A stretch of 55,468 nt of DNA from positions 1-55,468 of IMG/VR virus record IMGVR_UViG_3300028027_000070; one strand, 5' to 3'. Of this stretch, positions 1-55,468 are shown one piece after another. The DNA is from a virus. The translations under genes and the position numbers were made by a program. Below the pieces are notes generated by a model that was not told the origin of the DNA, ran no database searches, and was given only the letters and a program-made list of their open reading frames with translations. The stretch's first letter is position 1, and each line of letters opens with the position of its first letter.

Positions 1-6
1 CAATAA

Positions 7-240
7 ATCCCTGACCAAGAAAAGGAAAGATTATTAAGATTATCCAAAAAATTCATAAACGTTCACCAGGAAATTTTTAAAATAGAGGAATCTATTAAGA
101 TTATGAACGAGAGATCATTCAAATTGATATCAGATCTCGAAAAATGTAGGGATTCTGAAAAATCTTTCATAAAGGATTTAACTCAAAAATATGGGAATGG
201 ATCATTGGATCCGCTTACCCTAACATGGAAAAAAGAATAA
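7..240 (+). CDS. Small coiled-coil protein, start uncertain
   Basis: This frame is open from just after an in-frame TAA at 4-6 to the TAA at 238-240 and encodes about 77 residues of charged, heptad-like helix with Lys, Glu, Ile and Leu, ending in a short Leu/Thr tail. There is no ATG at its beginning; the first ATG in frame is at 103 and would leave 45 residues. The coiled-coil character extends upstream of 103, so the true start may be non-ATG, or an upstream frameshift may have cut a longer gene. It ends 6 bp before the membrane protein at 247 and probably shares its transcript. No family recognised. Confidence 0.4.
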   Translation: MPDQEKERLLRLSKKFINVHQEIFKIEESIKIMNERSFKLISDLEKCRDSEKSFIKDLTQKYGNGSLDPLTLTWKKE

Positions 241-246
241 ATTAAG

Positions 247-1107
247 ATGAATTATTTTACCAGTTATTTTACTAAAGAAAATTTTAAAAAAGTTACCGAC
301 GTGATGGGTAGCAGAATATTTCTTGTTGTTGCACTTGCAATTGTTGTGATGCTTTTGTTGAAACAATGCGGAGCTGCTGATGCTGCTGAAGCCGAGGCTA
401 AAAGACAGCATAATAATTATCTCGCTTCACAGGATTCTGTTAGAACGATAAAGAGTGATCTTAATCACACTATAGTAGAGAAGTCTGCATATGAGCTCAC
501 TGTAGCTGAATTAAGCGACGATCAGAAAGAACTTATACATCAACTTGGGCTGAAGGCTAATGGAAGAGGTACGACGCCTAATATAGTTATACAGACAACC
601 GGACAATACGAAGGAAATTTTAAATCTATACCATCGACTATAGTTAAGGATCCAAATGGTAATGAATACATAACTTTTACTTATGATCCAAAATTAGTTG
701 GTAATAACCAGCTTAAAATAGCGGGTAAGACCGGATATAAATTGGAGATAAATAGGGATCCTGCCGATTCTACCAAATATATAGGAAAAGTCATTCCTGG
801 TGAAACTGAATTGACACTTAATCAAAAAATTGATATAGTTACTGGTATTTATAGAGAACCAAAGTCTAAGAGACTTATGACTAGAGTTAGCACGACATTT
901 CCAAACATGACTTTTAGTGACGTTAATTCTTTCGATATTACTGATGATCCTGATACAAGAGCAGCTTTAAAAGCAGCAAGAAAACCTTTTGGCCTTGGGC
1001 TTCAGGTTGGATATGGTCTTCATGGAAATACCACTGGGATATATCCTGGATATTATGTAGGATTTGGGATAAGCTACTCCCCTAAATGGCTTCAATTTGG
1101 AAAATAA
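247..1107 (+). CDS. Membrane-anchored periplasmic protein, DUF6549/DUF6808-like
   Basis: A 286-residue protein with one hydrophobic segment near residues 23-40, followed by an Ala/Glu-rich helical stretch (about 43-95) that looks coiled-coil, a middle region of beta character, and a C-terminal segment rich in Gly and aromatic residues alternating as in beta strands (about 248-280). This layout, an N-terminal anchor and long periplasmic helix ending in a Gly-rich sheet, is seen in phage and prophage proteins of Bacteroidota classed as DUF6549/DUF6808. Their function is unknown to me; a role at the cell envelope during lysis (spanin-like) is only a guess. It sits just before virion structural genes, with 8 bp to the next start I chose. 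Confidence 0.6.
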   Translation: MNYFTSYFTKENFKKVTDVMGSRIFLVVALAIVVMLLLKQCGAADAAEAEAKRQHNNYLASQDSVRTIKSDLNHTIVEKSAYELTVAELSDDQKELIHQLGLKANGRGTTPNIVIQTTGQYEGNFKSIPSTIVKDPNGNEYITFTYDPKLVGNNQLKIAGKTGYKLEINRDPADSTKYIGKVIPGETELTLNQKIDIVTGIYREPKSKRLMTRVSTTFPNMTFSDVNSFDITDDPDTRAALKAARKPFGLGLQVGYGLHGNTTGIYPGYYVGFGISYSPKWLQFGK

Positions 1108-1115
1108 AAAATAAA

Positions 1116-3440
1116 ATGGCATTTAGCACATCTTCTAAGTTCGTTCAGATAACTCCATATTTACTTATGGAGTATATGTATGCGGACCAACCTCAACCGG
1201 AAACATATTTTGTAAACAGCGGTCCATCGACTGTTGGGTATGATAAACTTATAAATGGGTTCAGATCGGGTGCGGTTCAGATATTCAATCCTAATAATGA
1301 TTATCAGATAACACATAACACGACTCAAAATAGCGTTGTTAAGATTGGTGAAAATTCATTTGTTACACTTGATTCCAATCTTATTATACCTTTTAATGAC
1401 TATTCGGATGAGCTAACAAACAGTATCAATTTACCTATAACTTTTCCTTCGAATCTTCTGGTTGTCTATGATTCTATTAGATATCACATAAGAGCAGGTT
1501 ATAACCTTGGTAATACCGATGGATTAATAATGTCCGTTGATTATGAAGATGTCGATACAACTCTGGTCACAGTTTCCCAAATATTAATAAAAAAGGGAAC
1601 TAATGATGATTATAATCTAAATCCAAACCCTGTTACTATAGGTTCAAATATCTATGATAAGTACATAGAAATAAAGATCCCTAATCTTAGAGATATGAAC
1701 AATAAATATCAGGCATCATCGTCTGTATTTAAACCACAGACTCTAGCTGGATTGATAAGTCATAGTGGATTTGGTTTTGTTTATAATGCTCCAATCAGAA
1801 TATCAGCATGGCAGATTCAAAGTACTGTTGATTATGCTGGCTATGCTAGATATGATTCATCAAAGATAGCAACATTATCTCTTGAGCAAGAGGATCAATT
1901 TTCAAACATAGGTGCAACGATAAGACCCTCTGATAGAGGTGAATTCTTTGAATTTTATGCAACTGACAATGAGGGATTCATTGAAGATTTTATATTGTTT
2001 CAAAATTCACTCGGTAATGCTTATTATATAGGTCATCAGATAGAGGTGCTTGAACAAATAGGTGCTTCACTTATAAGAACTTCAAATTTTGATTCGATTC
2101 AAACGACTGCATACGATTCACCAAATTATTATAGACCAATAGTTAGAAATGCAGGTGTTGCTGCAAGTTTCACTTTGAGATATACTATGACATTAATTAA
2201 TAGTGCAGATCAGAGTAGAACTATAAGAATATCCTCATATTCATCTAGTAATCCGTCAGAATGGGGATTAAAAATAAAACCTATACAACTAAGCACATTT
2301 CCACAGGTACAGAAAATATACAATAGAATATACTCACAACCATCAATAAACATGAGTAGTAATTCACCTGCTCCTAGGGAAATATTGAAATACACTAATG
2401 TTTTTATAAATCAGAACTATGTTACCGCGAGTATGGATAGTCTTACTTTTACTAATAATTCACTAAGAGTTGATACTGGTGCTTCTACTACTACCGCTGT
2501 TGGTACTGGAAAATTGACGATAGCTATATCACCATTTGACACATATCTAAAATTCAAATTTATAAAAAGCGGACCTTCCGGAGATCCTGTACCAATAGAT
2601 CTTACTAGTTCTGGAGAATTTAATATCTCATTTATAGATCTTAGTGGAAGTAAAATCCAGATACCATCTCTGAAGGATAATAATATAGCAAGTCCAGCAT
2701 TAGGTGAGATTGCATTTAAGATCGATGAATCTGCTGCCAGTAGAATTCTACAGATAAGCGATAGAAGATTCTTTATAACTAACGGCGTATCTATAAACCA
2801 AACATCTCTTTCAGCAACAGATAAAAGTGCTGTAACTGTTAATAGTGGTGTTACTAATAATGTTTTAGAAAAAACAATAGAAAGTGTTATTGCTGATAGA
2901 AGAGATTCAAATAACAATATAAAGGGAGCAAACAATTATGTTAATACTGCTGCTCATAATAATATATTAACACCTGTTAATAATTCAAACTCCGTTATGT
3001 ATTGGGGATATTGGAAAAAAAATGGGGAGGAAGATTTTGCTACGGGAGCTACTGGATCTACTAATTTATCTACGGCTGGAGCTACTGGAGCTACTGGTGA
3101 TATTCTAGAAACCCTAAATGCACCTATTCCTTCTATAAGATCCATACTTCCTGCTACTTCAGGTTCTGGAATTAGAGGAATTGGAACACCAACAGCCTCA
3201 TCAACAAATCAAACCCTAATGGGTAGTGCTATGATAGCATCTCTTAGCGCAGAGATGAGAGGATATAAAGCTATTGGATGGGCAGATCAAACAATAACCA
3301 ATTATTTCCTTAATCCAGGCAAACCTGGAAGAATTAAGTATCCTAAAATAACCAAGGCTGATGTTGTTAAAGCAGGTAAGGGTATATTAGCACCAGCAAC
3401 ATTAAGAAGGTTGTCAGGTAGGGGTATTTTTGGTTTTTAA
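1116..3440 (+). CDS. Large virion structural protein, probably baseplate or tail
   Basis: A protein of about 775 residues, Asn/Ser/Thr/Ile-rich and beta-rich throughout, with few charged clusters, as expected of a tail, baseplate or fibre component. Near the C-terminus (3046-3100) it carries short collagen-like G-A-T-G-A-T-G triplets. The C-terminal 60 residues become basic and Gly-rich (tail ending in L-S-G-R-G-I-F-G-F). An upstream ATG at 1086 lies inside the preceding gene; I chose the ATG at 1116, just after the TAA at 1105-1107, because the segment beginning MAFSTSSKF follows the usual A-rich context. It is followed 20 bp later by a tail-tube-like gene, which supports a structural role. 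Exact T4 counterpart not identified. Confidence 0.6.
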   Translation: MAFSTSSKFVQITPYLLMEYMYADQPQPETYFVNSGPSTVGYDKLINGFRSGAVQIFNPNNDYQITHNTTQNSVVKIGENSFVTLDSNLIIPFNDYSDELTNSINLPITFPSNLLVVYDSIRYHIRAGYNLGNTDGLIMSVDYEDVDTTLVTVSQILIKKGTNDDYNLNPNPVTIGSNIYDKYIEIKIPNLRDMNNKYQASSSVFKPQTLAGLISHSGFGFVYNAPIRISAWQIQSTVDYAGYARYDSSKIATLSLEQEDQFSNIGATIRPSDRGEFFEFYATDNEGFIEDFILFQNSLGNAYYIGHQIEVLEQIGASLIRTSNFDSIQTTAYDSPNYYRPIVRNAGVAASFTLRYTMTLINSADQSRTIRISSYSSSNPSEWGLKIKPIQLSTFPQVQKIYNRIYSQPSINMSSNSPAPREILKYTNVFINQNYVTASMDSLTFTNNSLRVDTGASTTTAVGTGKLTIAISPFDTYLKFKFIKSGPSGDPVPIDLTSSGEFNISFIDLSGSKIQIPSLKDNNIASPALGEIAFKIDESAASRILQISDRRFFITNGVSINQTSLSATDKSAVTVNSGVTNNVLEKTIESVIADRRDSNNNIKGANNYVNTAAHNNILTPVNNSNSVMYWGYWKKNGEEDFATGATGSTNLSTAGATGATGDILETLNAPIPSIRSILPATSGSGIRGIGTPTASSTNQTLMGSAMIASLSAEMRGYKAIGWADQTITNYFLNPGKPGRIKYPKITKADVVKAGKGILAPATLRRLSGRGIFGF

Positions 3441-3460
3441 TTTAAAAAGATAATTAGAAT

Positions 3461-4009
3461 ATGTTATTAAATCCGAAAGGTAATAGTTTTTATTTTGTTT
3501 TTCCTAGGGGATTCTTTCCCCCTCCTGTTGTGGATAAATATCTACCATATATTAAAAAACAACCAATCCCGTTTGATAATATAAACGACTATATGAATAG
3601 TACAATCCAAACCATTGGATTCCCTAGTATGAATATAGATTCAGTTGAACAAATTAGAAATCTTGGTAAAAAAATATCATATAAAAGTTCAACACCGGTC
3701 CAGGATTTATTTAGTCAGGATTTTACTGTTGGATTTAAGAATGTTGATGGCTTTGTGAATTATTTCATAATGCTTGATACAATATTGCATTTTTTGAATT
3801 TTAAAAATCCTCAATTACATCTACAGGATCTTCCATTGAGAATTATGGATAATGAGGGAAATATAGTGATGTCAGTTACATTCCAGGGAACAATATTGAC
3901 TTCATATTCTGAATTACAGCTTAGCTATGCCTCAAACGCAAATCAATTTACACCATTTACTCTTGGATTCAAATGTAACTATATCGATATAGTTCTGGAA
4001 GCAAAGTAG
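3461..4009 (+). CDS. Tail-tube-fold virion protein (gp19-like or baseplate tube cap)
   Basis: The protein has 182 residues. The second half has the pattern of myovirus tube proteins: a helix after G-F-V-N-Y (about residues 100-118), a strand with L-P-L-R-I-M-D-N-E-G, then alternating strands (V-M-S-V-T-F-Q-G, then S-E-L-Q-L-S-Y, then F-T-L-G-F-K) ending in a Tyr/Ile-rich strand. T4 gp19 (163 residues) and the tube-initiator proteins gp48/gp54 share this fold. Which of these it replaces cannot be decided by eye. The Pro-rich N-terminus (F-P-R-G-F-F-P-P-P) is unlike T4 gp19. It closes the structural block; a GATATATA motif overlaps its stop region and serves the next gene. Confidence 0.5.
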   Translation: MLLNPKGNSFYFVFPRGFFPPPVVDKYLPYIKKQPIPFDNINDYMNSTIQTIGFPSMNIDSVEQIRNLGKKISYKSSTPVQDLFSQDFTVGFKNVDGFVNYFIMLDTILHFLNFKNPQLHLQDLPLRIMDNEGNIVMSVTFQGTILTSYSELQLSYASNANQFTPFTLGFKCNYIDIVLEAK

Positions 4010-4016
4010 ATATATA
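4009..4016 (+). promoter_or_regulatory. GATATATA motif (putative late promoter)
   Basis: GATATATA followed by C, ending 20 nt before the ATG at 4037 and overlapping the stop of the tail-tube-like gene. The same 8-mer recurs upstream of many genes in this window at similar spacing. It resembles the T4 late promoter box TATAAATA in length and composition. The promoter role is inferred from recurrence and position. Confidence 0.5.
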
Positions 4017-4036
4017 CTTAAACAAACAAATTAAAA

Positions 4037-4273
4037 ATGAAAACATTCTCAAATTTAAAAGAGGTAAACGAAGCAAAATATGGACAACCGCTATACAGTG
4101 AAAAAGATCATATGAAAAATCTATTAATTGCTGCTTGTGGTAACGATAGAAGAGTTTTAGATGATATTGTAGATTGTCTTAGTGAAGAGCAGGTTAAGTC
4201 ATGCTTTAGTAAACTAGCTAAGGTTTATGGAACAACAGGTTCGGTTGGACAAAAACAGGATATTAACCAGTAA
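4037..4273 (+). CDS. Small protein with capsid-targeting-like N-terminus
   Basis: The protein has 78 residues. The first twelve, M-K-T-F-S-N-L-K-E-V-N-E followed by Ala, resemble the T4 capsid-targeting sequence M-K-T-Y-Q-E-F-I-A-E|A, with V-N-E as a possible prohead-protease site. The remainder is helical and mixed charge, with Cys residues at about 35 and 55; it is not recognised. A GATATATA motif lies 20 nt upstream of the ATG, as for other members of this cohort. It is followed 10 bp later by a RuvC-like gene. The N-terminal motif is seen directly; packaging into the head is inference. Confidence 0.6.
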   Translation: MKTFSNLKEVNEAKYGQPLYSEKDHMKNLLIAACGNDRRVLDDIVDCLSEEQVKSCFSKLAKVYGTTGSVGQKQDINQ

Positions 4274-4283
4274 AATTAAATAT

Positions 4284-5000
4284 ATGAATTTAGTCGGTAT
4301 CGACTTTTCACTAAATTCCCCTTCTTTTTGTTGTTTGAAAAATAATAGATATGTGTGGGGATCAATTTCTAGATCTGATAGGACATTTGAATCCTTATTG
4401 AAAAATAAGAAAAAACCATATTTTATACTTGATTCTGATGATAATTTTATTATTAAGATATTAGGAAAGCAAGAATTTTCTGATGAATACTCTGCAAAGG
4501 AAAGAGAAAAAATAGGTTATTTTCTAGAAATAGTTGAATTACTTTGGAGCTCTGTTCTGGATGTTATGGGAGATGATCCATTTTACGTAGCAATGGAGGG
4601 TCTAAGTTTTTCTTCGAATGGTAATTCGCTTGTTGATATATCTATGGCAACAGCGCTTTTAAGGGAGAGAATAATAGAAAAAATAGGTAGTGAAAATTTT
4701 TATGTCTTTTCACCAACAACAATTAAAAAATTTGCGGGTAAGGGGACATTTAAGAAGGATGAATTATACCACGCATTATATAATTTAAGGGAGGATGAAA
4801 CAAACTTAAATGTATTCTGTAAGATATTAGAAGAGAATAAAAACGAATGGATAACAGGAGCTAAGGCGATAAATAAGCCAATAGACGATGTTGTCGATTC
4901 AACTTGGATCAATTTGTATTTAAAAGAGGAATTAAGAGGAAATAATGAAGTTATTAAAGGGAAATCAAAAAGTAAAAAGACTACAAAGAAATTGGTGTAA
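4284..5000 (+). CDS. RuvC-like Holliday-junction resolvase / RNase H-fold nuclease
   Basis: A protein of about 238 residues with the RNase H-like nuclease layout of RuvC: first acidic residue in V-G-I-D-F-S-L-N-S (Asp at about residue 6), second in A-M-E-G-L (Glu at about 103), then the basic segment P-T-T-I-K-K-F-A-G-K-G-T-F-K-K-D (about 147-162) typical of RuvC/Rap-type and phage resolvases, and terminal acidic D-D-V-V-D-S (about 200-205). The C-terminus is Lys-rich. The start is set at ATG 4284 rather than 4227 because the latter lies inside the preceding gene and the RuvC domain begins right after 4284. It could replace T4 endonuclease VII (gp49) in resolving replication intermediates before packaging; that role is inferred. 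Confidence 0.75.
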   Translation: MNLVGIDFSLNSPSFCCLKNNRYVWGSISRSDRTFESLLKNKKKPYFILDSDDNFIIKILGKQEFSDEYSAKEREKIGYFLEIVELLWSSVLDVMGDDPFYVAMEGLSFSSNGNSLVDISMATALLRERIIEKIGSENFYVFSPTTIKKFAGKGTFKKDELYHALYNLREDETNLNVFCKILEENKNEWITGAKAINKPIDDVVDSTWINLYLKEELRGNNEVIKGKSKSKKTTKKLV

Positions 5001-5009
5001 CCTTCTTGT

Positions 5010-5024
5010 GACTCTATCAGAGTC
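5010..5024 (+). other. Short perfect hairpin after the resolvase gene
   Basis: GACTCT / AGAGTC with a 3-nt ATC loop. There is no following T-run, so it is not a canonical intrinsic terminator. It may be a processing or stability hairpin at the 3' end of the resolvase message. Confidence 0.3.
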
Positions 5025-5070
5025 TACCCAATTTATAGAGCATACAATCACAATTTTATCATATACAACA

Positions 5071-5099
5071 TAACACACAATAAATATATTCGTGTGTTA
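5071..5099 (+). other. 8-bp hairpin in the SSB leader region
   Basis: TAACACAC pairs with GTGTGTTA across a 13-nt AT-rich loop. It lies in the 246-bp non-coding gap before the SSB gene and could be part of the 5' leader or a terminator of upstream transcripts. Only the palindrome is seen; function is inferred. Confidence 0.35.
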
Positions 5100-5194
5100 T
5101 TTTGGTGTACCATATTAAAGAAATAGCCCAATAAAAATTAAAAAAATGTAATATTATAAGATTAGAGGAAACAAAAGTAAAAACAGAAGTAAAA

Positions 5195-5246
5195 TTTAAA
5201 GAATTAAAAAACAAATTAAAAAACAAATTAAAAAAATTTAAGAAAG
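5195..5246 (+). promoter_or_regulatory. A-rich SSB leader with UUAAA repeats, possible autogenous operator
   Basis: The 50 nt before the SSB start contain at least four TTAAA/TTTAA units within a near-direct repeat of AAATTAAAAAAC, with almost no G and little potential for structure. In T4, gp32 represses its own mRNA by binding cooperatively to an unstructured leader containing UUAAA-type repeats next to a pseudoknot. The repeats here are seen directly; translational autoregulation is inferred from that precedent. Confidence 0.5.
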
Positions 5247-6236
5247 ATGAGTAATTTAGACATTTTCAATTTGGATGCAGAGGCATTCGTAACAAAAGTT
5301 CCAACAACAGGTGGAGACAAGGATGATTTTTATAAGCCATACCCAGAAGATGGTAAGGATGGAGTTTATAAATCATTAATTAGATTCCTACCAAATCCGG
5401 AGAATCCAGCAAAATCAAAAATACATAAATATTATGTATATTTAAAAGATCCTGTAAGTGGTGATGGGTTTTCTGCAGATTGTCCTTCGACGGTTGGTAA
5501 AAAATCAGTATTAAAGGATTTATTCTGGAAACTTAAGAATTCACATTCTGCTGCTGACCAGGAGCTATCTAAAAACTTCGCGAGAAAGGAAGATTTCTAT
5601 TCTCTTGTTCAAATTGTACAGGATAAGAATAGACCAGAATTAGAAGGAAAGGTTATGATCTTTAAGTTTGGTAAAAAGCTTAATGATATGATCGAGGCAC
5701 AACTACAACCTGAATATGGAGCTCCGTGCAATCCTTTCGATCTTTTCGAAGGTAGAGAATTTTCAGTAAGTGTAAGAAAAGTTGGTGAGTGGAATAACTA
5801 TGATTTATGCTCTTTTGTAGGGGAGAAAACTTCAATCAAAGTTGATGGAAAATCAATGGAGAAGAACCAAAAAGATATGGAGGTTATCCTTTCGTATTTA
5901 AACGAAGGACCTAAAAATCTAACAAGCTTTGATTATAAAGATTGGGATGATGATCTTACTGAGAAGATTATGAATGTAATCAGAAACAGCGTACCTGAGC
6001 AAAGAGTTCTTAATGAAATCCTTGGCAGCTCAGCATCAGCTCCATCCAGACCAGCACCACAGGCTTCTAGACCTGCTCCGAGTCAACCAGCTTCACAAGC
6101 AAGCAATCCTTCTAGTGATCTTTATGACGAGGTTAGTAATACTAAGGTAAGTGGATATGAGAATACCGCTGCAACTTCTGCACCAAGCACACCTAGTGCA
6201 ACAAATTCATTAGAGGATCTTTATAGCGACCTATAA
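5247..6236 (+). CDS. 32: Single-stranded DNA-binding protein (gp32-like)
   Basis: A protein of 329 residues, close to T4 gp32 (301). The core (about 35-225) shows the gp32-type arrangement: K-S-L-I-R-F-L-P-N-P, then K-Y-Y-V-Y-L-K-D, then C-P-S-T-V-G-K-K-S-V-L-K-D-L-F-W-K-L-K-N, then Y-S-L-V-Q-I-V-Q-D and G-K-V-M-I-F-K-F-G-K-K. T4 gp32 holds a zinc ion with His and three Cys; here the CxxC partner is missing, so the zinc site appears to be lost. The C-terminus is a Pro/Ala/Ser linker ending in an acidic tip (L-E-D-L-Y-S-D-L), the part that in gp32 and SSB recruits partner proteins. It sits before primase, UvsY and UvsW and is followed by a strong terminator. Confidence 0.88.
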   Translation: MSNLDIFNLDAEAFVTKVPTTGGDKDDFYKPYPEDGKDGVYKSLIRFLPNPENPAKSKIHKYYVYLKDPVSGDGFSADCPSTVGKKSVLKDLFWKLKNSHSAADQELSKNFARKEDFYSLVQIVQDKNRPELEGKVMIFKFGKKLNDMIEAQLQPEYGAPCNPFDLFEGREFSVSVRKVGEWNNYDLCSFVGEKTSIKVDGKSMEKNQKDMEVILSYLNEGPKNLTSFDYKDWDDDLTEKIMNVIRNSVPEQRVLNEILGSSASAPSRPAPQASRPAPSQPASQASNPSSDLYDEVSNTKVSGYENTAATSAPSTPSATNSLEDLYSDL

Positions 6237-6247
6237 TAATTAAAAAT

Positions 6248-6287
6248 AAAGGGACATCTCCTTAGAAGAGTTGTCCCTTTTTATTTT
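6248..6287 (+). terminator. Intrinsic terminator after SSB gene
   Basis: AAAGGGACA pairs with TGTCCCTTT around an interrupted stem and small loop, followed directly by a T-rich run. It begins 11 bp after the SSB stop and would isolate the highly expressed SSB message from the primase gene. Confidence 0.85.
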
Positions 6288-6293
6288 ATAAAG

Positions 6294-7358
6294 ATGCAAC
6301 TAGAAAAAATCGAAAGAACAGTAAGAGAGGTATTAGCAAAGGAATTTGCTAGAGATCCTAATAAACAAATAGTTTATAAAGCGGGTAATCGTTTGAATTT
6401 CTCGTGTCCTTATTGTGGAGATTCGAATGACGCTAGAAAAAAAAGGGGTAACTTCTATATGGATACCCTAGCATACAAATGTTACAATGGCGGATGTGGT
6501 ATCTATAAGGATTCCATCTCATTTTTCAGGGATTTTTCAGTTTATGGAAAGTTCAATGGTGACGAAAGGGAGGAATTAAGATCAATAATAGATACAAATA
6601 AAACAAAGAGAAGATCTGCAATAGGTAAAATAGATATAAGCTATTTCTTCGATAATGATATAAGTGATCTGCTTATACTAAGATCTGATTTTATGCAGAA
6701 ACTCAGATTGCAGGAGGTGTTTGGTTCTTCTATACATAGATATGTAACAAGAAGACATCAAAAACCAGATATGAAGTTTGCATGGGATCCAAGAAAGGAA
6801 AGGCTTTTCTTATTTAATCTAACACCAGATGAGAAAATAATTGGACTGCAGGTTAGAAATATGCAATCAATAAAGGGTAGTTCAAAATACCTAACATATA
6901 AGCTTAGTGGAATATACGAGAAGCTACTTAACGTTAAGGATCAAGAATTCCTGGATAGAGCTAGAGACGTAGATCCGATATCAAATGTTTTTGGAATTGG
7001 TAATCTTGATTTCTCTAATGATATAACTGTTTTTGAAGGACCTATGGATTCATTCTTTTGGCCGAATTCTGTTGGTCTTTGTTCCTTAGAAAATAGATTT
7101 CCCTTTGATGTGGAAAATAAGAAATATTTTTATGACTGGGATAAAGCAGGAATTGGAAAGAGTATGGATTTATTAAGTAAGGGCGAAACTGTTTTTAATT
7201 GGGGTAAATTTCTGGAGGATAATGGAATAACAAAGAATAGGAAATGGGATTTGAATGATCTCGTTATACATCTAAGAGCAACGGGAAAGAAAATTAAAAG
7301 ATTGGATAATTATTTTACAAATGATATACTTGACCTCAGATATTTTATTAATGACTAA
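6294..7358 (+). CDS. 61: DNA primase (gp61-like)
   Basis: A protein of 354 residues, the size of T4 gp61 (342). Near residues 37-68 it has a zinc-binding module: C-P-Y-C-G-D, then A-Y-K-C-Y-N-G-G-C-G after an intervening K-R-G-N-F-Y strand, the arrangement found in T4-type primases. The C-terminal half has TOPRIM-like elements: V-F-E-G-P-M-D-S (Glu at about 249) and Y-D-W-D-K-A-G (about 279-285). It would make RNA primers on the lagging strand with the replicative helicase, which is not in this window. The gene follows the SSB terminator by a few bases, so its promoter may lie within that hairpin region. Confidence 0.85.
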   Translation: MQLEKIERTVREVLAKEFARDPNKQIVYKAGNRLNFSCPYCGDSNDARKKRGNFYMDTLAYKCYNGGCGIYKDSISFFRDFSVYGKFNGDEREELRSIIDTNKTKRRSAIGKIDISYFFDNDISDLLILRSDFMQKLRLQEVFGSSIHRYVTRRHQKPDMKFAWDPRKERLFLFNLTPDEKIIGLQVRNMQSIKGSSKYLTYKLSGIYEKLLNVKDQEFLDRARDVDPISNVFGIGNLDFSNDITVFEGPMDSFFWPNSVGLCSLENRFPFDVENKKYFYDWDKAGIGKSMDLLSKGETVFNWGKFLEDNGITKNRKWDLNDLVIHLRATGKKIKRLDNYFTNDILDLRYFIND

Positions 7359-7596
7359 GATTGATCAACAAAATCTAATAGAGGACTGGGAAAGCGAGAT
7401 GAGTAGAAATCAGGAGTCCAAAATAAAATTCCCTATTGTGGTTTCTGGTGACAAGGAGCTTCATGTAAATTTGGATTTTTCAGAGCCAAAGATAAATGAA
7501 CCAAAGGTTAAGCAGGAACCCAAGAATAAAAATGAAATTAAAGTATTAGATCTTCCTAAAAAAAGAGGTACAAAAAACAAACCAAAATTATTTTAA
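7351..7596 (+). CDS. Small Lys-rich protein between primase and UvsY
   Basis: The protein has 81 residues. The ATG at 7351 overlaps the primase stop by 8 nt; an earlier in-frame ATG at 7321 lies deeper in the primase gene and is less likely. The N-terminal third is acidic and helical. The C-terminal half is rich in Lys, Pro and Asn and ends K-K-R-G-T-K-N-K-P-K-L-F, probably disordered and nucleic-acid binding. Its tight coupling to the primase and uvsY-like genes suggests a replication accessory role, but no family is recognised. Confidence 0.6.
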   Translation: MTKIDQQNLIEDWESEMSRNQESKIKFPIVVSGDKELHVNLDFSEPKINEPKVKQEPKNKNEIKVLDLPKKRGTKNKPKLF

Positions 7597-7597
7597 T

Positions 7598-8041
7598 ATG
7601 GCTGAACAAAAAACCGATTTCGTAAAAGTTTTCGAAACTGAGAGGGAAGAATGGAAAGAAAAGATACAAGTTCTTTCTCTTAATATGAAAGACATAAAAA
7701 CATTAGCTAAAGCGCAGGTCGATATGTTTAGTTATAGACAGGTACTTTTGGAATATAGCTATAAATTAGCTGGTATAGTATCTAAGCTTAATTCTAAATA
7801 TAAGTCAGATAAAGCTAGGAAAATGAGAGAGTATTCTGAACAAATGAATGTCAGATACGGAGCAACAGAAAAAATGATTCTAATAGAGGGTGATCTGATT
7901 GAGATATCAGAAAAAACTGAGCTTGTTGAGAATCATAGAAAATTTATAGACCAAACAATACAAACTGTTGACCATATGTTATATGGGGTCAGACAAAGAA
8001 TATCGCTGGAGGACTACTTAAGAGGTTCTACTGTAAAATAA
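7598..8041 (+). CDS. uvsY: UvsY-like recombination mediator
   Basis: An all-helical, charged protein of 147 residues, near T4 UvsY (137). It shows the UvsY pattern: an Arg/Lys-rich middle helix (K-L-N-S-K-Y-K-S-D-K-A-R-K-M-R-E-Y), then a Y-G-A-T-E-K segment, then a helix with D-L-I-E-I-S-E-K-T-E-L-V and a last helix I-D-Q-T-I-Q-T-V-D-H-M. UvsY loads UvsX recombinase on gp32-coated ssDNA. Position directly before the UvsW-type helicase matches the T4 uvsY/uvsW neighbourhood and carries much of the assignment; primary sequence similarity is weak by eye. No UvsX is present in this window. Confidence 0.65.
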   Translation: MAEQKTDFVKVFETEREEWKEKIQVLSLNMKDIKTLAKAQVDMFSYRQVLLEYSYKLAGIVSKLNSKYKSDKARKMREYSEQMNVRYGATEKMILIEGDLIEISEKTELVENHRKFIDQTIQTVDHMLYGVRQRISLEDYLRGSTVK

Positions 8042-8050
8042 AATTATATA

Positions 8051-9592
8051 ATGTTAAAATTTAGAGTAACAGATGACCAGCAGTGGATGCTTTTATTAGA
8101 AGCAGTCGACGAAGTGGAGAAAAAACAAGTTGAAATTTCTTTAACACAGAAAATACATAACCATTTTTTCCATCCCCTTGTGAAGAAAAAAATCTGGGAT
8201 GGATCTATATGTTTTATAGAGAAGAGAGGTGGATTCTGGAAGGTACCAATAGGACTCTGGCGGGAGCTACTAGATATAGGTGAAAAGTATAAAATTGATA
8301 TTAATATAGAGGGTCTAAATGAAGTCATAACTAATGATGTCAAATTAGATGAGTTTACTCAGTGGGTTAATGAATTTTTCGAAGGTGGTATAGGTGGAAA
8401 TCCTGACAAGATGCCTAGAGATTATCAGATAGAAACAGCATGGAAGATACTAAGATATAGATATTCTGTTTCTGAGGTTGCAACTTCATCAGGGAAAACC
8501 CTTATATCGTTTATGATATTTGCTTATTTAAAATCAAGGGGAATGGTAAGAAAGATACTTATGATCGTTCCTAATTCCAATCTTGTATTTCAGGGTAATG
8601 ACGATTTTGAGGAATATGGACTTGATAAACTTGATGGTGTTAAGATACAGCAAATCGGAGGGGGAAGTAAAATAAAGGATGGGTGCGATATAATAATAGG
8701 TACATACCAATCTTTAGTTAAAAGAGAATCTGATTTTTTTGAGGAGGTGGATTGCGTATTTATAGATGAGGCGCATCACACTAATAGCACATCGATAAAA
8801 AAGATAGTTTCCCAATGTATGCACTCTAAATGGAGATTTGGGTTAACCGGTACATTAACTAAAAGAGGAACTGCAGATTATTTAACTATACAGCAATTTC
8901 TCGGTCCTCTTGTTATGGAGATACCACCTAGTTTTCTTTTCGATAATGGATATGCCACGCCGGTTTCTATAAAGGTCGTTACTATGGATTGGCTTGATCC
9001 TGTATATAAGGAAAAGCTAGCGGATCTTAAACTAAGTGATAATAACGTGGAAGGTAACGAGATATACAATCTTGAGAGAAAGCTAGTTATAGAAAGCAAA
9101 AAAAGATTAAATTATGTTACTGATTTTATAAACAAAACCTCAAAAAATTCACTTGTCTTATTCCAGTCCGTTAAGGAGGAATACGGTAAACAGATATGGA
9201 ACCTTTTGAGAGAATTAAATGGTGATAGAGAGGTGTTTTATGTTGATGGCGACACTAGTGAGGCGTTAAGAGAGGAATATAAGAGAAGAATGTCGGTTGG
9301 CTCTAATAAGGTCCTAATTGCGACATATGGAACATTCTCAACTGGTATATCAATAAACAATCTGCATAATATATTTCTTGTTGAATCATACAAGAGTGAG
9401 ATCCTGATAAAACAAAGTTTGGGTAGGGGTATGCGTAAGATGGAAGGTAAGGAGAAGGTTAATGTTATAGATTTTGTTGATGACTTCAGTACCAAAAAAT
9501 ATAAAAGCTATTTGGCAAAGCATAGCATCGAAAGAATAGAGATTTATAAGAAGGAAGGGTTCGAATATAAAATATATAACGTTAAACTTTAA
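8051..9592 (+). CDS. uvsW: UvsW-like DNA/RNA helicase (superfamily 2)
   Basis: A protein of 513 residues. The N-terminal 100 residues form a T4 UvsW-like DNA-binding module, followed by an SF2 helicase: M-P-R-D-Y-Q Q-motif-like start (about 118), Walker A S-S-G-K-T-L (about 146-151), I-V-P-N motif Ia, DEAH box F-I-D-E-A-H-H (about 237-243), L-T-G-T motif III (about 265), and motif VI Q-S-L-G-R-G-M-R-K (about 455-463). UvsW unwinds R-loops and branched DNA in T4 and switches origin replication to recombination-dependent replication. It is 9 bp after the UvsY-like gene. A GATATATA motif follows its stop. Confidence 0.9.
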   Translation: MLKFRVTDDQQWMLLLEAVDEVEKKQVEISLTQKIHNHFFHPLVKKKIWDGSICFIEKRGGFWKVPIGLWRELLDIGEKYKIDINIEGLNEVITNDVKLDEFTQWVNEFFEGGIGGNPDKMPRDYQIETAWKILRYRYSVSEVATSSGKTLISFMIFAYLKSRGMVRKILMIVPNSNLVFQGNDDFEEYGLDKLDGVKIQQIGGGSKIKDGCDIIIGTYQSLVKRESDFFEEVDCVFIDEAHHTNSTSIKKIVSQCMHSKWRFGLTGTLTKRGTADYLTIQQFLGPLVMEIPPSFLFDNGYATPVSIKVVTMDWLDPVYKEKLADLKLSDNNVEGNEIYNLERKLVIESKKRLNYVTDFINKTSKNSLVLFQSVKEEYGKQIWNLLRELNGDREVFYVDGDTSEALREEYKRRMSVGSNKVLIATYGTFSTGISINNLHNIFLVESYKSEILIKQSLGRGMRKMEGKEKVNVIDFVDDFSTKKYKSYLAKHSIERIEIYKKEGFEYKIYNVKL

Positions 9593-9603
9593 TTTATATT
9601 AAG

Positions 9604-9611
9604 GATATATA
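9604..9611 (+). promoter_or_regulatory. GATATATA motif (putative late promoter)
   Basis: GGATATATAG lies after the uvsW stop and ends 18 nt before the ATG at 9630, whose protein has a capsid-targeting-like N-terminus. Same motif and near-identical spacing as at 4009, 26182, 35233 and 49507. Confidence 0.55.
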
Positions 9612-9629
9612 GAAAAACATTTTCGACTA

Positions 9630-10181
9630 ATGACAATAAAATCTTTTGATGAATTTAATAATTCCAAAATTCAGGAATCCTATCGCAATTCTGACTATCT
9701 TGAAGCAGAGGGTAAAACTTCATTCTCAAGATGGCTTAGAAGAATAGGAAATAATATAGGTATCGGAGACGGTGGATATAGTAGCTATTATGCAGATGTT
9801 GATCCTAATATGTCAACCATAAAGAGTGCTTCTAGTGTTATAGGTTTAGCAGTTAAGGGACTTACTAAAGGAACTGCTGCTTTTATAGATTTTCTTTCAC
9901 CCGGGGAAGAGACTAAATCATGGAAGGACCTTGATAAAGAGGAGATAAAGAGAAGAAAAGAGGAGATAATCAAAAAGTGGGAAGCTGAGCATATAGAAAA
10001 TAGAAAAGTTACCGATGGTGATGCTGAGGAATTTTATAAATCCGGCGTTCTTAGAGGTAAAAAATACTTCGGTGATGATTTTACCCCACAGAATCCTAAA
10101 GATAAAGAACAGGAAATTTATAGAGATTACCTTAAAGATATAATGGGTACTTACTATAAAAAAACAAGAAAGAGAGCATAA
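9630..10181 (+). CDS. Putative packaged protein of unknown function
   Basis: The protein has 183 residues. Its N-terminus, M-T-I-K-S-F-D-E-F-N-N-S-K-I-Q-E followed by Ser, fits the window-wide capsid-targeting-like pattern with I-Q-E as the potential protease site. The rest has a Gly/Ser-rich segment (about 45-60), a short hydrophobic helix (about 70-90, I-G-L-A-V-K-G-L-T-K-G-T-A-A-F-I), and a basic/acidic helical C-terminus ending R-K-R-A. No known family. It begins an operon with a nucleotidyltransferase (1-nt overlap of stop and start) and the ligase-NMNAT fusion, behind a GATATATA motif. Confidence 0.65.
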   Translation: MTIKSFDEFNNSKIQESYRNSDYLEAEGKTSFSRWLRRIGNNIGIGDGGYSSYYADVDPNMSTIKSASSVIGLAVKGLTKGTAAFIDFLSPGEETKSWKDLDKEEIKRRKEEIIKKWEAEHIENRKVTDGDAEEFYKSGVLRGKKYFGDDFTPQNPKDKEQEIYRDYLKDIMGTYYKKTRKRA

Positions 10182-11113
10182 TGGGTAACGGTATCCTTAA
10201 TTTTTCTAATTTTAAGGCCTTGTTTGAAGGAGGAGCTGCAATAAAAACATCTAGACGAATACGAGAGGATGAATTTCCAGGAACGTTATTATCTATAAAG
10301 GAAAAGCTTTTTCCGCTGCTTGGTATAGATCAATCAAAAATCAATGATCAATATGTGATCATAGGAAGTATAGGAAAAAAAGAAAATCCTGATGATACCT
10401 CCGGTGATCTTGATATTGGTTACGATGCTAAATGGTATTCAGATACTAATGGTATAACAAAGAAGGAATGCTCTGGATTTATATACGATAAGATAAGAAA
10501 TGATCTTGGCGATATTATAGGATTCCAACCTGAAATAAATTATCTGAAGGGACTTAATATAGTTAGTATTGGTTGGCCGATAGATGGTAATATAGATAAG
10601 GGTATAGTTCAGCTTGATCTTATACCTCTATCAGATATGAAATGGGCAGATTTTATATACTATTCACCAAATTATAAAATAGGTGAAAGTAAATATAAAT
10701 CCGCTCATAGAAATTGGCTATTAGCAGCCATATTATCTTCGAGAAAGGAAATAATGGAAATTGATGATGCAGGCGAAGTATTAGATTATAATACACCAGT
10801 CCTTATTTTAAGCGATGGTTTATACTGGCATACAAAATCATACAGGGGAAAAATCAAAGATAGATTAAAAAATCCTAAAAAAATAGAAGGAAGTGAGAGA
10901 TTCGTTACTAACGATCCTCAGGAATTTGTTAATTTTGCTTTAGGTCCTGGATATAATATAGACGATGTTAAAACCTTTGAACAACTGTTTTCTGTAATAA
11001 TGTCGCCAGATTTCGAATTAAAGGATAAGTTACCGGAAATAAAGGAAAGATTTTTGGAATTTTTGCAAAGAGTTGGACTAGAAATACCTACTGAGATTAA
11101 TAGAATACAATAA
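10181..11113 (+). CDS. Pol-beta-type nucleotidyltransferase with capsid-targeting-like N-terminus
   Basis: A protein of 310 residues. Residues 61-80 carry I-I-G-S-I-G followed by S-G-D-L-D-I-G-Y, matching the G-S...D-x-D metal-binding motif of the pol-beta nucleotidyltransferase superfamily; a third acidic residue is available in V-Q-L-D-L-I (about 143-148). This superfamily adds nucleotides to RNA, DNA, proteins or antibiotics; the substrate cannot be read here. The N-terminus M-G-N-G-I-L-N-F-S-N-F-K-A-L-F-E followed by Gly resembles the capsid-targeting pattern, with L-F-E as possible cleavage site. It is translationally coupled to the gene before it and lies 22 bp before an RNA-ligase/NMNAT fusion, suggesting an RNA end-processing module. 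Confidence 0.7.
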   Translation: MGNGILNFSNFKALFEGGAAIKTSRRIREDEFPGTLLSIKEKLFPLLGIDQSKINDQYVIIGSIGKKENPDDTSGDLDIGYDAKWYSDTNGITKKECSGFIYDKIRNDLGDIIGFQPEINYLKGLNIVSIGWPIDGNIDKGIVQLDLIPLSDMKWADFIYYSPNYKIGESKYKSAHRNWLLAAILSSRKEIMEIDDAGEVLDYNTPVLILSDGLYWHTKSYRGKIKDRLKNPKKIEGSERFVTNDPQEFVNFALGPGYNIDDVKTFEQLFSVIMSPDFELKDKLPEIKERFLEFLQRVGLEIPTEINRIQ

Positions 11114-11135
11114 TAAACATTAAAAAAAGCTACTT

Positions 11136-13178
11136 ATGGCAGGAATTAGTCATTTATATGATATTTATAACAAAAAAGGTAAAGATTTTATTGATAATCT
11201 CTTTAACTCCTATGTGACCATCAATGAAAAAATGGATGGCTCCGCTTTTGTTTTTGAGAGAGATCCTGAAACTGGTAGATTTAATTTTTATAAAAGAGAT
11301 CAAAGATATCCAATAACTCTTGTTGATCGTACTCTTATGAAATATTACGAAAAACCGATAAATTATATAGAGTCACTCCCACCACATATTCTTAATGAAA
11401 TACCTAGAGGCTGGAGATTTGGTCTTGAGTATTTTTCAAACAATCAACCGGTGGAGATTGCTTATGATAGATTACCTAAGAATAATCTAATATTATCATA
11501 TATTCATACAAAGAACGAAAACGGAAAACCTTCATCAACAATACAGGATCAGGAACAGTTAAATAATTGGGCGGATCTTCTTGGTGTTGAAAGACCACCT
11601 ATAGTATTCCAGGGCATGCTAACGGATGACCAGAAAAATCAAATATTGGATTTTCTAAGAACACCATTCGATCAGCTAGTTGCTGAGTATAAGACAAAGA
11701 GCTTTGTTAGGTACATAATAGGTGTTCTTAATCCTTCCTCAAAAACAAGTGCACTTAATAATGACCTTGATAAGCCGATAGAAGGAATAGTTTTTAGATT
11801 TGGCGAAGAGGATAATGGTAAGGAACCAATATTATCCAAAATGGTTGATCCGGTTTTTACTGAGATGGCCAAGGAGAAATATAGTAAAAGATCAGAGGAA
11901 AAACCTAGTGATTTTCTGGGTCTAACTATAATGGATATAATGAATTATATCCTCGAGGAGGGTGTTGAGTCATTTAACGTTGCTGGTGATAGTGACGATG
12001 AAAGATATATCTCCTTCATGTCCGACGTTTTTGTTAAATTCCTTGGAGAATATGCATATAAATATAGAGGTGCTGATTTTCAGGAACCTGATTATTTAAA
12101 GAAGGACGAGTTCAGATTGAATCTGGACATGATAAAGGATAAAAGAGTACTTAAGTATTTGGATACTGATGATTCTTATGAATCCCTTTTTAAGCTTATG
12201 CTTAACTCGTTTAGAAAAATAAGAAAAAGAGCTAGTGGAATAATAACTGCTGGTATAATAGATCAATTTAATATAGTAGTAAGTGATATAGAGAGTGTTG
12301 TTGCCAAGGAGATTAAGCCAGCTATACAAGAATCTGAATCTATTCCATCTTTCATGGATTTTAAGAAAAGTAATATATCATCAAAGAAAATAGATTATGT
12401 TACAGCTGAATCTGAAAATTCGGAGGACGACTCTGACGAGGATGTTGATGATCCATTCTATTCATATAATGAATTTATATCAACACTAGAAACTATAGAT
12501 ACCACAAAGAAAGATAAGACAAAGGAAATAAAGGAGGATGCTTCTGAGGACGTAAAGAAATTAGAGCCTGTTAATTTATTAGTTGGTAGATTTCAGCCTT
12601 TCCATAATGGACATCTTAAGATGGTTGATCAATTATATAAGGAAAATGATCTTCCTAGCATAATAGCTGTTGTCCATCCTGGACATAACAAATCTGGTAA
12701 ATCCCCATATGATGAAAAATTAATATCGAGATATATGGAAGGAATAGTTAGAGATAATCCAGGTAAAATAGCTGGTTATTTTATAGTTAATCGTGGATTA
12801 CTTGGTCCTATTTATGGAAAGGCTAAGGAATATGGATTTCTCCCTAAGATGATAGGTGCTGGCGATGATAGAATAGAGGATTATAATAAGCAAGCTGAAT
12901 ATCTTAAGAAAGCAGGTGGAGATTTTCCTGAGGATATAAAAATAACTCAAACTAAGAGATCTTCCAGTGGAAGTGACGTTAGAAAAAAAATAGATTCTGA
13001 AGACTATACCGGATTTAAAAAACTCGTACCACAAGCGGTTGCAAATGTTTATAATTCATTAATAGATTCACAGAGAGGAACAGGTATTAAAGAGGAGGAA
13101 GATCCTACTTTTTCCGATTCTGATCTTATAACAGAATCTGAAAATTTTCAGAATATAGAAAAAAATAATCAAGAATAG
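11136..13178 (+). CDS. Fusion of RNA-ligase-like nucleotidyltransferase and NMN adenylyltransferase
   Basis: A protein of 680 residues. The N-terminal half is a covalent nucleotidyltransferase: motif I E-K-M-D-G-S (Lys at about 31), an R-F-G-L-E-Y-F motif III-like strand (about 92-98) and motif IV E-G-I-V-F-R (about 215-220), as in RNA ligases of the Rnl2 type and DNA ligases. An acidic, probably disordered linker (about 400-475) joins it to a NadM/NadR-type adenylyltransferase: G-R-F-Q-P-F-H-N-G-H (about 484-493, the HxGH signature) and S-S-S-G-S-D-V-R-K-K (about 610-619, the ISSTxxR equivalent). The second domain should make NAD from NMN and ATP. The acidic C-terminal tail is long. Whether the ligase acts on RNA or uses ATP or NAD is not visible. 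Confidence 0.8.
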   Translation: MAGISHLYDIYNKKGKDFIDNLFNSYVTINEKMDGSAFVFERDPETGRFNFYKRDQRYPITLVDRTLMKYYEKPINYIESLPPHILNEIPRGWRFGLEYFSNNQPVEIAYDRLPKNNLILSYIHTKNENGKPSSTIQDQEQLNNWADLLGVERPPIVFQGMLTDDQKNQILDFLRTPFDQLVAEYKTKSFVRYIIGVLNPSSKTSALNNDLDKPIEGIVFRFGEEDNGKEPILSKMVDPVFTEMAKEKYSKRSEEKPSDFLGLTIMDIMNYILEEGVESFNVAGDSDDERYISFMSDVFVKFLGEYAYKYRGADFQEPDYLKKDEFRLNLDMIKDKRVLKYLDTDDSYESLFKLMLNSFRKIRKRASGIITAGIIDQFNIVVSDIESVVAKEIKPAIQESESIPSFMDFKKSNISSKKIDYVTAESENSEDDSDEDVDDPFYSYNEFISTLETIDTTKKDKTKEIKEDASEDVKKLEPVNLLVGRFQPFHNGHLKMVDQLYKENDLPSIIAVVHPGHNKSGKSPYDEKLISRYMEGIVRDNPGKIAGYFIVNRGLLGPIYGKAKEYGFLPKMIGAGDDRIEDYNKQAEYLKKAGGDFPEDIKITQTKRSSSGSDVRKKIDSEDYTGFKKLVPQAVANVYNSLIDSQRGTGIKEEEDPTFSDSDLITESENFQNIEKNNQE

Positions 13179-13179
13179 A

Positions 13180-13725
13180 ATGAAAAAGTTTATTGAATCA
13201 TTTGAACAGTTTACTAATCCAGTAAATGAAAATGACGGATTTGGAACTTCACCCTTTTTAATGAAGAAAGTTAGTGATGTTTATCATTATTTCTTCACTT
13301 TGGATAGCGAGGACGAGGAAGAAGAAATGGGATACCATCTTATAATAGGGAAGTATTCTGAGAATGAAGCTATAGAGGGAGCCAAAAATTCATATTGTGT
13401 ACTTAATATAAATCAAATAGGACACGAGCTTATAGAAGATATAGCTATTAATAAAGAGGATATTCCATCTCCTGATGATAGTAAATTTCTTCTTGATGGT
13501 GGTGAACTTTCCCGTTTGATGGAATACATATTCAAATGTGTGCTCGATTATCTTTCTCTTAATCCAAAGGTTATAAGAATATATGATGAGCTCCAGGACA
13601 ATCTTGAATATAAAGGAAAGGGTGAATATATAGAATATATGAAGTCTATTTGTATATCAGAGCTTGGTAAAAATTGGGCGGTTCAAAACGGTACAGATGA
13701 AAAATCATTAATTATAAGCAGATAA
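13180..13725 (+). CDS. Putative packaged protein of unknown function
   Basis: The protein has 181 residues and starts 1 nt after the ligase-NMNAT stop, so it is probably co-translated. The N-terminus M-K-K-F-I-E-S-F-E-Q-F-T-N-P-V-N-E followed by Asn fits the capsid-targeting-like pattern, with V-N-E as possible processing site. The rest is acidic, with an E/D cluster at about 43-50, and looks like a small alpha/beta domain. No family recognised. The position in the operon with a nucleotidyltransferase and ligase is the only functional hint. Confidence 0.65.
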   Translation: MKKFIESFEQFTNPVNENDGFGTSPFLMKKVSDVYHYFFTLDSEDEEEEMGYHLIIGKYSENEAIEGAKNSYCVLNINQIGHELIEDIAINKEDIPSPDDSKFLLDGGELSRLMEYIFKCVLDYLSLNPKVIRIYDELQDNLEYKGKGEYIEYMKSICISELGKNWAVQNGTDEKSLIISR

Positions 13726-13778
13726 GGGAACTTTTTTAAAAATCGTTGATATAATAATAAATTAAAATTAAATTTAAA

Positions 13779-13958
13779 ATGGAAAAATTCGAACAAATCA
13801 AGGCTCTATTGGAGCAAACACAAGGTGATGCTGAAAAATTCTTTAGCAAAGGTAACAGTGCAGCTGGCACAAGAGTTAGAAAAGCTATGCAGGAATTGAA
13901 AGCTCTTGCTCAGGAAGTAAGAACTGAGGTTCAGGACTCTAAGAACAAAACAGCATAA
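13779..13958 (+). CDS. Histone H1-like (Hc1-type) DNA-binding protein
   Basis: A 59-residue protein, M-E-K-F-E-Q-I-K-A-L-L-E-Q at the N-terminus, then F-F-S-K-G-N-S-A-A-G-T-R-V-R-K-A-M-Q-E-L-K-A-L (split by a few residues), ending in a charged Lys-rich tail. The G-N-x-A-A-G-T-R-x-R-K-A signature is that of the short Hc1-like proteins conserved in Bacteroidota hosts. These are thought to bind DNA and compact the nucleoid; here it may coat phage or host DNA. It has its own A-rich leader after the 13725 stop and is followed 26 bp later by DUF4494. It could be host-derived. Bacteroidota origin of the family supports the host assignment. Confidence 0.85.
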   Translation: MEKFEQIKALLEQTQGDAEKFFSKGNSAAGTRVRKAMQELKALAQEVRTEVQDSKNKTA

Positions 13959-13984
13959 TTATTAATTTTTAAAAAAAACATAAC

Positions 13985-14218
13985 ATGAGCTACTACTTAG
14001 CAAAAGTAAGATTCGAATCAGGAGAAGTTAAAAAGAATGGTGATCCAGTTTATACAATATCACAATTTCTAGTTTCAGCAGAATCTGTATTGGACGTGGA
14101 AACGAAAGTTGCGTCTTATATGGAGGGAACTCTAGGAGACTTTGAAACCATCCAGGTTACAAAAACAAAAATAGAAACAGTCATATATGACAAAGAAAGA
14201 TACGAAGACTCAATCTAA
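13985..14218 (+). CDS. DUF4494 family protein
   Basis: The protein has 77 residues: short beta-rich sequence with Y-Y-L-A-K-V-R-F near the start, Q-F-L-V-S-A-E-S-V in the middle and V-T-K-T-K-I-E-T-V-I near the end, the pattern of DUF4494, a small family of Bacteroidota genomes and their phages. Function unknown. It follows the Hc1-like gene, and the next gene overlaps it by 32 nt. Confidence 0.65.
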   Translation: MSYYLAKVRFESGEVKKNGDPVYTISQFLVSAESVLDVETKVASYMEGTLGDFETIQVTKTKIETVIYDKERYEDSI

Positions 14219-14447
14219 ATCCTCAAATACCGATTCCTATGTTCCGCCACAATCGCCTATAGCTATACAACCCGGAGACACTGGATTTGCTACTGTAGGT
14301 AAGGCATATAATAGATTTATATGGACATTTGGAGATTGGCAAAAGAAGAAAAAGAAGATAATCAATCCGGATACAAATTGGGATCTTAATAAGAAACCAA
14401 TGTCAGACTCTGACTGGGAGAAGAAAAAAAAGGACTTATATTTATAA
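14187..14447 (+). CDS. Small basic protein overlapping DUF4494 gene
   Basis: The protein has 86 residues. The only usable ATG at the 5' side (14187) lies 32 nt inside the preceding gene. The first 35 residues are Ser/Thr/Pro-rich and probably disordered; a Trp/Phe-rich segment (I-W-T-F-G-D-W) and two Lys-rich patches follow. The stop codon lies inside the stem of the terminator, so the coding end and terminator are shared. No family recognised. Confidence 0.55.
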   Translation: MTKKDTKTQSKSSNTDSYVPPQSPIAIQPGDTGFATVGKAYNRFIWTFGDWQKKKKKIINPDTNWDLNKKPMSDSDWEKKKKDLYL

Positions 14448-14459
14448 GTCCTTTTTTTT
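14426..14459 (+). terminator. Intrinsic terminator overlapping a CDS end
   Basis: AAAAAAGGACTTATA pairs with TATAAGTCCTTTTTT with a tiny loop, followed by a T-run; bidirectionally A/T flanked. The stop codon (14445-14447) of the preceding gene is inside the stem, and a GATATATA motif begins 5 bp after it, so one transcription unit ends and the next begins within about 15 bp. Confidence 0.85.
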
Positions 14460-14463
14460 GTTG

Positions 14464-14471
14464 GATATATA
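14464..14471 (+). promoter_or_regulatory. GATATATA motif (putative late promoter)
   Basis: TTGGATATATAC immediately follows the terminator at 14426-14459. Only 4 nt separate it from the ATG at 14476, much closer than the 17-20 nt seen elsewhere. If it is a -10-type box, the message would be leaderless or nearly so. Confidence 0.45.
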
Positions 14472-14475
14472 CATT

Positions 14476-14784
14476 ATGAAAAATGTTAAACCTTTCTCTA
14501 ATTTTATATCCGAGGATATATTAATGGATGGACCGAGAATGCCAGAAAAAGTCCTTAGATATAGTGGCGGTGACGTAACCAAAATGCCCATTATTGGTGA
14601 AATTGAAACCGGGAATATAGCTGGTATGGGAAGTGCTACTTATAATGTCGTTGAGATAATAGAGGGCGGAAAGGAAGGGGATTGTATCTATGTTACGGAT
14701 ATGTGGTATAAACCAGGTGTCCCTCAATTGGTACATTCAGCTATGATTAGTAGATTTACACCAGAGTGGGAAAAATTAAAATAA
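14476..14784 (+). CDS. Putative packaged protein of unknown function
   Basis: A protein of 102 residues from the ATG at 14476; the in-frame ATG at 14458 lies in the terminator and upstream of the promoter motif, so it is rejected. The N-terminus M-K-N-V-K-P-F-S-N-F-I-S-E followed by Asp is one of the closest matches here to the T4 capsid-targeting sequence, with I-S-E as a canonical [IL]-x-E protease site. The mature part is a small beta-rich domain with G-G-D-V, G-N-I-A-G-M-G and I-I-E-G-G-K-E-G-D segments. Function unknown. Confidence 0.65.
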   Translation: MKNVKPFSNFISEDILMDGPRMPEKVLRYSGGDVTKMPIIGEIETGNIAGMGSATYNVVEIIEGGKEGDCIYVTDMWYKPGVPQLVHSAMISRFTPEWEKLK

Positions 14785-14794
14785 TAAATAACCT

Positions 14795-15163
14795 ATGCCA
14801 GCAGTTAGTATAGCTCAACAAAGATTAATGGCTCAGGCCTATGCAGTTAAGATCGGAGAACTATCCGCATCTAAGCTTAATCCTAAATATAGAGACGAGA
14901 TAGTTAAATTGTCAAAGAATATGACAGAGAAGGAGCTAAAAGCTTATGCGTCTACAAAATATAAGAAGCTTCCAGATCACGTTGACGAGATGGACACACC
15001 AGTAATTTTGGAACCCGTTGGCTCTTCAACAATTCCTAAATTTCACCCTAAGGGACCAGGTAACATTGTTCCATTTTTGAATCCTGAATCTAAGAAATTA
15101 AAAAAAGGTGCGAAGAATCTATCTAATCTTAAGGATTATAGAGATTGGCTTTCTAATAAATAA
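14795..15163 (+). CDS. DUF3008-like protein
   Basis: The protein has 122 residues. The start M-P-A-V-S-I-A-Q-Q-R-L-M-A-Q-A-Y-A and the later E-I-V-K-L-S-K-N-M-T-E-K-E-L-K and A-S-T-K-Y-K-K-L-P segments match DUF3008, a family of short proteins common in T4-like phages (also cyanophages) and some bacteria. The usual family member ends about residue 65; this one has a C-terminal extension of about 55 residues, Pro- and Lys-rich. Function unknown. Confidence 0.7.
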   Translation: MPAVSIAQQRLMAQAYAVKIGELSASKLNPKYRDEIVKLSKNMTEKELKAYASTKYKKLPDHVDEMDTPVILEPVGSSTIPKFHPKGPGNIVPFLNPESKKLKKGAKNLSNLKDYRDWLSNK

Positions 15164-15176
15164 TATGAAAAAGCAG

Positions 15177-15590
15177 ATGAAACATCTTCTGGATTTTAAA
15201 TCATATTCTCCGGAATATGAATATAAAACCGAGTATAGAAGAGAAATTGAATTGGATAGGATAAGAAAGTCAAGAGAATATAGAAGAATTCTATCCCTTG
15301 GTTTTGATGAGGATACTTCACACCAACAGGAAATAAACAACACATTGAAGTTCATCAGAAGTGTTAAGAAGCAGAAAGAACTTGGTCACGGTGATGTGTT
15401 TTATACTATACATCCATCAGGAACAGTAAGAAGATATAACCCATTAAAATCCAAGGAAATTGGAGAGGGAAATGGTAACGATATAAAAAAATTCAGCGAA
15501 CCTTTTAAAACAGCTAAGGACTATGCTAAGGGATTAAATTTTCTTTGGCAATATCTGAAGAGAAAAGAGGCTAGAGGAGACTATAGATAA
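15177..15590 (+). CDS. Basic protein with degenerate capsid-targeting-like start
   Basis: A protein of about 137 residues from ATG 15177; ATG 15165 in the same frame would add M-K-K-Q. I prefer 15177 because M-K-H-L-L-D-F-K-S-Y closely parallels M-K-H-L-L-E-F-E-S-Y at 26207. No [ILV]-x-E site follows, so processing is doubtful. The body is strongly basic (many Arg in R-R-E-I-E-L-D-R-I-R-K-S-R-E-Y-R-R) and may bind nucleic acid. A small domain with F-Y-T-I-H-P-S-G-T-V-R-R-Y follows. Function unknown. Confidence 0.6.
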   Translation: MKHLLDFKSYSPEYEYKTEYRREIELDRIRKSREYRRILSLGFDEDTSHQQEINNTLKFIRSVKKQKELGHGDVFYTIHPSGTVRRYNPLKSKEIGEGNGNDIKKFSEPFKTAKDYAKGLNFLWQYLKRKEARGDYR

Positions 15591-15593
15591 ATT

Positions 15594-15821
15594 ATGTGTG
15601 GATGCGGATCAGTAAATTCTACGGAGATCAGAACGATGACTCATAGCAAGGAAACTAGTAGAATATTAAATTCCTGGATTATTGATAATATGAATAGGAG
15701 GTTATTAGTGCAGAGCCCAATATATGATAGTTATAATGATATAATAGGGTATGTGACAAAAAATGAATCTGGAAATATTGTAAGAATATTTTCTAAGAAT
15801 ATAAAAGAAATATTAGAATAG
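15594..15821 (+). CDS. Small protein of unknown function
   Basis: The protein has 75 residues, beginning M-C-G-C-G-S, with a helix (about 18-38) and a beta-hairpin-like end (I-I-G-Y-V-T-K-N-E-S-G-N-I-V-R-I-F). The C-terminal half resembles a small two-strand module that reports on a question-and-answer beta turn, but no family is recognised. It starts 3 nt after the previous stop and ends 1 nt before the next start, so it belongs to the same operon. Confidence 0.55.
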   Translation: MCGCGSVNSTEIRTMTHSKETSRILNSWIIDNMNRRLLVQSPIYDSYNDIIGYVTKNESGNIVRIFSKNIKEILE

Positions 15822-15822
15822 T

Positions 15823-16290
15823 ATGTTTTACCCAACTGGAAATAGTACAAACGGAAGAAAATTAGTTTGTATTGATGACGAAAGAAAAAATATTGATTCC
15901 TATCTTGATGAATGCAATTGCGACGAGTCATGCAATTGTGTAGAAAATTGGTTGAATCAAAATGACTATTGTGTCGAGAAATGGCAATTGAGAAATTATC
16001 TAAAGGGAGAAGAATCTAGTGTTAGTAAAATCGATGAGGATATGGACGGTGGAGCAGCCCCAGCCCCTGGACTTTCCACACTAGGAAATGTTGGCGGAAT
16101 GGGAAATCCAGTTGCACCTACTAATGACGGAACAAATTCCGGATTCTATGATACTACAAAGACTGGTAGCGGCGATAAATTCACTACGCTGAGTGCTGGA
16201 ACTAATGCTGCTAATAAAAAAGGCAGGAGTAGAAAGAAGATGATCTCATACAAGGAATTTGTCCAAAAAAATAGGAAGAAAAAGAAATAA
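15823..16290 (+). CDS. Cys-containing protein with Lys-rich C-terminal motif
   Basis: The protein has 155 residues. Residues 15-50 hold a Cys cluster (L-D-E-C-N-C-D-E-S-C-N-C-V-E) that could bind metal. Residues 70-125 are Gly/Ala/Pro/Thr-rich and probably flexible. The end is basic and includes M-I-S-Y-K-E-F-V-Q-K-N, resembling the C-terminus S-Y-T-D-F-F-T-K-N of the acidic protein at 36966-37346 and loosely the T4 M-K-T-Y-Q-E-F segment. Function unknown. A terminator follows directly. Confidence 0.6.
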   Translation: MFYPTGNSTNGRKLVCIDDERKNIDSYLDECNCDESCNCVENWLNQNDYCVEKWQLRNYLKGEESSVSKIDEDMDGGAAPAPGLSTLGNVGGMGNPVAPTNDGTNSGFYDTTKTGSGDKFTTLSAGTNAANKKGRSRKKMISYKEFVQKNRKKKK

Positions 16291-16292
16291 TA

Positions 16293-16319
16293 AATCACCC
16301 AATCGGGTGATTTTTTTTA
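16293..16319 (+). terminator. Intrinsic terminator
   Basis: AATCACCC / GGGTGATT with a 4-nt AATC loop and a run of eight T. It closes the 14.4-16.3 kb small-gene operon. Confidence 0.9.
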
Positions 16320-16358
16320 TTCGTAATTTTTTTTTAAATTGCGATAAAAATTATAACC

Positions 16359-16748
16359 ATGAATAGAGAGATATTAATACAGGAGGATTACCCTAATGAT
16401 CCATGGAAGATGTTAGTTTGCTGTATATTATTGAACCAGACCCATAATAGGTCAGTGCGACCTATTTTAGACTCCGTATTTGAGTTTATTCCTGATTACC
16501 ATTCTGCAATCAATTGCGACGTCGAACGTCTAGCAGCGATCATAAAAACAACAGGCTTGTATAATATGAAGGCCAGAAGAATAATAGGTATGAGCAAGGG
16601 ATACAAAGAAGGCTTTACTCGAGTTACCGAACTTCCAGGAATAGGCATATATGCTAATGAATCCTGGGAAATATTCGTTAATGGTAATCTCGATATAAAG
16701 CCAACTGATGGTAAGCTTAGAGCCTACCTGGATGCTGTTTTATTTTAG
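16359..16748 (+). CDS. HhH-GPD DNA glycosylase, MBD4-like
   Basis: A protein of 129 residues, a minimal helix-hairpin-helix glycosylase. The features are I-Q-E-D-Y-P-N-D-P-W-K-M-L-V-C-C at the start, I-L-L-N-Q-T-H-N-R, T-G-L-Y-N-M-K-A-R-R-I, and the hairpin L-P-G-I-G-I-Y-A-N-E-S-W (about 91-102). The catalytic Asp is expected in P-T-D-G-K-L (about 116). The D-P-W-K-x-L-V and L-P-G-I-G-x-Y-x-x-x-S-W elements match the MBD4 catalytic domain, which removes T or U opposite G after deamination of C or 5-methylC. It would therefore protect the AT-rich genome from deamination damage. The 3' end overlaps the convergent minus-strand gene by 9 bp. Confidence 0.8.
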   Translation: MNREILIQEDYPNDPWKMLVCCILLNQTHNRSVRPILDSVFEFIPDYHSAINCDVERLAAIIKTTGLYNMKARRIIGMSKGYKEGFTRVTELPGIGIYANESWEIFVNGNLDIKPTDGKLRAYLDAVLF

Positions 16749-17714
16749 AACTTTGATTCTTAGATTTATCGGTTCCTTAAGTACTGGATTTGAAACATAG
16801 AAGGGTTTTTGAACCTCGCATCTTACAAATTTCTTATCTTCACCTAATGGCAGGTATATTATATCATCAGGCTTGAACATCTTGTGGATCTTCATTGTTT
16901 TTCCATCTCTTTCAAACTCAAGATCCATTTCTATATGATCATCAAATATAGCCCAATTGTCGGTTCTTCCGAATTTTTTGAACTTCTTATTAATTATTCT
17001 AAATACCTTTCCTGTAACAAACCCATCGCTTCCAAGTTTCGATGCAAATCTTATAGGCTTACCTTTTTTTAGATTGTAGCTTTGTATCTTGGAGTCTCCA
17101 AATGCTGAAGCCTTGTCTTTTGGTATTTTTTTTGACTCCTCTTCAGTTAAAACAGTTCCGTCGGTTTGTATAACTATTCTGTAGTCATAATCATCATTAG
17201 GTTTTGTTACGACATATTTAAGTTTTTCCTCGTCGTATTTCACCTTATTTATGCCAGCATGAAATTCTATGGATTTGTTTATTTCCTCGTGTGATTCCTC
17301 GTCCTTGAATATCTTTATCGCTCTAGCTATATTTTCAATTATAGGAATGTATATTTGGTTACCCTCCTTTGATGGCTGATTTGATTTTAGATCCGCAGGT
17401 ATGTCAACATTTAATGGATAAAATTTACCCATGAATCTAAAATGTGCCTCCATAATTGGATACCCTGTTGCTATTTTATCTGAAAATTTTAACCATTTAA
17501 GTTTCTCATTTAGTCTAATATCATACTCCTTTGCAAGTAATTTAGAGCATTCTTTCTTTATTTCCTCTATCTTGATATTATTAAAATATTTTGATAATAT
17601 GGCAGGGAATACTATGTTTTCCGGTGTGTATATTTTTTCTAGCTCCTCTACATCAACTTTTATTGACAATCTTGCCTCGTTGATCCACCCTTTAAAATTT
17701 TGCATATTCTCCAT
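16740..17714 (-). CDS. Putative packaged protein of unknown function
   Basis: The protein has 324 residues, on the minus strand. The N-terminus M-E-N-M-Q-N-F-K-G-W-I-N-E followed by Ala fits the capsid-targeting-like pattern with I-N-E as a canonical site; a second Met three residues in is an alternative start. The body is mixed alpha/beta, Lys-rich, with V-I-Q-T-D-G-T-V-L-T and beta-rich segments toward the C-terminus (N-W-A-I-F-D-D-H-I-E-M-D-L-E-F). No family recognised. Its start overlaps the stop of the upstream minus-strand gene (shared TAATG). Confidence 0.65.
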   Translation of the reverse strand: MENMQNFKGWINEARLSIKVDVEELEKIYTPENIVFPAILSKYFNNIKIEEIKKECSKLLAKEYDIRLNEKLKWLKFSDKIATGYPIMEAHFRFMGKFYPLNVDIPADLKSNQPSKEGNQIYIPIIENIARAIKIFKDEESHEEINKSIEFHAGINKVKYDEEKLKYVVTKPNDDYDYRIVIQTDGTVLTEEESKKIPKDKASAFGDSKIQSYNLKKGKPIRFASKLGSDGFVTGKVFRIINKKFKKFGRTDNWAIFDDHIEMDLEFERDGKTMKIHKMFKPDDIIYLPLGEDKKFVRCEVQKPFYVSNPVLKEPINLRIKVLK

Positions 17715-18019
17715 TATTCTTTCTTCTTTGAGTTTTTTTCTTGGAATGAAATCTTTAGATATTCCGTTATATCAGATCCCGATTTTTTATCTTCGTCTAT
17801 GAATTTGTTGAATTCCTCGGATCTCCCGGCATCATCTAGAAAGTCATGGAAATATGACGACTCGTACATTGCGTCTATTGTTTCCGGCATTGTTGGATCC
17901 GCACTTTGGTAGTTTCTCCTGTTTACCCTTGTCTCGTATGATTGACCCGGAACATCCACGCTTCCCGGCGAGTCAATCCATTCATTAACGAAACCCTTGA
18001 ATTTTTGTAAATTTTTCAT
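17714..18019 (-). CDS. Putative packaged protein of unknown function
   Basis: The protein has 101 residues, on the minus strand. The N-terminus M-K-N-L-Q-K-F-K-G-F-V-N-E followed by Trp is nearly the same as that of the gene it is coupled to, while the rest of the two proteins is unrelated. The body is Ser/Asp-rich with an acidic helical end (F-N-K-F-I-D-E-D-K-K). A minus-strand GATATATA motif lies 6 nt before the ATG. Function unknown. Confidence 0.65.
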   Translation of the reverse strand: MKNLQKFKGFVNEWIDSPGSVDVPGQSYETRVNRRNYQSADPTMPETIDAMYESSYFHDFLDDAGRSEEFNKFIDEDKKSGSDITEYLKISFQEKNSKKKE

Positions 18020-18025
18020 ATTATT

Positions 18026-18033
18026 TATATATC
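18026..18033 (-). promoter_or_regulatory. GATATATA motif on minus strand (putative late promoter)
   Basis: Reads AGATATATAAATA on the minus strand, ending 6 nt before the minus-strand ATG at 18019. It includes a sequence close to the T4 late box TATAAATA. Presence on the minus strand in front of a minus-strand gene argues the motif is directional and functional. Confidence 0.5.
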
Positions 18034-18088
18034 TGACCGGAACATATGTTTATTATGACGTAAAACATCTACATTAAAATATTTCTGA

Positions 18089-19495
18089 ATGATTATTGAT
18101 ATAGAGAATAAAGGAAGCTACTTAAATGTATCCCACTTTGGTCCTGAGGGAGAACTTGCATTTCTACACGTACCCATACCCGAGAGTGAGAGATTCAATT
18201 GGGAAAAGTGCAATCCAGGAGATCCTAAGAAGGATAAGGAGTGGACAAACTGGAAGGGTGAACCTGTTAAGAAAGTAAAATCTGAGAGATATGACAAATA
18301 TCGGATGGCCCAGATTTTAATGGAAGCCCCAGATGAATTAACAAAACCATTATGGGAGTATCAGGAACCAAAAAAATACTTCGTCGATATAGAAGTTGAG
18401 ATAACGGAGGATAAGGCTGCATCCCTTGATACTGAAAATGCAAAAAACCGTGTACTCTCCATAGGTATCGGAACTGACAAAAGAAAATTATTGATTCTTG
18501 GTTTAGATCCACTAACTCCTGAACAACAAGGAAGTATATTTAATAAGATAAACAAATACTTCGAAAAAACCGGCGATGAGTGGAGCTTTAAATATAAGCA
18601 ATTCGAAACCGAGTATGATATGATGTACACTTTCTTTCGTGAGCTTGGTCCGAAAATGGCAACAATGACCGGATGGAACTGGTTAGGATATGACTGGCCA
18701 TATCTTCTGAATAGAGCTAAAAGACTTGGTATAGATCCCAAAATTATATCACCAGGAAAAACCTTGATTGGTAAAGGTCAATTACCTCAGCATTTATTAA
18801 TGTTTGACTACTTGGAGATTTATAAAAAGTGGGATCGAGTTATAAAGATCAAGGAAAGTAATAGACTTGATTATGTTGCAGAGAAAGCTGTTGGTTTTAA
18901 AAAGATTGCTTATGATGGAACACTTAGAGATTTATATCAATCAAACTTCGAAGATTTCATCTATTATAATGCTGTCGATTGTGCTCTTGTCCATTATATA
19001 GACCAGAAGCTTAAAACCATGCAGACTTTCTTTAAGATTGCCATGATATCTGGTGTTGAAATAAACAGATGTCTTTCCCCTGTTTGGTCAACTGAAGTTC
19101 TTATGATGAAGAAATTCCTGGAAAGAAAACAGGTTCTTACTGCGGAGAGAAAAGAGGAAGTTCACGTCAAGTTTGCTGGTGGATATGTTAAGGATCCTAT
19201 AAAGGGTCTACATGGTTGGGTAGCATGTTATGATTTTGCTTCACTGTACCCTAACGCAATGGTTCAATGGGGAATTTCTCCTGAATCATATAAAGGAAAG
19301 AATCTACTGAATCCCAAGGAAAATTGGATTAAATGTGCATCGGGAGCTTACTTTGGTAACGATGATGAAAACCCAATACTTAAGATAATAATTAAGGATC
19401 TGTATGCAAGAAGAAGAAAAACTAAGGATAAAATGCTTGAATTAGAGCTAGAAATAGATGGTTTGAAAAAAGTACTACAGAAAGAGAAAAATTAA
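18089..19495 (+). CDS. 43A: DNA polymerase family B, N-terminal part (exonuclease and palm motif A), gp43-like
   Basis: A protein of 468 residues corresponding to the first half of T4 gp43 (898). Exo I is F-V-D-I-E-V-E-I (Asp/Glu at about 98-100), Exo II is T-G-W-N-W-L-G-Y-D-W-P-Y (about 193-204), Exo III is Y-N-A-V-D-C (about 293-298), and polymerase motif A is C-Y-D-F-A-S-L-Y-P-N-A-M (about 379-390). The protein ends in a coiled-coil-like segment (K-T-K-D-K-M-L-E-L-E-L-E-I) at the base of the fingers. Motifs B and C are absent here and are found in the separate gene at 33801-34946. The two proteins must assemble to form an active enzyme; the break lies in the fingers. Confidence 0.92.
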   Translation: MIIDIENKGSYLNVSHFGPEGELAFLHVPIPESERFNWEKCNPGDPKKDKEWTNWKGEPVKKVKSERYDKYRMAQILMEAPDELTKPLWEYQEPKKYFVDIEVEITEDKAASLDTENAKNRVLSIGIGTDKRKLLILGLDPLTPEQQGSIFNKINKYFEKTGDEWSFKYKQFETEYDMMYTFFRELGPKMATMTGWNWLGYDWPYLLNRAKRLGIDPKIISPGKTLIGKGQLPQHLLMFDYLEIYKKWDRVIKIKESNRLDYVAEKAVGFKKIAYDGTLRDLYQSNFEDFIYYNAVDCALVHYIDQKLKTMQTFFKIAMISGVEINRCLSPVWSTEVLMMKKFLERKQVLTAERKEEVHVKFAGGYVKDPIKGLHGWVACYDFASLYPNAMVQWGISPESYKGKNLLNPKENWIKCASGAYFGNDDENPILKIIIKDLYARRRKTKDKMLELELEIDGLKKVLQKEKN

Positions 19496-19527
19496 CGTAT
19501 TACTCTCGATAGATCTGAACTGAGGTT

Positions 19528-19535
19528 GATATATA
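19528..19535 (+). promoter_or_regulatory. GATATATA motif in leader of the nucleotide-synthesis operon
   Basis: GATATATAAA lies 61 nt upstream of the dUTPase ATG in a non-coding gap of about 100 bp. It may drive the dUTPase-NrdB-NrdA operon, though the spacing is much longer than for the putative packaged-protein genes. Confidence 0.35.
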
Positions 19536-19596
19536 AAATCCAAGAACGATCTAGAGTCTAGTAATAAAAACTAAAAATTAACTAAAATTAAATAAA

Positions 19597-20064
19597 ATGG
19601 CTAACATTGACAACAGCTGCTCTGAGTTAAATATTGAGGATCTTTATTCAAAAAGTAGTGACACTCTTGGGGACATACTAAATTTACAAGCTGATACACA
19701 GAAGAATGTTTATGGTTATAACTTTGATGAAATGAATCTAAGAGAAGTTATGGGATTCTGGCATATGAACACCCATGCAATGATAGATGAAATTCACGAA
19801 GCTACCGATGCACTTGGTGGTATTAAAGATGGAAACGGAAACGCTATATGGAAAAAATGGAAATTAGCTTATGATACTTATGGATCTAAGAAATTTTCCG
19901 ATCTTACAGTGGACGACCAATTGGAATGTAAATTTGAAGTTATAGATATGCTTCATTTCTTCATGAACTACGCAATATCTATAGGTATGACACCTTCTGA
20001 AATGTACAACATGTACATGAGTAAAAATCAAGAAAACAGAAGAAGACAACAAAACAATTATTAA
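19597..20064 (+). CDS. dUTPase, all-alpha (type 2) / MazG-like
   Basis: The protein has 155 residues, all helical, with the type-2 dUTPase metal-binding signature: [10 protein letters not shown] (E-x-x-E/D, about 57-66) and [14 protein letters not shown] (E-x-x-D, about 108-121), and the K-N-Q-E-N-R-R-R-Q tail typical of phage and kinetoplastid dUTPases. It hydrolyses dUTP to dUMP, limiting uracil in DNA and supplying dUMP. Its place immediately ahead of nrdB and nrdA supports a nucleotide-pool role. Confidence 0.8.
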
Positions 20065-20078
20065 AAAACAAAACAAAA

Positions 20079-21062
20079 ATGGAAGACAGATACTCTTTAC
20101 CAGAACCAATCCTGACGGATAACCCCGGCAGATTTGTAATATTCCCGATCGAACACCATGATATCTGGGAAAGATATAAAGAACAACAAGCATCAATATG
20201 GACAGCAGAGGAAATTGATCTATCTGCTGATCTCAACGATTGGAGAAATAAAATGAATGATGACGAGAGATACTTCATTAAGAACGTTCTGGCGTTTTTT
20301 GCTGCATCTGATGGTATCGTTAATGAGAACCTTGCCGAAAATTTTCTCTCAGAGGTTCAATATGCTGAGGCTAAATTTTTCTATGGTTTCCAAATCATGA
20401 TGGAGAATGTTCACTCTGAGACATATTCTCTCCTTATAGATACCTATATACAGGATCCAGCTGAGAAAGATAGATTATTCAATGCTATTGATAATATACC
20501 TGCTGTTAAGAAAAAAGCTGAATGGGCATTAAATTGGATAGGAAATGCAAGTTTCCAGGAAAGACTTATAGCTTTTGCTGCAGTTGAGGGTATATTCTTC
20601 AGTGGGTCATTTTGTTCTATTTTCTGGATGAAGAAGAGAGGTATGCTTCCTGGCCTTTGTTTTTCTAATGAATTGATTTCTAGAGATGAAGGAATGCATT
20701 GTGATTTTGCTGTTCTTCTTCATAATGAGCACTTAGCTAATAAGGTATCTGAAGAAAGAATAAAGGAAATAATTCTTAGTGCACTTGAGATAGAAAAGGA
20801 ATTCATAACTGAATCCCTGCCTGTTAGATTAATAGGAATGAATCAAGATCTTATGAAGCAGTACCTTGAATTTGTTGCGGATAGATTGCTAGTTGATCTT
20901 GGATGTTCTAAGGTTTATAATGTGGCATGTCCTTTCGATTTTATGGAGAATATAGCTTTGCAAGGAAAAACTAATTTCTTCGAGAAAAAGGTTGGTGACT
21001 ACCAAAAGTCAGGAATAATGAATAAAAATACCGATACCTTTGCTTTTGGCGAGGATTTCTAA
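20079..21062 (+). CDS. nrdB: Ribonucleotide reductase class I, small subunit
   Basis: A protein of 327 residues. Metal ligands and the tyrosyl radical site are visible: [10 protein letters not shown] (E-x-x-H and, four residues after the His, the radical Tyr; about 107-116), E-G-I-F-F-S-G-S-F (second-half Glu, about 170) and S-R-D-E-G-M-H (E-x-x-H, about 201-207). The C-terminus T-F-A-F-G-E-D-F is of the kind that docks on NrdA. With NrdA it reduces ribonucleoside diphosphates for phage DNA synthesis. The gene is 14 bp after the dUTPase and 17 bp before NrdA. Confidence 0.95.
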
Positions 21063-21079
21063 AAAAATTAATCTAAAAT

Positions 21080-23572
21080 ATGTTTGTAACTAAAAGAGAT
21101 GGCTCGAAAGAAGCTGTTAGGTTTGAAAAAATTTCGAATAGAATAAGAAAAATGACATACGGGTTAAACACCGATTATGTTGATGCTATGGAAGTAGCAC
21201 AGAAGGTTATTGCTGGTATCTATGATGGGATAACAACTCAGGAATTAGATAATCTTACTGCTGAGACTGCTGCTTCATTAATACCTAGACATCCTGATTA
21301 TTCTATATTAGCCTCAAGGATAGCGGTATCCAGATTACACAAAACCACCAAGAAAAAATTCTCTGAGACTATACAGGATCTATATGATTATATAAATCCA
21401 GAAACTAACGAACCTGCTGGTATTATAAATGATCTCACGTATGAGGTTGTTATGAAAAATAAACAGAAGCTTGATGGTGCAATTATACATGAAAGAGATT
21501 TTGATTTTGAATATTTCGGATTTAGAACGCTTGAGAAAAGTTATCTATTAAAGACTAATGGTGAAGTGTGCGAATCACCTCAGCACATGTACATGCGTGT
21601 AGCCGCGGGAATATGGGGTGAAGATATAAAGAGCGTTATTAAAACCTATGAGCTTTTGTCAAATCATATGATGACACATGCAACACCTACATTATTTAAT
21701 GCTGGTACTAAGAAACCTCAGTTATCGTCTTGTTTCCTATTAATGATGTCTGATGATTCAATTCCTGGAATTTATAAAACACTTGCTGATGTAGCTGCTA
21801 TATCTCAAAATGCTGGAGGAATAGGTCTTGCTGTACATAATGTGAGAGGTACTGGTTCTTATATTAGAGGTACAAATGGTACTTCTAATGGTATAATTCC
21901 AATGCTTAAAGTTTTCAATGAAACTGCTAGATATGTTGATCAGGGTGGAGGTAAAAGAAAAGGATCTTTTGCTATTTATATAGAGCCTTGGCACTCAGAT
22001 ATCGAGGATTTCCTAGAACTTAGAAAAAATCACGGTAAAGAGGAATTTAGAGCTAGAGATCTTTTCTTAGCTTTATGGACTCCTGATTTATTTATGAAAA
22101 GAGTAGAGGAGGATAAAGAATGGAGTTTATTTTCACCATCCGACGTTCAGGGTCTTTGGGAATTATATGGCGATGAATTTGAAGCTGCATACGAAGCTGC
22201 TGAAGCTGCAGGTAAAGCTAAAAAGACTATGAAAGCTAGAGATCTTTGGACTAGAATCCTTGATGCTCAAATAGAGAACGGTACTCCGTATATCCTATAT
22301 AAGGATGCTGCTAATAAAAAATCAAACCAGAAGAATTTAGGTACAATTAAAAGTTCCAATTTATGTACTGAAATCATGGAATATACTGATAAGGACGAGC
22401 AAGCTGTTTGTAATCTTGCTTCAATTCCGGTTAATAAATTCCTTAAATCTACAGATAATAGAACTTCAAAAATATCAAAGGGAAGATGCGAGGTTGATCA
22501 CCAGGCTCTTTATGATGTTGCATATCAAACAACTCTTAACCTTAATAAAGTTATAGACGTTAATTATTATCCAACAGCAGAGACCAAAAAATCAAACATG
22601 AGACATAGACCTATTGGTATAGGTATTCAGGGTCTTGCTGATTTATTTGCAATTCTTGGTATTCCTTTTGCTTCACCAGAGGCTAAAAGAATCAACGAGG
22701 AAGTATTTGAAACGATATATTTTGCTGCCATGACTTCTTCTATGGCACTTGCTAAGAAGGAAGGAGCTTATGAAACATTCCAAGGATCACCTCTATCTAA
22801 GGGTGAATTCCAATTCAATATGTGGGGATTTAATGATGAACAATTATCTGGAAGATGGGATTGGGCTAAACTTAGAAAAGAAGTAATGAAGAACGGAGCA
22901 AGAAATTCCTTATTGTTAGCTCCTATGCCAACAGCTTCGACAGCTCAAATTATGGGTAACAATGAAGCATTTGAGCCATTCACTTCGAATATATACACAA
23001 GAAGAACTCTAAGTGGTGAATTTATTATAATAAATAAACATCTGGTGAAAGATCTTATTTCTCTTGGTTTATGGAGTGAGGACATGAAAAATCTGATAGT
23101 TTATCATAAAGGTTCTGTTCAGAATATAGAGCAGATACCTGAAAATATTAGAGAGATTTATAGAACTGTTTGGGAGATAAAACAAAAGGATCTTATAGAC
23201 ATGTCAGCAGGAAGAGGTAAATTTATATGTCAATCTCAGTCTCTCAATTTATTTATAGAGAATGTAAATTCTGCTAAATTGACTTCTGCTCACTTCTATT
23301 CATGGAAGGCTGGCCTTAAGACTGGTATGTACTATCTAAGAACTAAAGCAGCAGTTGATGCTCTTGCAGGACTTGGTATAGATATGGAAAAAACTAAAAA
23401 TTCCATGAAAGAATCCGAGATAAAAACAACACCTGCTGAAGTTAGTAAGCCTGTTAATGTTACAATTAACGGAATGACCAGCGAGGAATTAAGCAAGGCT
23501 GCGGAAGAGGTCCTTTCTGGAGTTGCATGTAGTTTGGATAATCCTGACGAATGCGATATGTGTGGATCATAA
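21080..23572 (+). CDS. nrdA: Ribonucleotide reductase class I, large subunit
   Basis: A protein of 830 residues. An N-terminal ATP-cone occupies about residues 1-90 (F-V-T-K-R-D-G-S-K-E). The active site has S-S-C-F-L-L-M (redox Cys, about 215), N-L-C-T-E-I (thiyl-radical Cys between Asn and Glu, about 424-429) and E-Q-A-V-C-N-L-A-S (second redox Cys). The Tyr pair for radical transfer is in M-Y-Y-L-R-T-K, and the C-terminal shuttle Cys pair is in C-D-M-C-G-S. The enzyme looks complete. It is longer than T4 NrdA (754), mainly from the C-terminal tail. A complete ATP-cone suggests dATP feedback. Confidence 0.95.
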   Translation: MFVTKRDGSKEAVRFEKISNRIRKMTYGLNTDYVDAMEVAQKVIAGIYDGITTQELDNLTAETAASLIPRHPDYSILASRIAVSRLHKTTKKKFSETIQDLYDYINPETNEPAGIINDLTYEVVMKNKQKLDGAIIHERDFDFEYFGFRTLEKSYLLKTNGEVCESPQHMYMRVAAGIWGEDIKSVIKTYELLSNHMMTHATPTLFNAGTKKPQLSSCFLLMMSDDSIPGIYKTLADVAAISQNAGGIGLAVHNVRGTGSYIRGTNGTSNGIIPMLKVFNETARYVDQGGGKRKGSFAIYIEPWHSDIEDFLELRKNHGKEEFRARDLFLALWTPDLFMKRVEEDKEWSLFSPSDVQGLWELYGDEFEAAYEAAEAAGKAKKTMKARDLWTRILDAQIENGTPYILYKDAANKKSNQKNLGTIKSSNLCTEIMEYTDKDEQAVCNLASIPVNKFLKSTDNRTSKISKGRCEVDHQALYDVAYQTTLNLNKVIDVNYYPTAETKKSNMRHRPIGIGIQGLADLFAILGIPFASPEAKRINEEVFETIYFAAMTSSMALAKKEGAYETFQGSPLSKGEFQFNMWGFNDEQLSGRWDWAKLRKEVMKNGARNSLLLAPMPTASTAQIMGNNEAFEPFTSNIYTRRTLSGEFIIINKHLVKDLISLGLWSEDMKNLIVYHKGSVQNIEQIPENIREIYRTVWEIKQKDLIDMSAGRGKFICQSQSLNLFIENVNSAKLTSAHFYSWKAGLKTGMYYLRTKAAVDALAGLGIDMEKTKNSMKESEIKTTPAEVSKPVNVTINGMTSEELSKAAEEVLSGVACSLDNPDECDMCGS

Positions 23573-23586
23573 AAAAATAAAATCTA

Positions 23587-24255
23587 ATGGATAATAATAA
23601 ATGGTTTAATGATGATGTCATTAAAAAATTCGATGAATTTTTAAATGAAAGAGAGCTACCAGATTCACAGGGAGATGTCCTTGTGATGCTGGGAGCACCA
23701 GGATCAGGAAAGGGTACATTATCAAAACAGTTAAATGAGAAATTTGGGATAAATCATATTTCTACTGGCGATCTAATCAGAAAATCTGATGATCCTGACT
23801 TGAAGAAGATTATCGAGGAAGGTAAGTTTATATCTGATGAGATGATGCTTAAGATGTTAAGAAAGGAACTGAAAAAATTAGATCTTAATAAGGGTATAAT
23901 ATTTGATGGATATCCAAGAACAATAAAACAAGCCAGAAAGTTGGATTCATTACTTGGTAAACTTGGACTTGGTTTAAATCATGCCATATTTATGGATCTT
24001 CCTGAGGAAAAAGCGAAGGAAAGAATAAGAAATAGAGCTAAGAAGGAAGGTAGAAAGGATGATGCTAGCGATGAGGTTATTGATAAAAGATTCGCTGAAT
24101 ATAACGAGAAAACTTTCCCCCTTGTCGATTTTTATAAGAAAAGTAGAAAATTGATAAAAATCGATGCCGACCTTGGTATGGAGGGAGTTCTTAAAGCGAT
24201 TGTAAAAAAACTTGGTCTTAAAGAAGTTAAAAAGAAAAAAGATGAAAAAATCTAG
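23587..24255 (+). CDS. adk: Adenylate kinase-like nucleoside monophosphate kinase
   Basis: A protein of 222 residues. After an N-terminal extension of about 30 residues comes the P-loop G-A-P-G-S-G-K-G-T (about 36-44), I-S-T-G-D-L-I-R (AMP-binding, about 56-63), F-D-G-Y-P-R-T (about 107-113) and a short LID (R-I-R-N-R-A-K-K-E-G-R). It should convert AMP or another NMP to the diphosphate, which NrdAB reduces. The extension contains K-K-F-D-E-F-L-N-E (about 14-22), similar to the capsid-targeting-like pattern with an L-N-E site, although it is not at the very N-terminus. It follows nrdA by 14 bp. Confidence 0.88.
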   Translation: MDNNKWFNDDVIKKFDEFLNERELPDSQGDVLVMLGAPGSGKGTLSKQLNEKFGINHISTGDLIRKSDDPDLKKIIEEGKFISDEMMLKMLRKELKKLDLNKGIIFDGYPRTIKQARKLDSLLGKLGLGLNHAIFMDLPEEKAKERIRNRAKKEGRKDDASDEVIDKRFAEYNEKTFPLVDFYKKSRKLIKIDADLGMEGVLKAIVKKLGLKEVKKKKDEKI

Positions 24256-24895
24256 TGAGGATTTTGTAAAATCAATAAAAGAAAAAGTAACGCAACAGAA
24301 GAATACAGAAATAATCCAGAGGAATCTACTCCATGATTCTCTGGATTATTTTTCTTCAGTGCTATCCAAAGATGGTGAAATAGAGGTTAGAAATCAGAAA
24401 AAATTTGATTCTGGAGAATTGAATTGTTTTTTGGGACTGTATTGTGAGAGCGATTCTATACCGGACCATATAAATTCAATATTAGCCACTAATGAATTGG
24501 AGTATAAAGTTCTTGAGCTTGATACTAAAAAAATGGTGTATTGTGTTAATTTTGGTAGAAATATATTATCCTCGCCCCATGATGATAATTTAATATTCCT
24601 TGAATTTAATTTTAAGGGTAAACATATATTTGAGTGTAAAATATCACCAAAAATTGGTCCAATCGATTACTCATTATATGAGAATAAGTATTTCAATATA
24701 AAGGTATGGGTATTCGAGGATGGGATTTTTAATAAGTATGAAATACCACTAATAAATATATCCAGAAGTAAAAGAGGAATAACAAGGGAACTTGACGGTA
24801 AATATAAGGCATCGATAATCTTTGATCTTGTAGGTGAGGTTGAATATATAAAAATTTCTAAAAAAAGAGGAGCAAAACTAGTAACTAAACTATAA
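24242..24895 (+). CDS. Protein of unknown function
   Basis: A protein of about 217 residues from ATG 24242 (14-nt overlap with the kinase); an earlier ATG at 24212 lies further inside that gene. The N-terminal 35 residues are basic and helical, followed by a beta-rich region with many aromatic residues. The C-terminus is basic (S-K-K-R-G-A-K-L-V-T-K-L). No family recognised. Confidence 0.6.
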   Translation: MKKSSEDFVKSIKEKVTQQKNTEIIQRNLLHDSLDYFSSVLSKDGEIEVRNQKKFDSGELNCFLGLYCESDSIPDHINSILATNELEYKVLELDTKKMVYCVNFGRNILSSPHDDNLIFLEFNFKGKHIFECKISPKIGPIDYSLYENKYFNIKVWVFEDGIFNKYEIPLINISRSKRGITRELDGKYKASIIFDLVGEVEYIKISKKRGAKLVTKL

Positions 24896-24912
24896 TATTT
24901 AAAAAGTTTTAA

Positions 24913-26172
24913 ATGAGTATTAAGAATAAAAAGAAACAAAAAAAGGTTGCAGCTCCAATTAATGTTGCTAGACCTGTTCCTAATAACGTTCAGGTGATAG
25001 ATCTTTGCTTGGTTATGATAGTTAAGGACGAAGAGGACACAATGGAAAGATGTATTAGAGCTGTTGCTCCATATATTAAATATTGGGTAATAGTAGATAC
25101 AGGATCTACAGATAACACAATTAGTGTGATAAATAAAACAATGGAATCCCTAGGTATTCCGGGTGAATTGCACGAGAGACCTTGGGTAAATTTTGAGGTT
25201 AATAGAACTGAAAGTTTAAATCTTGCTAAAGGAAAATGTGATTATAGATGGATTATAGATGCGGATGATACTTTTGTCCCTGAGAATCCTAATATTAATC
25301 CTTTTGCTGGATTGGATAAAGGTCCAGATTGTTATCAGATATTATACAAGCTAAATAATCTTCAATATCACAGAGCACAGATTGTTAAATCTGAACAGAA
25401 TTGGGTTTATAAGGGAGTATTACACGAATTTCTACATTTGGACGAGGAGAAGGAGCAAATTTTCCAAGCTCCCGTCCCGAACTCCTTTGTTATAGCTGAT
25501 ATCTCACCACTTAAGAGAGCGGATTCATTAGAGGAAAAATACTCTAATGATGCCAAGATCCTAGAGGAAGCACTTTTGAAGGAGCCAGGTAATGAAAGAT
25601 ATATGTTCTATCTTGCTCAGAGTTATAGAGATTCAAATCAGCTTGAAAAATCGATAGAAGCCTACGGTAAAAGAATTGCAATGGGCGGATGGGAAGAAGA
25701 GGTTTATTACTCCATGTATATGATTGCTAAGATGAAGGAAAGATTAGGAGCACCTATATCGGAGGTTACCGAGCTTTATTCTAGAGCATGGGAATATAGA
25801 CCATCAAGACTTGAAGCTGTTTTTCATACAATGAGAAAATATAGGGAACAGAAAAGACATCTGATTGCTTTTGCATATGGTGACGTAGCAATAAAAACCA
25901 GAGGTACCCAGGATATACTATTCATAGAGGCTGAGATATGGCAATGGAGACTATTGGATGAATATTCACTAGCAGCACATTATATAGGAAATCCAGAAAT
26001 AGCTATGGAAAAAACCAATGCTATCTTGAACGCCCCTTTCTTCAAGACTTTACCTAGCGATGAACAGAATAGACTTCTTAAGAACATGGACTTCTATAAG
26101 AAAGGTGCACAGGAAAAAGCAAAGCAATCACAGCTAGCTAAAATGGAGGCAGATAAGAATAAAAGAAAGTAA
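24913..26172 (+). CDS. Glycosyltransferase family 2 with C-terminal TPR-like helices
   Basis: The protein has 419 residues. The GT-A domain reads L-C-L-V-M-I-V-K-D-E-E-D (about 32-43), V-D-T-G-S-T-D-N-T (about 62-70) and I-I-D-A-D-D-T (about 114-120, D-x-D nucleotide-sugar/metal site). A C-terminal region of about 200 residues has repeated helical pairs of TPR type (A-L-L-K-E-P-G-N-E-R-Y-M-F-Y-L-A-Q-S-Y, then L-E-K-S-I-E-A-Y). GT2-TPR proteins glycosylate diverse acceptors; here the acceptor may be modified DNA, a virion protein or host surface sugar and cannot be read. Lysine-rich tail. The gene precedes a GATATATA motif. Confidence 0.82.
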   Translation: MSIKNKKKQKKVAAPINVARPVPNNVQVIDLCLVMIVKDEEDTMERCIRAVAPYIKYWVIVDTGSTDNTISVINKTMESLGIPGELHERPWVNFEVNRTESLNLAKGKCDYRWIIDADDTFVPENPNINPFAGLDKGPDCYQILYKLNNLQYHRAQIVKSEQNWVYKGVLHEFLHLDEEKEQIFQAPVPNSFVIADISPLKRADSLEEKYSNDAKILEEALLKEPGNERYMFYLAQSYRDSNQLEKSIEAYGKRIAMGGWEEEVYYSMYMIAKMKERLGAPISEVTELYSRAWEYRPSRLEAVFHTMRKYREQKRHLIAFAYGDVAIKTRGTQDILFIEAEIWQWRLLDEYSLAAHYIGNPEIAMEKTNAILNAPFFKTLPSDEQNRLLKNMDFYKKGAQEKAKQSQLAKMEADKNKRK

Positions 26173-26181
26173 TCTTTACCA

Positions 26182-26189
26182 GATATATA
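26182..26189 (+). promoter_or_regulatory. GATATATA motif (putative late promoter)
   Basis: AGATATATAG, ending 17 nt before the ATG at 26207. It separates the glycosyltransferase gene from a protein with a canonical capsid-targeting-like start. Confidence 0.55.
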
Positions 26190-26206
26190 GAATAAAAATT
26201 TAACAA

Positions 26207-26740
26207 ATGAAACATCTTTTAGAATTTGAATCCTATGAGGGTTTGAACGAATCTGGAGTACCTGTCTATAATATGGATGATTTTAGAAGAAGTCCTTCTG
26301 CTGAACCTGAGGATGAGGTATCTACTACAAAAATATTCTCTTATATAAGCGACCTTTTGGATCAGCAAAAAACTGGCGAGGTTCAGGAAATAACAATGAC
26401 TGTCGATCTTCCGATGCAGGGAAAAAAAGCTCCTCAGCATGTTCTTGATACGCTTGATATCGAAAGAAAAAGAATAGAAAAGGAACAACATAGCATAAGA
26501 GGAAGCAGAGTAGAAGCTGCTGATGTAGCACCAGGTGATAATATCTACGGCGGTGAAGGTAGAAATCTTTTCATAGATAGCGAGTATATAGTTACCGGTA
26601 TTACCAATCTGGATGGTGTTGATTTTATTATAGGTCTTCCTGCTTCTAAGAAAAAAGAAGCTTTTGCAACACCAGAGTCGGTTGCTTATTTTTCTACATT
26701 TATCGAGCCCAGACAAATAGAAGAAGTATTTTATTCTTAA
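26207..26740 (+). CDS. Putative packaged protein of unknown function
   Basis: The protein has 177 residues. The N-terminus M-K-H-L-L-E-F-E-S-Y-E-G-L-N-E followed by Ser fits the capsid-targeting pattern with an L-N-E site. A flexible acidic stretch follows, then helices with S-Y-I-S-D-L-L-D-Q-Q and a beta-rich end containing I-V-T-G-I-T-N-L-D-G-V. No family recognised. A single-gene transcription unit: promoter motif 17 nt upstream, terminator 18 bp downstream. An antisense frame of equal length (26219-26752 minus) is considered a shadow. Confidence 0.65.
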   Translation: MKHLLEFESYEGLNESGVPVYNMDDFRRSPSAEPEDEVSTTKIFSYISDLLDQQKTGEVQEITMTVDLPMQGKKAPQHVLDTLDIERKRIEKEQHSIRGSRVEAADVAPGDNIYGGEGRNLFIDSEYIVTGITNLDGVDFIIGLPASKKKEAFATPESVAYFSTFIEPRQIEEVFYS

Positions 26741-26757
26741 TACAAAACACATAAATT

Positions 26758-26789
26758 AAAACCCTCAATTAAACATTGAGGGTTTTTTA
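26758..26789 (+). terminator. Intrinsic terminator
   Basis: AAAACCCTCAAT pairs with ATTGAGGGTTTT around a 5-nt loop and continues into a T-run. It isolates the 26207 gene from the topoisomerase gene. Confidence 0.92.
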
Positions 26790-26839
26790 TTGAAATTAAT
26801 TTTCGAAAGAGCATATAATAATAAACATAAAAATTAAAT

Positions 26840-28624
26840 ATGGATAATAAGAAGGTCAATAAAACCATAGAGGTACTTACCGATTTCGAGCACATCATAA
26901 AAAGACCAACGATGTATGTTGGATCAGTAAAGAAGAGCGAGGAGACGTTGCCAATAATCGGCGATGGCTTCATTAAGGCGGTGAATAAGGAACATTCTAT
27001 AGGTATGTATAAATTGTTCGATGAGGTGTTTGCAAATTCAGTAGACGAAGCGAAAAGGATGTCTACGTCGATGAAGACCATAATAGTTGAGGTTGATAGT
27101 AAGGAAAATCTTGTTTCTATAACAGATACAGGTGACGGATTCACTAACGGATCAACCATAAACAAGAAGAGTAAGCTTACTAATATCGAGACCGCGGTAT
27201 CCATGCTTAGGGCCGGATCTAATTTCGACAATGATGATATAGCTGAATCTATAGTTGGTACAAACGGTATGGGTGTTTCTTTAGTTAATGCACTTTCAAA
27301 CAAGTTTGAGATCGAAACTACAAATCCATCTGAGACTTATTTACAAACATGGATTTCCTTTAAGTCCAATAAACCAACAATAACTACAAAGAAGAAGGGA
27401 ACAAAAACTGGGACTAGGGTTTCATTCATACCAAATTCATCCGTCTTTGACAATTCTAAATGGGATTATTCAACAATAATATCATATCTTTGTTTAAAAA
27501 AGAGAGTTCTTGAAACCGAGGAAAAAACTGCATCCCTTAAGATAGAATTTATATGGAACGGTAAGAGTGAAACCATACAATCTGGGCTTAATCCTGATTG
27601 GTCAGCAAAAGCAAACATTGGTGAAATACTAATATGGGAGAAAAGACCGGAATCTGGGACTTTCTCTTTTGTTAATAGTGCCCTTTGTACAGGGATACAT
27701 CAGAAAATTATACAGGATAAAATAAACATAGAGCTTGATGATACATTGGGACATCACTTTTATGATACTCTTATTATTCTAAATATGTCACCTAGTATAG
27801 TTAGATTTGGTGATCAGAATAAAACTAAATTTGTTTCCAAGAGGGAGGAAGTCGAGCCTACTATAATGAGACATTTTGATTCCGTCCTCAATAAATTCTT
27901 TAAGAGTGATGTTTATAAAAAAATTAAGAAGTCAGTAGATGACAGAAGAAAAGAGTCGGAATTAAAGAAAATAAGGAAGGAGAAGAAAGGAATTAGAATA
28001 AAGAATTCTAATAAATATTTTCCACCAACAGCCATGAGAGCAGAGAATCTATTTATAGTTGAGGGATTAAGCGCGATGGGATCTATATTACAGAAGAGAG
28101 ATCCTAAAAAAGATGGTGTTTATGCACTGAAGGGAAAAATTAAGAATGCAAGGAGCCTTTCTGATCTCTCTGATAATAGAGAGATATTAGAACTTATGCA
28201 AATATTAAATCTTGATCCGGAGGGACAGAATTTAACATGCCCTTTTGAGAAAGTTGTTATTGCTACTGATCAGGATCCCGACGGAGCACATATCACATCA
28301 TTGTTAATAAATCTTTTTTATACGTGGTTCCCTTGGATGATAAAGCAGAATAGAATACATTTTCTTGATACACCTCTAGTTACAGTGGGTGATAGAGTTA
28401 AAAAATATTACTATTCCATGGATGAATTTAAGAAAGCTAAAGGTGACAAAAATAATGTTAGATATCTTAAGGGTCTCGGTTCATTATCATTGGAAGACTG
28501 GGATCACGTTATGTCTAATAGGAGAGTAACAGTACTTCGTGAAGATCCTGGAACTAAAAAGCATTTAGAGATGGCATTTGGTAAATTGGCAAGTGAGAGA
28601 AAAAAATGGCTAAGCTCGATGTAA
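26840..28624 (+). CDS. 39: Type II DNA topoisomerase large subunit (gp39+gp60 fused)
   Basis: A protein of 594 residues, combining what T4 splits into gp39 (ATPase) and gp60. The GHKL ATPase shows K-R-P-T-M-Y-V-G-S (about 16-24), E-V-F-A-N-S-V-D-E-A (Glu/Asn, about 63-72), D-T-G-D-G-F (about 96-101) and G-T-N-G-M-G-V-S-L-V (about 139-148). The TOPRIM domain shows F-I-V-E-G-L-S-A-M-G (Glu at about 409) and D-Q-D-P-D-G-A-H (about 476-483). Together with gp52 at 31596 it forms the phage topoisomerase that relieves supercoils at replication forks. No intervening sequence or bypass signal is needed here since the two domains are one frame. Confidence 0.9.
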   Translation: MDNKKVNKTIEVLTDFEHIIKRPTMYVGSVKKSEETLPIIGDGFIKAVNKEHSIGMYKLFDEVFANSVDEAKRMSTSMKTIIVEVDSKENLVSITDTGDGFTNGSTINKKSKLTNIETAVSMLRAGSNFDNDDIAESIVGTNGMGVSLVNALSNKFEIETTNPSETYLQTWISFKSNKPTITTKKKGTKTGTRVSFIPNSSVFDNSKWDYSTIISYLCLKKRVLETEEKTASLKIEFIWNGKSETIQSGLNPDWSAKANIGEILIWEKRPESGTFSFVNSALCTGIHQKIIQDKINIELDDTLGHHFYDTLIILNMSPSIVRFGDQNKTKFVSKREEVEPTIMRHFDSVLNKFFKSDVYKKIKKSVDDRRKESELKKIRKEKKGIRIKNSNKYFPPTAMRAENLFIVEGLSAMGSILQKRDPKKDGVYALKGKIKNARSLSDLSDNREILELMQILNLDPEGQNLTCPFEKVVIATDQDPDGAHITSLLINLFYTWFPWMIKQNRIHFLDTPLVTVGDRVKKYYYSMDEFKKAKGDKNNVRYLKGLGSLSLEDWDHVMSNRRVTVLREDPGTKKHLEMAFGKLASERKKWLSSM

Positions 28625-28628
28625 TTAT

Positions 28629-28659
28629 TTTTTAATCCCGAATAAATATTTTATATTTG
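28629..28659 (+). promoter_or_regulatory. Bacteroidota-type promoter (TATATTTG)
   Basis: TTTTTAATC followed after 14 nt by TATATTTG(C), 13 nt before the ATG of the UV endonuclease. The -7 element matches the host TAnnTTTG consensus; the upstream T-run plus AATC is shared with promoters at 37731, 41274 and 50071. Confidence 0.7.
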
Positions 28660-28672
28660 CATAAAAAATAAC

Positions 28673-29602
28673 ATGGATAGAAAATTAGGTTACTGCTGCA
28701 TCAACATGACTCTTTCGGAGAGTAAGAATAAGGTCACCACAAATAGGGGAATGGTTAAGAAAACATTTCTTGAGCGAGGGCTTGATTATGTTTCCGAACT
28801 TTCTTTACAAAATGTTAAGGATCTTAAAACAATACTAGAATGGAACGAGTCTAATTCGATAAAGATGTATCGGATGTCCAGTGATATTTTTCCTTGGTGC
28901 TCCGAGTATGAAATATCTGATCTTAATGATTATGTAGAGATATGCGAGATACTTAAGGAGTGTGGAGATTTTGCTAAATCTGTTGATCAGAGAATAACAT
29001 TTCACCCTTCCCCATATGGAGTTCTTGCATCGGAGAGACCCGATGTTGTCGTTAAGGCAATAAAGGAATTATCACAGCACGGAGAGATAATGGATATGAT
29101 GGGATTGGACAGATCTGTTTATTATCCAATAAATATACACATCAACACGACAAAACCTGATAAAGAAACCGCAGCAAATAGATTCTGTGAAAATTTCTCT
29201 TTGTTGCCCGAATCTGTTAAGAGTAGATTAGTTGTAGAGGTTGATGATAAAAAATCACAATATACCTCACTTGATCTATATTCCATGGTTTATCAAAAAA
29301 TCGGTATACCTGTCACTTTCGATTATCTTCACAATGAATGCAATCCACCAGATCTTGACGAAAGAAAATCCCTAGTCGTTTGTTTATCTACATGGCCCAA
29401 CGGTATACCTGCAATAACCCATTATTCAGATTCCAAGAAAATGTTCGAGGATTCATCTGCAAAAGAGGTTGCTCATTCTGATTGGATTTGGCGAGGACCC
29501 GAAACTTATGACCTTTTGTTCGATATAGAATTTGAGGTAAAAATGAAAGAAAAAGCACTATTGAAATACATAGATGAAAAAAATAATAAATTATATGAAT
29601 AA
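28673..29602 (+). CDS. uvdE: UV damage endonuclease (UvdE family)
   Basis: The protein has 309 residues, with the UvdE TIM-barrel motifs in order: L-G-Y-C-C-I-N near the start, Y-R-M-S-S-D-I-F-P-W (about 63-72), R-I-T-F-H-P-S-P-Y (metal His, about 104-112), I-N-I-H-I-N-T, V-V-E-V-D-D-K (metal Glu, about 184-190), F-D-Y-L-H-N-E-C (about 220-227), H-Y-S-D-S-K, and H-S-D-W-I. The C-terminal D-I-E-F-E-V-K-M-K-E-K-A is also typical. UvdE nicks DNA 5' to UV photoproducts, the role T4 fills with DenV (pyrimidine-dimer glycosylase). It is the first gene behind a host-type promoter. Confidence 0.92.
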   Translation: MDRKLGYCCINMTLSESKNKVTTNRGMVKKTFLERGLDYVSELSLQNVKDLKTILEWNESNSIKMYRMSSDIFPWCSEYEISDLNDYVEICEILKECGDFAKSVDQRITFHPSPYGVLASERPDVVVKAIKELSQHGEIMDMMGLDRSVYYPINIHINTTKPDKETAANRFCENFSLLPESVKSRLVVEVDDKKSQYTSLDLYSMVYQKIGIPVTFDYLHNECNPPDLDERKSLVVCLSTWPNGIPAITHYSDSKKMFEDSSAKEVAHSDWIWRGPETYDLLFDIEFEVKMKEKALLKYIDEKNNKLYE

Positions 29603-29828
29603 AGATATAATAGAAGAATTTGAGAATTCGCTATCAGATAACATAAAAAACCCGGATATAAAATATAGCCTGGATAAGCTTATAGATGGGGAAGTTAAAT
29701 ATGGGTATTTGGTTGAAAATTTCGGGAAGGATAAAGTTGATGCATTAGTATCAGATTTCTTATTTTTAGCAGATTTTGATTTCTTCACCACAATAAAAGA
29801 AAAATTACAGGAAGAAAAAAATGATTAG
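29595..29828 (+). CDS. Small protein of unknown function
   Basis: A 77-residue protein from ATG 29595, overlapping the uvdE stop by 8 nt; an earlier ATG at 29574 is deeper in uvdE. Acidic, helical, with K-V-D-A-L-V-S-D-F-L-F-L-A-D-F-D-F-F near the end. The next gene overlaps it by 8 nt. No family recognised. Confidence 0.6.
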   Translation: MNKDIIEEFENSLSDNIKNPDIKYSLDKLIDGEVKYGYLVENFGKDKVDALVSDFLFLADFDFFTTIKEKLQEEKND

Positions 29829-30174
29829 TCTCAATGGATCTGGAATGAGCGGATTTCCAACACACCCACAGCATAGCATATTAAAAAAACATATTGAAAG
29901 ATGCATACAGGACATATTTCTTAATTCATTAAGGGAAAGAGCTGATGATCTCGTATATGTTTTTGATAATGATGAACAGATAGATTTGTTTATAAATAGA
30001 ATGCTAAAATATTGGGAAGGTGTAGAAAAATATGAAACCTGCATGGAAATAAAAAATCTTTCCTCCCCACTTAGAGACAAATGGAGAACTCGAGGAGTTA
30101 TTGATCCAGGAGAGGCCTCAATAAAGATAAAGGATATTTTTAAATCAACTTTGAATAATGGGGGATCACTATAA
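29821..30174 (+). CDS. Member of a phage-specific helical paralogue family
   Basis: A protein of 117 residues. Its central segment [20 protein letters not shown] shares an aromatic/Glu/Cys pattern with proteins at 44647, 44940 and 45127 (R-x-E-x-Y-E-K-C-x-x-I/L-x-N-L). The N-terminal half is helical ([10 protein letters not shown]). Function unknown. The dnaJ gene starts 17 nt inside its end, so they are translationally coupled. Confidence 0.55.
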
Positions 30175-31198
30175 AACTCTAGGTGTATCAAAAAATGCAA
30201 CACCGGAAGAGATAAAGAAAGCATATAGAAAATTAGCTGTCCAATATCATCCGGATAAGACAGGGAATGATCCGATTCTGGAGGGGAAATTCAAGGAGAT
30301 AAACGAGGCATACGAGACACTTTCGGATCAGAAGAAGAGAGAAAAATACGATAACCCAAATCCATTTGGTGGAAGCTTTAACTGGGGAGGAACAAACCAG
30401 AGCAATCCGTTTCAGAACTCAGATTTCGGTAATTTTTGGGGTCAGGGTAGAGCTAATAATAATATGAACAGTCAAACCCTCAGAAAGGGTAATAATATAA
30501 ATGTTTATGTTACTATTACTCTGGAGGAGATGATGACTGGAGTAACAAAAAAAGTTAAAGTAAATAGAGCAGCACAATGTATCGATTGTAATGGGTCAGG
30601 TGCGGAATTTGGACACTCTAAGGATTGCGACGAATGTCATGGTCTTGGTAAAAAAACCAGGACAGTAAGGCATGCTTTTGGTGACATGTCTGTTGTGGAG
30701 GATTGCTTTAAATGTACAGGTAGTGGAAAAATTGCTGAGGCCAAATGTCCGGTTTGTTATGGAAATGGAACCATCAGAAGAGATGAAGAAATAGATATAA
30801 ATATACCGAAGGGATCTATATCCGGTGTTTCATATATGGTTATGAGCAAAGGGGACTGGGTTAAATCCCCATGCAACCCTGGAGATCTTATAGTCAATAT
30901 TAATGAATATGTTCATTCCACGTATACTAGAGATGGTAATAATCTAGCTCATGAGGCAAATATATCATTCAAAGATGCTTGTTTAGGAACAGAAATAGAA
31001 CTAACAAATTTGAAGGGATCGGCATACAGAATAAAGATACCTGCAGGAACTTCAGCTGGTAAGATATTCAGATTACCAGGTAAGGGAATACCAGAATTTA
31101 ATGGATTTGGAAACGGAGACATATTAGTTAAAGCTAATATAAAAATACCAACTGAATTAACAGAAGAGCAAATAAATGCTCTCGAATACTTTTCATAA
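30158..31198 (+). CDS. dnaJ: DnaJ-type co-chaperone
   Basis: A protein of 346 residues, full type I DnaJ organisation. The J domain is at about 2-66 with the H-P-D loop (about 31-33). A Gly/Phe-rich linker follows ([10 protein letters not shown]). The zinc-binding region (about 140-215) has four C-x-x-C-type repeats: [32 protein letters not shown]. The substrate-binding C-domain follows. It should stimulate host DnaK ATPase and pass it substrates, perhaps capsid or replication proteins. A complete phage DnaJ is uncommon; it may be host-derived. Start overlaps the preceding gene. Confidence 0.93.
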
Positions 31199-31539
31199 TG
31201 AATATACTTTTAATAATATTTGTCGGATGGTGTATAACATCAACTATCGTAAATTCCGACATTTTAGATCCTATCAGAAACTATCTATTAGTAAAAACAC
31301 CGAAGCTATCTAAGTTAATGACATGCGTTAGGTGTCTTGGCTTCTGGGTTGGTCTTTTAATTTTTGGTGTCATAAACTATAATGGTAATCTTAATCAATT
31401 TTTTGGACTCCCTTTATGGGTTAATTATTTTATATTTCCGTTTGTTCAAAGTTCAGGTGGTGTTATAATCGAATCATTTGTAGTGTTTCTTCATAGTAGA
31501 AATACTGTTATTTTAAACAATAATAAAGATTCACAATAA
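31198..31539 (+). CDS. Membrane protein, DUF1360-like
   Basis: The protein has 113 residues with an N-terminal hydrophobic helix (about 3-17), then M-T-C-V-R-C-L-G-F-W-V-G-L-L-I-F (about 41-56, a Cys-pair followed by a membrane helix) and another hydrophobic stretch (about 73-98). The C-x-x-C-x-G-F-W-x-G element is typical of DUF1360 membrane proteins. It overlaps the dnaJ stop by 1 nt. Function unknown. Confidence 0.65.
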   Translation: MNILLIIFVGWCITSTIVNSDILDPIRNYLLVKTPKLSKLMTCVRCLGFWVGLLIFGVINYNGNLNQFFGLPLWVNYFIFPFVQSSGGVIIESFVVFLHSRNTVILNNNKDSQ

Positions 31540-31595
31540 TATCAAAAACTTAAGAAACAATATCAAAAATGAACATAAAATAATAAAATACTTAC

Positions 31596-32999
31596 ATGAA
31601 CAAGCATTTAACCATCACGGATCAGATAAACACGCAGTATAGGTCCTATGCTCTTTATGTTTTACAGAGCAGAGGTATACCCAACTTTTATGATTCGCTA
31701 ACACCAGTACAGAGACTGATATTAGAGAATTCTCCAAGCAGATTCAGTAAGACCGTTGGTCTTGTTGGTGAGGTGATAAAAACTGGCTTATATCATCATG
31801 GCGATTCATCCCTTGCAGGAGCTATTTCTAAATTGGCAAGACCGTTCGGATGTTCATATGGAATACTCGAGGGTGATGGATTTTTTGGATCACCTGTTAA
31901 CCCGTCACCATCAGCACCTAGATATACCGCAGTTAAGATAAACCAAAAAATCCGTGACATCATAACCAAAAATTCTGATCTTAACGAGAAGAATGAAGAG
32001 GGTGGACATAATTGGATCCACGTTGAAGTCCCTGTTGGTTTACTTACACATATAGTTGGTATAGCTGTTGGATACAGAAGTAATATACTTCCTAGAAAGT
32101 TCGAGGACGTTGTTGAATATCTACAGGGCTCTACGAAGCTTTTAAAGCCATATTTTAAGGACTTTAGTGGAAAGATAAGCAAATATATGAATGAGGATAA
32201 TTCATGGCTTTTAGAGAGCGGTTTAGAGGTAGATTCAAACAGAAAAATAATAAGAATATTCGACCTCCCTCCAGTGATGAGATATGATAGCTTTATTAAT
32301 AAGCTGGAGTCTAAATTGGAGAAATCTGGGTATGATTATAGGATAGAGAATAAATCACAAAGTAAATGTGAATTAGCTGTTCAGATAAAAGGTAACGTAA
32401 CACCGGAAGCATTTATTTATATTGCTGATCATATTTCTAAACTTACTAAGATCATCGTTAAAGAAGATGTTATATTCGTGAGGGATGGCAACGTTATGGA
32501 ATTTGGATCTGTTAGAGAATATCTAGATCATTTCAAGCAACATTTAGAATTAGTAAAGCTTAAAAGACTAGTTAGAGACAATGATGATAATTTAAAAGAA
32601 CTAGCATTTCTGGAAGCTAAATTATTATTTCTTAATTTTATGATAGAGAAAAAGAGAAAGAATGATGAGATTATCAAATTTCTTTCAGACTTTCCAAGCT
32701 GGATATCCTCGAGATTACAAAGAATAGAGATAGTTAAGCTCTCCCCTGAATATATCAAGGAAACCAAAGATGGTATTGACTCTATAAAAAAAGAGATAGA
32801 AAAAGTTAAGAAGGCCATATCTATACAGGAGAAGATCTATAATAAAGCATCGATTGAGGTTGAGAAATTAGGAGACAGCGCATCGAAGAAAATACAAAAT
32901 AGTTTATTTGAAACACAGCATGATGACGGAATAGAGATATTTCAGGTTGGTGACGAGGAATTTGAGGAAACAAAAGAGGAAGAAAATGAAGAATTTTAA
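31596..32999 (+). CDS. 52: Type II DNA topoisomerase medium subunit (gp52-like)
   Basis: A protein of 467 residues (T4 gp52 442). It begins with the GyrA/ParC-type breakage-reunion domain: Y-R-S-Y-A-L-Y-V-L-Q-S-R-G-I-P-N (about 16-31), T-P-V-Q-R-L-I-L, Y-H-H-G-D-S-S-L-A-G-A-I (about 66-77), and the catalytic Tyr in A-P-R-Y-T-A (about 107-112). A long coiled coil (about 300-430) follows and the end is acidic. Works with the ATPase/TOPRIM subunit at 26840. The intervening uvdE-dnaJ cluster separates the two subunit genes by about 3 kb. Confidence 0.9.
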   Translation: MNKHLTITDQINTQYRSYALYVLQSRGIPNFYDSLTPVQRLILENSPSRFSKTVGLVGEVIKTGLYHHGDSSLAGAISKLARPFGCSYGILEGDGFFGSPVNPSPSAPRYTAVKINQKIRDIITKNSDLNEKNEEGGHNWIHVEVPVGLLTHIVGIAVGYRSNILPRKFEDVVEYLQGSTKLLKPYFKDFSGKISKYMNEDNSWLLESGLEVDSNRKIIRIFDLPPVMRYDSFINKLESKLEKSGYDYRIENKSQSKCELAVQIKGNVTPEAFIYIADHISKLTKIIVKEDVIFVRDGNVMEFGSVREYLDHFKQHLELVKLKRLVRDNDDNLKELAFLEAKLLFLNFMIEKKRKNDEIIKFLSDFPSWISSRLQRIEIVKLSPEYIKETKDGIDSIKKEIEKVKKAISIQEKIYNKASIEVEKLGDSASKKIQNSLFETQHDDGIEIFQVGDEEFEETKEEENEEF

Positions 33000-33017
33000 T
33001 AATTAAATATTTTAATA

Positions 33018-33785
33018 ATGAGGTTAAGAATAACAAGCATACCTAATTTAATTGTCTTTTTGAAAAGACTAAAAGCAGTCGAGAAGAGTGTAATACTAGA
33101 AATAACTAGCGATCGTATTTTCTGTAAGGTTCATACGCCAGATAAGGCTACTATGAAATATTCAAGTGTTGAATTGGATAAAGTTTTTGAAACTGATTTC
33201 GATTGGAATTCAATAAAGCATGATCGTGTTAAGATTGGATTGAATGACGTTACTAGATTAATGGAGGCTTTCAAACACTTTAGACCTGAGGAGGAAGTTA
33301 ATTTGGAGCTTGATGTTGCAAATGTTGATGATTCCAGCGTTTCTACTGAATTAAGATTGGTTTCTCCTTCATTGACAATTAGATTAAGATGCTCAGATCT
33401 TACTATGCTTTCTTATGTTGAGGATAAAATATTATCGATGGTTCATTCCAAAGAAGATTGCTTGGTTAATTTTAAAATGTATCAGTCTGATTTCACTACA
33501 ATAGCTTCTCTTTGTGGGATGGAAAGCGATAATCAGGAAATACTTTGTTTTGAAATTGAGGAGAAAACTGCTCATGCGGTAGGTAATTCTTTTAATTATA
33601 AACTGAATATAGGATCAAGTGAAATTATACTTGATGATAGCGAGAAAGAAATTGCTAATATCTATAAGAGTCAGTTAGGTTATATGGAATCTGAGTCTTG
33701 CGACGTTTATGTACATGATAATAGACTAGTTCTATTTTCTGAGCAGTCAGCAACATCAATAGCAATAGGGCTAGTTGAAAAATAG
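33018..33785 (+). CDS. 45: Sliding clamp (gp45-like)
   Basis: The protein has 255 residues, with the two-domain PCNA/gp45 pattern: an N-terminal strand-helix-strand with L-E-I-T-S-D-R-I-F-C-K-V, a stretch V-K-I-G-L-N-D-V-T-R-L-M-E-A-F, and a second half with V-N-F-K-M-Y-Q-S-D-F-T-T-I-A-S-L and a final D-N-R-L-V-L-F-S-E-Q-S-A-T-S-I-A-I-G-L-V. The ending is like gp45 and PCNA strands. Position 15 bp before the polymerase C-terminal half supports it. In T4 the clamp also activates late transcription; that may apply to the GATATATA promoters. No clamp loader is in the window. Confidence 0.75.
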   Translation: MRLRITSIPNLIVFLKRLKAVEKSVILEITSDRIFCKVHTPDKATMKYSSVELDKVFETDFDWNSIKHDRVKIGLNDVTRLMEAFKHFRPEEEVNLELDVANVDDSSVSTELRLVSPSLTIRLRCSDLTMLSYVEDKILSMVHSKEDCLVNFKMYQSDFTTIASLCGMESDNQEILCFEIEEKTAHAVGNSFNYKLNIGSSEIILDDSEKEIANIYKSQLGYMESESCDVYVHDNRLVLFSEQSATSIAIGLVEK

Positions 33786-33800
33786 TAATTAAATATAAGT

Positions 33801-34946
33801 ATGACTCAGGAAGAAATTAAAGAGATTGAAGAAAAAATAGAGAGGCTCACCGCTCTTAAGAATGAATATAAGAATGAGGAGCAAGCGGTAAAGTTAACAA
33901 TGAACTCCATCTACGGAGCGATTGGTAACAACTATTTTGTTTGCTTCAACCCAGATGTTGCTGAAGCAGTAACACTGCAGGGTCAGGATCTTATTAAATA
34001 TTCCGAGAAGATATTACATAAGTATTTTCATGAACATTGGCATCTAGACACGGAGCTTCACGAGAAGCTAGGATTGGAACACGTTAAAAGAGTGACTAAT
34101 CCATTGGTTGTTTATGGTGATACAGATTCTAATTATGTTACTTTCCAGGAAGTTGTTGACTCGTGTGATTATGCGGGAGATGCCAAGGATCTTATCATAA
34201 AAATAAATGAATATAGATTAAATGATTATCTTAGAAAATGCTTTGATATCTATTCGAAAAAATGGGGAACTGAAAACTATCAGGATTTTGAGCTAGAGAC
34301 TCTTGCTATAAATGCTATATTTTTAGGTAAGAAAAAATACGTAGCAAATCTTGTTTATGATTCAGGACTACATATGGAACCTCTGTCCCAACTTAAATTT
34401 ACCGGCGTTGAGATGATAAAGGGTGGAACCCCTCCTTTTGTTAGAGAAAAATTGGTATATTTAACGAAGCTTATTTTTACTAAAGGTAGAGCCTTCGATA
34501 TAAGGGAATTTGTTAAGGAATTAAAATCGATAAAGAGAGAATTCAAATTACAGGAACCACAAAACATATCTGCATCAATAAATATTAATAATTATGATAA
34601 GATATTAAATGATACTACTGGATTTGAAGTTGCTAAGGCATGTCCTATACACGTTAGAGCATCTGGTTATCATAACTACCTTTTAAATAATTCAACGTAT
34701 AAAACAAAATACTCTCTCATTAGAGCAGGTGACAAGGTAAATCTATATTTTGTTAAAACTAAAAATCTTAACGATAGTAACATCTTTGCTTACCCCCAGG
34801 GGACATTTCCATATGAATTTGCTCCCCCTCTGGACTATGATGAGCAATTCACGAAAACAATTCTTGATCCGATAAATAGGTTCATTGAGGTAATGGGATA
34901 TAATCAGATAAGTCCAAATCTATTTATGGTTAACGCTTTATTTTAA
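33801..34946 (+). CDS. 43B: DNA polymerase family B, C-terminal part (motifs B and C), gp43-like
   Basis: A protein of 381 residues. It begins with a coiled-coil-like segment (about 2-28, E-E-I-K-E-I-E-E-K-I-E-R) then motif B K-L-T-M-N-S-I-Y-G-A-I-G-N (about 31-43) and motif C V-Y-G-D-T-D-S-N-Y-V (about 103-112) with its catalytic Asp pair, and a thumb domain. It complements the N-terminal part at 18089-19495, which has exo motifs and motif A. Both proteins break in the fingers, near helices that would face each other in the intact enzyme. The ORF starts at an ATG preceded by an A-rich leader. No intein or intron signature is visible at either end. Confidence 0.92.
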   Translation: MTQEEIKEIEEKIERLTALKNEYKNEEQAVKLTMNSIYGAIGNNYFVCFNPDVAEAVTLQGQDLIKYSEKILHKYFHEHWHLDTELHEKLGLEHVKRVTNPLVVYGDTDSNYVTFQEVVDSCDYAGDAKDLIIKINEYRLNDYLRKCFDIYSKKWGTENYQDFELETLAINAIFLGKKKYVANLVYDSGLHMEPLSQLKFTGVEMIKGGTPPFVREKLVYLTKLIFTKGRAFDIREFVKELKSIKREFKLQEPQNISASININNYDKILNDTTGFEVAKACPIHVRASGYHNYLLNNSTYKTKYSLIRAGDKVNLYFVKTKNLNDSNIFAYPQGTFPYEFAPPLDYDEQFTKTILDPINRFIEVMGYNQISPNLFMVNALF

Positions 34947-34947
34947 T

Positions 34948-35217
34948 ATGAATTCATTTTTTGATAACCTTGATTCTGAGGATTTTGCTGATTATGCTAT
35001 CCTTCTGATAGAAGAAGCCGATTATATAATTAATAATCGGATAGAATATCTTAGGGATAGAACAATGTCAGAGGATGAAAAAATCGACAGAATCAGGGAG
35101 CTCATGGATTTTTTCATTCTAGAGGATCATATGGTAATATACGATGACCTTTGGAATATAATGAATATGATACTTCTCAAAAAATATATAGAATGCAGCG
35201 CATCTGATCTTATATAA
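34948..35217 (+). CDS. Small acidic helical protein
   Basis: The protein has 89 residues, starting 1 nt after the polymerase stop. It is acidic and helical. The stretch R-E-L-M-D-F-F-I-L-E-D-H-M-V-I-Y-D-D-L-W-N-I-M-N (about 49-72) loosely recalls the paralogue family at 29821 and 44647-45127, but lacks the Cys, so membership is uncertain. Function unknown. Confidence 0.55.
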   Translation: MNSFFDNLDSEDFADYAILLIEEADYIINNRIEYLRDRTMSEDEKIDRIRELMDFFILEDHMVIYDDLWNIMNMILLKKYIECSASDLI

Positions 35218-35232
35218 TTGTATTATCATTGG

Positions 35233-35240
35233 GATATATA
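35233..35240 (+). promoter_or_regulatory. GATATATA motif (putative late promoter)
   Basis: GGGATATATAC ends 19 nt before the ATG at 35260, whose product has a capsid-targeting-like N-terminus. Spacing matches 4009, 9604, 26182 and 49507. Confidence 0.55.
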
Positions 35241-35259
35241 CATAATAAAATAATCGAGA

Positions 35260-36726
35260 ATGATGATATCAAACAATGTGCTGGACTTTTCTTCCTTCCT
35301 TAATGAAGCTAAAACCGAAACAACAAAGGTTGTGGTTCTTACCGGCAACGTTACAGGAAGTAAAACTTCAGAATCATTCACAAAGGAATGTAAAAAAAGA
35401 GGTATTAAATGCTATATAGTAGATGTAAATGATGTTGTTCTTGAGAAAGTATATAATGGGCATTTACTTAAGACTGGCAAGGAAAAAATATTAATAGATC
35501 CAAATTCCACCGTTATAATACCAAGAAGAGGTGTGCTAGAAAATTCACACACTAGGCAAATTCTTTTAAACCTGGAAGCCGCCAGATATTTTACTGTTAA
35601 TACTATAGCTTCTATGGAAGCTTGTGAGAACAAATTTATAACATCTCAAATAATGGAAGCTAATGATCTTCCTGTTCCTAAATCTGCATTAGTACCTGAT
35701 GAAAATTCACTGGATAAGGCATTAGAAGCTGTAGGTGGGAAATTTCCCGTTATAATGAAGCTTCTTTCCGGAACACAGGGAATCGGCGTTTCTATAATAG
35801 ATTCATATGCATCTCTTAAATCTGTTTATCAAACAATAAGAAAACTTGATTCAACTAACGAGATATTAATCCAGGAAAAAATTGATTCCAATTACGATCT
35901 TAGAATACAGGTGATTATCAAAAAATTCAATCCTGATCCAAGAGAAGTTGCCAAGAATAATTCATTTATACTTGGAACTATGAAAAGAGGAGCTGTTAAA
36001 AAGGATTTTAGAACTAACTACTCACTGGGTGGAACCGTAAATAAATTTAAGATAACTAAGGAGCTTTCCGACATAGCAATAAAAGCAGCTAATGCTGTTG
36101 GATGTCACTGGTGTGGAGTTGATATAATGATAGATGCAAAAACTAAAAAGCCCTATATACTGGAAGTTAATTCGTCTCCGGGAACGGAAGGAATATCAAA
36201 AGCAATAGGTAAACCCATTGTTGATGATGTTATTGATTATATATTGGATAAAAATAGCTGGAGCTATTCTAATATGGAAGTTGGATATCTGGAAACATTA
36301 AGCATACCTAAAATTGGTGACATTATATCAAAATTTGACACTGGTAATGGATCTAAATCTTGTACATTACATGCAGATAAAGTTGAGGAAAAAGGCGGAA
36401 AGGTTCACTGGACGCTAGGAGGTAAGAAGTTTATAAATCCAATAGTGGGTCATTCTGAGGCTGAAATTGGAACCAAAAAGCATAAAAGACCTATCATAGA
36501 ACTTGATGTTGAATTTAATGGTGTTTTGGTACCAAAGGTAAAGATTTCTCCTGATGATAGAACAGATAAGAGCACACCATTTTTAGTAAATCGTGAATTT
36601 ATGAGAAGAGTTGGATTATCTGTTAATGCAGATCAAGCTTTTGTAGTAACTAAAAATCCGGAAGATAAATTTAGCTTAAAAAATGCAAAGGGTAATCCTC
36701 ATGCAGGAATAAAATTTAAAAAATAA
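35260..36726 (+). CDS. RimK-like ATP-grasp ligase fused to RimB-like protease domain, putatively packaged
   Basis: A protein of 488 residues (ATG 35260 or 35263). The N-terminus M-I-S-N-N-V-L-D-F-S-S-F-L-N-E followed by Ala is a good capsid-targeting-like match with an L-N-E site. Residues about 120-325 form an ATP-grasp ligase of RimK type (V-I-M-K-L-L-S-G-T-Q-G-I-G-V at about 165, E-I-L-I-Q-E-K-I at about 203, I-L-E-V-N-S-S-P-G-T-E-G at about 303). Residues about 340-480 resemble the RimB family, an ATP-dependent zinc/aspartyl-protease fold (I-S-K-F-D-T-G-N-G-S-K-S-C-T-L-H, R-P-I-I-E-L-D-V). RimK adds and RimB trims C-terminal glutamates on ribosomal protein S6. The fusion may modify host translation after injection; that is inferred. 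Confidence 0.8.
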   Translation: MMISNNVLDFSSFLNEAKTETTKVVVLTGNVTGSKTSESFTKECKKRGIKCYIVDVNDVVLEKVYNGHLLKTGKEKILIDPNSTVIIPRRGVLENSHTRQILLNLEAARYFTVNTIASMEACENKFITSQIMEANDLPVPKSALVPDENSLDKALEAVGGKFPVIMKLLSGTQGIGVSIIDSYASLKSVYQTIRKLDSTNEILIQEKIDSNYDLRIQVIIKKFNPDPREVAKNNSFILGTMKRGAVKKDFRTNYSLGGTVNKFKITKELSDIAIKAANAVGCHWCGVDIMIDAKTKKPYILEVNSSPGTEGISKAIGKPIVDDVIDYILDKNSWSYSNMEVGYLETLSIPKIGDIISKFDTGNGSKSCTLHADKVEEKGGKVHWTLGGKKFINPIVGHSEAEIGTKKHKRPIIELDVEFNGVLVPKVKISPDDRTDKSTPFLVNREFMRRVGLSVNADQAFVVTKNPEDKFSLKNAKGNPHAGIKFKK

Positions 36727-36741
36727 AAATAAATAAATAGA

Positions 36742-36969
36742 ATGGAAAATTTGAAAGAATTCGGTAAAGTTAGCTCTAAGCTAATTGAATCTGAAGAAAA
36801 TGCAGAAAAAGACGAGAAAATACAGGTTTTACTTTCTGGTGAAGATTTAAGTGATCTAACAAGAAAGATAGCGAAAAAAGCTTTATCTAAAGGTGAAGCT
36901 CCTGAATCTGTATCTCATTATGTTAGATCACTAATTAGAAGAGATCTTGGTAAAACTACTAAGGATTAA
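36742..36969 (+). CDS. Small protein with capsid-targeting-like start
   Basis: The protein has 75 residues. The N-terminus M-E-N-L-K-E-F-G-K-V-S-S-K-L-I-E followed by Ser-Glu has an L-I-E site. The second half contains a basic helical segment (R-K-I-A-K-K-A-L-S-K-G) and H-Y-V-R-S-L-I-R-R-D, which may bind nucleic acid in the manner of small ribbon-helix-helix proteins, but this is not certain. It follows the RimK-RimB-like gene by 15 bp, and its end overlaps the minus-strand acidic gene by 4 bp. Confidence 0.6.
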   Translation: MENLKEFGKVSSKLIESEENAEKDEKIQVLLSGEDLSDLTRKIAKKALSKGEAPESVSHYVRSLIRRDLGKTTKD

Positions 36970-37346
36970 TTCTTAGTAAAGAAATCAGTATATGATAAAA
37001 CCCTGCGATCATTAGATTGTGGGGTTTCTTCTTGATCATCGGATTCTATTTCTGAGTCAGCTGGCTCTGATAGATTTTCATCATCATCCTCATCTTCGTC
37101 GTCCTCCGTGTCATCATCATCCTCATATTCCTCATCCGGATTTTCAACTTCATCATCATCCTCATATTCCTCATCTGGATTTTCAATTTCCTCAGAATCT
37201 TCGTAGTCTGAGTTATCCTCATCCTCATCATATTCTGAATCACTCTCTTGGTCATAGTCATCATCATAACCTTCTGATTCTTGTTCTTGATTAGTAAGAT
37301 ACGAATCGTCATTGATAAACTCGTCTTCTTCTTTTAAATGTTTCAT
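36966..37346 (-). CDS. Highly acidic repeat protein (possible prohead-core-like)
   Basis: The protein has 126 residues on the minus strand. The start is the ATG at 37346 (M-K-H-L-K-E-E-D-E-F-I-N-D-D), not the longer open frame that starts at 37571, because 37346 has a minus-strand GATATATA motif 25 nt upstream. Most residues between 30 and 105 are Asp, Glu, Tyr and Ser; a 13-residue unit E-N-P-D-E-E-Y-E-D-D-D occurs twice. The end is S-Y-T-D-F-F-T-K-N. T4 gp67, a prohead core protein cut into internal peptides, has a comparable acidic run. DNA mimicry is another possibility. Neither is shown. Confidence 0.65.
   Translation of the reverse strand: MKHLKEEDEFINDDSYLTNQEQESEGYDDDYDQESDSEYDEDEDNSDYEDSEEIENPDEEYEDDDEVENPDEEYEDDDDTEDDEDEDDDENLSEPADSEIESDDQEETPQSNDRRVLSYTDFFTKN
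37112..37186 (-). repeat. 39-nt tandem repeat in the acidic gene
   Basis: Two near-identical 36-nt copies (37112-37147 and 37151-37186) with a 39-nt period. They encode two copies of an E-N-P-D-E-E-Y-E-D-D-D unit on the minus strand. One T/C difference separates the copies, indicating a recent duplication. Confidence 0.85.
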
Positions 37347-37371
37347 AGATTTAATTTTTATAATTAGAATA

Positions 37372-37379
37372 TATATATC
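37372..37379 (-). promoter_or_regulatory. GATATATA motif on minus strand (putative late promoter)
   Basis: Reads AGATATATATATTC on the minus strand and ends 25 nt before the minus-strand ATG at 37346. Because the core is AT-palindromic, it could also serve the plus-strand gene at 37404 as a bidirectional promoter. Confidence 0.45.
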
Positions 37380-37403
37380 TACGATAAAAAAAATGCAATT
37401 ATT

Positions 37404-37715
37404 ATGTCTATTATATTGGAATTCTCCGAGTTTATTGAAGATGATCTTAGTGTGGAAGAAATGAATCAAATCAAGGATTGGGTTAAAAAATATGAAAAAT
37501 ATTTTAATTTTCATAACGGTGATAACTTTGAATCCTCGATTGATCAACTTTCCTCCGATGTTATGGAGCAAACAGGAATAGATAAATCTAAAACAAATTC
37601 TGTTATTAAATATCTTGAGGAATTATATCTATTGGGTGATGGCTTATCCGTTGTTATGGCTCCTGATGCACAATTCCAATCTAGAGACATTGATCAATTA
37701 ACAAGATTTTGGTAA
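37404..37715 (+). CDS. Small protein with capsid-targeting-like start
   Basis: The protein has 103 residues. N-terminus M-S-I-I-L-E-F-S-E-F-I-E followed by Asp-Asp resembles the capsid-targeting pattern with F-I-E at the cleavage position, which departs from the [ILV]-x-E rule. The body is helical. It is divergent from the acidic gene, with the AT-rich motif between them. No family recognised. Confidence 0.55.
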   Translation: MSIILEFSEFIEDDLSVEEMNQIKDWVKKYEKYFNFHNGDNFESSIDQLSSDVMEQTGIDKSKTNSVIKYLEELYLLGDGLSVVMAPDAQFQSRDIDQLTRFW

Positions 37716-37730
37716 AATTTTCATAAATAA

Positions 37731-37762
37731 TTTTTTTAATCCGCATGATATTCATATATTTG
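37731..37762 (+). promoter_or_regulatory. Bacteroidota-type promoter (TATATTTG)
   Basis: TTTTTTTAATC followed after 13 nt by TATATTTG(C), 18 nt before the ATG at 37781. Same architecture as 28629, 41274 and 50071. Confidence 0.72.
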
Positions 37763-37780
37763 CGACATAATTAAAGACAA

Positions 37781-38698
37781 ATGAAACCCACTAAAGCAAT
37801 ATACGTTGATTGGCACATGCCTAAAAGGGATGCTGGAAAAATGGTTCCTGAGAAGAGACCATGGGAGATTGCTATGATTATACGATCAACACATTTTGCA
37901 AGAAAATATAACGATCTATCCCCGATTCTCTATTGCGACCCTGATACATATTCGTATTATGATGAGATTGGATTATTAAAGCATTTTGATGAGGTTAAAC
38001 CAATACTTCCGACTAATGCAAATTTTGACACATCCATATTTTGGGCGGCCGGAAAATTTTATGCTATATTGGACTGCGAGGAACCTTTCATTCTAATAGA
38101 TCTTGATGCGGAAGTTAGATTTAAAATAGATTTTGGTGATTGTGATGTTTATTGTACTCATCTGGAGAAAGCTATTGCTGATGATCTTAAATTCTATCCA
38201 AACCCTGAATATCTAGACCGGGAAAATTATATAGCAAATAATTTTAATATAACATGGAGCGACCAAGCGTGTAACACCTGTTTACTTGCTTTTAATGACA
38301 TTGATTTTGCTAAGGAATATGCAAGTATGGCTTTAAAATTTATTGATGATTTATACGAGCTTAATCCTTCATTTAGTAATGTATCATATATTGTTCTAAT
38401 AGAGCAAAGGTTTCTTTATGATCTGGCGAAGAGCAGAGGAAAGAGTATAAATTGTTTAATTAGCGGGAATTATATTCCGACTAATCATTCCTTAGATCTT
38501 CCATCATTCGAAGATTCTAATGTTGATACAATTGCGGATATGGGATTCTTTCATGTATGGGGATTTAAAAATGATATTAAGAGGAGTCAGGATGTTGAAG
38601 ATTCATTCCTTGGCGATTTGGTAACAGGTGTGGATGATATTCATGATGATATAATTAACTCAATTTCTATGAATCATAAATTATATATAGATAAATAA
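37781..38698 (+). CDS. Glycosyltransferase-like protein (DUF6734-like, GT-A fold)
   Basis: The protein has 305 residues. The segment F-I-L-I-D-L-D-A-E-V (about 104-113) has a D-x-D motif of GT-A glycosyltransferases, preceded by a typical strand-turn. An N-terminal strand K-A-I-Y-V-D-W-H and the surrounding pattern resemble DUF6734-type proteins of Bacteroidota. Donor and acceptor cannot be read. It is the first gene behind a host-type promoter, suggesting early expression, and so may modify host surface or phage DNA. Confidence in the family name is low. Confidence 0.55.
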   Translation: MKPTKAIYVDWHMPKRDAGKMVPEKRPWEIAMIIRSTHFARKYNDLSPILYCDPDTYSYYDEIGLLKHFDEVKPILPTNANFDTSIFWAAGKFYAILDCEEPFILIDLDAEVRFKIDFGDCDVYCTHLEKAIADDLKFYPNPEYLDRENYIANNFNITWSDQACNTCLLAFNDIDFAKEYASMALKFIDDLYELNPSFSNVSYIVLIEQRFLYDLAKSRGKSINCLISGNYIPTNHSLDLPSFEDSNVDTIADMGFFHVWGFKNDIKRSQDVEDSFLGDLVTGVDDIHDDIINSISMNHKLYIDK

Positions 38699-38708
38699 TT
38701 TATCGGTT

Positions 38709-38858
38709 TTGGAAAACTCGGGAAATAATGATGATTTACTAGAGGAGGCTAAAAAATTAGCTGCTGAACTCAACATTACGTTAACTGAGATAATGTTAAC
38801 ACCAAGATTATTAAATCTTATAAATAAAATTATACAAGAAAAACGAAACAAATCATAA
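38709..38858 (+). CDS. Small ORF with TTG start upstream of tmRNA
   Basis: An open frame of 49 codons beginning with TTG at 38709, 10 nt after the previous stop. It encodes an amphipathic, mostly helical peptide (L-L-E-E-A-K-K-L-A-A-E-L-N-I near the start, ending E-K-R-N-K-S). No ATG start is available before residue 28. The codon pattern and tight spacing look genuine, but there is no independent evidence. It occupies most of the gap before the tmRNA gene. Confidence 0.4.
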   Translation: MENSGNNDDLLEEAKKLAAELNITLTEIMLTPRLLNLINKIIQEKRNKS

Positions 38859-38883
38859 GATTGTTTCTTTAATAATAAACAAG

Positions 38884-39345
38884 GGCCAACATGGTATTGA
38901 TTGGCAGAGTTCGTTCTTTGAGATGCAGGCAGAGTTAGTATTGGAAACTCTTAAATAACCTATACAAAGCTTTAAACGGCAAAAACAATGTTTGGGATGC
39001 TATCAACGCGTTTGGTGCTCCCGCAGCTAAGGCTGAGTACGCAGTAGCGGCTTAACCGACCTGGTCTCACTTACCAAGGAAAGTAAATGTGAAAAATCCG
39101 GGTGGCTCCCTCAAGACTTTGGTCGTCGTCAAGGCGTACCTTGAGCATCCAGATCCTGGAGATCTATACAGGGGGCGAAAGAAAAATCCTTAGTGCCAGG
39201 ATAAATAATATCACTGAGTTGGTTGATTGTTCGGAACTCTGTTAACTGAACAATATATTTCGCTTTGTTAGAAAATGAAGCTAAGCCTGTGAATGAGTCC
39301 TTTGGCTATCTGAACAAGACGAGGGTTCGAATCCCTCTTGGTCCA
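38884..39345 (+). ncRNA. ssrA: tmRNA (SsrA) encoding a 25-residue tag
   Basis: The tRNA-like domain is formed by the 5' end GGGCCAA (38884-38890) pairing with TTGGTCC (39338-39344), discriminator A (39345), and a T arm GAGGG-TTCGAAT-CCCTC (39321-39337). CCA is not encoded. The mRNA-like part resumes at GGC (38978) and is translated G-K-N-N-V-W-D-A-I-N-A-F-G-A-P and then A-A-K-A-E-Y-A-V-A-A, stopping at TAA 39053. The ending E-Y-A-V-A-A matches bacterial tags (N-Y-A-L-A-A), and the start G-K-N-N is like Bacteroidota tags. The RNA is about 462 nt, longer than the usual 350-400. It would rescue stalled ribosomes and tag products for proteolysis. The exact resume codon is inferred; the upstream frame is open. 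Confidence 0.85.
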
Positions 39346-39351
39346 CGCGGA

Positions 39352-39380
39352 GTTTTTATGCATTTCTGATGCATAAAAAC
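39352..39380 (+). terminator. 12-bp hairpin after tmRNA
   Basis: GTTTTTATGCAT pairs perfectly with ATGCATAAAAAC around a 5-nt loop, 6 nt after the tmRNA discriminator base. It could end transcription or define 3' processing of the tmRNA. No long T-run follows on the plus strand (the run is inside the stem), so it is not a classic terminator. Confidence 0.5.
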
Positions 39381-39402
39381 ATTATAAATTATATGTCGAT
39401 AG

Positions 39403-40071
39403 ATGATAGACAATAGAAAATATCATTATATTTACAAAACTGTAAATATCATAAATTCTAATTTTTATATAGGTTTGCATTCAACCAATAATATTAATGA
39501 TGGATATATGGGATCTGGAGATAGAATAAGAAGCTCTATCAGACATTACGGAAAGGATAACCATACCTTCGAAATATTGGAATTTTTAGATTCTAGAGAT
39601 CTTCTTTTAAGTAGAGAGAGGGAGATAGTAAATAGAGATTTATTAAAAAATCCATTATGTTTGAATATTATGGAGGGAGGTTATGGATTTCTTGACGAGG
39701 AGCACATGAAAAAAGTTAGCAAAGCTGGTAATGATGCTTTCAGAGAGAAATTAAAGGATCCTAATTACATGGAGGACTTTTTATTAAAATGTGATTCCAA
39801 GGGAAAGGCAGAAAATATGCACAGAATCCACATCGAAAGAGGATTCGATTTTGGTACATTTAGAAATAAAAAGCATACAACTGAAACTATTTCTAAAATG
39901 AAGGAATCAAAATCCGGAAAGGGATTAGGAAATGAAAACTCACAGTTTGGTACATGTTGGATTAATAGTGTTGAAATTGGTGATAAAAAAATTAGAAAAG
40001 AAGATCTTGAATTCTATTTGGAATCAGGATGGAAAAAAGGAAGAATTAAAAAATTAACTAAATTAAATTAA
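39403..40071 (+). CDS. GIY-YIG homing endonuclease with NUMOD motif
   Basis: The protein has 222 residues. The N-terminal GIY-YIG domain has Y-I-Y-K-T (about 8-12) and F-Y-I-G-L-H-S (about 22-28), with Arg and Glu further on (E-I-L-E-F, S-R-E-R-E-I-V). A NUMOD3-type DNA-binding repeat follows (K-K-H-T-T-E-T-I-S-K-M-K-E-S-K and N-S-Q-F-G-T-C-W-I, about 146-186), as in Seg-type free-standing endonucleases. It starts 57 bp after the tmRNA, a site where such mobile genes often insert. It may cleave tmRNA-lacking relatives at this locus and so spread, which is inferred. Confidence 0.9.
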   Translation: MIDNRKYHYIYKTVNIINSNFYIGLHSTNNINDGYMGSGDRIRSSIRHYGKDNHTFEILEFLDSRDLLLSREREIVNRDLLKNPLCLNIMEGGYGFLDEEHMKKVSKAGNDAFREKLKDPNYMEDFLLKCDSKGKAENMHRIHIERGFDFGTFRNKKHTTETISKMKESKSGKGLGNENSQFGTCWINSVEIGDKKIRKEDLEFYLESGWKKGRIKKLTKLN

Positions 40072-40072
40072 A

Positions 40073-40438
40073 ATGGAAATCGCAATTATCTTAATGTTTG
40101 TAATAATCTTTGCTCTATTTATTACAGGAATGTTAATAAATAGAAAAGAAAGAATAAAGGAAAGAGACGAAATGTTTTATGAAGGCGAAGTAAAATTTGG
40201 AGAAAATCCAGATGGATCTAAGGTAGCACCTTCAAATTCGATTGATGTGGTAGATGAACTTAGTAAAACGTTAACCAATGAATTAGAAAAGGTTACTAAA
40301 ACAAGGAAGAAAAAACCAGCTAAGAAAAAGAAACCAGAATTTCCAATAGAACCAGCTATTATTAAGCCTAAAGCCAAAAGAGGCAGAAAGCCGAAGAATA
40401 AGGATAAAAAGGGTGGTGATGACATGTTATTGAGCTAA
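40073..40438 (+). CDS. Membrane-anchored basic protein with AT-hook-like motif
   Basis: The protein has 121 residues. One N-terminal transmembrane helix (about 3-20) is followed by a Lys-rich region (K-T-R-K-K-K-P-A-K-K-K-K) and a C-terminal K-R-G-R-K-P-K, resembling an AT-hook DNA-binding motif. It might tether DNA to the membrane. It follows the homing endonuclease by 1 nt, so the two may be one unit. No family recognised. Confidence 0.6.
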   Translation: MEIAIILMFVIIFALFITGMLINRKERIKERDEMFYEGEVKFGENPDGSKVAPSNSIDVVDELSKTLTNELEKVTKTRKKKPAKKKKPEFPIEPAIIKPKAKRGRKPKNKDKKGGDDMLLS

Positions 40439-40467
40439 TATTTACCATTAGAAATATAGATAATTAC

Positions 40468-40492
40468 AAAAAGACCCAATGGGTCTTTTTTT
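40468..40492 (+). terminator. Intrinsic terminator
   Basis: AAAAAGACCCA / TGGGTCTTTTT (AAGACCC-AAT-GGGTCTT core) followed by T-rich sequence, 30 bp after the stop of the membrane-anchored gene. Confidence 0.85.
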
Positions 40493-40532
40493 ATATAATT
40501 AAAGAGTGAAAGTAAATCAATAAATTTAATAA

Positions 40533-41273
40533 ATGATGGATGCATTTTTGGAAAAAATGAACGGTGAATGGTTAGATGATTTTGTTTATATAGCAAAACA
40601 GCCACTAATCGATATGGGATATAATATAGTTCCTTACGATGGGGATGATCTTGAGCATACACTAGTTATGAGAAACCCGGATCCAAACACTGATATATGT
40701 GTAGGTTCTGTACAGGGTACCGAAAAATTCTTTGAAGCATGTGGTGTGAATATACCTAAATATATTGGATACCCTGAGCAGCTTATGAAATATATGGGAA
40801 GAAAAATAGAAACGATGGCATTTAGCGATCTTGGAACAGATTTTCCATATTTTGTTAAGCCTGCAAACGAGGTTAAGATGTTTACTGGTGATGTTGTTTC
40901 TAATCCTAAGCATCTTGAATATCTTGTGATGTTTGATAAATGTCAGCCAGATACACAGGTAATAAAATCGGAGGTGATTGATTTTCTGTCCGAATATAGA
41001 GTTTTTGTTAGTCAGGGTAAAATATATGACGTTAAGCATTATAAAGGAACATGGAAGGAACACATCAGCTGGTCTGTGGTTGAGGATATGGTTAAAGATT
41101 ACAGTGGATGTCCTTCTGCATATACATTGGATGTTGGTATCGACTCTAATGGTCTAACCAGGCTTGTAGAGGTTAACGATATGTGGGCTATCGGCTCATA
41201 CGGAATGGATGGTAGGGATTACGCGCTATTATGTGCGAGAAGAATGAAGGAGATATTAAAAAATCAAAAATAA
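40533..41273 (+). CDS. ATP-grasp protein, R2K-like
   Basis: A protein of 246 residues (ATG 40533 or 40536). Matches to R2K-clade ATP-grasp proteins: Y-F-V-K-P-A-N-E-V-K-M-F-T-G (about 109-122), S-E-Y-R-V-F-V-S-Q-G-K-I-Y-D-V (about 152-166) and a C-terminal V-E-V-N-D-M-W-A-I-G-S-Y-G (about 213-225). R2K enzymes are predicted peptide or protein modifiers common in phages. The acceptor is unknown. A second ATP-grasp in the window alongside the RimK-like fusion at 35260. Confidence 0.72.
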   Translation: MMDAFLEKMNGEWLDDFVYIAKQPLIDMGYNIVPYDGDDLEHTLVMRNPDPNTDICVGSVQGTEKFFEACGVNIPKYIGYPEQLMKYMGRKIETMAFSDLGTDFPYFVKPANEVKMFTGDVVSNPKHLEYLVMFDKCQPDTQVIKSEVIDFLSEYRVFVSQGKIYDVKHYKGTWKEHISWSVVEDMVKDYSGCPSAYTLDVGIDSNGLTRLVEVNDMWAIGSYGMDGRDYALLCARRMKEILKNQK

Positions 41274-41305
41274 TTTTTTTATCTCGTAATATTGTGATAT
41301 ATTTG
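41274..41305 (+). promoter_or_regulatory. Bacteroidota-type promoter (TATATTTG)
   Basis: TTTTTTTATC followed after 14 nt by TATATTTG(C), 20 nt before the ATG at 41326. Same architecture as 28629, 37731 and 50071. Confidence 0.72.
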
Positions 41306-41325
41306 CATAACTAAAATATAAAAAG

Positions 41326-41835
41326 ATGAGCTTTAGACACGTTAAAAAGAGAATAAGTTTGATCCTTCCGAAGTTTGGTAGAACCGTTAAGCGGGATATA
41401 CTTTATATTACTCCTAAGATGAACAGGGAGGAGAGGGAGATAACATCAATTATTAGAAATCTTCTGGAAAATCCTGAAAATAAGGTTGTATATTCTGTCA
41501 ATAGCAAATCTATAAGAATTCAGACGAAAGACAAAAAATATGTGATTGCTCTGACGAATAGTCAGGTAAGGATAAATTTTGTCAATGTTACAATAAACGA
41601 AAGAATAGGTAACAGGCTTTTCAAAAGCGTGATTGCTAGGATAGAGGACGAGATAGAGGCAATGGATAATGATGTTGTATCGGATCATAAGGAATTCCTA
41701 AGTAATATGAATGGGATATTTTTGAGAAGCAATGCAGAATTTGCTAAGAGATCCTCTCTGGTTAAGAAAGCTTCATCCAAGAATATAGAAACAACATTAT
41801 CCAGAATTTTACATGATTCTGTGAATGAGCGATAG
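41326..41835 (+). CDS. Basic protein of unknown function
   Basis: The protein has 169 residues, strongly basic at its N-terminus (F-R-H-V-K-K-R-I, then G-R-T-V-K-R-D). The middle has alternating strands (K-V-V-Y-S-V-N-S-K-S-I-R-I-Q), and the rest is helical. First gene behind a host-type promoter, so probably expressed early. No family recognised. The next gene overlaps it by 11 nt. Confidence 0.6.
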   Translation: MSFRHVKKRISLILPKFGRTVKRDILYITPKMNREEREITSIIRNLLENPENKVVYSVNSKSIRIQTKDKKYVIALTNSQVRINFVNVTINERIGNRLFKSVIARIEDEIEAMDNDVVSDHKEFLSNMNGIFLRSNAEFAKRSSLVKKASSKNIETTLSRILHDSVNER

Positions 41836-42097
41836 CAGGTATGACGACTATGGAACGTTTGATGAACTGAAGCGCGTATCAGCATTAATCAGGAAGGGAA
41901 TGTTTGACTATATCAACGGCAAAAAAACCAAACCTGAATTTCTTAGATTGTATTACGAATATGAGGGATTTTTATTGGAACACGGATATGTTGAAATAGA
42001 TGATCAATATTTTGAAATGGATTTACCCGAAGCTGAGAAATTCATATATGATCCATTTCAAAATGAAGAATTAGTTTGGAAAAATATAAAAAAATAA
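41825..42097 (+). CDS. Small acidic protein of unknown function
   Basis: The protein has 90 residues. A Tyr/Glu-rich helical region occupies about 38-60 (E-F-L-R-L-Y-Y-E-Y-E-G-F). Its ATG lies 11 nt inside the preceding gene and its stop is 9 nt before the phosphoesterase. No family recognised. Confidence 0.55.
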   Translation: MSDSRYDDYGTFDELKRVSALIRKGMFDYINGKKTKPEFLRLYYEYEGFLLEHGYVEIDDQYFEMDLPEAEKFIYDPFQNEELVWKNIKK

Positions 42098-42106
42098 ATT
42101 AAAAAT

Positions 42107-42814
42107 ATGTTGAAGGTCACATTAATATCGGACACTCATTGTAAACATCATCAAATAACAGAAGATCTCCCTGGTGGGGATCTTCTTCTTTTTGCTGGTG
42201 ATATAATGGGTACGGGGTATAAAAAGGAAGAATTACACGATTTCTGTAAATGGTTCAATTCTTTAGATCAGTATGAAACCAAAATATTTATAGCTGGTAA
42301 TCATGATCGTATATTCGAGAATTTTCCTCTAGAAGCAAATATGATAGTTAATGAATACCCAAATATTACTTATTTGCAGGACGAGAGCGATTCTCATTTC
42401 ATAAACGGTAGCCAGGACAATTTCGTTAGTATTTATGGTTCACCATGGCAACCCTGGTTCTATAGCTGGGCTTTTAATCTACCTAAGAATGGACCAGGAC
42501 TTATGTCCAAATGGGAAGCTATACCAGAGCTTACCGATATTCTAATAACACATGGACCAGCCTTTGGATATCTGGATACCGTTGAGGGAAGAAGACACGA
42601 GAACCTAGGATGCGAATTATTAATCGAAAGAATAAAGGAAATAAAACCAAAGATCCATATATGTGGTCATATACACACCGGATATGGATATGTTTTTGAT
42701 GGTGATACCCACTTCTTTAATGCTTCTGTTCTTAATGAAGATTATAACTATGCACACAAGCCTTTTGTGTTTGAATGGGATCCTGCCACGAATGAGATAT
42801 TTTTTCCTGAATAA
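42107..42814 (+). CDS. Calcineurin-like metallophosphoesterase
   Basis: The protein has 235 residues, with all five family motifs: I-S-D-T-H (about 6-10), F-A-G-D-I-M (about 32-37), A-G-N-H-D-R (about 64-69), I-T-H-G-P (about 146-150), and C-G-H-I-H-T-G (about 184-190). The fold hydrolyses phosphomono- or diesters, including cyclic and dinucleotides and DNA ends. The residue set alone does not identify the substrate. It sits in a small-gene cluster behind a host-type promoter. Confidence 0.85.
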   Translation: MLKVTLISDTHCKHHQITEDLPGGDLLLFAGDIMGTGYKKEELHDFCKWFNSLDQYETKIFIAGNHDRIFENFPLEANMIVNEYPNITYLQDESDSHFINGSQDNFVSIYGSPWQPWFYSWAFNLPKNGPGLMSKWEAIPELTDILITHGPAFGYLDTVEGRRHENLGCELLIERIKEIKPKIHICGHIHTGYGYVFDGDTHFFNASVLNEDYNYAHKPFVFEWDPATNEIFFPE

Positions 42815-42872
42815 TTTTAATATTGTCGAAATTTATTGATGTTTCTATCATATAAAAATACAAACATTATAA

Positions 42873-43667
42873 ATGAAAACCTTCTCTAAACCTTCCGAAG
42901 CAATAAAATGGACAAAGGAAAGACTATCCAATTATGGATATGTTGTTAAAACTGAAAAATGGCAGGGAATAGAATCCCCCGATGATATGTGGGAAACCAT
43001 GAATCATTCATTCCAGTTTTTCATTCCTGAAACTTTAGAAGAGCTTAAGAAGGAGGTTAGACCAAATCTTCCTTGGGCTGATGATCACTTCCAGGAGAGA
43101 GTCAGCGGACTACCTCTGAATCCACCTCCATCCCATGAATGGTGGCCATTTGCTCAAAAGAACAATGAGCAGTTTGGTGGACATGAGAAATTCTCACACA
43201 CATATCCCGAAAGAATTTGGCCTAAAACCGCAACGCTTGACCCTGATAGCGGGGATCCTGAATATAGAACATTAAAGGGGATTAGGTTTGAATATGGGGA
43301 TTTTGGCGATGTTATAGATCTAATGGAAAGAGAACCTTTTACTAGACAAGCATTTTTACCTATATGGTTTCCTGAAGACACGGGTACAGTTCACGGCGAG
43401 AGAGTTCCATGCACGATAGGATATCATTTTATGAGAAGAGGTGATAATATCCATATTGTTTATTATATTAGATCCTGTGACTATATAAGACACTTCAGGG
43501 ATGATGTTTATATGGCATGTAGAAAACTTATGTATGTACTTGATATGCTTAAGTTAAGAGATTATGAAAGATGGAAGGACGTTAAACCCGGATATTTTGC
43601 GATGCATATAGTTTCCCTGCATTGTTTCAATAGTGAAAAAGGAATACTAAAACAATCAAAATTATAA
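42873..43667 (+). CDS. Thymidylate synthase / dCMP hydroxymethylase family protein
   Basis: The protein has 264 residues. It has the pyrimidine methylase core: catalytic Cys in R-V-P-C-T-I-G-Y (about 183), phosphate-binding R-S in Y-I-R-S-C-D (about 204-209), and a later His in M-H-I-V-S-L-H. Counting from R-S against Lactobacillus thymidylate synthase, the position of Asn229 (which recognises dUMP) is occupied by Asp in R-D-D-V-Y. In T4 dCMP hydroxymethylase this position is Asp and gives dCMP specificity. The protein may thus make 5-hydroxymethyl-dCMP or 5-methyl-dCMP. A normal thymidylate synthase is the main alternative. The N-terminal third is unusual. Confidence 0.6.
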   Translation: MKTFSKPSEAIKWTKERLSNYGYVVKTEKWQGIESPDDMWETMNHSFQFFIPETLEELKKEVRPNLPWADDHFQERVSGLPLNPPPSHEWWPFAQKNNEQFGGHEKFSHTYPERIWPKTATLDPDSGDPEYRTLKGIRFEYGDFGDVIDLMEREPFTRQAFLPIWFPEDTGTVHGERVPCTIGYHFMRRGDNIHIVYYIRSCDYIRHFRDDVYMACRKLMYVLDMLKLRDYERWKDVKPGYFAMHIVSLHCFNSEKGILKQSKL

Positions 43668-43669
43668 TA

Positions 43670-43957
43670 ATGGAAAAACCAATAATATTAGGCCCGGATT
43701 TTAAAAAGATTAACGAACCATCAGAAAGTATAAAGAAGCATTATGCCAAAATGTACGAGAGAAATCAGAATAAGTTTATAAGAAGATCTAAGCTTGAGCA
43801 GTCACATCTGGATAGTGAATTTATATACGAGGACCTAACTCTCAGATTAATAGGATCAGCGGATAGTGACAGAATGGTTGTTGTTAACGAATCTGATAAT
43901 ACCTACTACTTAATACATTCCGATATACCAACAAATGCAATATTAAACAAAGAGTAA
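43670..43957 (+). CDS. Small protein of unknown function
   Basis: The protein has 95 residues, starting 2 nt after the stop of the synthase-like gene. N-terminal segment basic and helical (about 15-40), C-terminal half beta-rich (L-T-L-R-L-I, M-V-V-V-N-E, Y-Y-L-I). No family recognised. Confidence 0.55.
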   Translation: MEKPIILGPDFKKINEPSESIKKHYAKMYERNQNKFIRRSKLEQSHLDSEFIYEDLTLRLIGSADSDRMVVVNESDNTYYLIHSDIPTNAILNKE

Positions 43958-43961
43958 AGTT

Positions 43962-44183
43962 TTGTTAGAATACTATATAAAAACAATTGACCCAAGATCA
44001 CATATAGGAGTATGTGAAATAATTTCCCTAATGGGGATAGAAATTCTTGAGGACGGTTTCGGAGGTCCCGATGATGATTATTATGGTATTTTTAAACTTA
44101 TTTCAGATACTGAGGGATTCGATGTCTTCGTAGAGCTCCCCGATATCGTAATAGATTTCCCCACAAATAAGGTTATTAGATAA
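43962..44183 (+). CDS. Small acidic protein with TTG start
   Basis: The protein has 73 residues. The frame begins with TTG at 43962, 4 nt after the preceding stop; no ATG lies near the start (first Met at about residue 24). The sequence is acidic and hydrophobic with D-G-F-G-G-P-D-D-D-Y-Y-G-I and I-V-I-D-F-P. The TTG start and the tight spacing suggest operon coupling. No family recognised. Confidence 0.5.
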   Translation: MLEYYIKTIDPRSHIGVCEIISLMGIEILEDGFGGPDDDYYGIFKLISDTEGFDVFVELPDIVIDFPTNKVIR

Positions 44184-44202
44184 AAATCCCTTGTGTTACT
44201 TG

Positions 44203-44210
44203 GATATATA
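44203..44210 (+). promoter_or_regulatory. GATATATA motif
   Basis: TTGGATATATAAG, 45 nt before the ATG at 44256, in a 72-bp gap. The protein it precedes does not have the capsid-targeting-like start. Confidence 0.4.
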
Positions 44211-44255
44211 AGTCAAATAAATTTTTGGTGTATTGGGCGATAAACCAAATAAACT

Positions 44256-44642
44256 ATGGACGAAAAAGAAATAACACAAGCTTTTCTGATGAAGGAAATA
44301 TTAGGTGAGATCAAAGATCTCAAATCTAGTATGCCTAACGGGGAAATAAAGATTCTTCAAACGAGTATGGATGATCTAAAAAGAGAACAAAAATCCATCA
44401 AGGACGATATGTCTGACATAAAGAAGAAATTATTAGATCCCGATGATGGTGTAATAGTAAAGGTAAACGAGAATACCAGATTTAGGATGCAAGAGCAGGA
44501 TCGCTATGACGATTACATGCAATTTACTATAGATATTCAGGAAATGAAAACCTGGAAAAAAGGAGTAAACCAAGCACTATGGATTCTTTTTGGTGCACTA
44601 ATAGCTGTAGCTGCTAAAGTAATATTTGGAGTGGGGGGATAA
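44256..44642 (+). CDS. Coiled-coil protein with C-terminal membrane anchor
   Basis: The protein has 128 residues. About 1-60 is coiled coil (I-K-I-L-Q-T-S-M-D-D-L-K-R-E-Q-K-S-I), followed by a basic linker and one hydrophobic helix (about 105-125, A-L-W-I-L-F-G-A-L-I-A-V-A-A-K-V-I-F-G-V). The layout resembles phage XhlA-type proteins, which are membrane-attached and often linked to lysis. This is a structural resemblance only. Gene cluster begins behind a GATATATA motif. Confidence 0.6.
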   Translation: MDEKEITQAFLMKEILGEIKDLKSSMPNGEIKILQTSMDDLKREQKSIKDDMSDIKKKLLDPDDGVIVKVNENTRFRMQEQDRYDDYMQFTIDIQEMKTWKKGVNQALWILFGALIAVAAKVIFGVGG

Positions 44643-44646
44643 AATC

Positions 44647-44943
44647 ATGGATATAGATTCTAGTACTTTTAGAGATTTTATAGATATAAAGGATAAAAGT
44701 GGTATGTATCTTGGTGATCTTTTCTACGAGAAGGTAAAATCTGCAATAATGAAGGATAGAGATCTAGCCTCGCTTTTTACTTCAGTCGACAATGACCCAA
44801 ATAATCCGGGTACTTCCCAAATATTCATGTGTAGCATATATAGTGAAAAATTCCCAATTTTTCTACAAGAATATTTAAGATGGTGCGAGACCAGAGAGGA
44901 GTATGAGAAATGCTCCGATATAATGAATCTAGATATATTATGA
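44647..44943 (+). CDS. Member of a phage-specific helical paralogue family
   Basis: A protein of 98 residues from ATG 44647, 4 nt after the previous stop; ATG 44626 lies inside the previous gene. C-terminal motif L-R-W-C-E-T-R-E-E-Y-E-K-C-S-D-I-M-N-L shares its pattern with the genes at 29821, 44940 and 45127. The next gene starts within its stop (ATGA). Confidence 0.55.
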   Translation: MDIDSSTFRDFIDIKDKSGMYLGDLFYEKVKSAIMKDRDLASLFTSVDNDPNNPGTSQIFMCSIYSEKFPIFLQEYLRWCETREEYEKCSDIMNLDIL

Positions 44944-45143
44944 AAAGTTCAGATATATTGATATACGAGACATCCCTTAAATTATATTCTGATATAATGA
45001 GCACCCATGGAAAGAATAAAACAATCACTGAAATAAGGGAATGTATGGAAACTTTTGAAAGACTTGAAGATTATGATAAGTGCAAAGATCTTTTAAATCT
45101 TATGAAAATAGAATTTAATAATAGTGATGACAATAAACAATAG
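44940..45143 (+). CDS. Member of a phage-specific helical paralogue family
   Basis: A protein of 67 residues from ATG 44940, overlapping the previous stop as ATGA. C-terminal motif M-E-T-F-E-R-L-E-D-Y-D-K-C-K-D-L-L-N-L-M matches the family. An upstream ATG at 44910 is inside the previous gene. Function unknown. Confidence 0.55.
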   Translation: MKSSDILIYETSLKLYSDIMSTHGKNKTITEIRECMETFERLEDYDKCKDLLNLMKIEFNNSDDNKQ

Positions 45144-45378
45144 AGAAAATCAGAGATATGTTTTCGAGAGCGCATTTAACAGCATGCTTAAATATGGGAA
45201 GAAGAGCATGATGTCTAGAAAAATATTATCCAGAAGGGATGAGATAGAATCATCAATGCTAAAATATTATGAATCTACCGAGGAATTTGAGAAGTGTAAA
45301 TATATTCTTGACTTCTTTAAGGACCTGGAGGAAACGCTCCGAGAGAGTCCGGAAACTATGAATATCGAGAATTTATAG
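45127..45378 (+). CDS. Member of a phage-specific helical paralogue family
   Basis: A protein of 83 residues (ATG 45127; GTG 45124 is possible). It overlaps the preceding gene by 17 nt. Motif M-L-K-Y-Y-E-S-T-E-E-F-E-K-C-K-Y-I-L-D-F matches the family, here with Phe for Tyr. Terminator follows. Three tandem copies (44647-45378) look like local duplication. Confidence 0.55.
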   Translation: MTINNRENQRYVFESAFNSMLKYGKKSMMSRKILSRRDEIESSMLKYYESTEEFEKCKYILDFFKDLEETLRESPETMNIENL

Positions 45379-45397
45379 TAAATATACCACAAAAAGA

Positions 45398-45435
45398 CAA
45401 AGGTTTCAGAAAAATACTGAAACCTTTGTTTTGTT
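45398..45435 (+). terminator. Intrinsic terminator
   Basis: CAAAGGTTTCAG pairs perfectly with CTGAAACCTTTG around a 7-nt A-rich loop, then TTTTGTT. Strong terminator at the end of the paralogue cluster. Confidence 0.92.
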
Positions 45436-45439
45436 AATA

Positions 45440-45449
45440 GATATAAATA
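45440..45449 (+). promoter_or_regulatory. GATATAAATA motif (late-promoter-like variant)
   Basis: GATATAAATA contains TATAAATA, identical to the T4 late promoter box. It ends 24 nt before the ATG at 45474, and lies directly after the terminator at 45398-45435. Confidence 0.5.
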
Positions 45450-45473
45450 TCATTAAACATCAAAAATCAATTA

Positions 45474-47045
45474 ATGAAATTTTCAGATCTAACTACAGAA
45501 CAGATTACAACAATTTCCGATGTTTATTGGGATAGAAATTTAGCTTGGGACGATAGAATGTTGAAGCTTAAGAACTATCTTGGTAAATCTGAGAGAACTG
45601 TTCAGGCTTGGGCTTCTAAGCTAGGAATAACAGAGAAAGCTCTACAGGAATCCCCACAATTTATAAAAGCAAAAGAAAGAAAATTCAATAAGAAGAAGAA
45701 AAGATTCATTATAACATGGGCTCAGAATGATACACCTGTACATGAAACCTTTGTTGAAAATATGGAAGCTTATGCGGATTTTCTGAATGCTGACATTCAT
45801 ATAATAGCTGGAAGGTATAAAAATCCAACCTCCGTATTTACAGATAGAAATTATGACACCTGGTCTGAACGAATAGAAAAGTATTTAGATGCGGGAAGAC
45901 ACGAAGTTCATAAACATATGTGGATTATGTCCGATGTTAAGATACAACCAACTGCGGTAGATCCTATGACTGGACTTCAGGGTATGAGCGGTATAAACTC
46001 TTGCGTATTTGGATCACCAAGAGTACATATGGAAACCATTCCTGTACTGGAAGGAAATCTACCAAAGATGATGATGACAACCGGTGCATGCACGGTTAAT
46101 AATTATACAGATTCAAAAGCAGGTAAGAAGGGTGAATTTCACCATACCTTAGGATTTGTTGTTATTGAAATAAAGGATAAGGATACATTCTTCGCTAGAC
46201 AGGTAACCGCTAACGATCAGGGCGATTTTACTGATCTTTATTTCAATGTGTCTTATGATGCAGGTGAAGAAAAAGGGGTCGTTAAAAGAATCGAGAAGGT
46301 GTCTGCAGCGATACTAGGAGACCTACACTATGGTCAGCATGATGAACGAGTGATAAGTAAGACTCTAGATTTATTTTCCCTTATAAGACCAGAAAATGTC
46401 ATCCTGCATGATGTCTTCGATGGACTTTCAATCAACCACCATGAATCAAAGGATCCATTTATACAATTCCAGAGGGAAGTTGACGGCACCAATTCATTAA
46501 AGAGAGAAGTTGATGAGATGCTTGAAGGATTGGAGGTATTTAAGGATTATAATACCATTATAGTTAGAAGTAATCATGATGATTTTCTGGATAGATGGCT
46601 AAAAGGAACTGACTGGAGAAAAGCTTCAACCATGAAGAATTCCATAGAATATATGGAATATAGTGCTTTATTACTTAAAGGTAAAGCACCGAATGGAATC
46701 ATACCTTATTTAATAAATGAGAAATTCCCAAATTATATAACATTAGGTCGCAGCGATAGTTTTGTTATAAATGGATGGGAACTTGGTCAGCATGGGGATA
46801 TAGGTTCAAATGGGACTAGAGGATCTCTGATACAATTCAGAAAACTAAATACTAAAATAGTTGTTGGCCACTATCATTCACCTGGTAGAAAAGACGGAGC
46901 TTTAGCCGTTGGTACATCAACAAAATTAAGGGTCAATTATAATATAGGTCCTAGTGGTTGGCTTCAATCCCACGTTATTATACACGAGGATGGGAAGGCT
47001 CAACACATAAACTTCATAAAAGGTGAATTTACAACTTTAAAATAG
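45474..47045 (+). CDS. Metallophosphoesterase with N-terminal helix-turn-helix (T5 A1-like nuclease?)
   Basis: The protein has 523 residues. Residues about 1-65 look like a helix-turn-helix (D-R-M-L-K-L-K-N-Y-L-G-K-S-E-R-T-V-Q-A-W). The phosphoesterase is in the second half: L-G-D-L-H-Y-G (about 281-287), H-D-V-F-D-G (about 318-323), R-S-N-H-D-D (about 364-369), and V-G-H-Y-H-S-P (about 463-469). The combination is like the T5 A1 protein, involved in host DNA degradation, but this is a recollection. Alternatives are Mre11-like nucleases. The preceding TATAAATA element suggests late expression. Confidence 0.65.
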   Translation: MKFSDLTTEQITTISDVYWDRNLAWDDRMLKLKNYLGKSERTVQAWASKLGITEKALQESPQFIKAKERKFNKKKKRFIITWAQNDTPVHETFVENMEAYADFLNADIHIIAGRYKNPTSVFTDRNYDTWSERIEKYLDAGRHEVHKHMWIMSDVKIQPTAVDPMTGLQGMSGINSCVFGSPRVHMETIPVLEGNLPKMMMTTGACTVNNYTDSKAGKKGEFHHTLGFVVIEIKDKDTFFARQVTANDQGDFTDLYFNVSYDAGEEKGVVKRIEKVSAAILGDLHYGQHDERVISKTLDLFSLIRPENVILHDVFDGLSINHHESKDPFIQFQREVDGTNSLKREVDEMLEGLEVFKDYNTIIVRSNHDDFLDRWLKGTDWRKASTMKNSIEYMEYSALLLKGKAPNGIIPYLINEKFPNYITLGRSDSFVINGWELGQHGDIGSNGTRGSLIQFRKLNTKIVVGHYHSPGRKDGALAVGTSTKLRVNYNIGPSGWLQSHVIIHEDGKAQHINFIKGEFTTLK

Positions 47046-47051
47046 AAATCG

Positions 47052-47639
47052 ATGTTCAATAATATAGACGTTTCTCAATTGAAACTAGTAGCTGGTGTGG
47101 ATGAAGTTGGACGTGGATGTCTCTCTGGAGCGGTAGTGGCTGCAGCTGTTATATTGCCACCTGGATTTAGTGATCCAAGGATAAAAGACAGCAAGACTAT
47201 TAAGAGTCTTAAGAAAAGAGAAGAGGCTGAGAAACTAATAATGGATAATGCTATCTGTTGGGGCATAGGTGCAGCTTCACCAGAAGAAGTTGATAGAATA
47301 AACATATTGCAGGCTACATTTTTAGCTATGAAAAGAGCAATAGATTCATGCGGTAAGGTACCGGATTTTTTATACATAGATGGTGATAAATTTCCGGGAT
47401 ATAATGGTATACCGTATGAGTGCGTAATAAAAGGTGATTCTAAAATACAATCGATAGCAGCAGCATCGATACTTGCTAAAGTCTATAGAGATAGACTGAT
47501 GAAATCATTAGATAACGAATATCCCAAATATGGCTGGATAACTAACGTTGGTTATGGGACTGCTGACCATATAAAAGCAATAAGAGAAATAGGTATAACT
47601 AAACATCACAGAAAGACATTTTGTCAAAATTTTATTTAA
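47052..47639 (+). CDS. rnhB: Ribonuclease HII
   Basis: The protein has 195 residues, full-length RNase HII. The signature G-V-D-E-V-G-R-G-C-L-S-G-A (about 15-27) provides the first acidic pair, L-Y-I-D-G-D-K-F (about 107-114) the third, and a fourth acidic residue follows in a D-R-L segment. S-I-A-A-A-S-I-L-A-K-V-Y-R-D (about 139-152) is also characteristic. It removes RNA primers and misincorporated ribonucleotides, the role T4 Rnh plays. It lies 6 bp after the A1-like gene. Confidence 0.92.
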   Translation: MFNNIDVSQLKLVAGVDEVGRGCLSGAVVAAAVILPPGFSDPRIKDSKTIKSLKKREEAEKLIMDNAICWGIGAASPEEVDRINILQATFLAMKRAIDSCGKVPDFLYIDGDKFPGYNGIPYECVIKGDSKIQSIAAASILAKVYRDRLMKSLDNEYPKYGWITNVGYGTADHIKAIREIGITKHHRKTFCQNFI

Positions 47640-47640
47640 T

Positions 47641-47964
47641 ATGGAAAACAACACAGAAAAAGAGTTTATAGTGGCTGATGAATTTAGCATAATGGACGAG
47701 GAACAAATACAGAAAGCTATTGGTATAGAATATTTCGATCAAGCGGAATGGTGCTTTCAATTTGATGATGACGAGCCAATTTCAATCGCCTGGAGTAATA
47801 GCGAAAGTGAACCAGGAGAGCTAACTTTCATGCTGAAGGCAAATAACGAGAGTAGAATAGTATTCCAATCAGCGGACGGGAATAAAACACTTAGATTATT
47901 TGCTAGGTCTATGAGCAATGAGAAGAGAGACGAATTAGGTAGAGGTAAAAAAATCGAAGAATAA
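47641..47964 (+). CDS. Acidic protein of unknown function
   Basis: The protein has 107 residues, starting 1 nt after the rnhB stop. Acidic with a beta-rich middle (W-C-F-Q-F-D-D-D-E-P-I-S-I-A-W) and a basic end. No family recognised. Confidence 0.55.
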   Translation: MENNTEKEFIVADEFSIMDEEQIQKAIGIEYFDQAEWCFQFDDDEPISIAWSNSESEPGELTFMLKANNESRIVFQSADGNKTLRLFARSMSNEKRDELGRGKKIEE

Positions 47965-47999
47965 TTTCAAAATTCCAATAAAAAATTATATTTTTTTGG

Positions 48000-48008
48000 T
48001 ATATACAA
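48000..48008 (+). promoter_or_regulatory. GTATATACA element (weak GATATATA variant)
   Basis: GGTATATACAAC ends 16 nt before the ATG at 48025. It differs from the consensus at one position and the role is uncertain. Confidence 0.25.
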
Positions 48009-48024
48009 CTAAAAAAAGTTAATA

Positions 48025-48474
48025 ATGAAAAGTAATTATTTTTTAACTGTTGACCTAACGTCAAATAAAAAATTTCTAAGAGATCAGATAGATGAGATCA
48101 AATCAAATCTTGAGCTTAATGAAGATTTCTTAAAATTTTGTACTCTATTTAGTGCAGCATTAGATGTGAATTTTAATGGGTATATCGAGATCTATATAGA
48201 GGATCAACCTTTCGATAATGATATATTGAGCGAGGTTGAAGAGCTTATTGAAAATTTAGATTCATTCATTCCAGGTGGATGGGTAAGTGATTCAAAGATC
48301 GAATGGGTAAGCGAAATCCCGGATCAGACATATGTTTGGTTTAAGGATGGTGACGTATGGTCAAGCGTCGTTAAAGAACATGACAGAGGATTCATAGGTG
48401 AGGAAGAGGAATGGAATGAAGATTCCAGTGATTCTTATGGTTCCTATGATGATTATGATGAAGATTCCTGGTAA
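48025..48474 (+). CDS. Acidic-tailed protein of unknown function
   Basis: The protein has 149 residues. Beta-rich beginning (Y-F-L-T-V-D-L-T), helical middle, and a C-terminal 20 residues of Asp, Ser, Tyr and Glu (D-S-Y-G-S-Y-D-D-Y-D-E-D-S-W). An acidic C-terminal tail is a common interaction tag for DNA-replication partners. No family recognised. Confidence 0.55.
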   Translation: MKSNYFLTVDLTSNKKFLRDQIDEIKSNLELNEDFLKFCTLFSAALDVNFNGYIEIYIEDQPFDNDILSEVEELIENLDSFIPGGWVSDSKIEWVSEIPDQTYVWFKDGDVWSSVVKEHDRGFIGEEEEWNEDSSDSYGSYDDYDEDSW

Positions 48475-48475
48475 G

Positions 48476-48483
48476 GATATATA
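48476..48483 (+). promoter_or_regulatory. GATATATA motif
   Basis: AGGATATATAA just after the stop at 48474, 109 nt before the zinc-ribbon gene ATG at 48593. The leader in between contains one arm of an inverted repeat. Confidence 0.4.
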
Positions 48484-48499
48484 ATATCAATTGTATTGA

Positions 48500-48509
48500 A
48501 GGTGCCTTT
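48500..48509 (+). repeat. Left arm of inverted repeat flanking the zinc-ribbon gene
   Basis: AGGTGCCTTT followed by AGTAC. Its reverse complement AAAGGCACCT occurs at 49470-49479, with further matching GTAC-containing bases on the outer or inner side (one 1-nt offset). The arms are about 960 bp apart and bracket one gene. Confidence 0.6.
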
Positions 48510-48592
48510 AGTACTTGATGTCCCGGGTTTAACGACCTTTGAGATGTTCGAATGAGCATCGATGGGATTTTAAAAAAATAAATAAGGTAAAA

Positions 48593-49456
48593 ATGAAAAA
48601 CAAAAAACCTGGTATTACCAATGGCATGTCCATTGATAAACCACAAGCCTGGATCGCAGTATCCAGCAATCGTCAGAAAATCTACGACGTAAACACAGGA
48701 GCTGAAAAAGTATACCTGGATGATGGACAGGAGTTTCAAATCGAACTCTATAATCCCACACAAATTTCTTATGTAGCTAAGATCTACATAAACGGTCAAA
48801 TCATTAGTTCTTCTGGATTGGTTTTAAAACCAGGCCAGAGATATTTCCTTGATAGATTTATAGATGAGAATAAAAAGCTTATCTTTTCGACCTACGAGGT
48901 TGAAAACACGAAGGGAGCTAAAGAGGCAATTTTAAAGAATGGTAATCTTAAGGTTGATTTCCACGCAGAGTATTTTCAGAACTTTGGATGGAACAATATG
49001 GGAACATCAACTTTCACCCAATACCCAAGCACATTAACAATTCCTACCAACACTATCTTTAGGGACTATGGAACTTATTCCACACCAATTTCTACATTTA
49101 GCACTAGTAACAATATAAGTTACACAAGCGGAACAACAAATACGTATTTTTGTGCTCAGAACACAATGAGCACACTGGGTTCTCCTGTGACTTCTGACAG
49201 TACTGTAAGATCCAAGTCAGCTAATAGTATAGAAACTGGAAGAATAGAGAAAGGTGGTAAATCCAATCAGAGTTTCGATAATGATAATGGAACTTATAAT
49301 TCCTATGCATCTTGGACTTCTGAATATAAGATATTACCAAGATCCGCTAAACCTGTAGAGGTTTCGGAAATCAGATCATACTGTCCAGGGTGTGGTACTA
49401 GAATGAAAAAGCAAAACTGGAAATTCTGTCCAACTTGCGGAGAGTCACTGGACTAA
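48593..49456 (+). CDS. Structural-like protein with C-terminal zinc ribbon
   Basis: A protein of 287 residues from ATG 48593; an earlier ATG at 48539 is within a leader that carries an inverted-repeat arm. The N-terminal part is beta-rich (Q-A-W-I-A-V, E-F-Q-I-E-L-Y, V-L-K-P-G-Q-R-Y-F-L-D-R-F). A middle Ser/Thr/Asn-rich low-complexity section follows (about 130-250). The C-terminus is a zinc ribbon with two C-x-x-C pairs (Y-C-P-G-C-G and F-C-P-T-C-G, about 263-283). Zinc-ribbon ends are unusual in virion proteins. Function unknown; the composition suggests an extracellular or virion protein. Confidence 0.6.
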   Translation: MKNKKPGITNGMSIDKPQAWIAVSSNRQKIYDVNTGAEKVYLDDGQEFQIELYNPTQISYVAKIYINGQIISSSGLVLKPGQRYFLDRFIDENKKLIFSTYEVENTKGAKEAILKNGNLKVDFHAEYFQNFGWNNMGTSTFTQYPSTLTIPTNTIFRDYGTYSTPISTFSTSNNISYTSGTTNTYFCAQNTMSTLGSPVTSDSTVRSKSANSIETGRIEKGGKSNQSFDNDNGTYNSYASWTSEYKILPRSAKPVEVSEIRSYCPGCGTRMKKQNWKFCPTCGESLD

Positions 49457-49469
49457 TATAATATCGTAC

Positions 49470-49479
49470 AAAGGCACCT
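49470..49479 (-). repeat. Right arm of inverted repeat
   Basis: AAAGGCACCT, reverse complement of the sequence at 48500-48509, 14 bp after the zinc-ribbon gene. See left arm. Confidence 0.6.
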
Positions 49480-49506
49480 CGATATAATAAAAATTAATCC
49501 TTATGG

Positions 49507-49514
49507 GATATATA
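49507..49514 (+). promoter_or_regulatory. GATATATA motif (putative late promoter)
   Basis: GGGATATATAA ends 18 nt before the ATG at 49533, whose product has a capsid-targeting-like N-terminus and an acidic tail. Confidence 0.55.
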
Positions 49515-49532
49515 ATTAAAAAATACACAAAG

Positions 49533-49985
49533 ATGGAAAGAATAGCTTCATTTGAACAATTTAAAAATAATGAAAAACCTGAAATCGTAAACAACGAGGA
49601 GGTTTTAGCAGTAACAAACGAGAGCAATAATGACGATAGAAAGCATTATATGTTTTTTAGAAATCTTGCAACGATAAAACATCACGTTGAGGAAATATTA
49701 AAGATGGATCCTGATAAAGTTGATGAACTTTTAAACAATGGTCATGATTGGGCTTCTGACCATATAGCAACATCTAAGGATGACGTTCAGGAAGTTTCTG
49801 AATGGTTGATGGGTGAATTTGCAGATTCAACCGAATCTGATGATGAAGATGAGGATGAGGACGAAGAATATGAGGAGGAAGAAGTTGAAACTGACGAGGA
49901 AGACGAAACTGACGAGGAAGATAATGAAGAAGAGGAAGTTGAGACCGAGGAGACTGAGGAAGAAACAACTAAACAACAAATATAA
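49533..49985 (+). CDS. Acidic protein, possible prohead core component
   Basis: A protein of 150 residues from ATG 49533; an ATG at 49503 overlaps the GATATATA motif and is rejected. The N-terminus M-E-R-I-A-S-F-E-Q-F-K-N-N-E partly fits the capsid-targeting-like pattern. Residues 30-95 are a helical domain. The C-terminal 45 residues are almost entirely Asp, Glu and Thr (E-E-E-E-V-E-T-D-E-E-D-E-T). T4 gp67 is a short prohead-core protein with a comparable acidic run that is processed by the head protease. Assignment by composition only. Confidence 0.6.
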   Translation: MERIASFEQFKNNEKPEIVNNEEVLAVTNESNNDDRKHYMFFRNLATIKHHVEEILKMDPDKVDELLNNGHDWASDHIATSKDDVQEVSEWLMGEFADSTESDDEDEDEDEEYEEEEVETDEEDETDEEDNEEEEVETEETEEETTKQQI

Positions 49986-50003
49986 TATCCGCCATAAAAA
50001 AAC

Positions 50004-50032
50004 TAAAACCAGCTATTAAGCTGGTTTTTTTG
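50004..50032 (+). terminator. Intrinsic terminator
   Basis: AAAACCAGCT pairs with AGCTGGTTTT around ATTA, then a T-run. It closes the 49533 gene 20 bp after its stop. Confidence 0.9.
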
Positions 50033-50070
50033 TGGAACATAATTGTTATTTTAAATATGATATCTGATTA

Positions 50071-50102
50071 TTTTTTTTAATCGAATTTTTATATTATATT
50101 TG
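50071..50102 (+). promoter_or_regulatory. Bacteroidota-type promoter (TATATTTG)
   Basis: TTTTTTTTAATC followed after 12 nt by TATATTTG(C), 19 nt before the ATG at 50122. Same architecture as 28629, 37731 and 41274. Confidence 0.72.
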
Positions 50103-50121
50103 CATTTTAAAAAGATTAACT

Positions 50122-50295
50122 ATGGAAACAACACATTTAGTATTAAACGTATTAGGCTGGGTATTCTTATTGGGCTCTTGGGCAATTTATTTTTTCAATA
50201 AGAAGAAAGAAATGAGATTATACAGGATACAACTTGCAGCTAATGTAATAGCATTAATTTGCTTTGCTACCAATCTAATATTAAAATTTACATAA
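50122..50295 (+). CDS. Small two-helix membrane protein
   Basis: A 57-residue protein behind a host-type promoter. Two hydrophobic helices (about 6-23, L-V-L-N-V-L-G-W-V-F-L-L-G-S-W-A and about 38-55, L-A-A-N-V-I-A-L-I-C-F-A-T-N-L) are joined by a short Lys-rich loop (K-K-K-E-M-R-L-Y). The stop overlaps the next ATG (TAATG), so they are coupled. Function unknown; early expression suggests host takeover or superinfection exclusion, but this is speculative. Confidence 0.75.
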   Translation: METTHLVLNVLGWVFLLGSWAIYFFNKKKEMRLYRIQLAANVIALICFATNLILKFT

Positions 50296-50927
50296 TGGTA
50301 GACTTTGATAAAGATACCCGGGATTTTTTCGAGGACGTTAAAGGTAGACCAAGACCCAACTTCTTCAGAAGGATTTGGATGTGGTGGGATCATGACGGTA
50401 AATATTTACATAAAGAAATTAAATGGGGGATCCAGAATCTTATCTATTGGTTTCCTGTAATATGGAAAGATCGTAATTGGGACGGCAATTACATTTTTGA
50501 GGTAATGAAACATAAATTAGTATCTCAAGCCAATTATATTGGTCGTAGAGATTTTCATACAAGAGCACAACAAGATGCACGAAATATGAGAATCTGTGTT
50601 AAATTAATACAGAATATACAAGATGATGTTTATACATTAGAATATATGGATTATGCTAAAGATAGACATTGGTTCGAACCTTGTAATGATGGAACAGGAA
50701 ACTCCACTTGGGAGAGCGAGAATATTTGGGAAAAATATGACGATTACTTCAAAAAATACCCATTAGTTTACAAGAGAGTAATGAGAGGCGAAGGATTTAC
50801 TTCCCTGGAAGGCAGAGAAGATGATAAGCACGTGATTGCTTTGAGCATGGCACATCTAAATCATCAGAGAGCCAAATCCCTATTATTTAAAATAATGGAC
50901 ACACAGATTGAAGGCTGGTGGGATTAA
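50295..50927 (+). CDS. Trp/Asp-rich protein of unknown function
   Basis: A protein of 210 residues from ATG 50295, whose start overlaps the preceding stop; the upstream ATG at 50259 lies inside the preceding gene. It is rich in Trp, Asp and Tyr (R-I-W-M-W-W-D-H-D-G, W-K-D-R-N-W-D). The W-K-D-R-N-W-D-x-x-Y-I-F-E-V-M-K-H-K-L element recurs in many phages from T4-like and Bacteroidota groups, I believe, with no known function. Confidence 0.65.
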   Translation: MVDFDKDTRDFFEDVKGRPRPNFFRRIWMWWDHDGKYLHKEIKWGIQNLIYWFPVIWKDRNWDGNYIFEVMKHKLVSQANYIGRRDFHTRAQQDARNMRICVKLIQNIQDDVYTLEYMDYAKDRHWFEPCNDGTGNSTWESENIWEKYDDYFKKYPLVYKRVMRGEGFTSLEGREDDKHVIALSMAHLNHQRAKSLLFKIMDTQIEGWWD

Positions 50928-50940
50928 TTTATAAATATAA

Positions 50941-51153
50941 ATGAGAGCTGAAACGATGATTATTATAATAATTTGTATAGCACTTTTCTGTGTTGTTGCA
51001 CTATGGGTTTCGGGTATTGATTATATGCAAAAGAATCATCCTGATTATAAGGGCAATGATTTTTTCAATGAACTGGATGGACCAGATTTTAGTCACGAGG
51101 AGAATGATCTCTATTATGACACTAAAGATAACGAAGAAGAAAAAGATGACTAG
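50941..51153 (+). CDS. Small membrane-anchored acidic protein
   Basis: The protein has 70 residues. One N-terminal transmembrane helix (about 6-24), then an acidic cytoplasmic or periplasmic tail (D-N-E-E-E-K-D-D). The next gene overlaps it by 8 nt. Function unknown. Confidence 0.65.
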   Translation: MRAETMIIIIICIALFCVVALWVSGIDYMQKNHPDYKGNDFFNELDGPDFSHEENDLYYDTKDNEEEKDD

Positions 51154-51571
51154 AAGACTAAATGAGCACCTGTCACATGAAATAATGGGTGATAACAAAG
51201 AACTCCAAGAACCACCCAGGGTTGAAGATAAGAATAAATCATTTTATAATGTCTATTTTAAAAATAAAAAATCAGGAATAGGAAAGATAGTTAGCGAATA
51301 TAAGAAAGCTACACCGTACGAAATTTGGGAGGGCATAAGAGATAATTTTATTTTTGGATTTATTGGAGCCATGCTTGTTGTTTTTATAGCAACACGAACA
51401 GATATCGCTGTCCTATTGGGATATTTCCTTTATTATTCATTCATGGGTAAAATTGTAAATAGACCAAAATATGTAACAGATCTAGGAAAACTGATTGTTT
51501 TCCCAATCCCTTCCGCTCTCGGTGCATTTGCAGGATATAAGATTTCATATATTTTAATTCATTTAATTTAA
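51146..51571 (+). CDS. Membrane protein of unknown function
   Basis: A protein of 141 residues from ATG 51146 (M-T-R-R-L-N-E-H-L); the longer frame from 50990 would run inside the preceding gene out of frame and is a shadow. Three hydrophobic stretches (about 70-88, 90-100, 117-140) suggest two or three membrane helices. No family recognised. Confidence 0.6.
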   Translation: MTRRLNEHLSHEIMGDNKELQEPPRVEDKNKSFYNVYFKNKKSGIGKIVSEYKKATPYEIWEGIRDNFIFGFIGAMLVVFIATRTDIAVLLGYFLYYSFMGKIVNRPKYVTDLGKLIVFPIPSALGAFAGYKISYILIHLI

Positions 51572-51583
51572 AACTAATAACTA

Positions 51584-52075
51584 ATGTCATACTCAAGATG
51601 GTCAAATAGCCGATGGTATACATTCCATACTTCATTCAGTGGGGATACTAAGGAATCACAGGCGTTCGAGGTCATGATAGATTTTGCCAGGACTAGGGTA
51701 TTTACTTATGGTGAATTGGTTAGAGATATGGATGGATGTATTTCCGAGATACGTGATCTATGTTCGAATCCAATCGAGTATAGAACACCAAAAGAAATAA
51801 TAACAGAGGAATATAAAGAGGATCAAACAACCATATTTGATAGAATGATGTATGTAACCGAGGTGTCGGAGGGTGATCCAGCAACGGATGGGGAATTGAA
51901 AGAGCTTATGGTCTATATGAAGAACTTCATTGCCGATGTTGAGTGGGATTATTCAATTGGTGGAAAAATTAGTGATTATTTAATAGGTGTAGACTTAAAA
52001 ATAATTAGTAAATTTGGATGGTGGCTAAAACATAAAATACAACCAAAGAGAAAAAAATACATAAAGTATGAATAA
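51584..52075 (+). CDS. Protein of unknown function
   Basis: The protein has 163 residues. Trp/Tyr/Ser-rich start (S-Y-S-R-W-S-N-S-R-W-Y-T-F-H-T-S-F), then helical, with a basic C-terminus (K-P-K-R-K-K, separated from K-H-K-I-Q). No family recognised. The next gene starts inside its last 8 nt. Confidence 0.55.
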   Translation: MSYSRWSNSRWYTFHTSFSGDTKESQAFEVMIDFARTRVFTYGELVRDMDGCISEIRDLCSNPIEYRTPKEIITEEYKEDQTTIFDRMMYVTEVSEGDPATDGELKELMVYMKNFIADVEWDYSIGGKISDYLIGVDLKIISKFGWWLKHKIQPKRKKYIKYE

Positions 52076-52286
52076 TAACGAATTTGAATACAACAAAAAA
52101 ACCGGAATCATTAAGACATGTTCACCTGATATGTTGGACTCATCTAAACCTGGATCTGGTATAGTTATAGAGATATCTGATACCTATATAAACTCATTAC
52201 CTAATGACATGGAACTTGGTCATAATGTGAGAAAGATGTTAATGGAACTTTTGAATTTTAAAAAATCCATGGAAATAAAAAAATAA
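52068..52286 (+). CDS. Small protein of unknown function
   Basis: The protein has 72 residues with strands (I-I-K-T-C, I-V-I-E-I-S-D-T-Y-I) and a helical end. Starts 8 nt inside the preceding gene and overlaps the next by 1 nt (TAATG). No family recognised. Confidence 0.5.
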   Translation: MNNNEFEYNKKTGIIKTCSPDMLDSSKPGSGIVIEISDTYINSLPNDMELGHNVRKMLMELLNFKKSMEIKK

Positions 52287-52504
52287 TGATTAGTAATATC
52301 AAAAATTTATTCATTTTATTCTTATTGACGAGTTTATTCTCCTGTAAAACTGTAGAGGAAAGGATTTATGATCATTCGTACACAAATGAGTGGCATTATA
52401 TAGATACCATGAGATTCCAGGTTTATCAAACCAAGAATGGTAGAAAGTATATCATCGTATTAAATAACAGACAAACTAGATTTGTAAGACAGTACATAAA
52501 ATGA
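52286..52504 (+). CDS. Small lipoprotein
   Basis: The protein has 72 residues. It starts with basic residues and a hydrophobic stretch ending in a lipobox-like L-T-S-L-F-S-C (Cys at about 20), followed by a short mature part rich in Tyr and Arg. Probably lipid-modified and anchored in the envelope. Phage lipoproteins often act in superinfection exclusion or lysis. Overlaps the following gene by 4 nt (ATGA). Confidence 0.75.
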   Translation: MISNIKNLFILFLLTSLFSCKTVEERIYDHSYTNEWHYIDTMRFQVYQTKNGRKYIIVLNNRQTRFVRQYIK

Positions 52505-52794
52505 GCGAAATAGAAAAATGTGATGATTGTGATTCTCCCGCGGTATGGTTTTATATGCCCGGAGATTACCAAAGATGTGAGGAACATGTTCATCGAGGTT
52601 GTTCGTGTAACGAATACTCAGTAGTTGCTGAACATTACCATCCACCAGGTGGGATTCATCCGGAAGAGGATACTAAGGAAGGGGTTGATTGGATTTGGAC
52701 TAATGAGGAAAAAACTTCATGGGCTAATATCGACAGTAAAGGTAGGAGATGGCCATGTTGCGAGTGGGATTATGATGGACCGGACATGGATTAA
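52501..52794 (+). CDS. Cys/His-rich small protein (probable zinc binding)
   Basis: The protein has 97 residues. C-D-D-C near the start, then C-E-E-H, C-S-C, H-Y-H and W-P-C-C suggest one or two zinc sites. Trp-rich C-terminal half (W-I-W-T, C-C-E-W-D-Y-D-G-P). It overlaps the lipoprotein gene. No family recognised. Confidence 0.55.
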   Translation: MSEIEKCDDCDSPAVWFYMPGDYQRCEEHVHRGCSCNEYSVVAEHYHPPGGIHPEEDTKEGVDWIWTNEEKTSWANIDSKGRRWPCCEWDYDGPDMD

Positions 52795-52923
52795 AATAAG
52801 CTTGTTTAAGCGAATCTATTTTTAAATGTATATGTTTTAGAGTAAAATGAATTTTAGTTCATGTACGTGCAAATAAACAATAGATAAAAGTATTAATAAT
52901 AGTATATCGATAAAAATAAACAT
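52795..52923 (+). other. AT-rich noncoding gap
   Basis: A 129-bp AT-rich interval. A weak hairpin ATGAA / TTCAT with a 6-nt loop is at about 52847-52862. No GATATATA or TATATTTG motif, no clear terminator seen. Confidence 0.3.
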
Positions 52924-53367
52924 ATGAGTAGTGAAATTATCAATGAAAAATTAGAGGAAAAAACAATCTGGAATGACCAGGAGTTTGTTGAAGCTTTTGA
53001 AGAATGTAAAGATGAGCACACCTCGGAGATTACAGAAACGAATAAGCCTTGGAGGTATGATATAGATCCGGAAGAGCTTGGACTTGATAGTCTTAAGGTT
53101 GAGCCGGTTTTTATTTGTAATGGGAATTCACAAAAATGTAGACTTACAAAAACGCCTATAGCTAGAAATACTGATCTTAATAAGAACTTCTCAGCTATAA
53201 AACCAAAGAAGCTCAAGAAGGAGCTTGTATCACATATAAAGGAAAATTACTCCCACGTTAATAGCATAATAGAGCATAGACAATCAGCGGTATCTTCTGA
53301 TAGAGTTGTTGATATGGTCTATTACACAGTTCATGGAATTAAGATAAAATCAAATGGAGAATTATAA
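52924..53367 (+). CDS. Protein of unknown function
   Basis: The protein has 147 residues, acidic N-terminal half and basic C-terminal half (K-P-K-K-L-K-K-E-L). Cys at about 28, 66 and 72. No family recognised. The next gene starts 14 nt inside it. Confidence 0.55.
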   Translation: MSSEIINEKLEEKTIWNDQEFVEAFEECKDEHTSEITETNKPWRYDIDPEELGLDSLKVEPVFICNGNSQKCRLTKTPIARNTDLNKNFSAIKPKKLKKELVSHIKENYSHVNSIIEHRQSAVSSDRVVDMVYYTVHGIKIKSNGEL

Positions 53368-53587
53368 AAAATTAAGAGAAGTTGGGGATACTGTGTATCT
53401 TGATGGGTGTACAGCAATGGCTCAACAGAATGCCGAGTTTGTAAAGATAACCAAGGTAGATTGGAGATTTGACGAGAAGACTGGTGAGAAATTTCCAGTA
53501 TATCATATCGGCGACGGTGAATGGTATGACGGCAGGGATGGTGGATGCTATAGTAAAAAGGAATCAATGTATTATTTAGACCTATGA
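53354..53587 (+). CDS. Small beta-rich protein
   Basis: The protein has 77 residues, with a small-barrel pattern: G-D-T-V-Y-L-D-G, A-E-F-V-K-I-T-K-V-D-W, and F-P-V-Y-H-I-G-D-G-E-W-Y. SH3-like by eye. Starts inside the preceding gene and overlaps the next by 4 nt. Function unknown. Confidence 0.5.
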   Translation: MENYKKLREVGDTVYLDGCTAMAQQNAEFVKITKVDWRFDEKTGEKFPVYHIGDGEWYDGRDGGCYSKKESMYYLDL

Positions 53588-54072
53588 AAATATCAAAAAA
53601 TGACAGACTATTACCTCACTTAGGTTTATTAAACTTCGAGGGTGATGCAGTAAGAGCATACAAAAAATTAGACGGTGAAAATTTCATTATTGTTGACGAT
53701 CATCTTGAAATTATAGCGGAGTGGGACAGATTGGAGATTTTTGAGTTTCTTAGAGGTGACTTCACAGTAACAACAAGCTATGGAAAGGAATATAGATACA
53801 CAGACTGGAACAATGATTGTAAACCAAGAGAAGAAAAATTGGATCTATTTATTGGTATAGTGGATCTTCCTGTTGTTGTTAATAGAATAACTGAACTTCT
53901 TCTTAGTGTCAATGAGAATGATCTGAAGAGAAATCTAATAACAGATATGCAAATGATGACTGAACGATCAATGACTCCGTCCATTGGAGTTAAATACGAG
54001 AATGGAACTGAGATCATTCATAGGGATGTTAGTGATATTATAAAATTTCTAGAATCATTAAAGAATGAATAA
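53584..54072 (+). CDS. Protein of unknown function
   Basis: The protein has 162 residues. Alternating strands in the first half (F-I-I-V-D-D-H-L-E-I-I-A-E-W) and helices in the second. No family recognised. It is in the string of overlapping small genes 52.9-54.5 kb. Confidence 0.55.
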   Translation: MKISKNDRLLPHLGLLNFEGDAVRAYKKLDGENFIIVDDHLEIIAEWDRLEIFEFLRGDFTVTTSYGKEYRYTDWNNDCKPREEKLDLFIGIVDLPVVVNRITELLLSVNENDLKRNLITDMQMMTERSMTPSIGVKYENGTEIIHRDVSDIIKFLESLKNE

Positions 54073-54253
54073 AGAGTTGGTAAGAGTTGGTTTTAGATCC
54101 GATGATCTGAACTTCGATTGGCAATCGGCCATAGGAAATAGCCCAGGATATGAATTTGTCAACTCTATGAAAATAGAAAACAAAGAGAACATGAATTGGC
54201 CAAAGTGGACAATTATCGTTGACTATAAAAGAAATAAAGATGGCAAAAATTAA
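54065..54253 (+). CDS. Small protein of unknown function
   Basis: The protein has 62 residues, starting 8 nt inside the preceding gene. Strand-like segments (V-R-V-G-F-R-S-D-D-L and W-T-I-I-V-D-Y-K-R) with Trp in the middle. The next gene starts at ATG 54240, 14 nt inside it. No family recognised. Confidence 0.5.
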   Translation: MNKELVRVGFRSDDLNFDWQSAIGNSPGYEFVNSMKIENKENMNWPKWTIIVDYKRNKDGKN

Positions 54254-54509
54254 ATTACTTACCGACGTTGATGTTGTATGGTGGGCAGAAACAATACAAG
54301 CAGACGCAGAAATCGACGGTGAAAAGGTCACATTTAGATATCATGAAAACCCAAAAGGTGTTGAACAATATATTTATGATCAGGACAGGGGTTGGATCCA
54401 GGACTATGATCCTAAATTTGAACCCTTATTTGATATCTGCGGTCAATTAGAAATCAATAAGAATTCCAAACTAGGAGAGGAATTCGAGAGCGAAGAGGAA
54501 GAAGAATAA
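54240..54509 (+). CDS. Small acidic beta-rich protein
   Basis: A protein of 89 residues from ATG 54240 (M-A-K-I-K-L-L-T-D-V-D); an earlier ATG at 54219 lies in the preceding gene. Beta-rich body with W-W-A-E-T and an acidic end (S-E-E-E-E-E). No family recognised. Confidence 0.55.
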   Translation: MAKIKLLTDVDVVWWAETIQADAEIDGEKVTFRYHENPKGVEQYIYDQDRGWIQDYDPKFEPLFDICGQLEINKNSKLGEEFESEEEEE

Positions 54510-54526
54510 TTAAATAATAAATAAAA

Positions 54527-54958
54527 ATGAGCAAAGTAAAAATTTCAACAGACAGAGGTGACATGGTTGCAGAACTATACGATCAAGAAACACCTATCAC
54601 GGCTAATAACTTCCTAAAATTAGCAAACGGTGGATTCTATAATGGATTAAATTTCCATAGAGTTATTCCAAATTTTGTTATTCAGGGTGGATGTCCAACA
54701 GGTACCGGACAAGGCGGACCTGGTTACAATATCCCTTGTGAAGTTACTGCACCAAATCAATTCCACGACAGAGGGGTTCTTTCAATGGCACACGCAGGAA
54801 GAAACACAGGTGGATCCCAATTCTTTATTTGTCATAGCAGACAAAACACAGCACACCTTGACGGAAATCATACATGTTTTGGAAGAGTTACTGAGGGTCT
54901 TGATGTGATTGATCAAATCCAACCAGGTGACAAGATAGTATCAATCTCTGTAATCTAA
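54527..54958 (+). CDS. ppi: Cyclophilin-type peptidyl-prolyl cis-trans isomerase
   Basis: The protein has 143 residues, a compact single-domain cyclophilin. F-H-R-V-I-P-N-F-V-I-Q-G-G (about 44-56, catalytic Arg at 46), G-P-G-Y-N-I, M-A-H-A-G-R-N-T-G-G-S-Q-F-F-I (about 86-100, active-site Gln/Phe), and H-L-D-G-N-H-T-C-F-G-R-V (about 109-120) are all present. It lacks a signal peptide, so acts in the cytoplasm. It would assist folding of phage proteins, together with the phage DnaJ. Phage cyclophilins are rare; probably acquired from a bacterial host. Confidence 0.93.
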   Translation: MSKVKISTDRGDMVAELYDQETPITANNFLKLANGGFYNGLNFHRVIPNFVIQGGCPTGTGQGGPGYNIPCEVTAPNQFHDRGVLSMAHAGRNTGGSQFFICHSRQNTAHLDGNHTCFGRVTEGLDVIDQIQPGDKIVSISVI

Positions 54959-54964
54959 ATCCAT

Positions 54965-55309
54965 ATGAGCGGAGGTCACTGGGAATATTTGCAGTATAGA
55001 TTTACTGATGTTGCTGAGGACATAAGAAAACTTATTGATAAGAACGGAAAGGAAAAGACTGAAGAAGAGCTTAAATATAGCTATGTGAGCGAAGATTGGC
55101 TTGAAAAATATCCGGGAGATAGATTTCATTATAAGTATTCTAATGAGATGATAGAAAAGTTTAAGGATGGACTTAGACATATTGAGATAGCGCAAATCTA
55201 TATGCAAAGATTAGATTGGCTATTATCTGGTGATGATGGAGATGAATCATTTATGAGTAGACTTGAGAACGATTTAAAAAAATTAGAAGATGAAAATTTA
55301 CGAGGATAG
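54965..55309 (+). CDS. Small protein, M-S-G-G-H-W family
   Basis: The protein has 114 residues. The start M-S-G-G-H-W-E-Y-L-Q-Y-R is typical of a widespread small family in phages and bacteria with no known function. The rest is helical and acidic. The next gene starts in its last 20 nt. Confidence 0.65.
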   Translation: MSGGHWEYLQYRFTDVAEDIRKLIDKNGKEKTEEELKYSYVSEDWLEKYPGDRFHYKYSNEMIEKFKDGLRHIEIAQIYMQRLDWLLSGDDGDESFMSRLENDLKKLEDENLRG

Positions 55310-55468
55310 AATAAAGGAAATCATCAATGATATCTGTGATAAACAATTATTAAAACAACCAATTAGTGTCCCTTCCGCTGGTAAGATGATTTCCACGTAT
55401 AGGGGCAATGATACAGCTATTGAACTATTCGAAGGAGCTGCTAAGGAAACTAAGAGCAACATCTTCAG
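55290..55468 (+). CDS. Partial CDS at window end, unknown function
   Basis: Starts at ATG 55290 inside the preceding gene and runs open to the window edge (59 codons plus 2 nt). Residues begin M-K-I-Y-E-D-R-I-K-E-I-I-N-D-I and continue as a mixed segment. Start is likely given the operon pattern. Not recognised. Confidence 0.55.
   Translation, partial: MKIYEDRIKEIINDICDKQLLKQPISVPSAGKMISTYRGNDTAIELFEGAAKETKSNIF

What the first reader, a model, noticed from the sequence alone, without database searches (positions are those of the whole stretch)
38884..39345. Phage-encoded tmRNA with a 25-residue tag ending EYAVAA
A complete tRNA-like domain and a tag frame are present. The tag G-K-N-N-V-W-D-A-I-N-A-F-G-A-P followed by A-A-K-A-E-Y-A-V-A-A is far longer than typical bacterial tags (about 8-15 residues) and ends in VAA rather than LAA. 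The RNA is about 462 nt. Phage tmRNAs are rarely reported. The longer tag and altered end may change how host ClpXP handles tagged proteins, or keep ribosome rescue running when the host tmRNA is lost.
Basis: partly seen in the sequence, partly recalled or inferred. Interest (0 to 1): 0.88.

Follow-up and report, generated by a model that had tools for sequence, protein, structure and literature searches.

The report
Jumbo-phage tmRNA with long peptide tag
A giant bacteriophage carries its own version of the RNA that rescues stuck ribosomes and labels the unfinished protein; its label is more than twice the usual bacterial length, and relatives of this phage also carry the partner protein and a shredding protease, so the virus may run the whole rescue-and-destroy pathway itself.

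Summary
Window 38883-39345 (+) is a one-piece tmRNA (Rfam RF00023, 48.3 bits). It has an acceptor stem with the G3.U70 alanine identity pair, a T arm, P2, pseudoknots PK1 and PK4, and a 25-codon tag GKNNVWDAINAFGAPAAKAEYAVAA. Thirty base pairs are kept in 9 of 9 divergent relatives, nine of them through two-sided changes. The window is a fragment of a jumbo-phage clade (relatives up to 434 kb), nearly all of which carry this tmRNA. All nine contigs of at least 118 kb with this tag type encode SmpB and ClpP (clpP abutting smpB in some), and several of the largest encode a ClpC-like unfoldase. The long tag is not a one-off: by the same tag-blind pattern, 51 of 76 distinct viral-contig tags are >=20 aa against 2 of 75 bacterial ones. 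In three phage families the extra stretch changes mostly at synonymous sites. Best reading: phage-run trans-translation with a Bacteroidota-like tag (GENN...YALAA) split by a conserved 15-residue insert, probably feeding Clp proteolysis. The VAA ending is unremarkable. Phage tmRNA and SmpB are known; the tag-length rule and the Clp linkage were not found in the papers searched.

The parts
38883..39345 (+). one-piece tmRNA (ssrA) gene, 463 nt, no encoded CCA
   Evidence: RF00023 48.3 bits, E 4.3e-16; conserved in clade
38883..38889 (+). acceptor stem 5' strand GGGCCAA; pairs with 39338-39344, third pair G.U
   Evidence: 7/7 pairs, 4 with two-sided changes, G.U kept 9/9
38925..38930 (+). P2 5' strand GCAGGC; pairs with 39285-39290 GCCTGT
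   Evidence: 6/6 pairs in 9/9 sequences, invariant
38931..38965 (+). pseudoknot PK1: stem 1 38931-38936/38946-38951, stem 2 38938-38944/38959-38965 (one U.U mismatch)
   Evidence: 100% paired, two-sided changes in both stems
38978..39055 (+). tag reading frame: GKNNVWDAINAFGAPAAKAEYAVAA and stop TAA
   Evidence: 25 codons in all 13 F1-clade tags checked; resume context shared with Bacteroidota
39216..39254 (+). pseudoknot PK4: stem 1 39216-39220/39235-39239, stem 2 39226-39234/39246-39254
   Evidence: score -19.1, 1/100 shuffles as good; kept in L140; sequence replaced in L136
39321..39345 (+). T arm (GAGGG TTCGAAT CCCTC), acceptor 3' strand TTGGTCC, discriminator A
   Evidence: T stem 5/5 pairs with two-sided changes
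39403..40071 (+). free-standing GIY-YIG homing endonuclease gene, 58 nt after the tmRNA
   Evidence: phrog_314 E 4.8e-33; homologues 71-79 nt after the tmRNA in several relatives, absent in others

Best explanation
The element is a working phage tmRNA. Charged with alanine through its G3.U70 acceptor stem and bound by SmpB (phage-encoded in relatives), it enters ribosomes stalled on broken mRNA, takes over the nascent chain and adds a 25-residue tag. The tag is a Bacteroidota-type tag (GENN...YALAA) split by a conserved insert of about 15 residues (VWDxINxFG[AT]P...). Releasing ribosomes keeps phage translation running when mRNAs are damaged, for instance late in infection or under RNase-type defence; the tag directs the fragment to Clp proteolysis by the host machine and/or the phage's own ClpP and ClpC-like unfoldase. 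Shown here: the RNA anatomy, its conservation across the clade, co-occurrence with SmpB, ClpP and ClpC genes, the phage-typical tag length, and a synonymous-biased codon pattern on inserts of three other phage families. Inferred: charging, tagging, proteolysis, the insert's role, and that this particular phage carries the partner genes (the window is a fragment).
For: RF00023 hit; structure test 100% paired, 9 pairs with two-sided changes, 0/500 shuffles; 14 viral contigs with the same tag pattern, all with the same resume context, and 0 matches to a stricter version of the pattern in 84,980 species genomes; tmRNA in 17 of 18 clade contigs searched plus G000 and G002; SmpB in 9/9 F1-tag contigs of at least 118 kb; ClpP in the same 9/9; clpP directly before smpB in G003, G061 and G065; ClpC-like ATPase in G002, G013, G021, G025, G062; SmpB passes NCBIfam cutoffs; tag-length contrast 51/76 against 2/75, Fisher p 1.4e-18; pN/pS about 0.24 on inserts of three families, 0.48-1.62 in the shifted frames where defined.
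Against: No expression, charging or tagging data exist. The window itself carries no SmpB, ClpP or Clp ATPase match. The F1 tag has a weak in-frame signal (pN/pS 0.60 against 0.77 and 1.10), so RNA-level constraint is not excluded there. SmpB is missing from some clade contigs of 250-290 kb (G018, G060), though these may be fragments. The ClpC-like protein lacks the N-domain, and neither it nor ClpP reaches NCBIfam equivalog cutoffs. The Rfam score is only just above cutoff.
Confidence: 0.65

Rival explanations
1. A passenger host tmRNA captured recently by the phage and not under selection there.
For: Tag ends and resume context look Bacteroidota-like, so the ancestor was probably a host gene.
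Against: Tag pattern absent from 84,980 species genomes; nearly clade-wide retention; two-sided base-pair changes within phages; in a tree of tmRNA ends, viral and bacterial sequences are separated by 11 changes against a shuffled mean of 59.7.
Confidence: 0.08
2. A decoy: an RNA that occupies SmpB or ribosomes and blocks host trans-translation, as suggested for the tRNA-domain-only molecule of mycobacteriophage DS6A.
For: Such TLD-only molecules are reported in phages (PMC4131195).
Against: Complete tag frame, PK1 and PK4, and phage-encoded SmpB in relatives.
Confidence: 0.07
3. Tag lengthening has no peptide-level meaning; it is RNA spacing between the resume site and the downstream pseudoknots.
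For: F1 tags keep nucleotide identity and have a weak in-frame signal; the insert has no general amphipathic signature.
Against: In F2, F4 and F5 the insert core changes mostly at synonymous sites (pN/pS 0.24). Caveat: the families were gathered by peptide similarity, so part of this is selection of the sample.
Confidence: 0.2
4. The tag stabilises or relocates tagged proteins instead of marking them for destruction.
For: Long phage tags are richer in bulky hydrophobic and acidic residues than bacterial tags.
Against: C-terminal A-[VIY]-A-A ends resemble known degrons, and ClpP is encoded alongside.
Confidence: 0.12

Closest known systems
Bacterial one-piece tmRNA (ssrA, RF00023), Bacteroidota type
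   Same: Acceptor G3.U70, T arm, P2, PK1, resume context TTTTAAAC|GGC, tag start G[E/K]NN and end YA[L/V]AA
   Different: 25-residue tag with a 15-residue insert; 463 nt; bacterial control tags have median 9 aa
Phage-encoded tmRNAs (mycobacteriophages Bxz1 and Wildcat, Bacillus phage G; PMC4131195, PMC9004378)
   Same: tmRNA gene on a phage genome; annotated long tags in EniyanLRS (22 aa) and Gordonia phage Mareelih (28 aa)
   Different: Different tag sequence family; this clade also carries SmpB and ClpP
Huge-phage tmRNA and SmpB (PMC7162821)
   Same: tmRNA and SmpB reported in huge phages, the largest predicted to infect Bacteroidetes
   Different: That paper's main text does not mention Clp; the tmRNA passages shown do not discuss tag length
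T4 SegB (tRNA-region GIY-YIG homing endonuclease; PMC2988022, PMC13096335)
   Same: Free-standing GIY-YIG gene beside a tRNA-like gene
   Different: Here it follows a tmRNA; homing not tested

Membership tests
tmRNA (RF00023) | covariance-model score over the gathering cutoff | tested here: met
   48.3 against 47 bits; relatives up to 87.3
tmRNA (RF00023) | tRNA-like domain with G3.U70 and T arm | tested here: met
   G.U 9/9; acceptor and T stem 100% paired with two-sided changes
tmRNA (RF00023) | P2 helix and PK1 | tested here: met
   P2 invariant; PK1 with two-sided changes
tmRNA (RF00023) | PK2, PK3 and PK4 | tested here: inconclusive
   PK4 strong in the window (1/100 shuffles), weaker in several relatives; PK2 and PK3 not modelled formally
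tmRNA (RF00023) | resume codon and short open frame ending in a hydrophobic AA-stop | tested here: met
tmRNA (RF00023) | alanylation, SmpB binding, tagging | not testable with these tools
   needs biochemistry
SmpB (L147:1465-1929 of relative G002) | NCBIfam equivalog score | tested here: met
   162.6 against 130 bits
ClpP (L313:1363-2040 of relative G002) | ClpP family and Ser-His-Asp triad; distinct from prohead protease | tested here: met
   PF00574 192 bits; triad aligned; head-maturation model 65.6 bits against ClpP 246.9; below NCBIfam equivalog cutoff
ClpC (L323:229-2355 of relative G002) | two AAA+ domains with ClpP-binding loop and N-domain | tested here: inconclusive
   best PDB match ClpC E 2.5e-219; GF of the loop kept; no N-domain

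The most novel reading that the evidence does not exclude
Phage tmRNA tags form a class of their own, in which an inserted, peptide-level-conserved segment gives phage-tagged proteins a private route to a phage-encoded ClpC-ClpP machine (or adaptor), separate from the host's ClpX pathway.
Probability: 0.3. Interest if true: 0.82.

Novelty: new variant of a known kind. Interest (0 to 1): 0.62.

Why it matters
If true, some giant phages carry ribosome rescue and tagged-protein disposal as a unit, and phage tags are a natural library of degrons. It offers a test of whether ribosome rescue protects phage translation against RNA-cleaving defences. The tag-length contrast may help to separate phage tmRNAs from host ones in metagenomes.

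Tried and rejected
Amphipathic-helix hypothesis for long tags: mean z -0.07 over 29 representatives, rejected as a general rule. Encoded CCA as a phage mark: 64 of 120 viral against 58 of 115 bacterial loci, no contrast. BLAST of the region against phage isolates: no match. Cellulophaga phage phi17:2: no tmRNA match at the limit used. PK4 as a clade-wide test: inconclusive beyond the nearest relatives. SmpB similarity to bacterial loci did not resolve the host. Single-sequence fold z -1.17, uninformative. Paper searches for jumbo phage with SmpB and tmRNA, and for phage genome with tmRNA, SmpB and ClpP: no hits in the open-licence library; absence there does not show that nobody has reported it.

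Full report
Observation. Rfam places a tmRNA at window 38883-39348 with 48.3 bits; ARAGORN reports nothing, for a reason I did not establish. The sequence gives acceptor GGGCCAA/TTGGTCC with G.U as third pair, T arm GAGGG-TTCGAAT-CCCTC, discriminator A and no encoded CCA. The tag frame GGC..GCT TAA (38978-39055) gives 25 residues.

Is the fold real? On nine divergent relatives, the acceptor, T stem, P2 and both stems of PK1 (30 pairs) are standard pairs in every sequence; nine pairs show changes on both sides and none of 500 shuffles does as well. In the window PK4 is matched by only 1 of 100 shuffles. Between the window and L136 its sequence is replaced; the replacement can still be drawn as a pseudoknot but is not significant on its own.

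Where it lives. The record is a 55-kb virus fragment with phage replication genes (helicase, polymerase, ribonucleotide reductase, topoisomerase II). A neighbouring gene is 87% identical in a 434-kb contig that carries the same tmRNA. The polymerase finds 23 relatives. A tmRNA was found in 17 of 18 clade contigs searched, and terminase in 11 of 14 contigs searched with it.

Partners. SmpB is found in all nine F1-tag contigs of at least 118 kb, ClpP in the same nine. In G003, G061 and G065 the clpP match ends 34-40 bases before the smpB match; in G003 the two ORFs are 6 bases apart. A ClpC-like ATPase of about 700 aa is in five of the largest contigs; the one read, from G002, lacks the N-domain and keeps GF at the ClpP-binding loop. 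The G002 ClpP keeps its catalytic triad and scores as ClpP, not as a prohead protease.

Tags. A pattern built only on the 3' part of tmRNA fetched 120 viral loci and 116 bacterial loci. By the same pipeline, distinct viral tags have median 23 aa and 51 of 76 are >=20 aa; bacterial ones have median 9 and 2 of 75. The viral distribution is two-humped, so short phage tags also exist, and some short-tag viral contigs may be prophages or host flanks. The 13 distinct F1 tags compared are all 25 aa with the pattern G[KNE]..VW[DE].IN.FG[AT]P. One clade member, G018, has an unrelated tag related to those of L055 and a 735-kb phage, which suggests that tags are exchanged between large phages.

Selection. 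In F2, F4 and F5 the insert core has pN/pS near 0.24 with high pS; shifted frames give 0.48 to 1.62 where defined. Family members were recognised by peptide similarity, which lowers pN, so this is supporting, not decisive. For F1 the signal is weak.

Host. The tag ends and the resume context TTTTAAAC resemble Bacteroidota tmRNAs. The DNA transfer protein's best matches are phages of Maribacter, Cellulophaga and Flavobacterium. In a tree of tmRNA ends the F1 sequences lie next to Bacteroidota ones, with little signal per branch. SmpB comparison did not decide it. A Bacteroidota host is likely, not shown.

Prior knowledge. Phage tmRNAs are known (PMC4131195, PMC9004378) and huge phages carry tmRNA and SmpB (PMC7162821). 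Long phage tags are visible in single record annotations. I found no paper in the library stating the general contrast or the Clp linkage.

Noticed in passing
window 39403-40071: A GIY-YIG homing endonuclease follows the tmRNA at 58 nt; homologues sit 71-79 nt after the tmRNA in L133, L137, L351, L022 and L003 and are missing in L140, G002 and others. A SegB-like mobile tmRNA cassette is possible.
   Followed up: partly
L349 (G018), L055, and the 735-kb phage LR756501 near 718.5 kb: An unrelated tag family (NVYNSEDxMSIPTSLT...) shared between a member of this clade and other large phages: possible tag exchange.
   Followed up: partly
L265-L298 (Stenotrophomonas, Synechococcus, Xanthomonas, Caulobacter phages): Several phage isolates carry permuted (two-piece) tmRNA predictions, mostly with shorter tags.
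   Followed up: no
window 35260-36726 and 40533-41273: A RimK-like ATP-grasp protein and an R2K ATP-grasp protein flank the tmRNA region.
   Followed up: no
L226 (Cardinium endosymbiont): One of only two bacterial control tags >=20 aa: VINNSRRCKFVALRRKEEEDDELRMAA.
   Followed up: no
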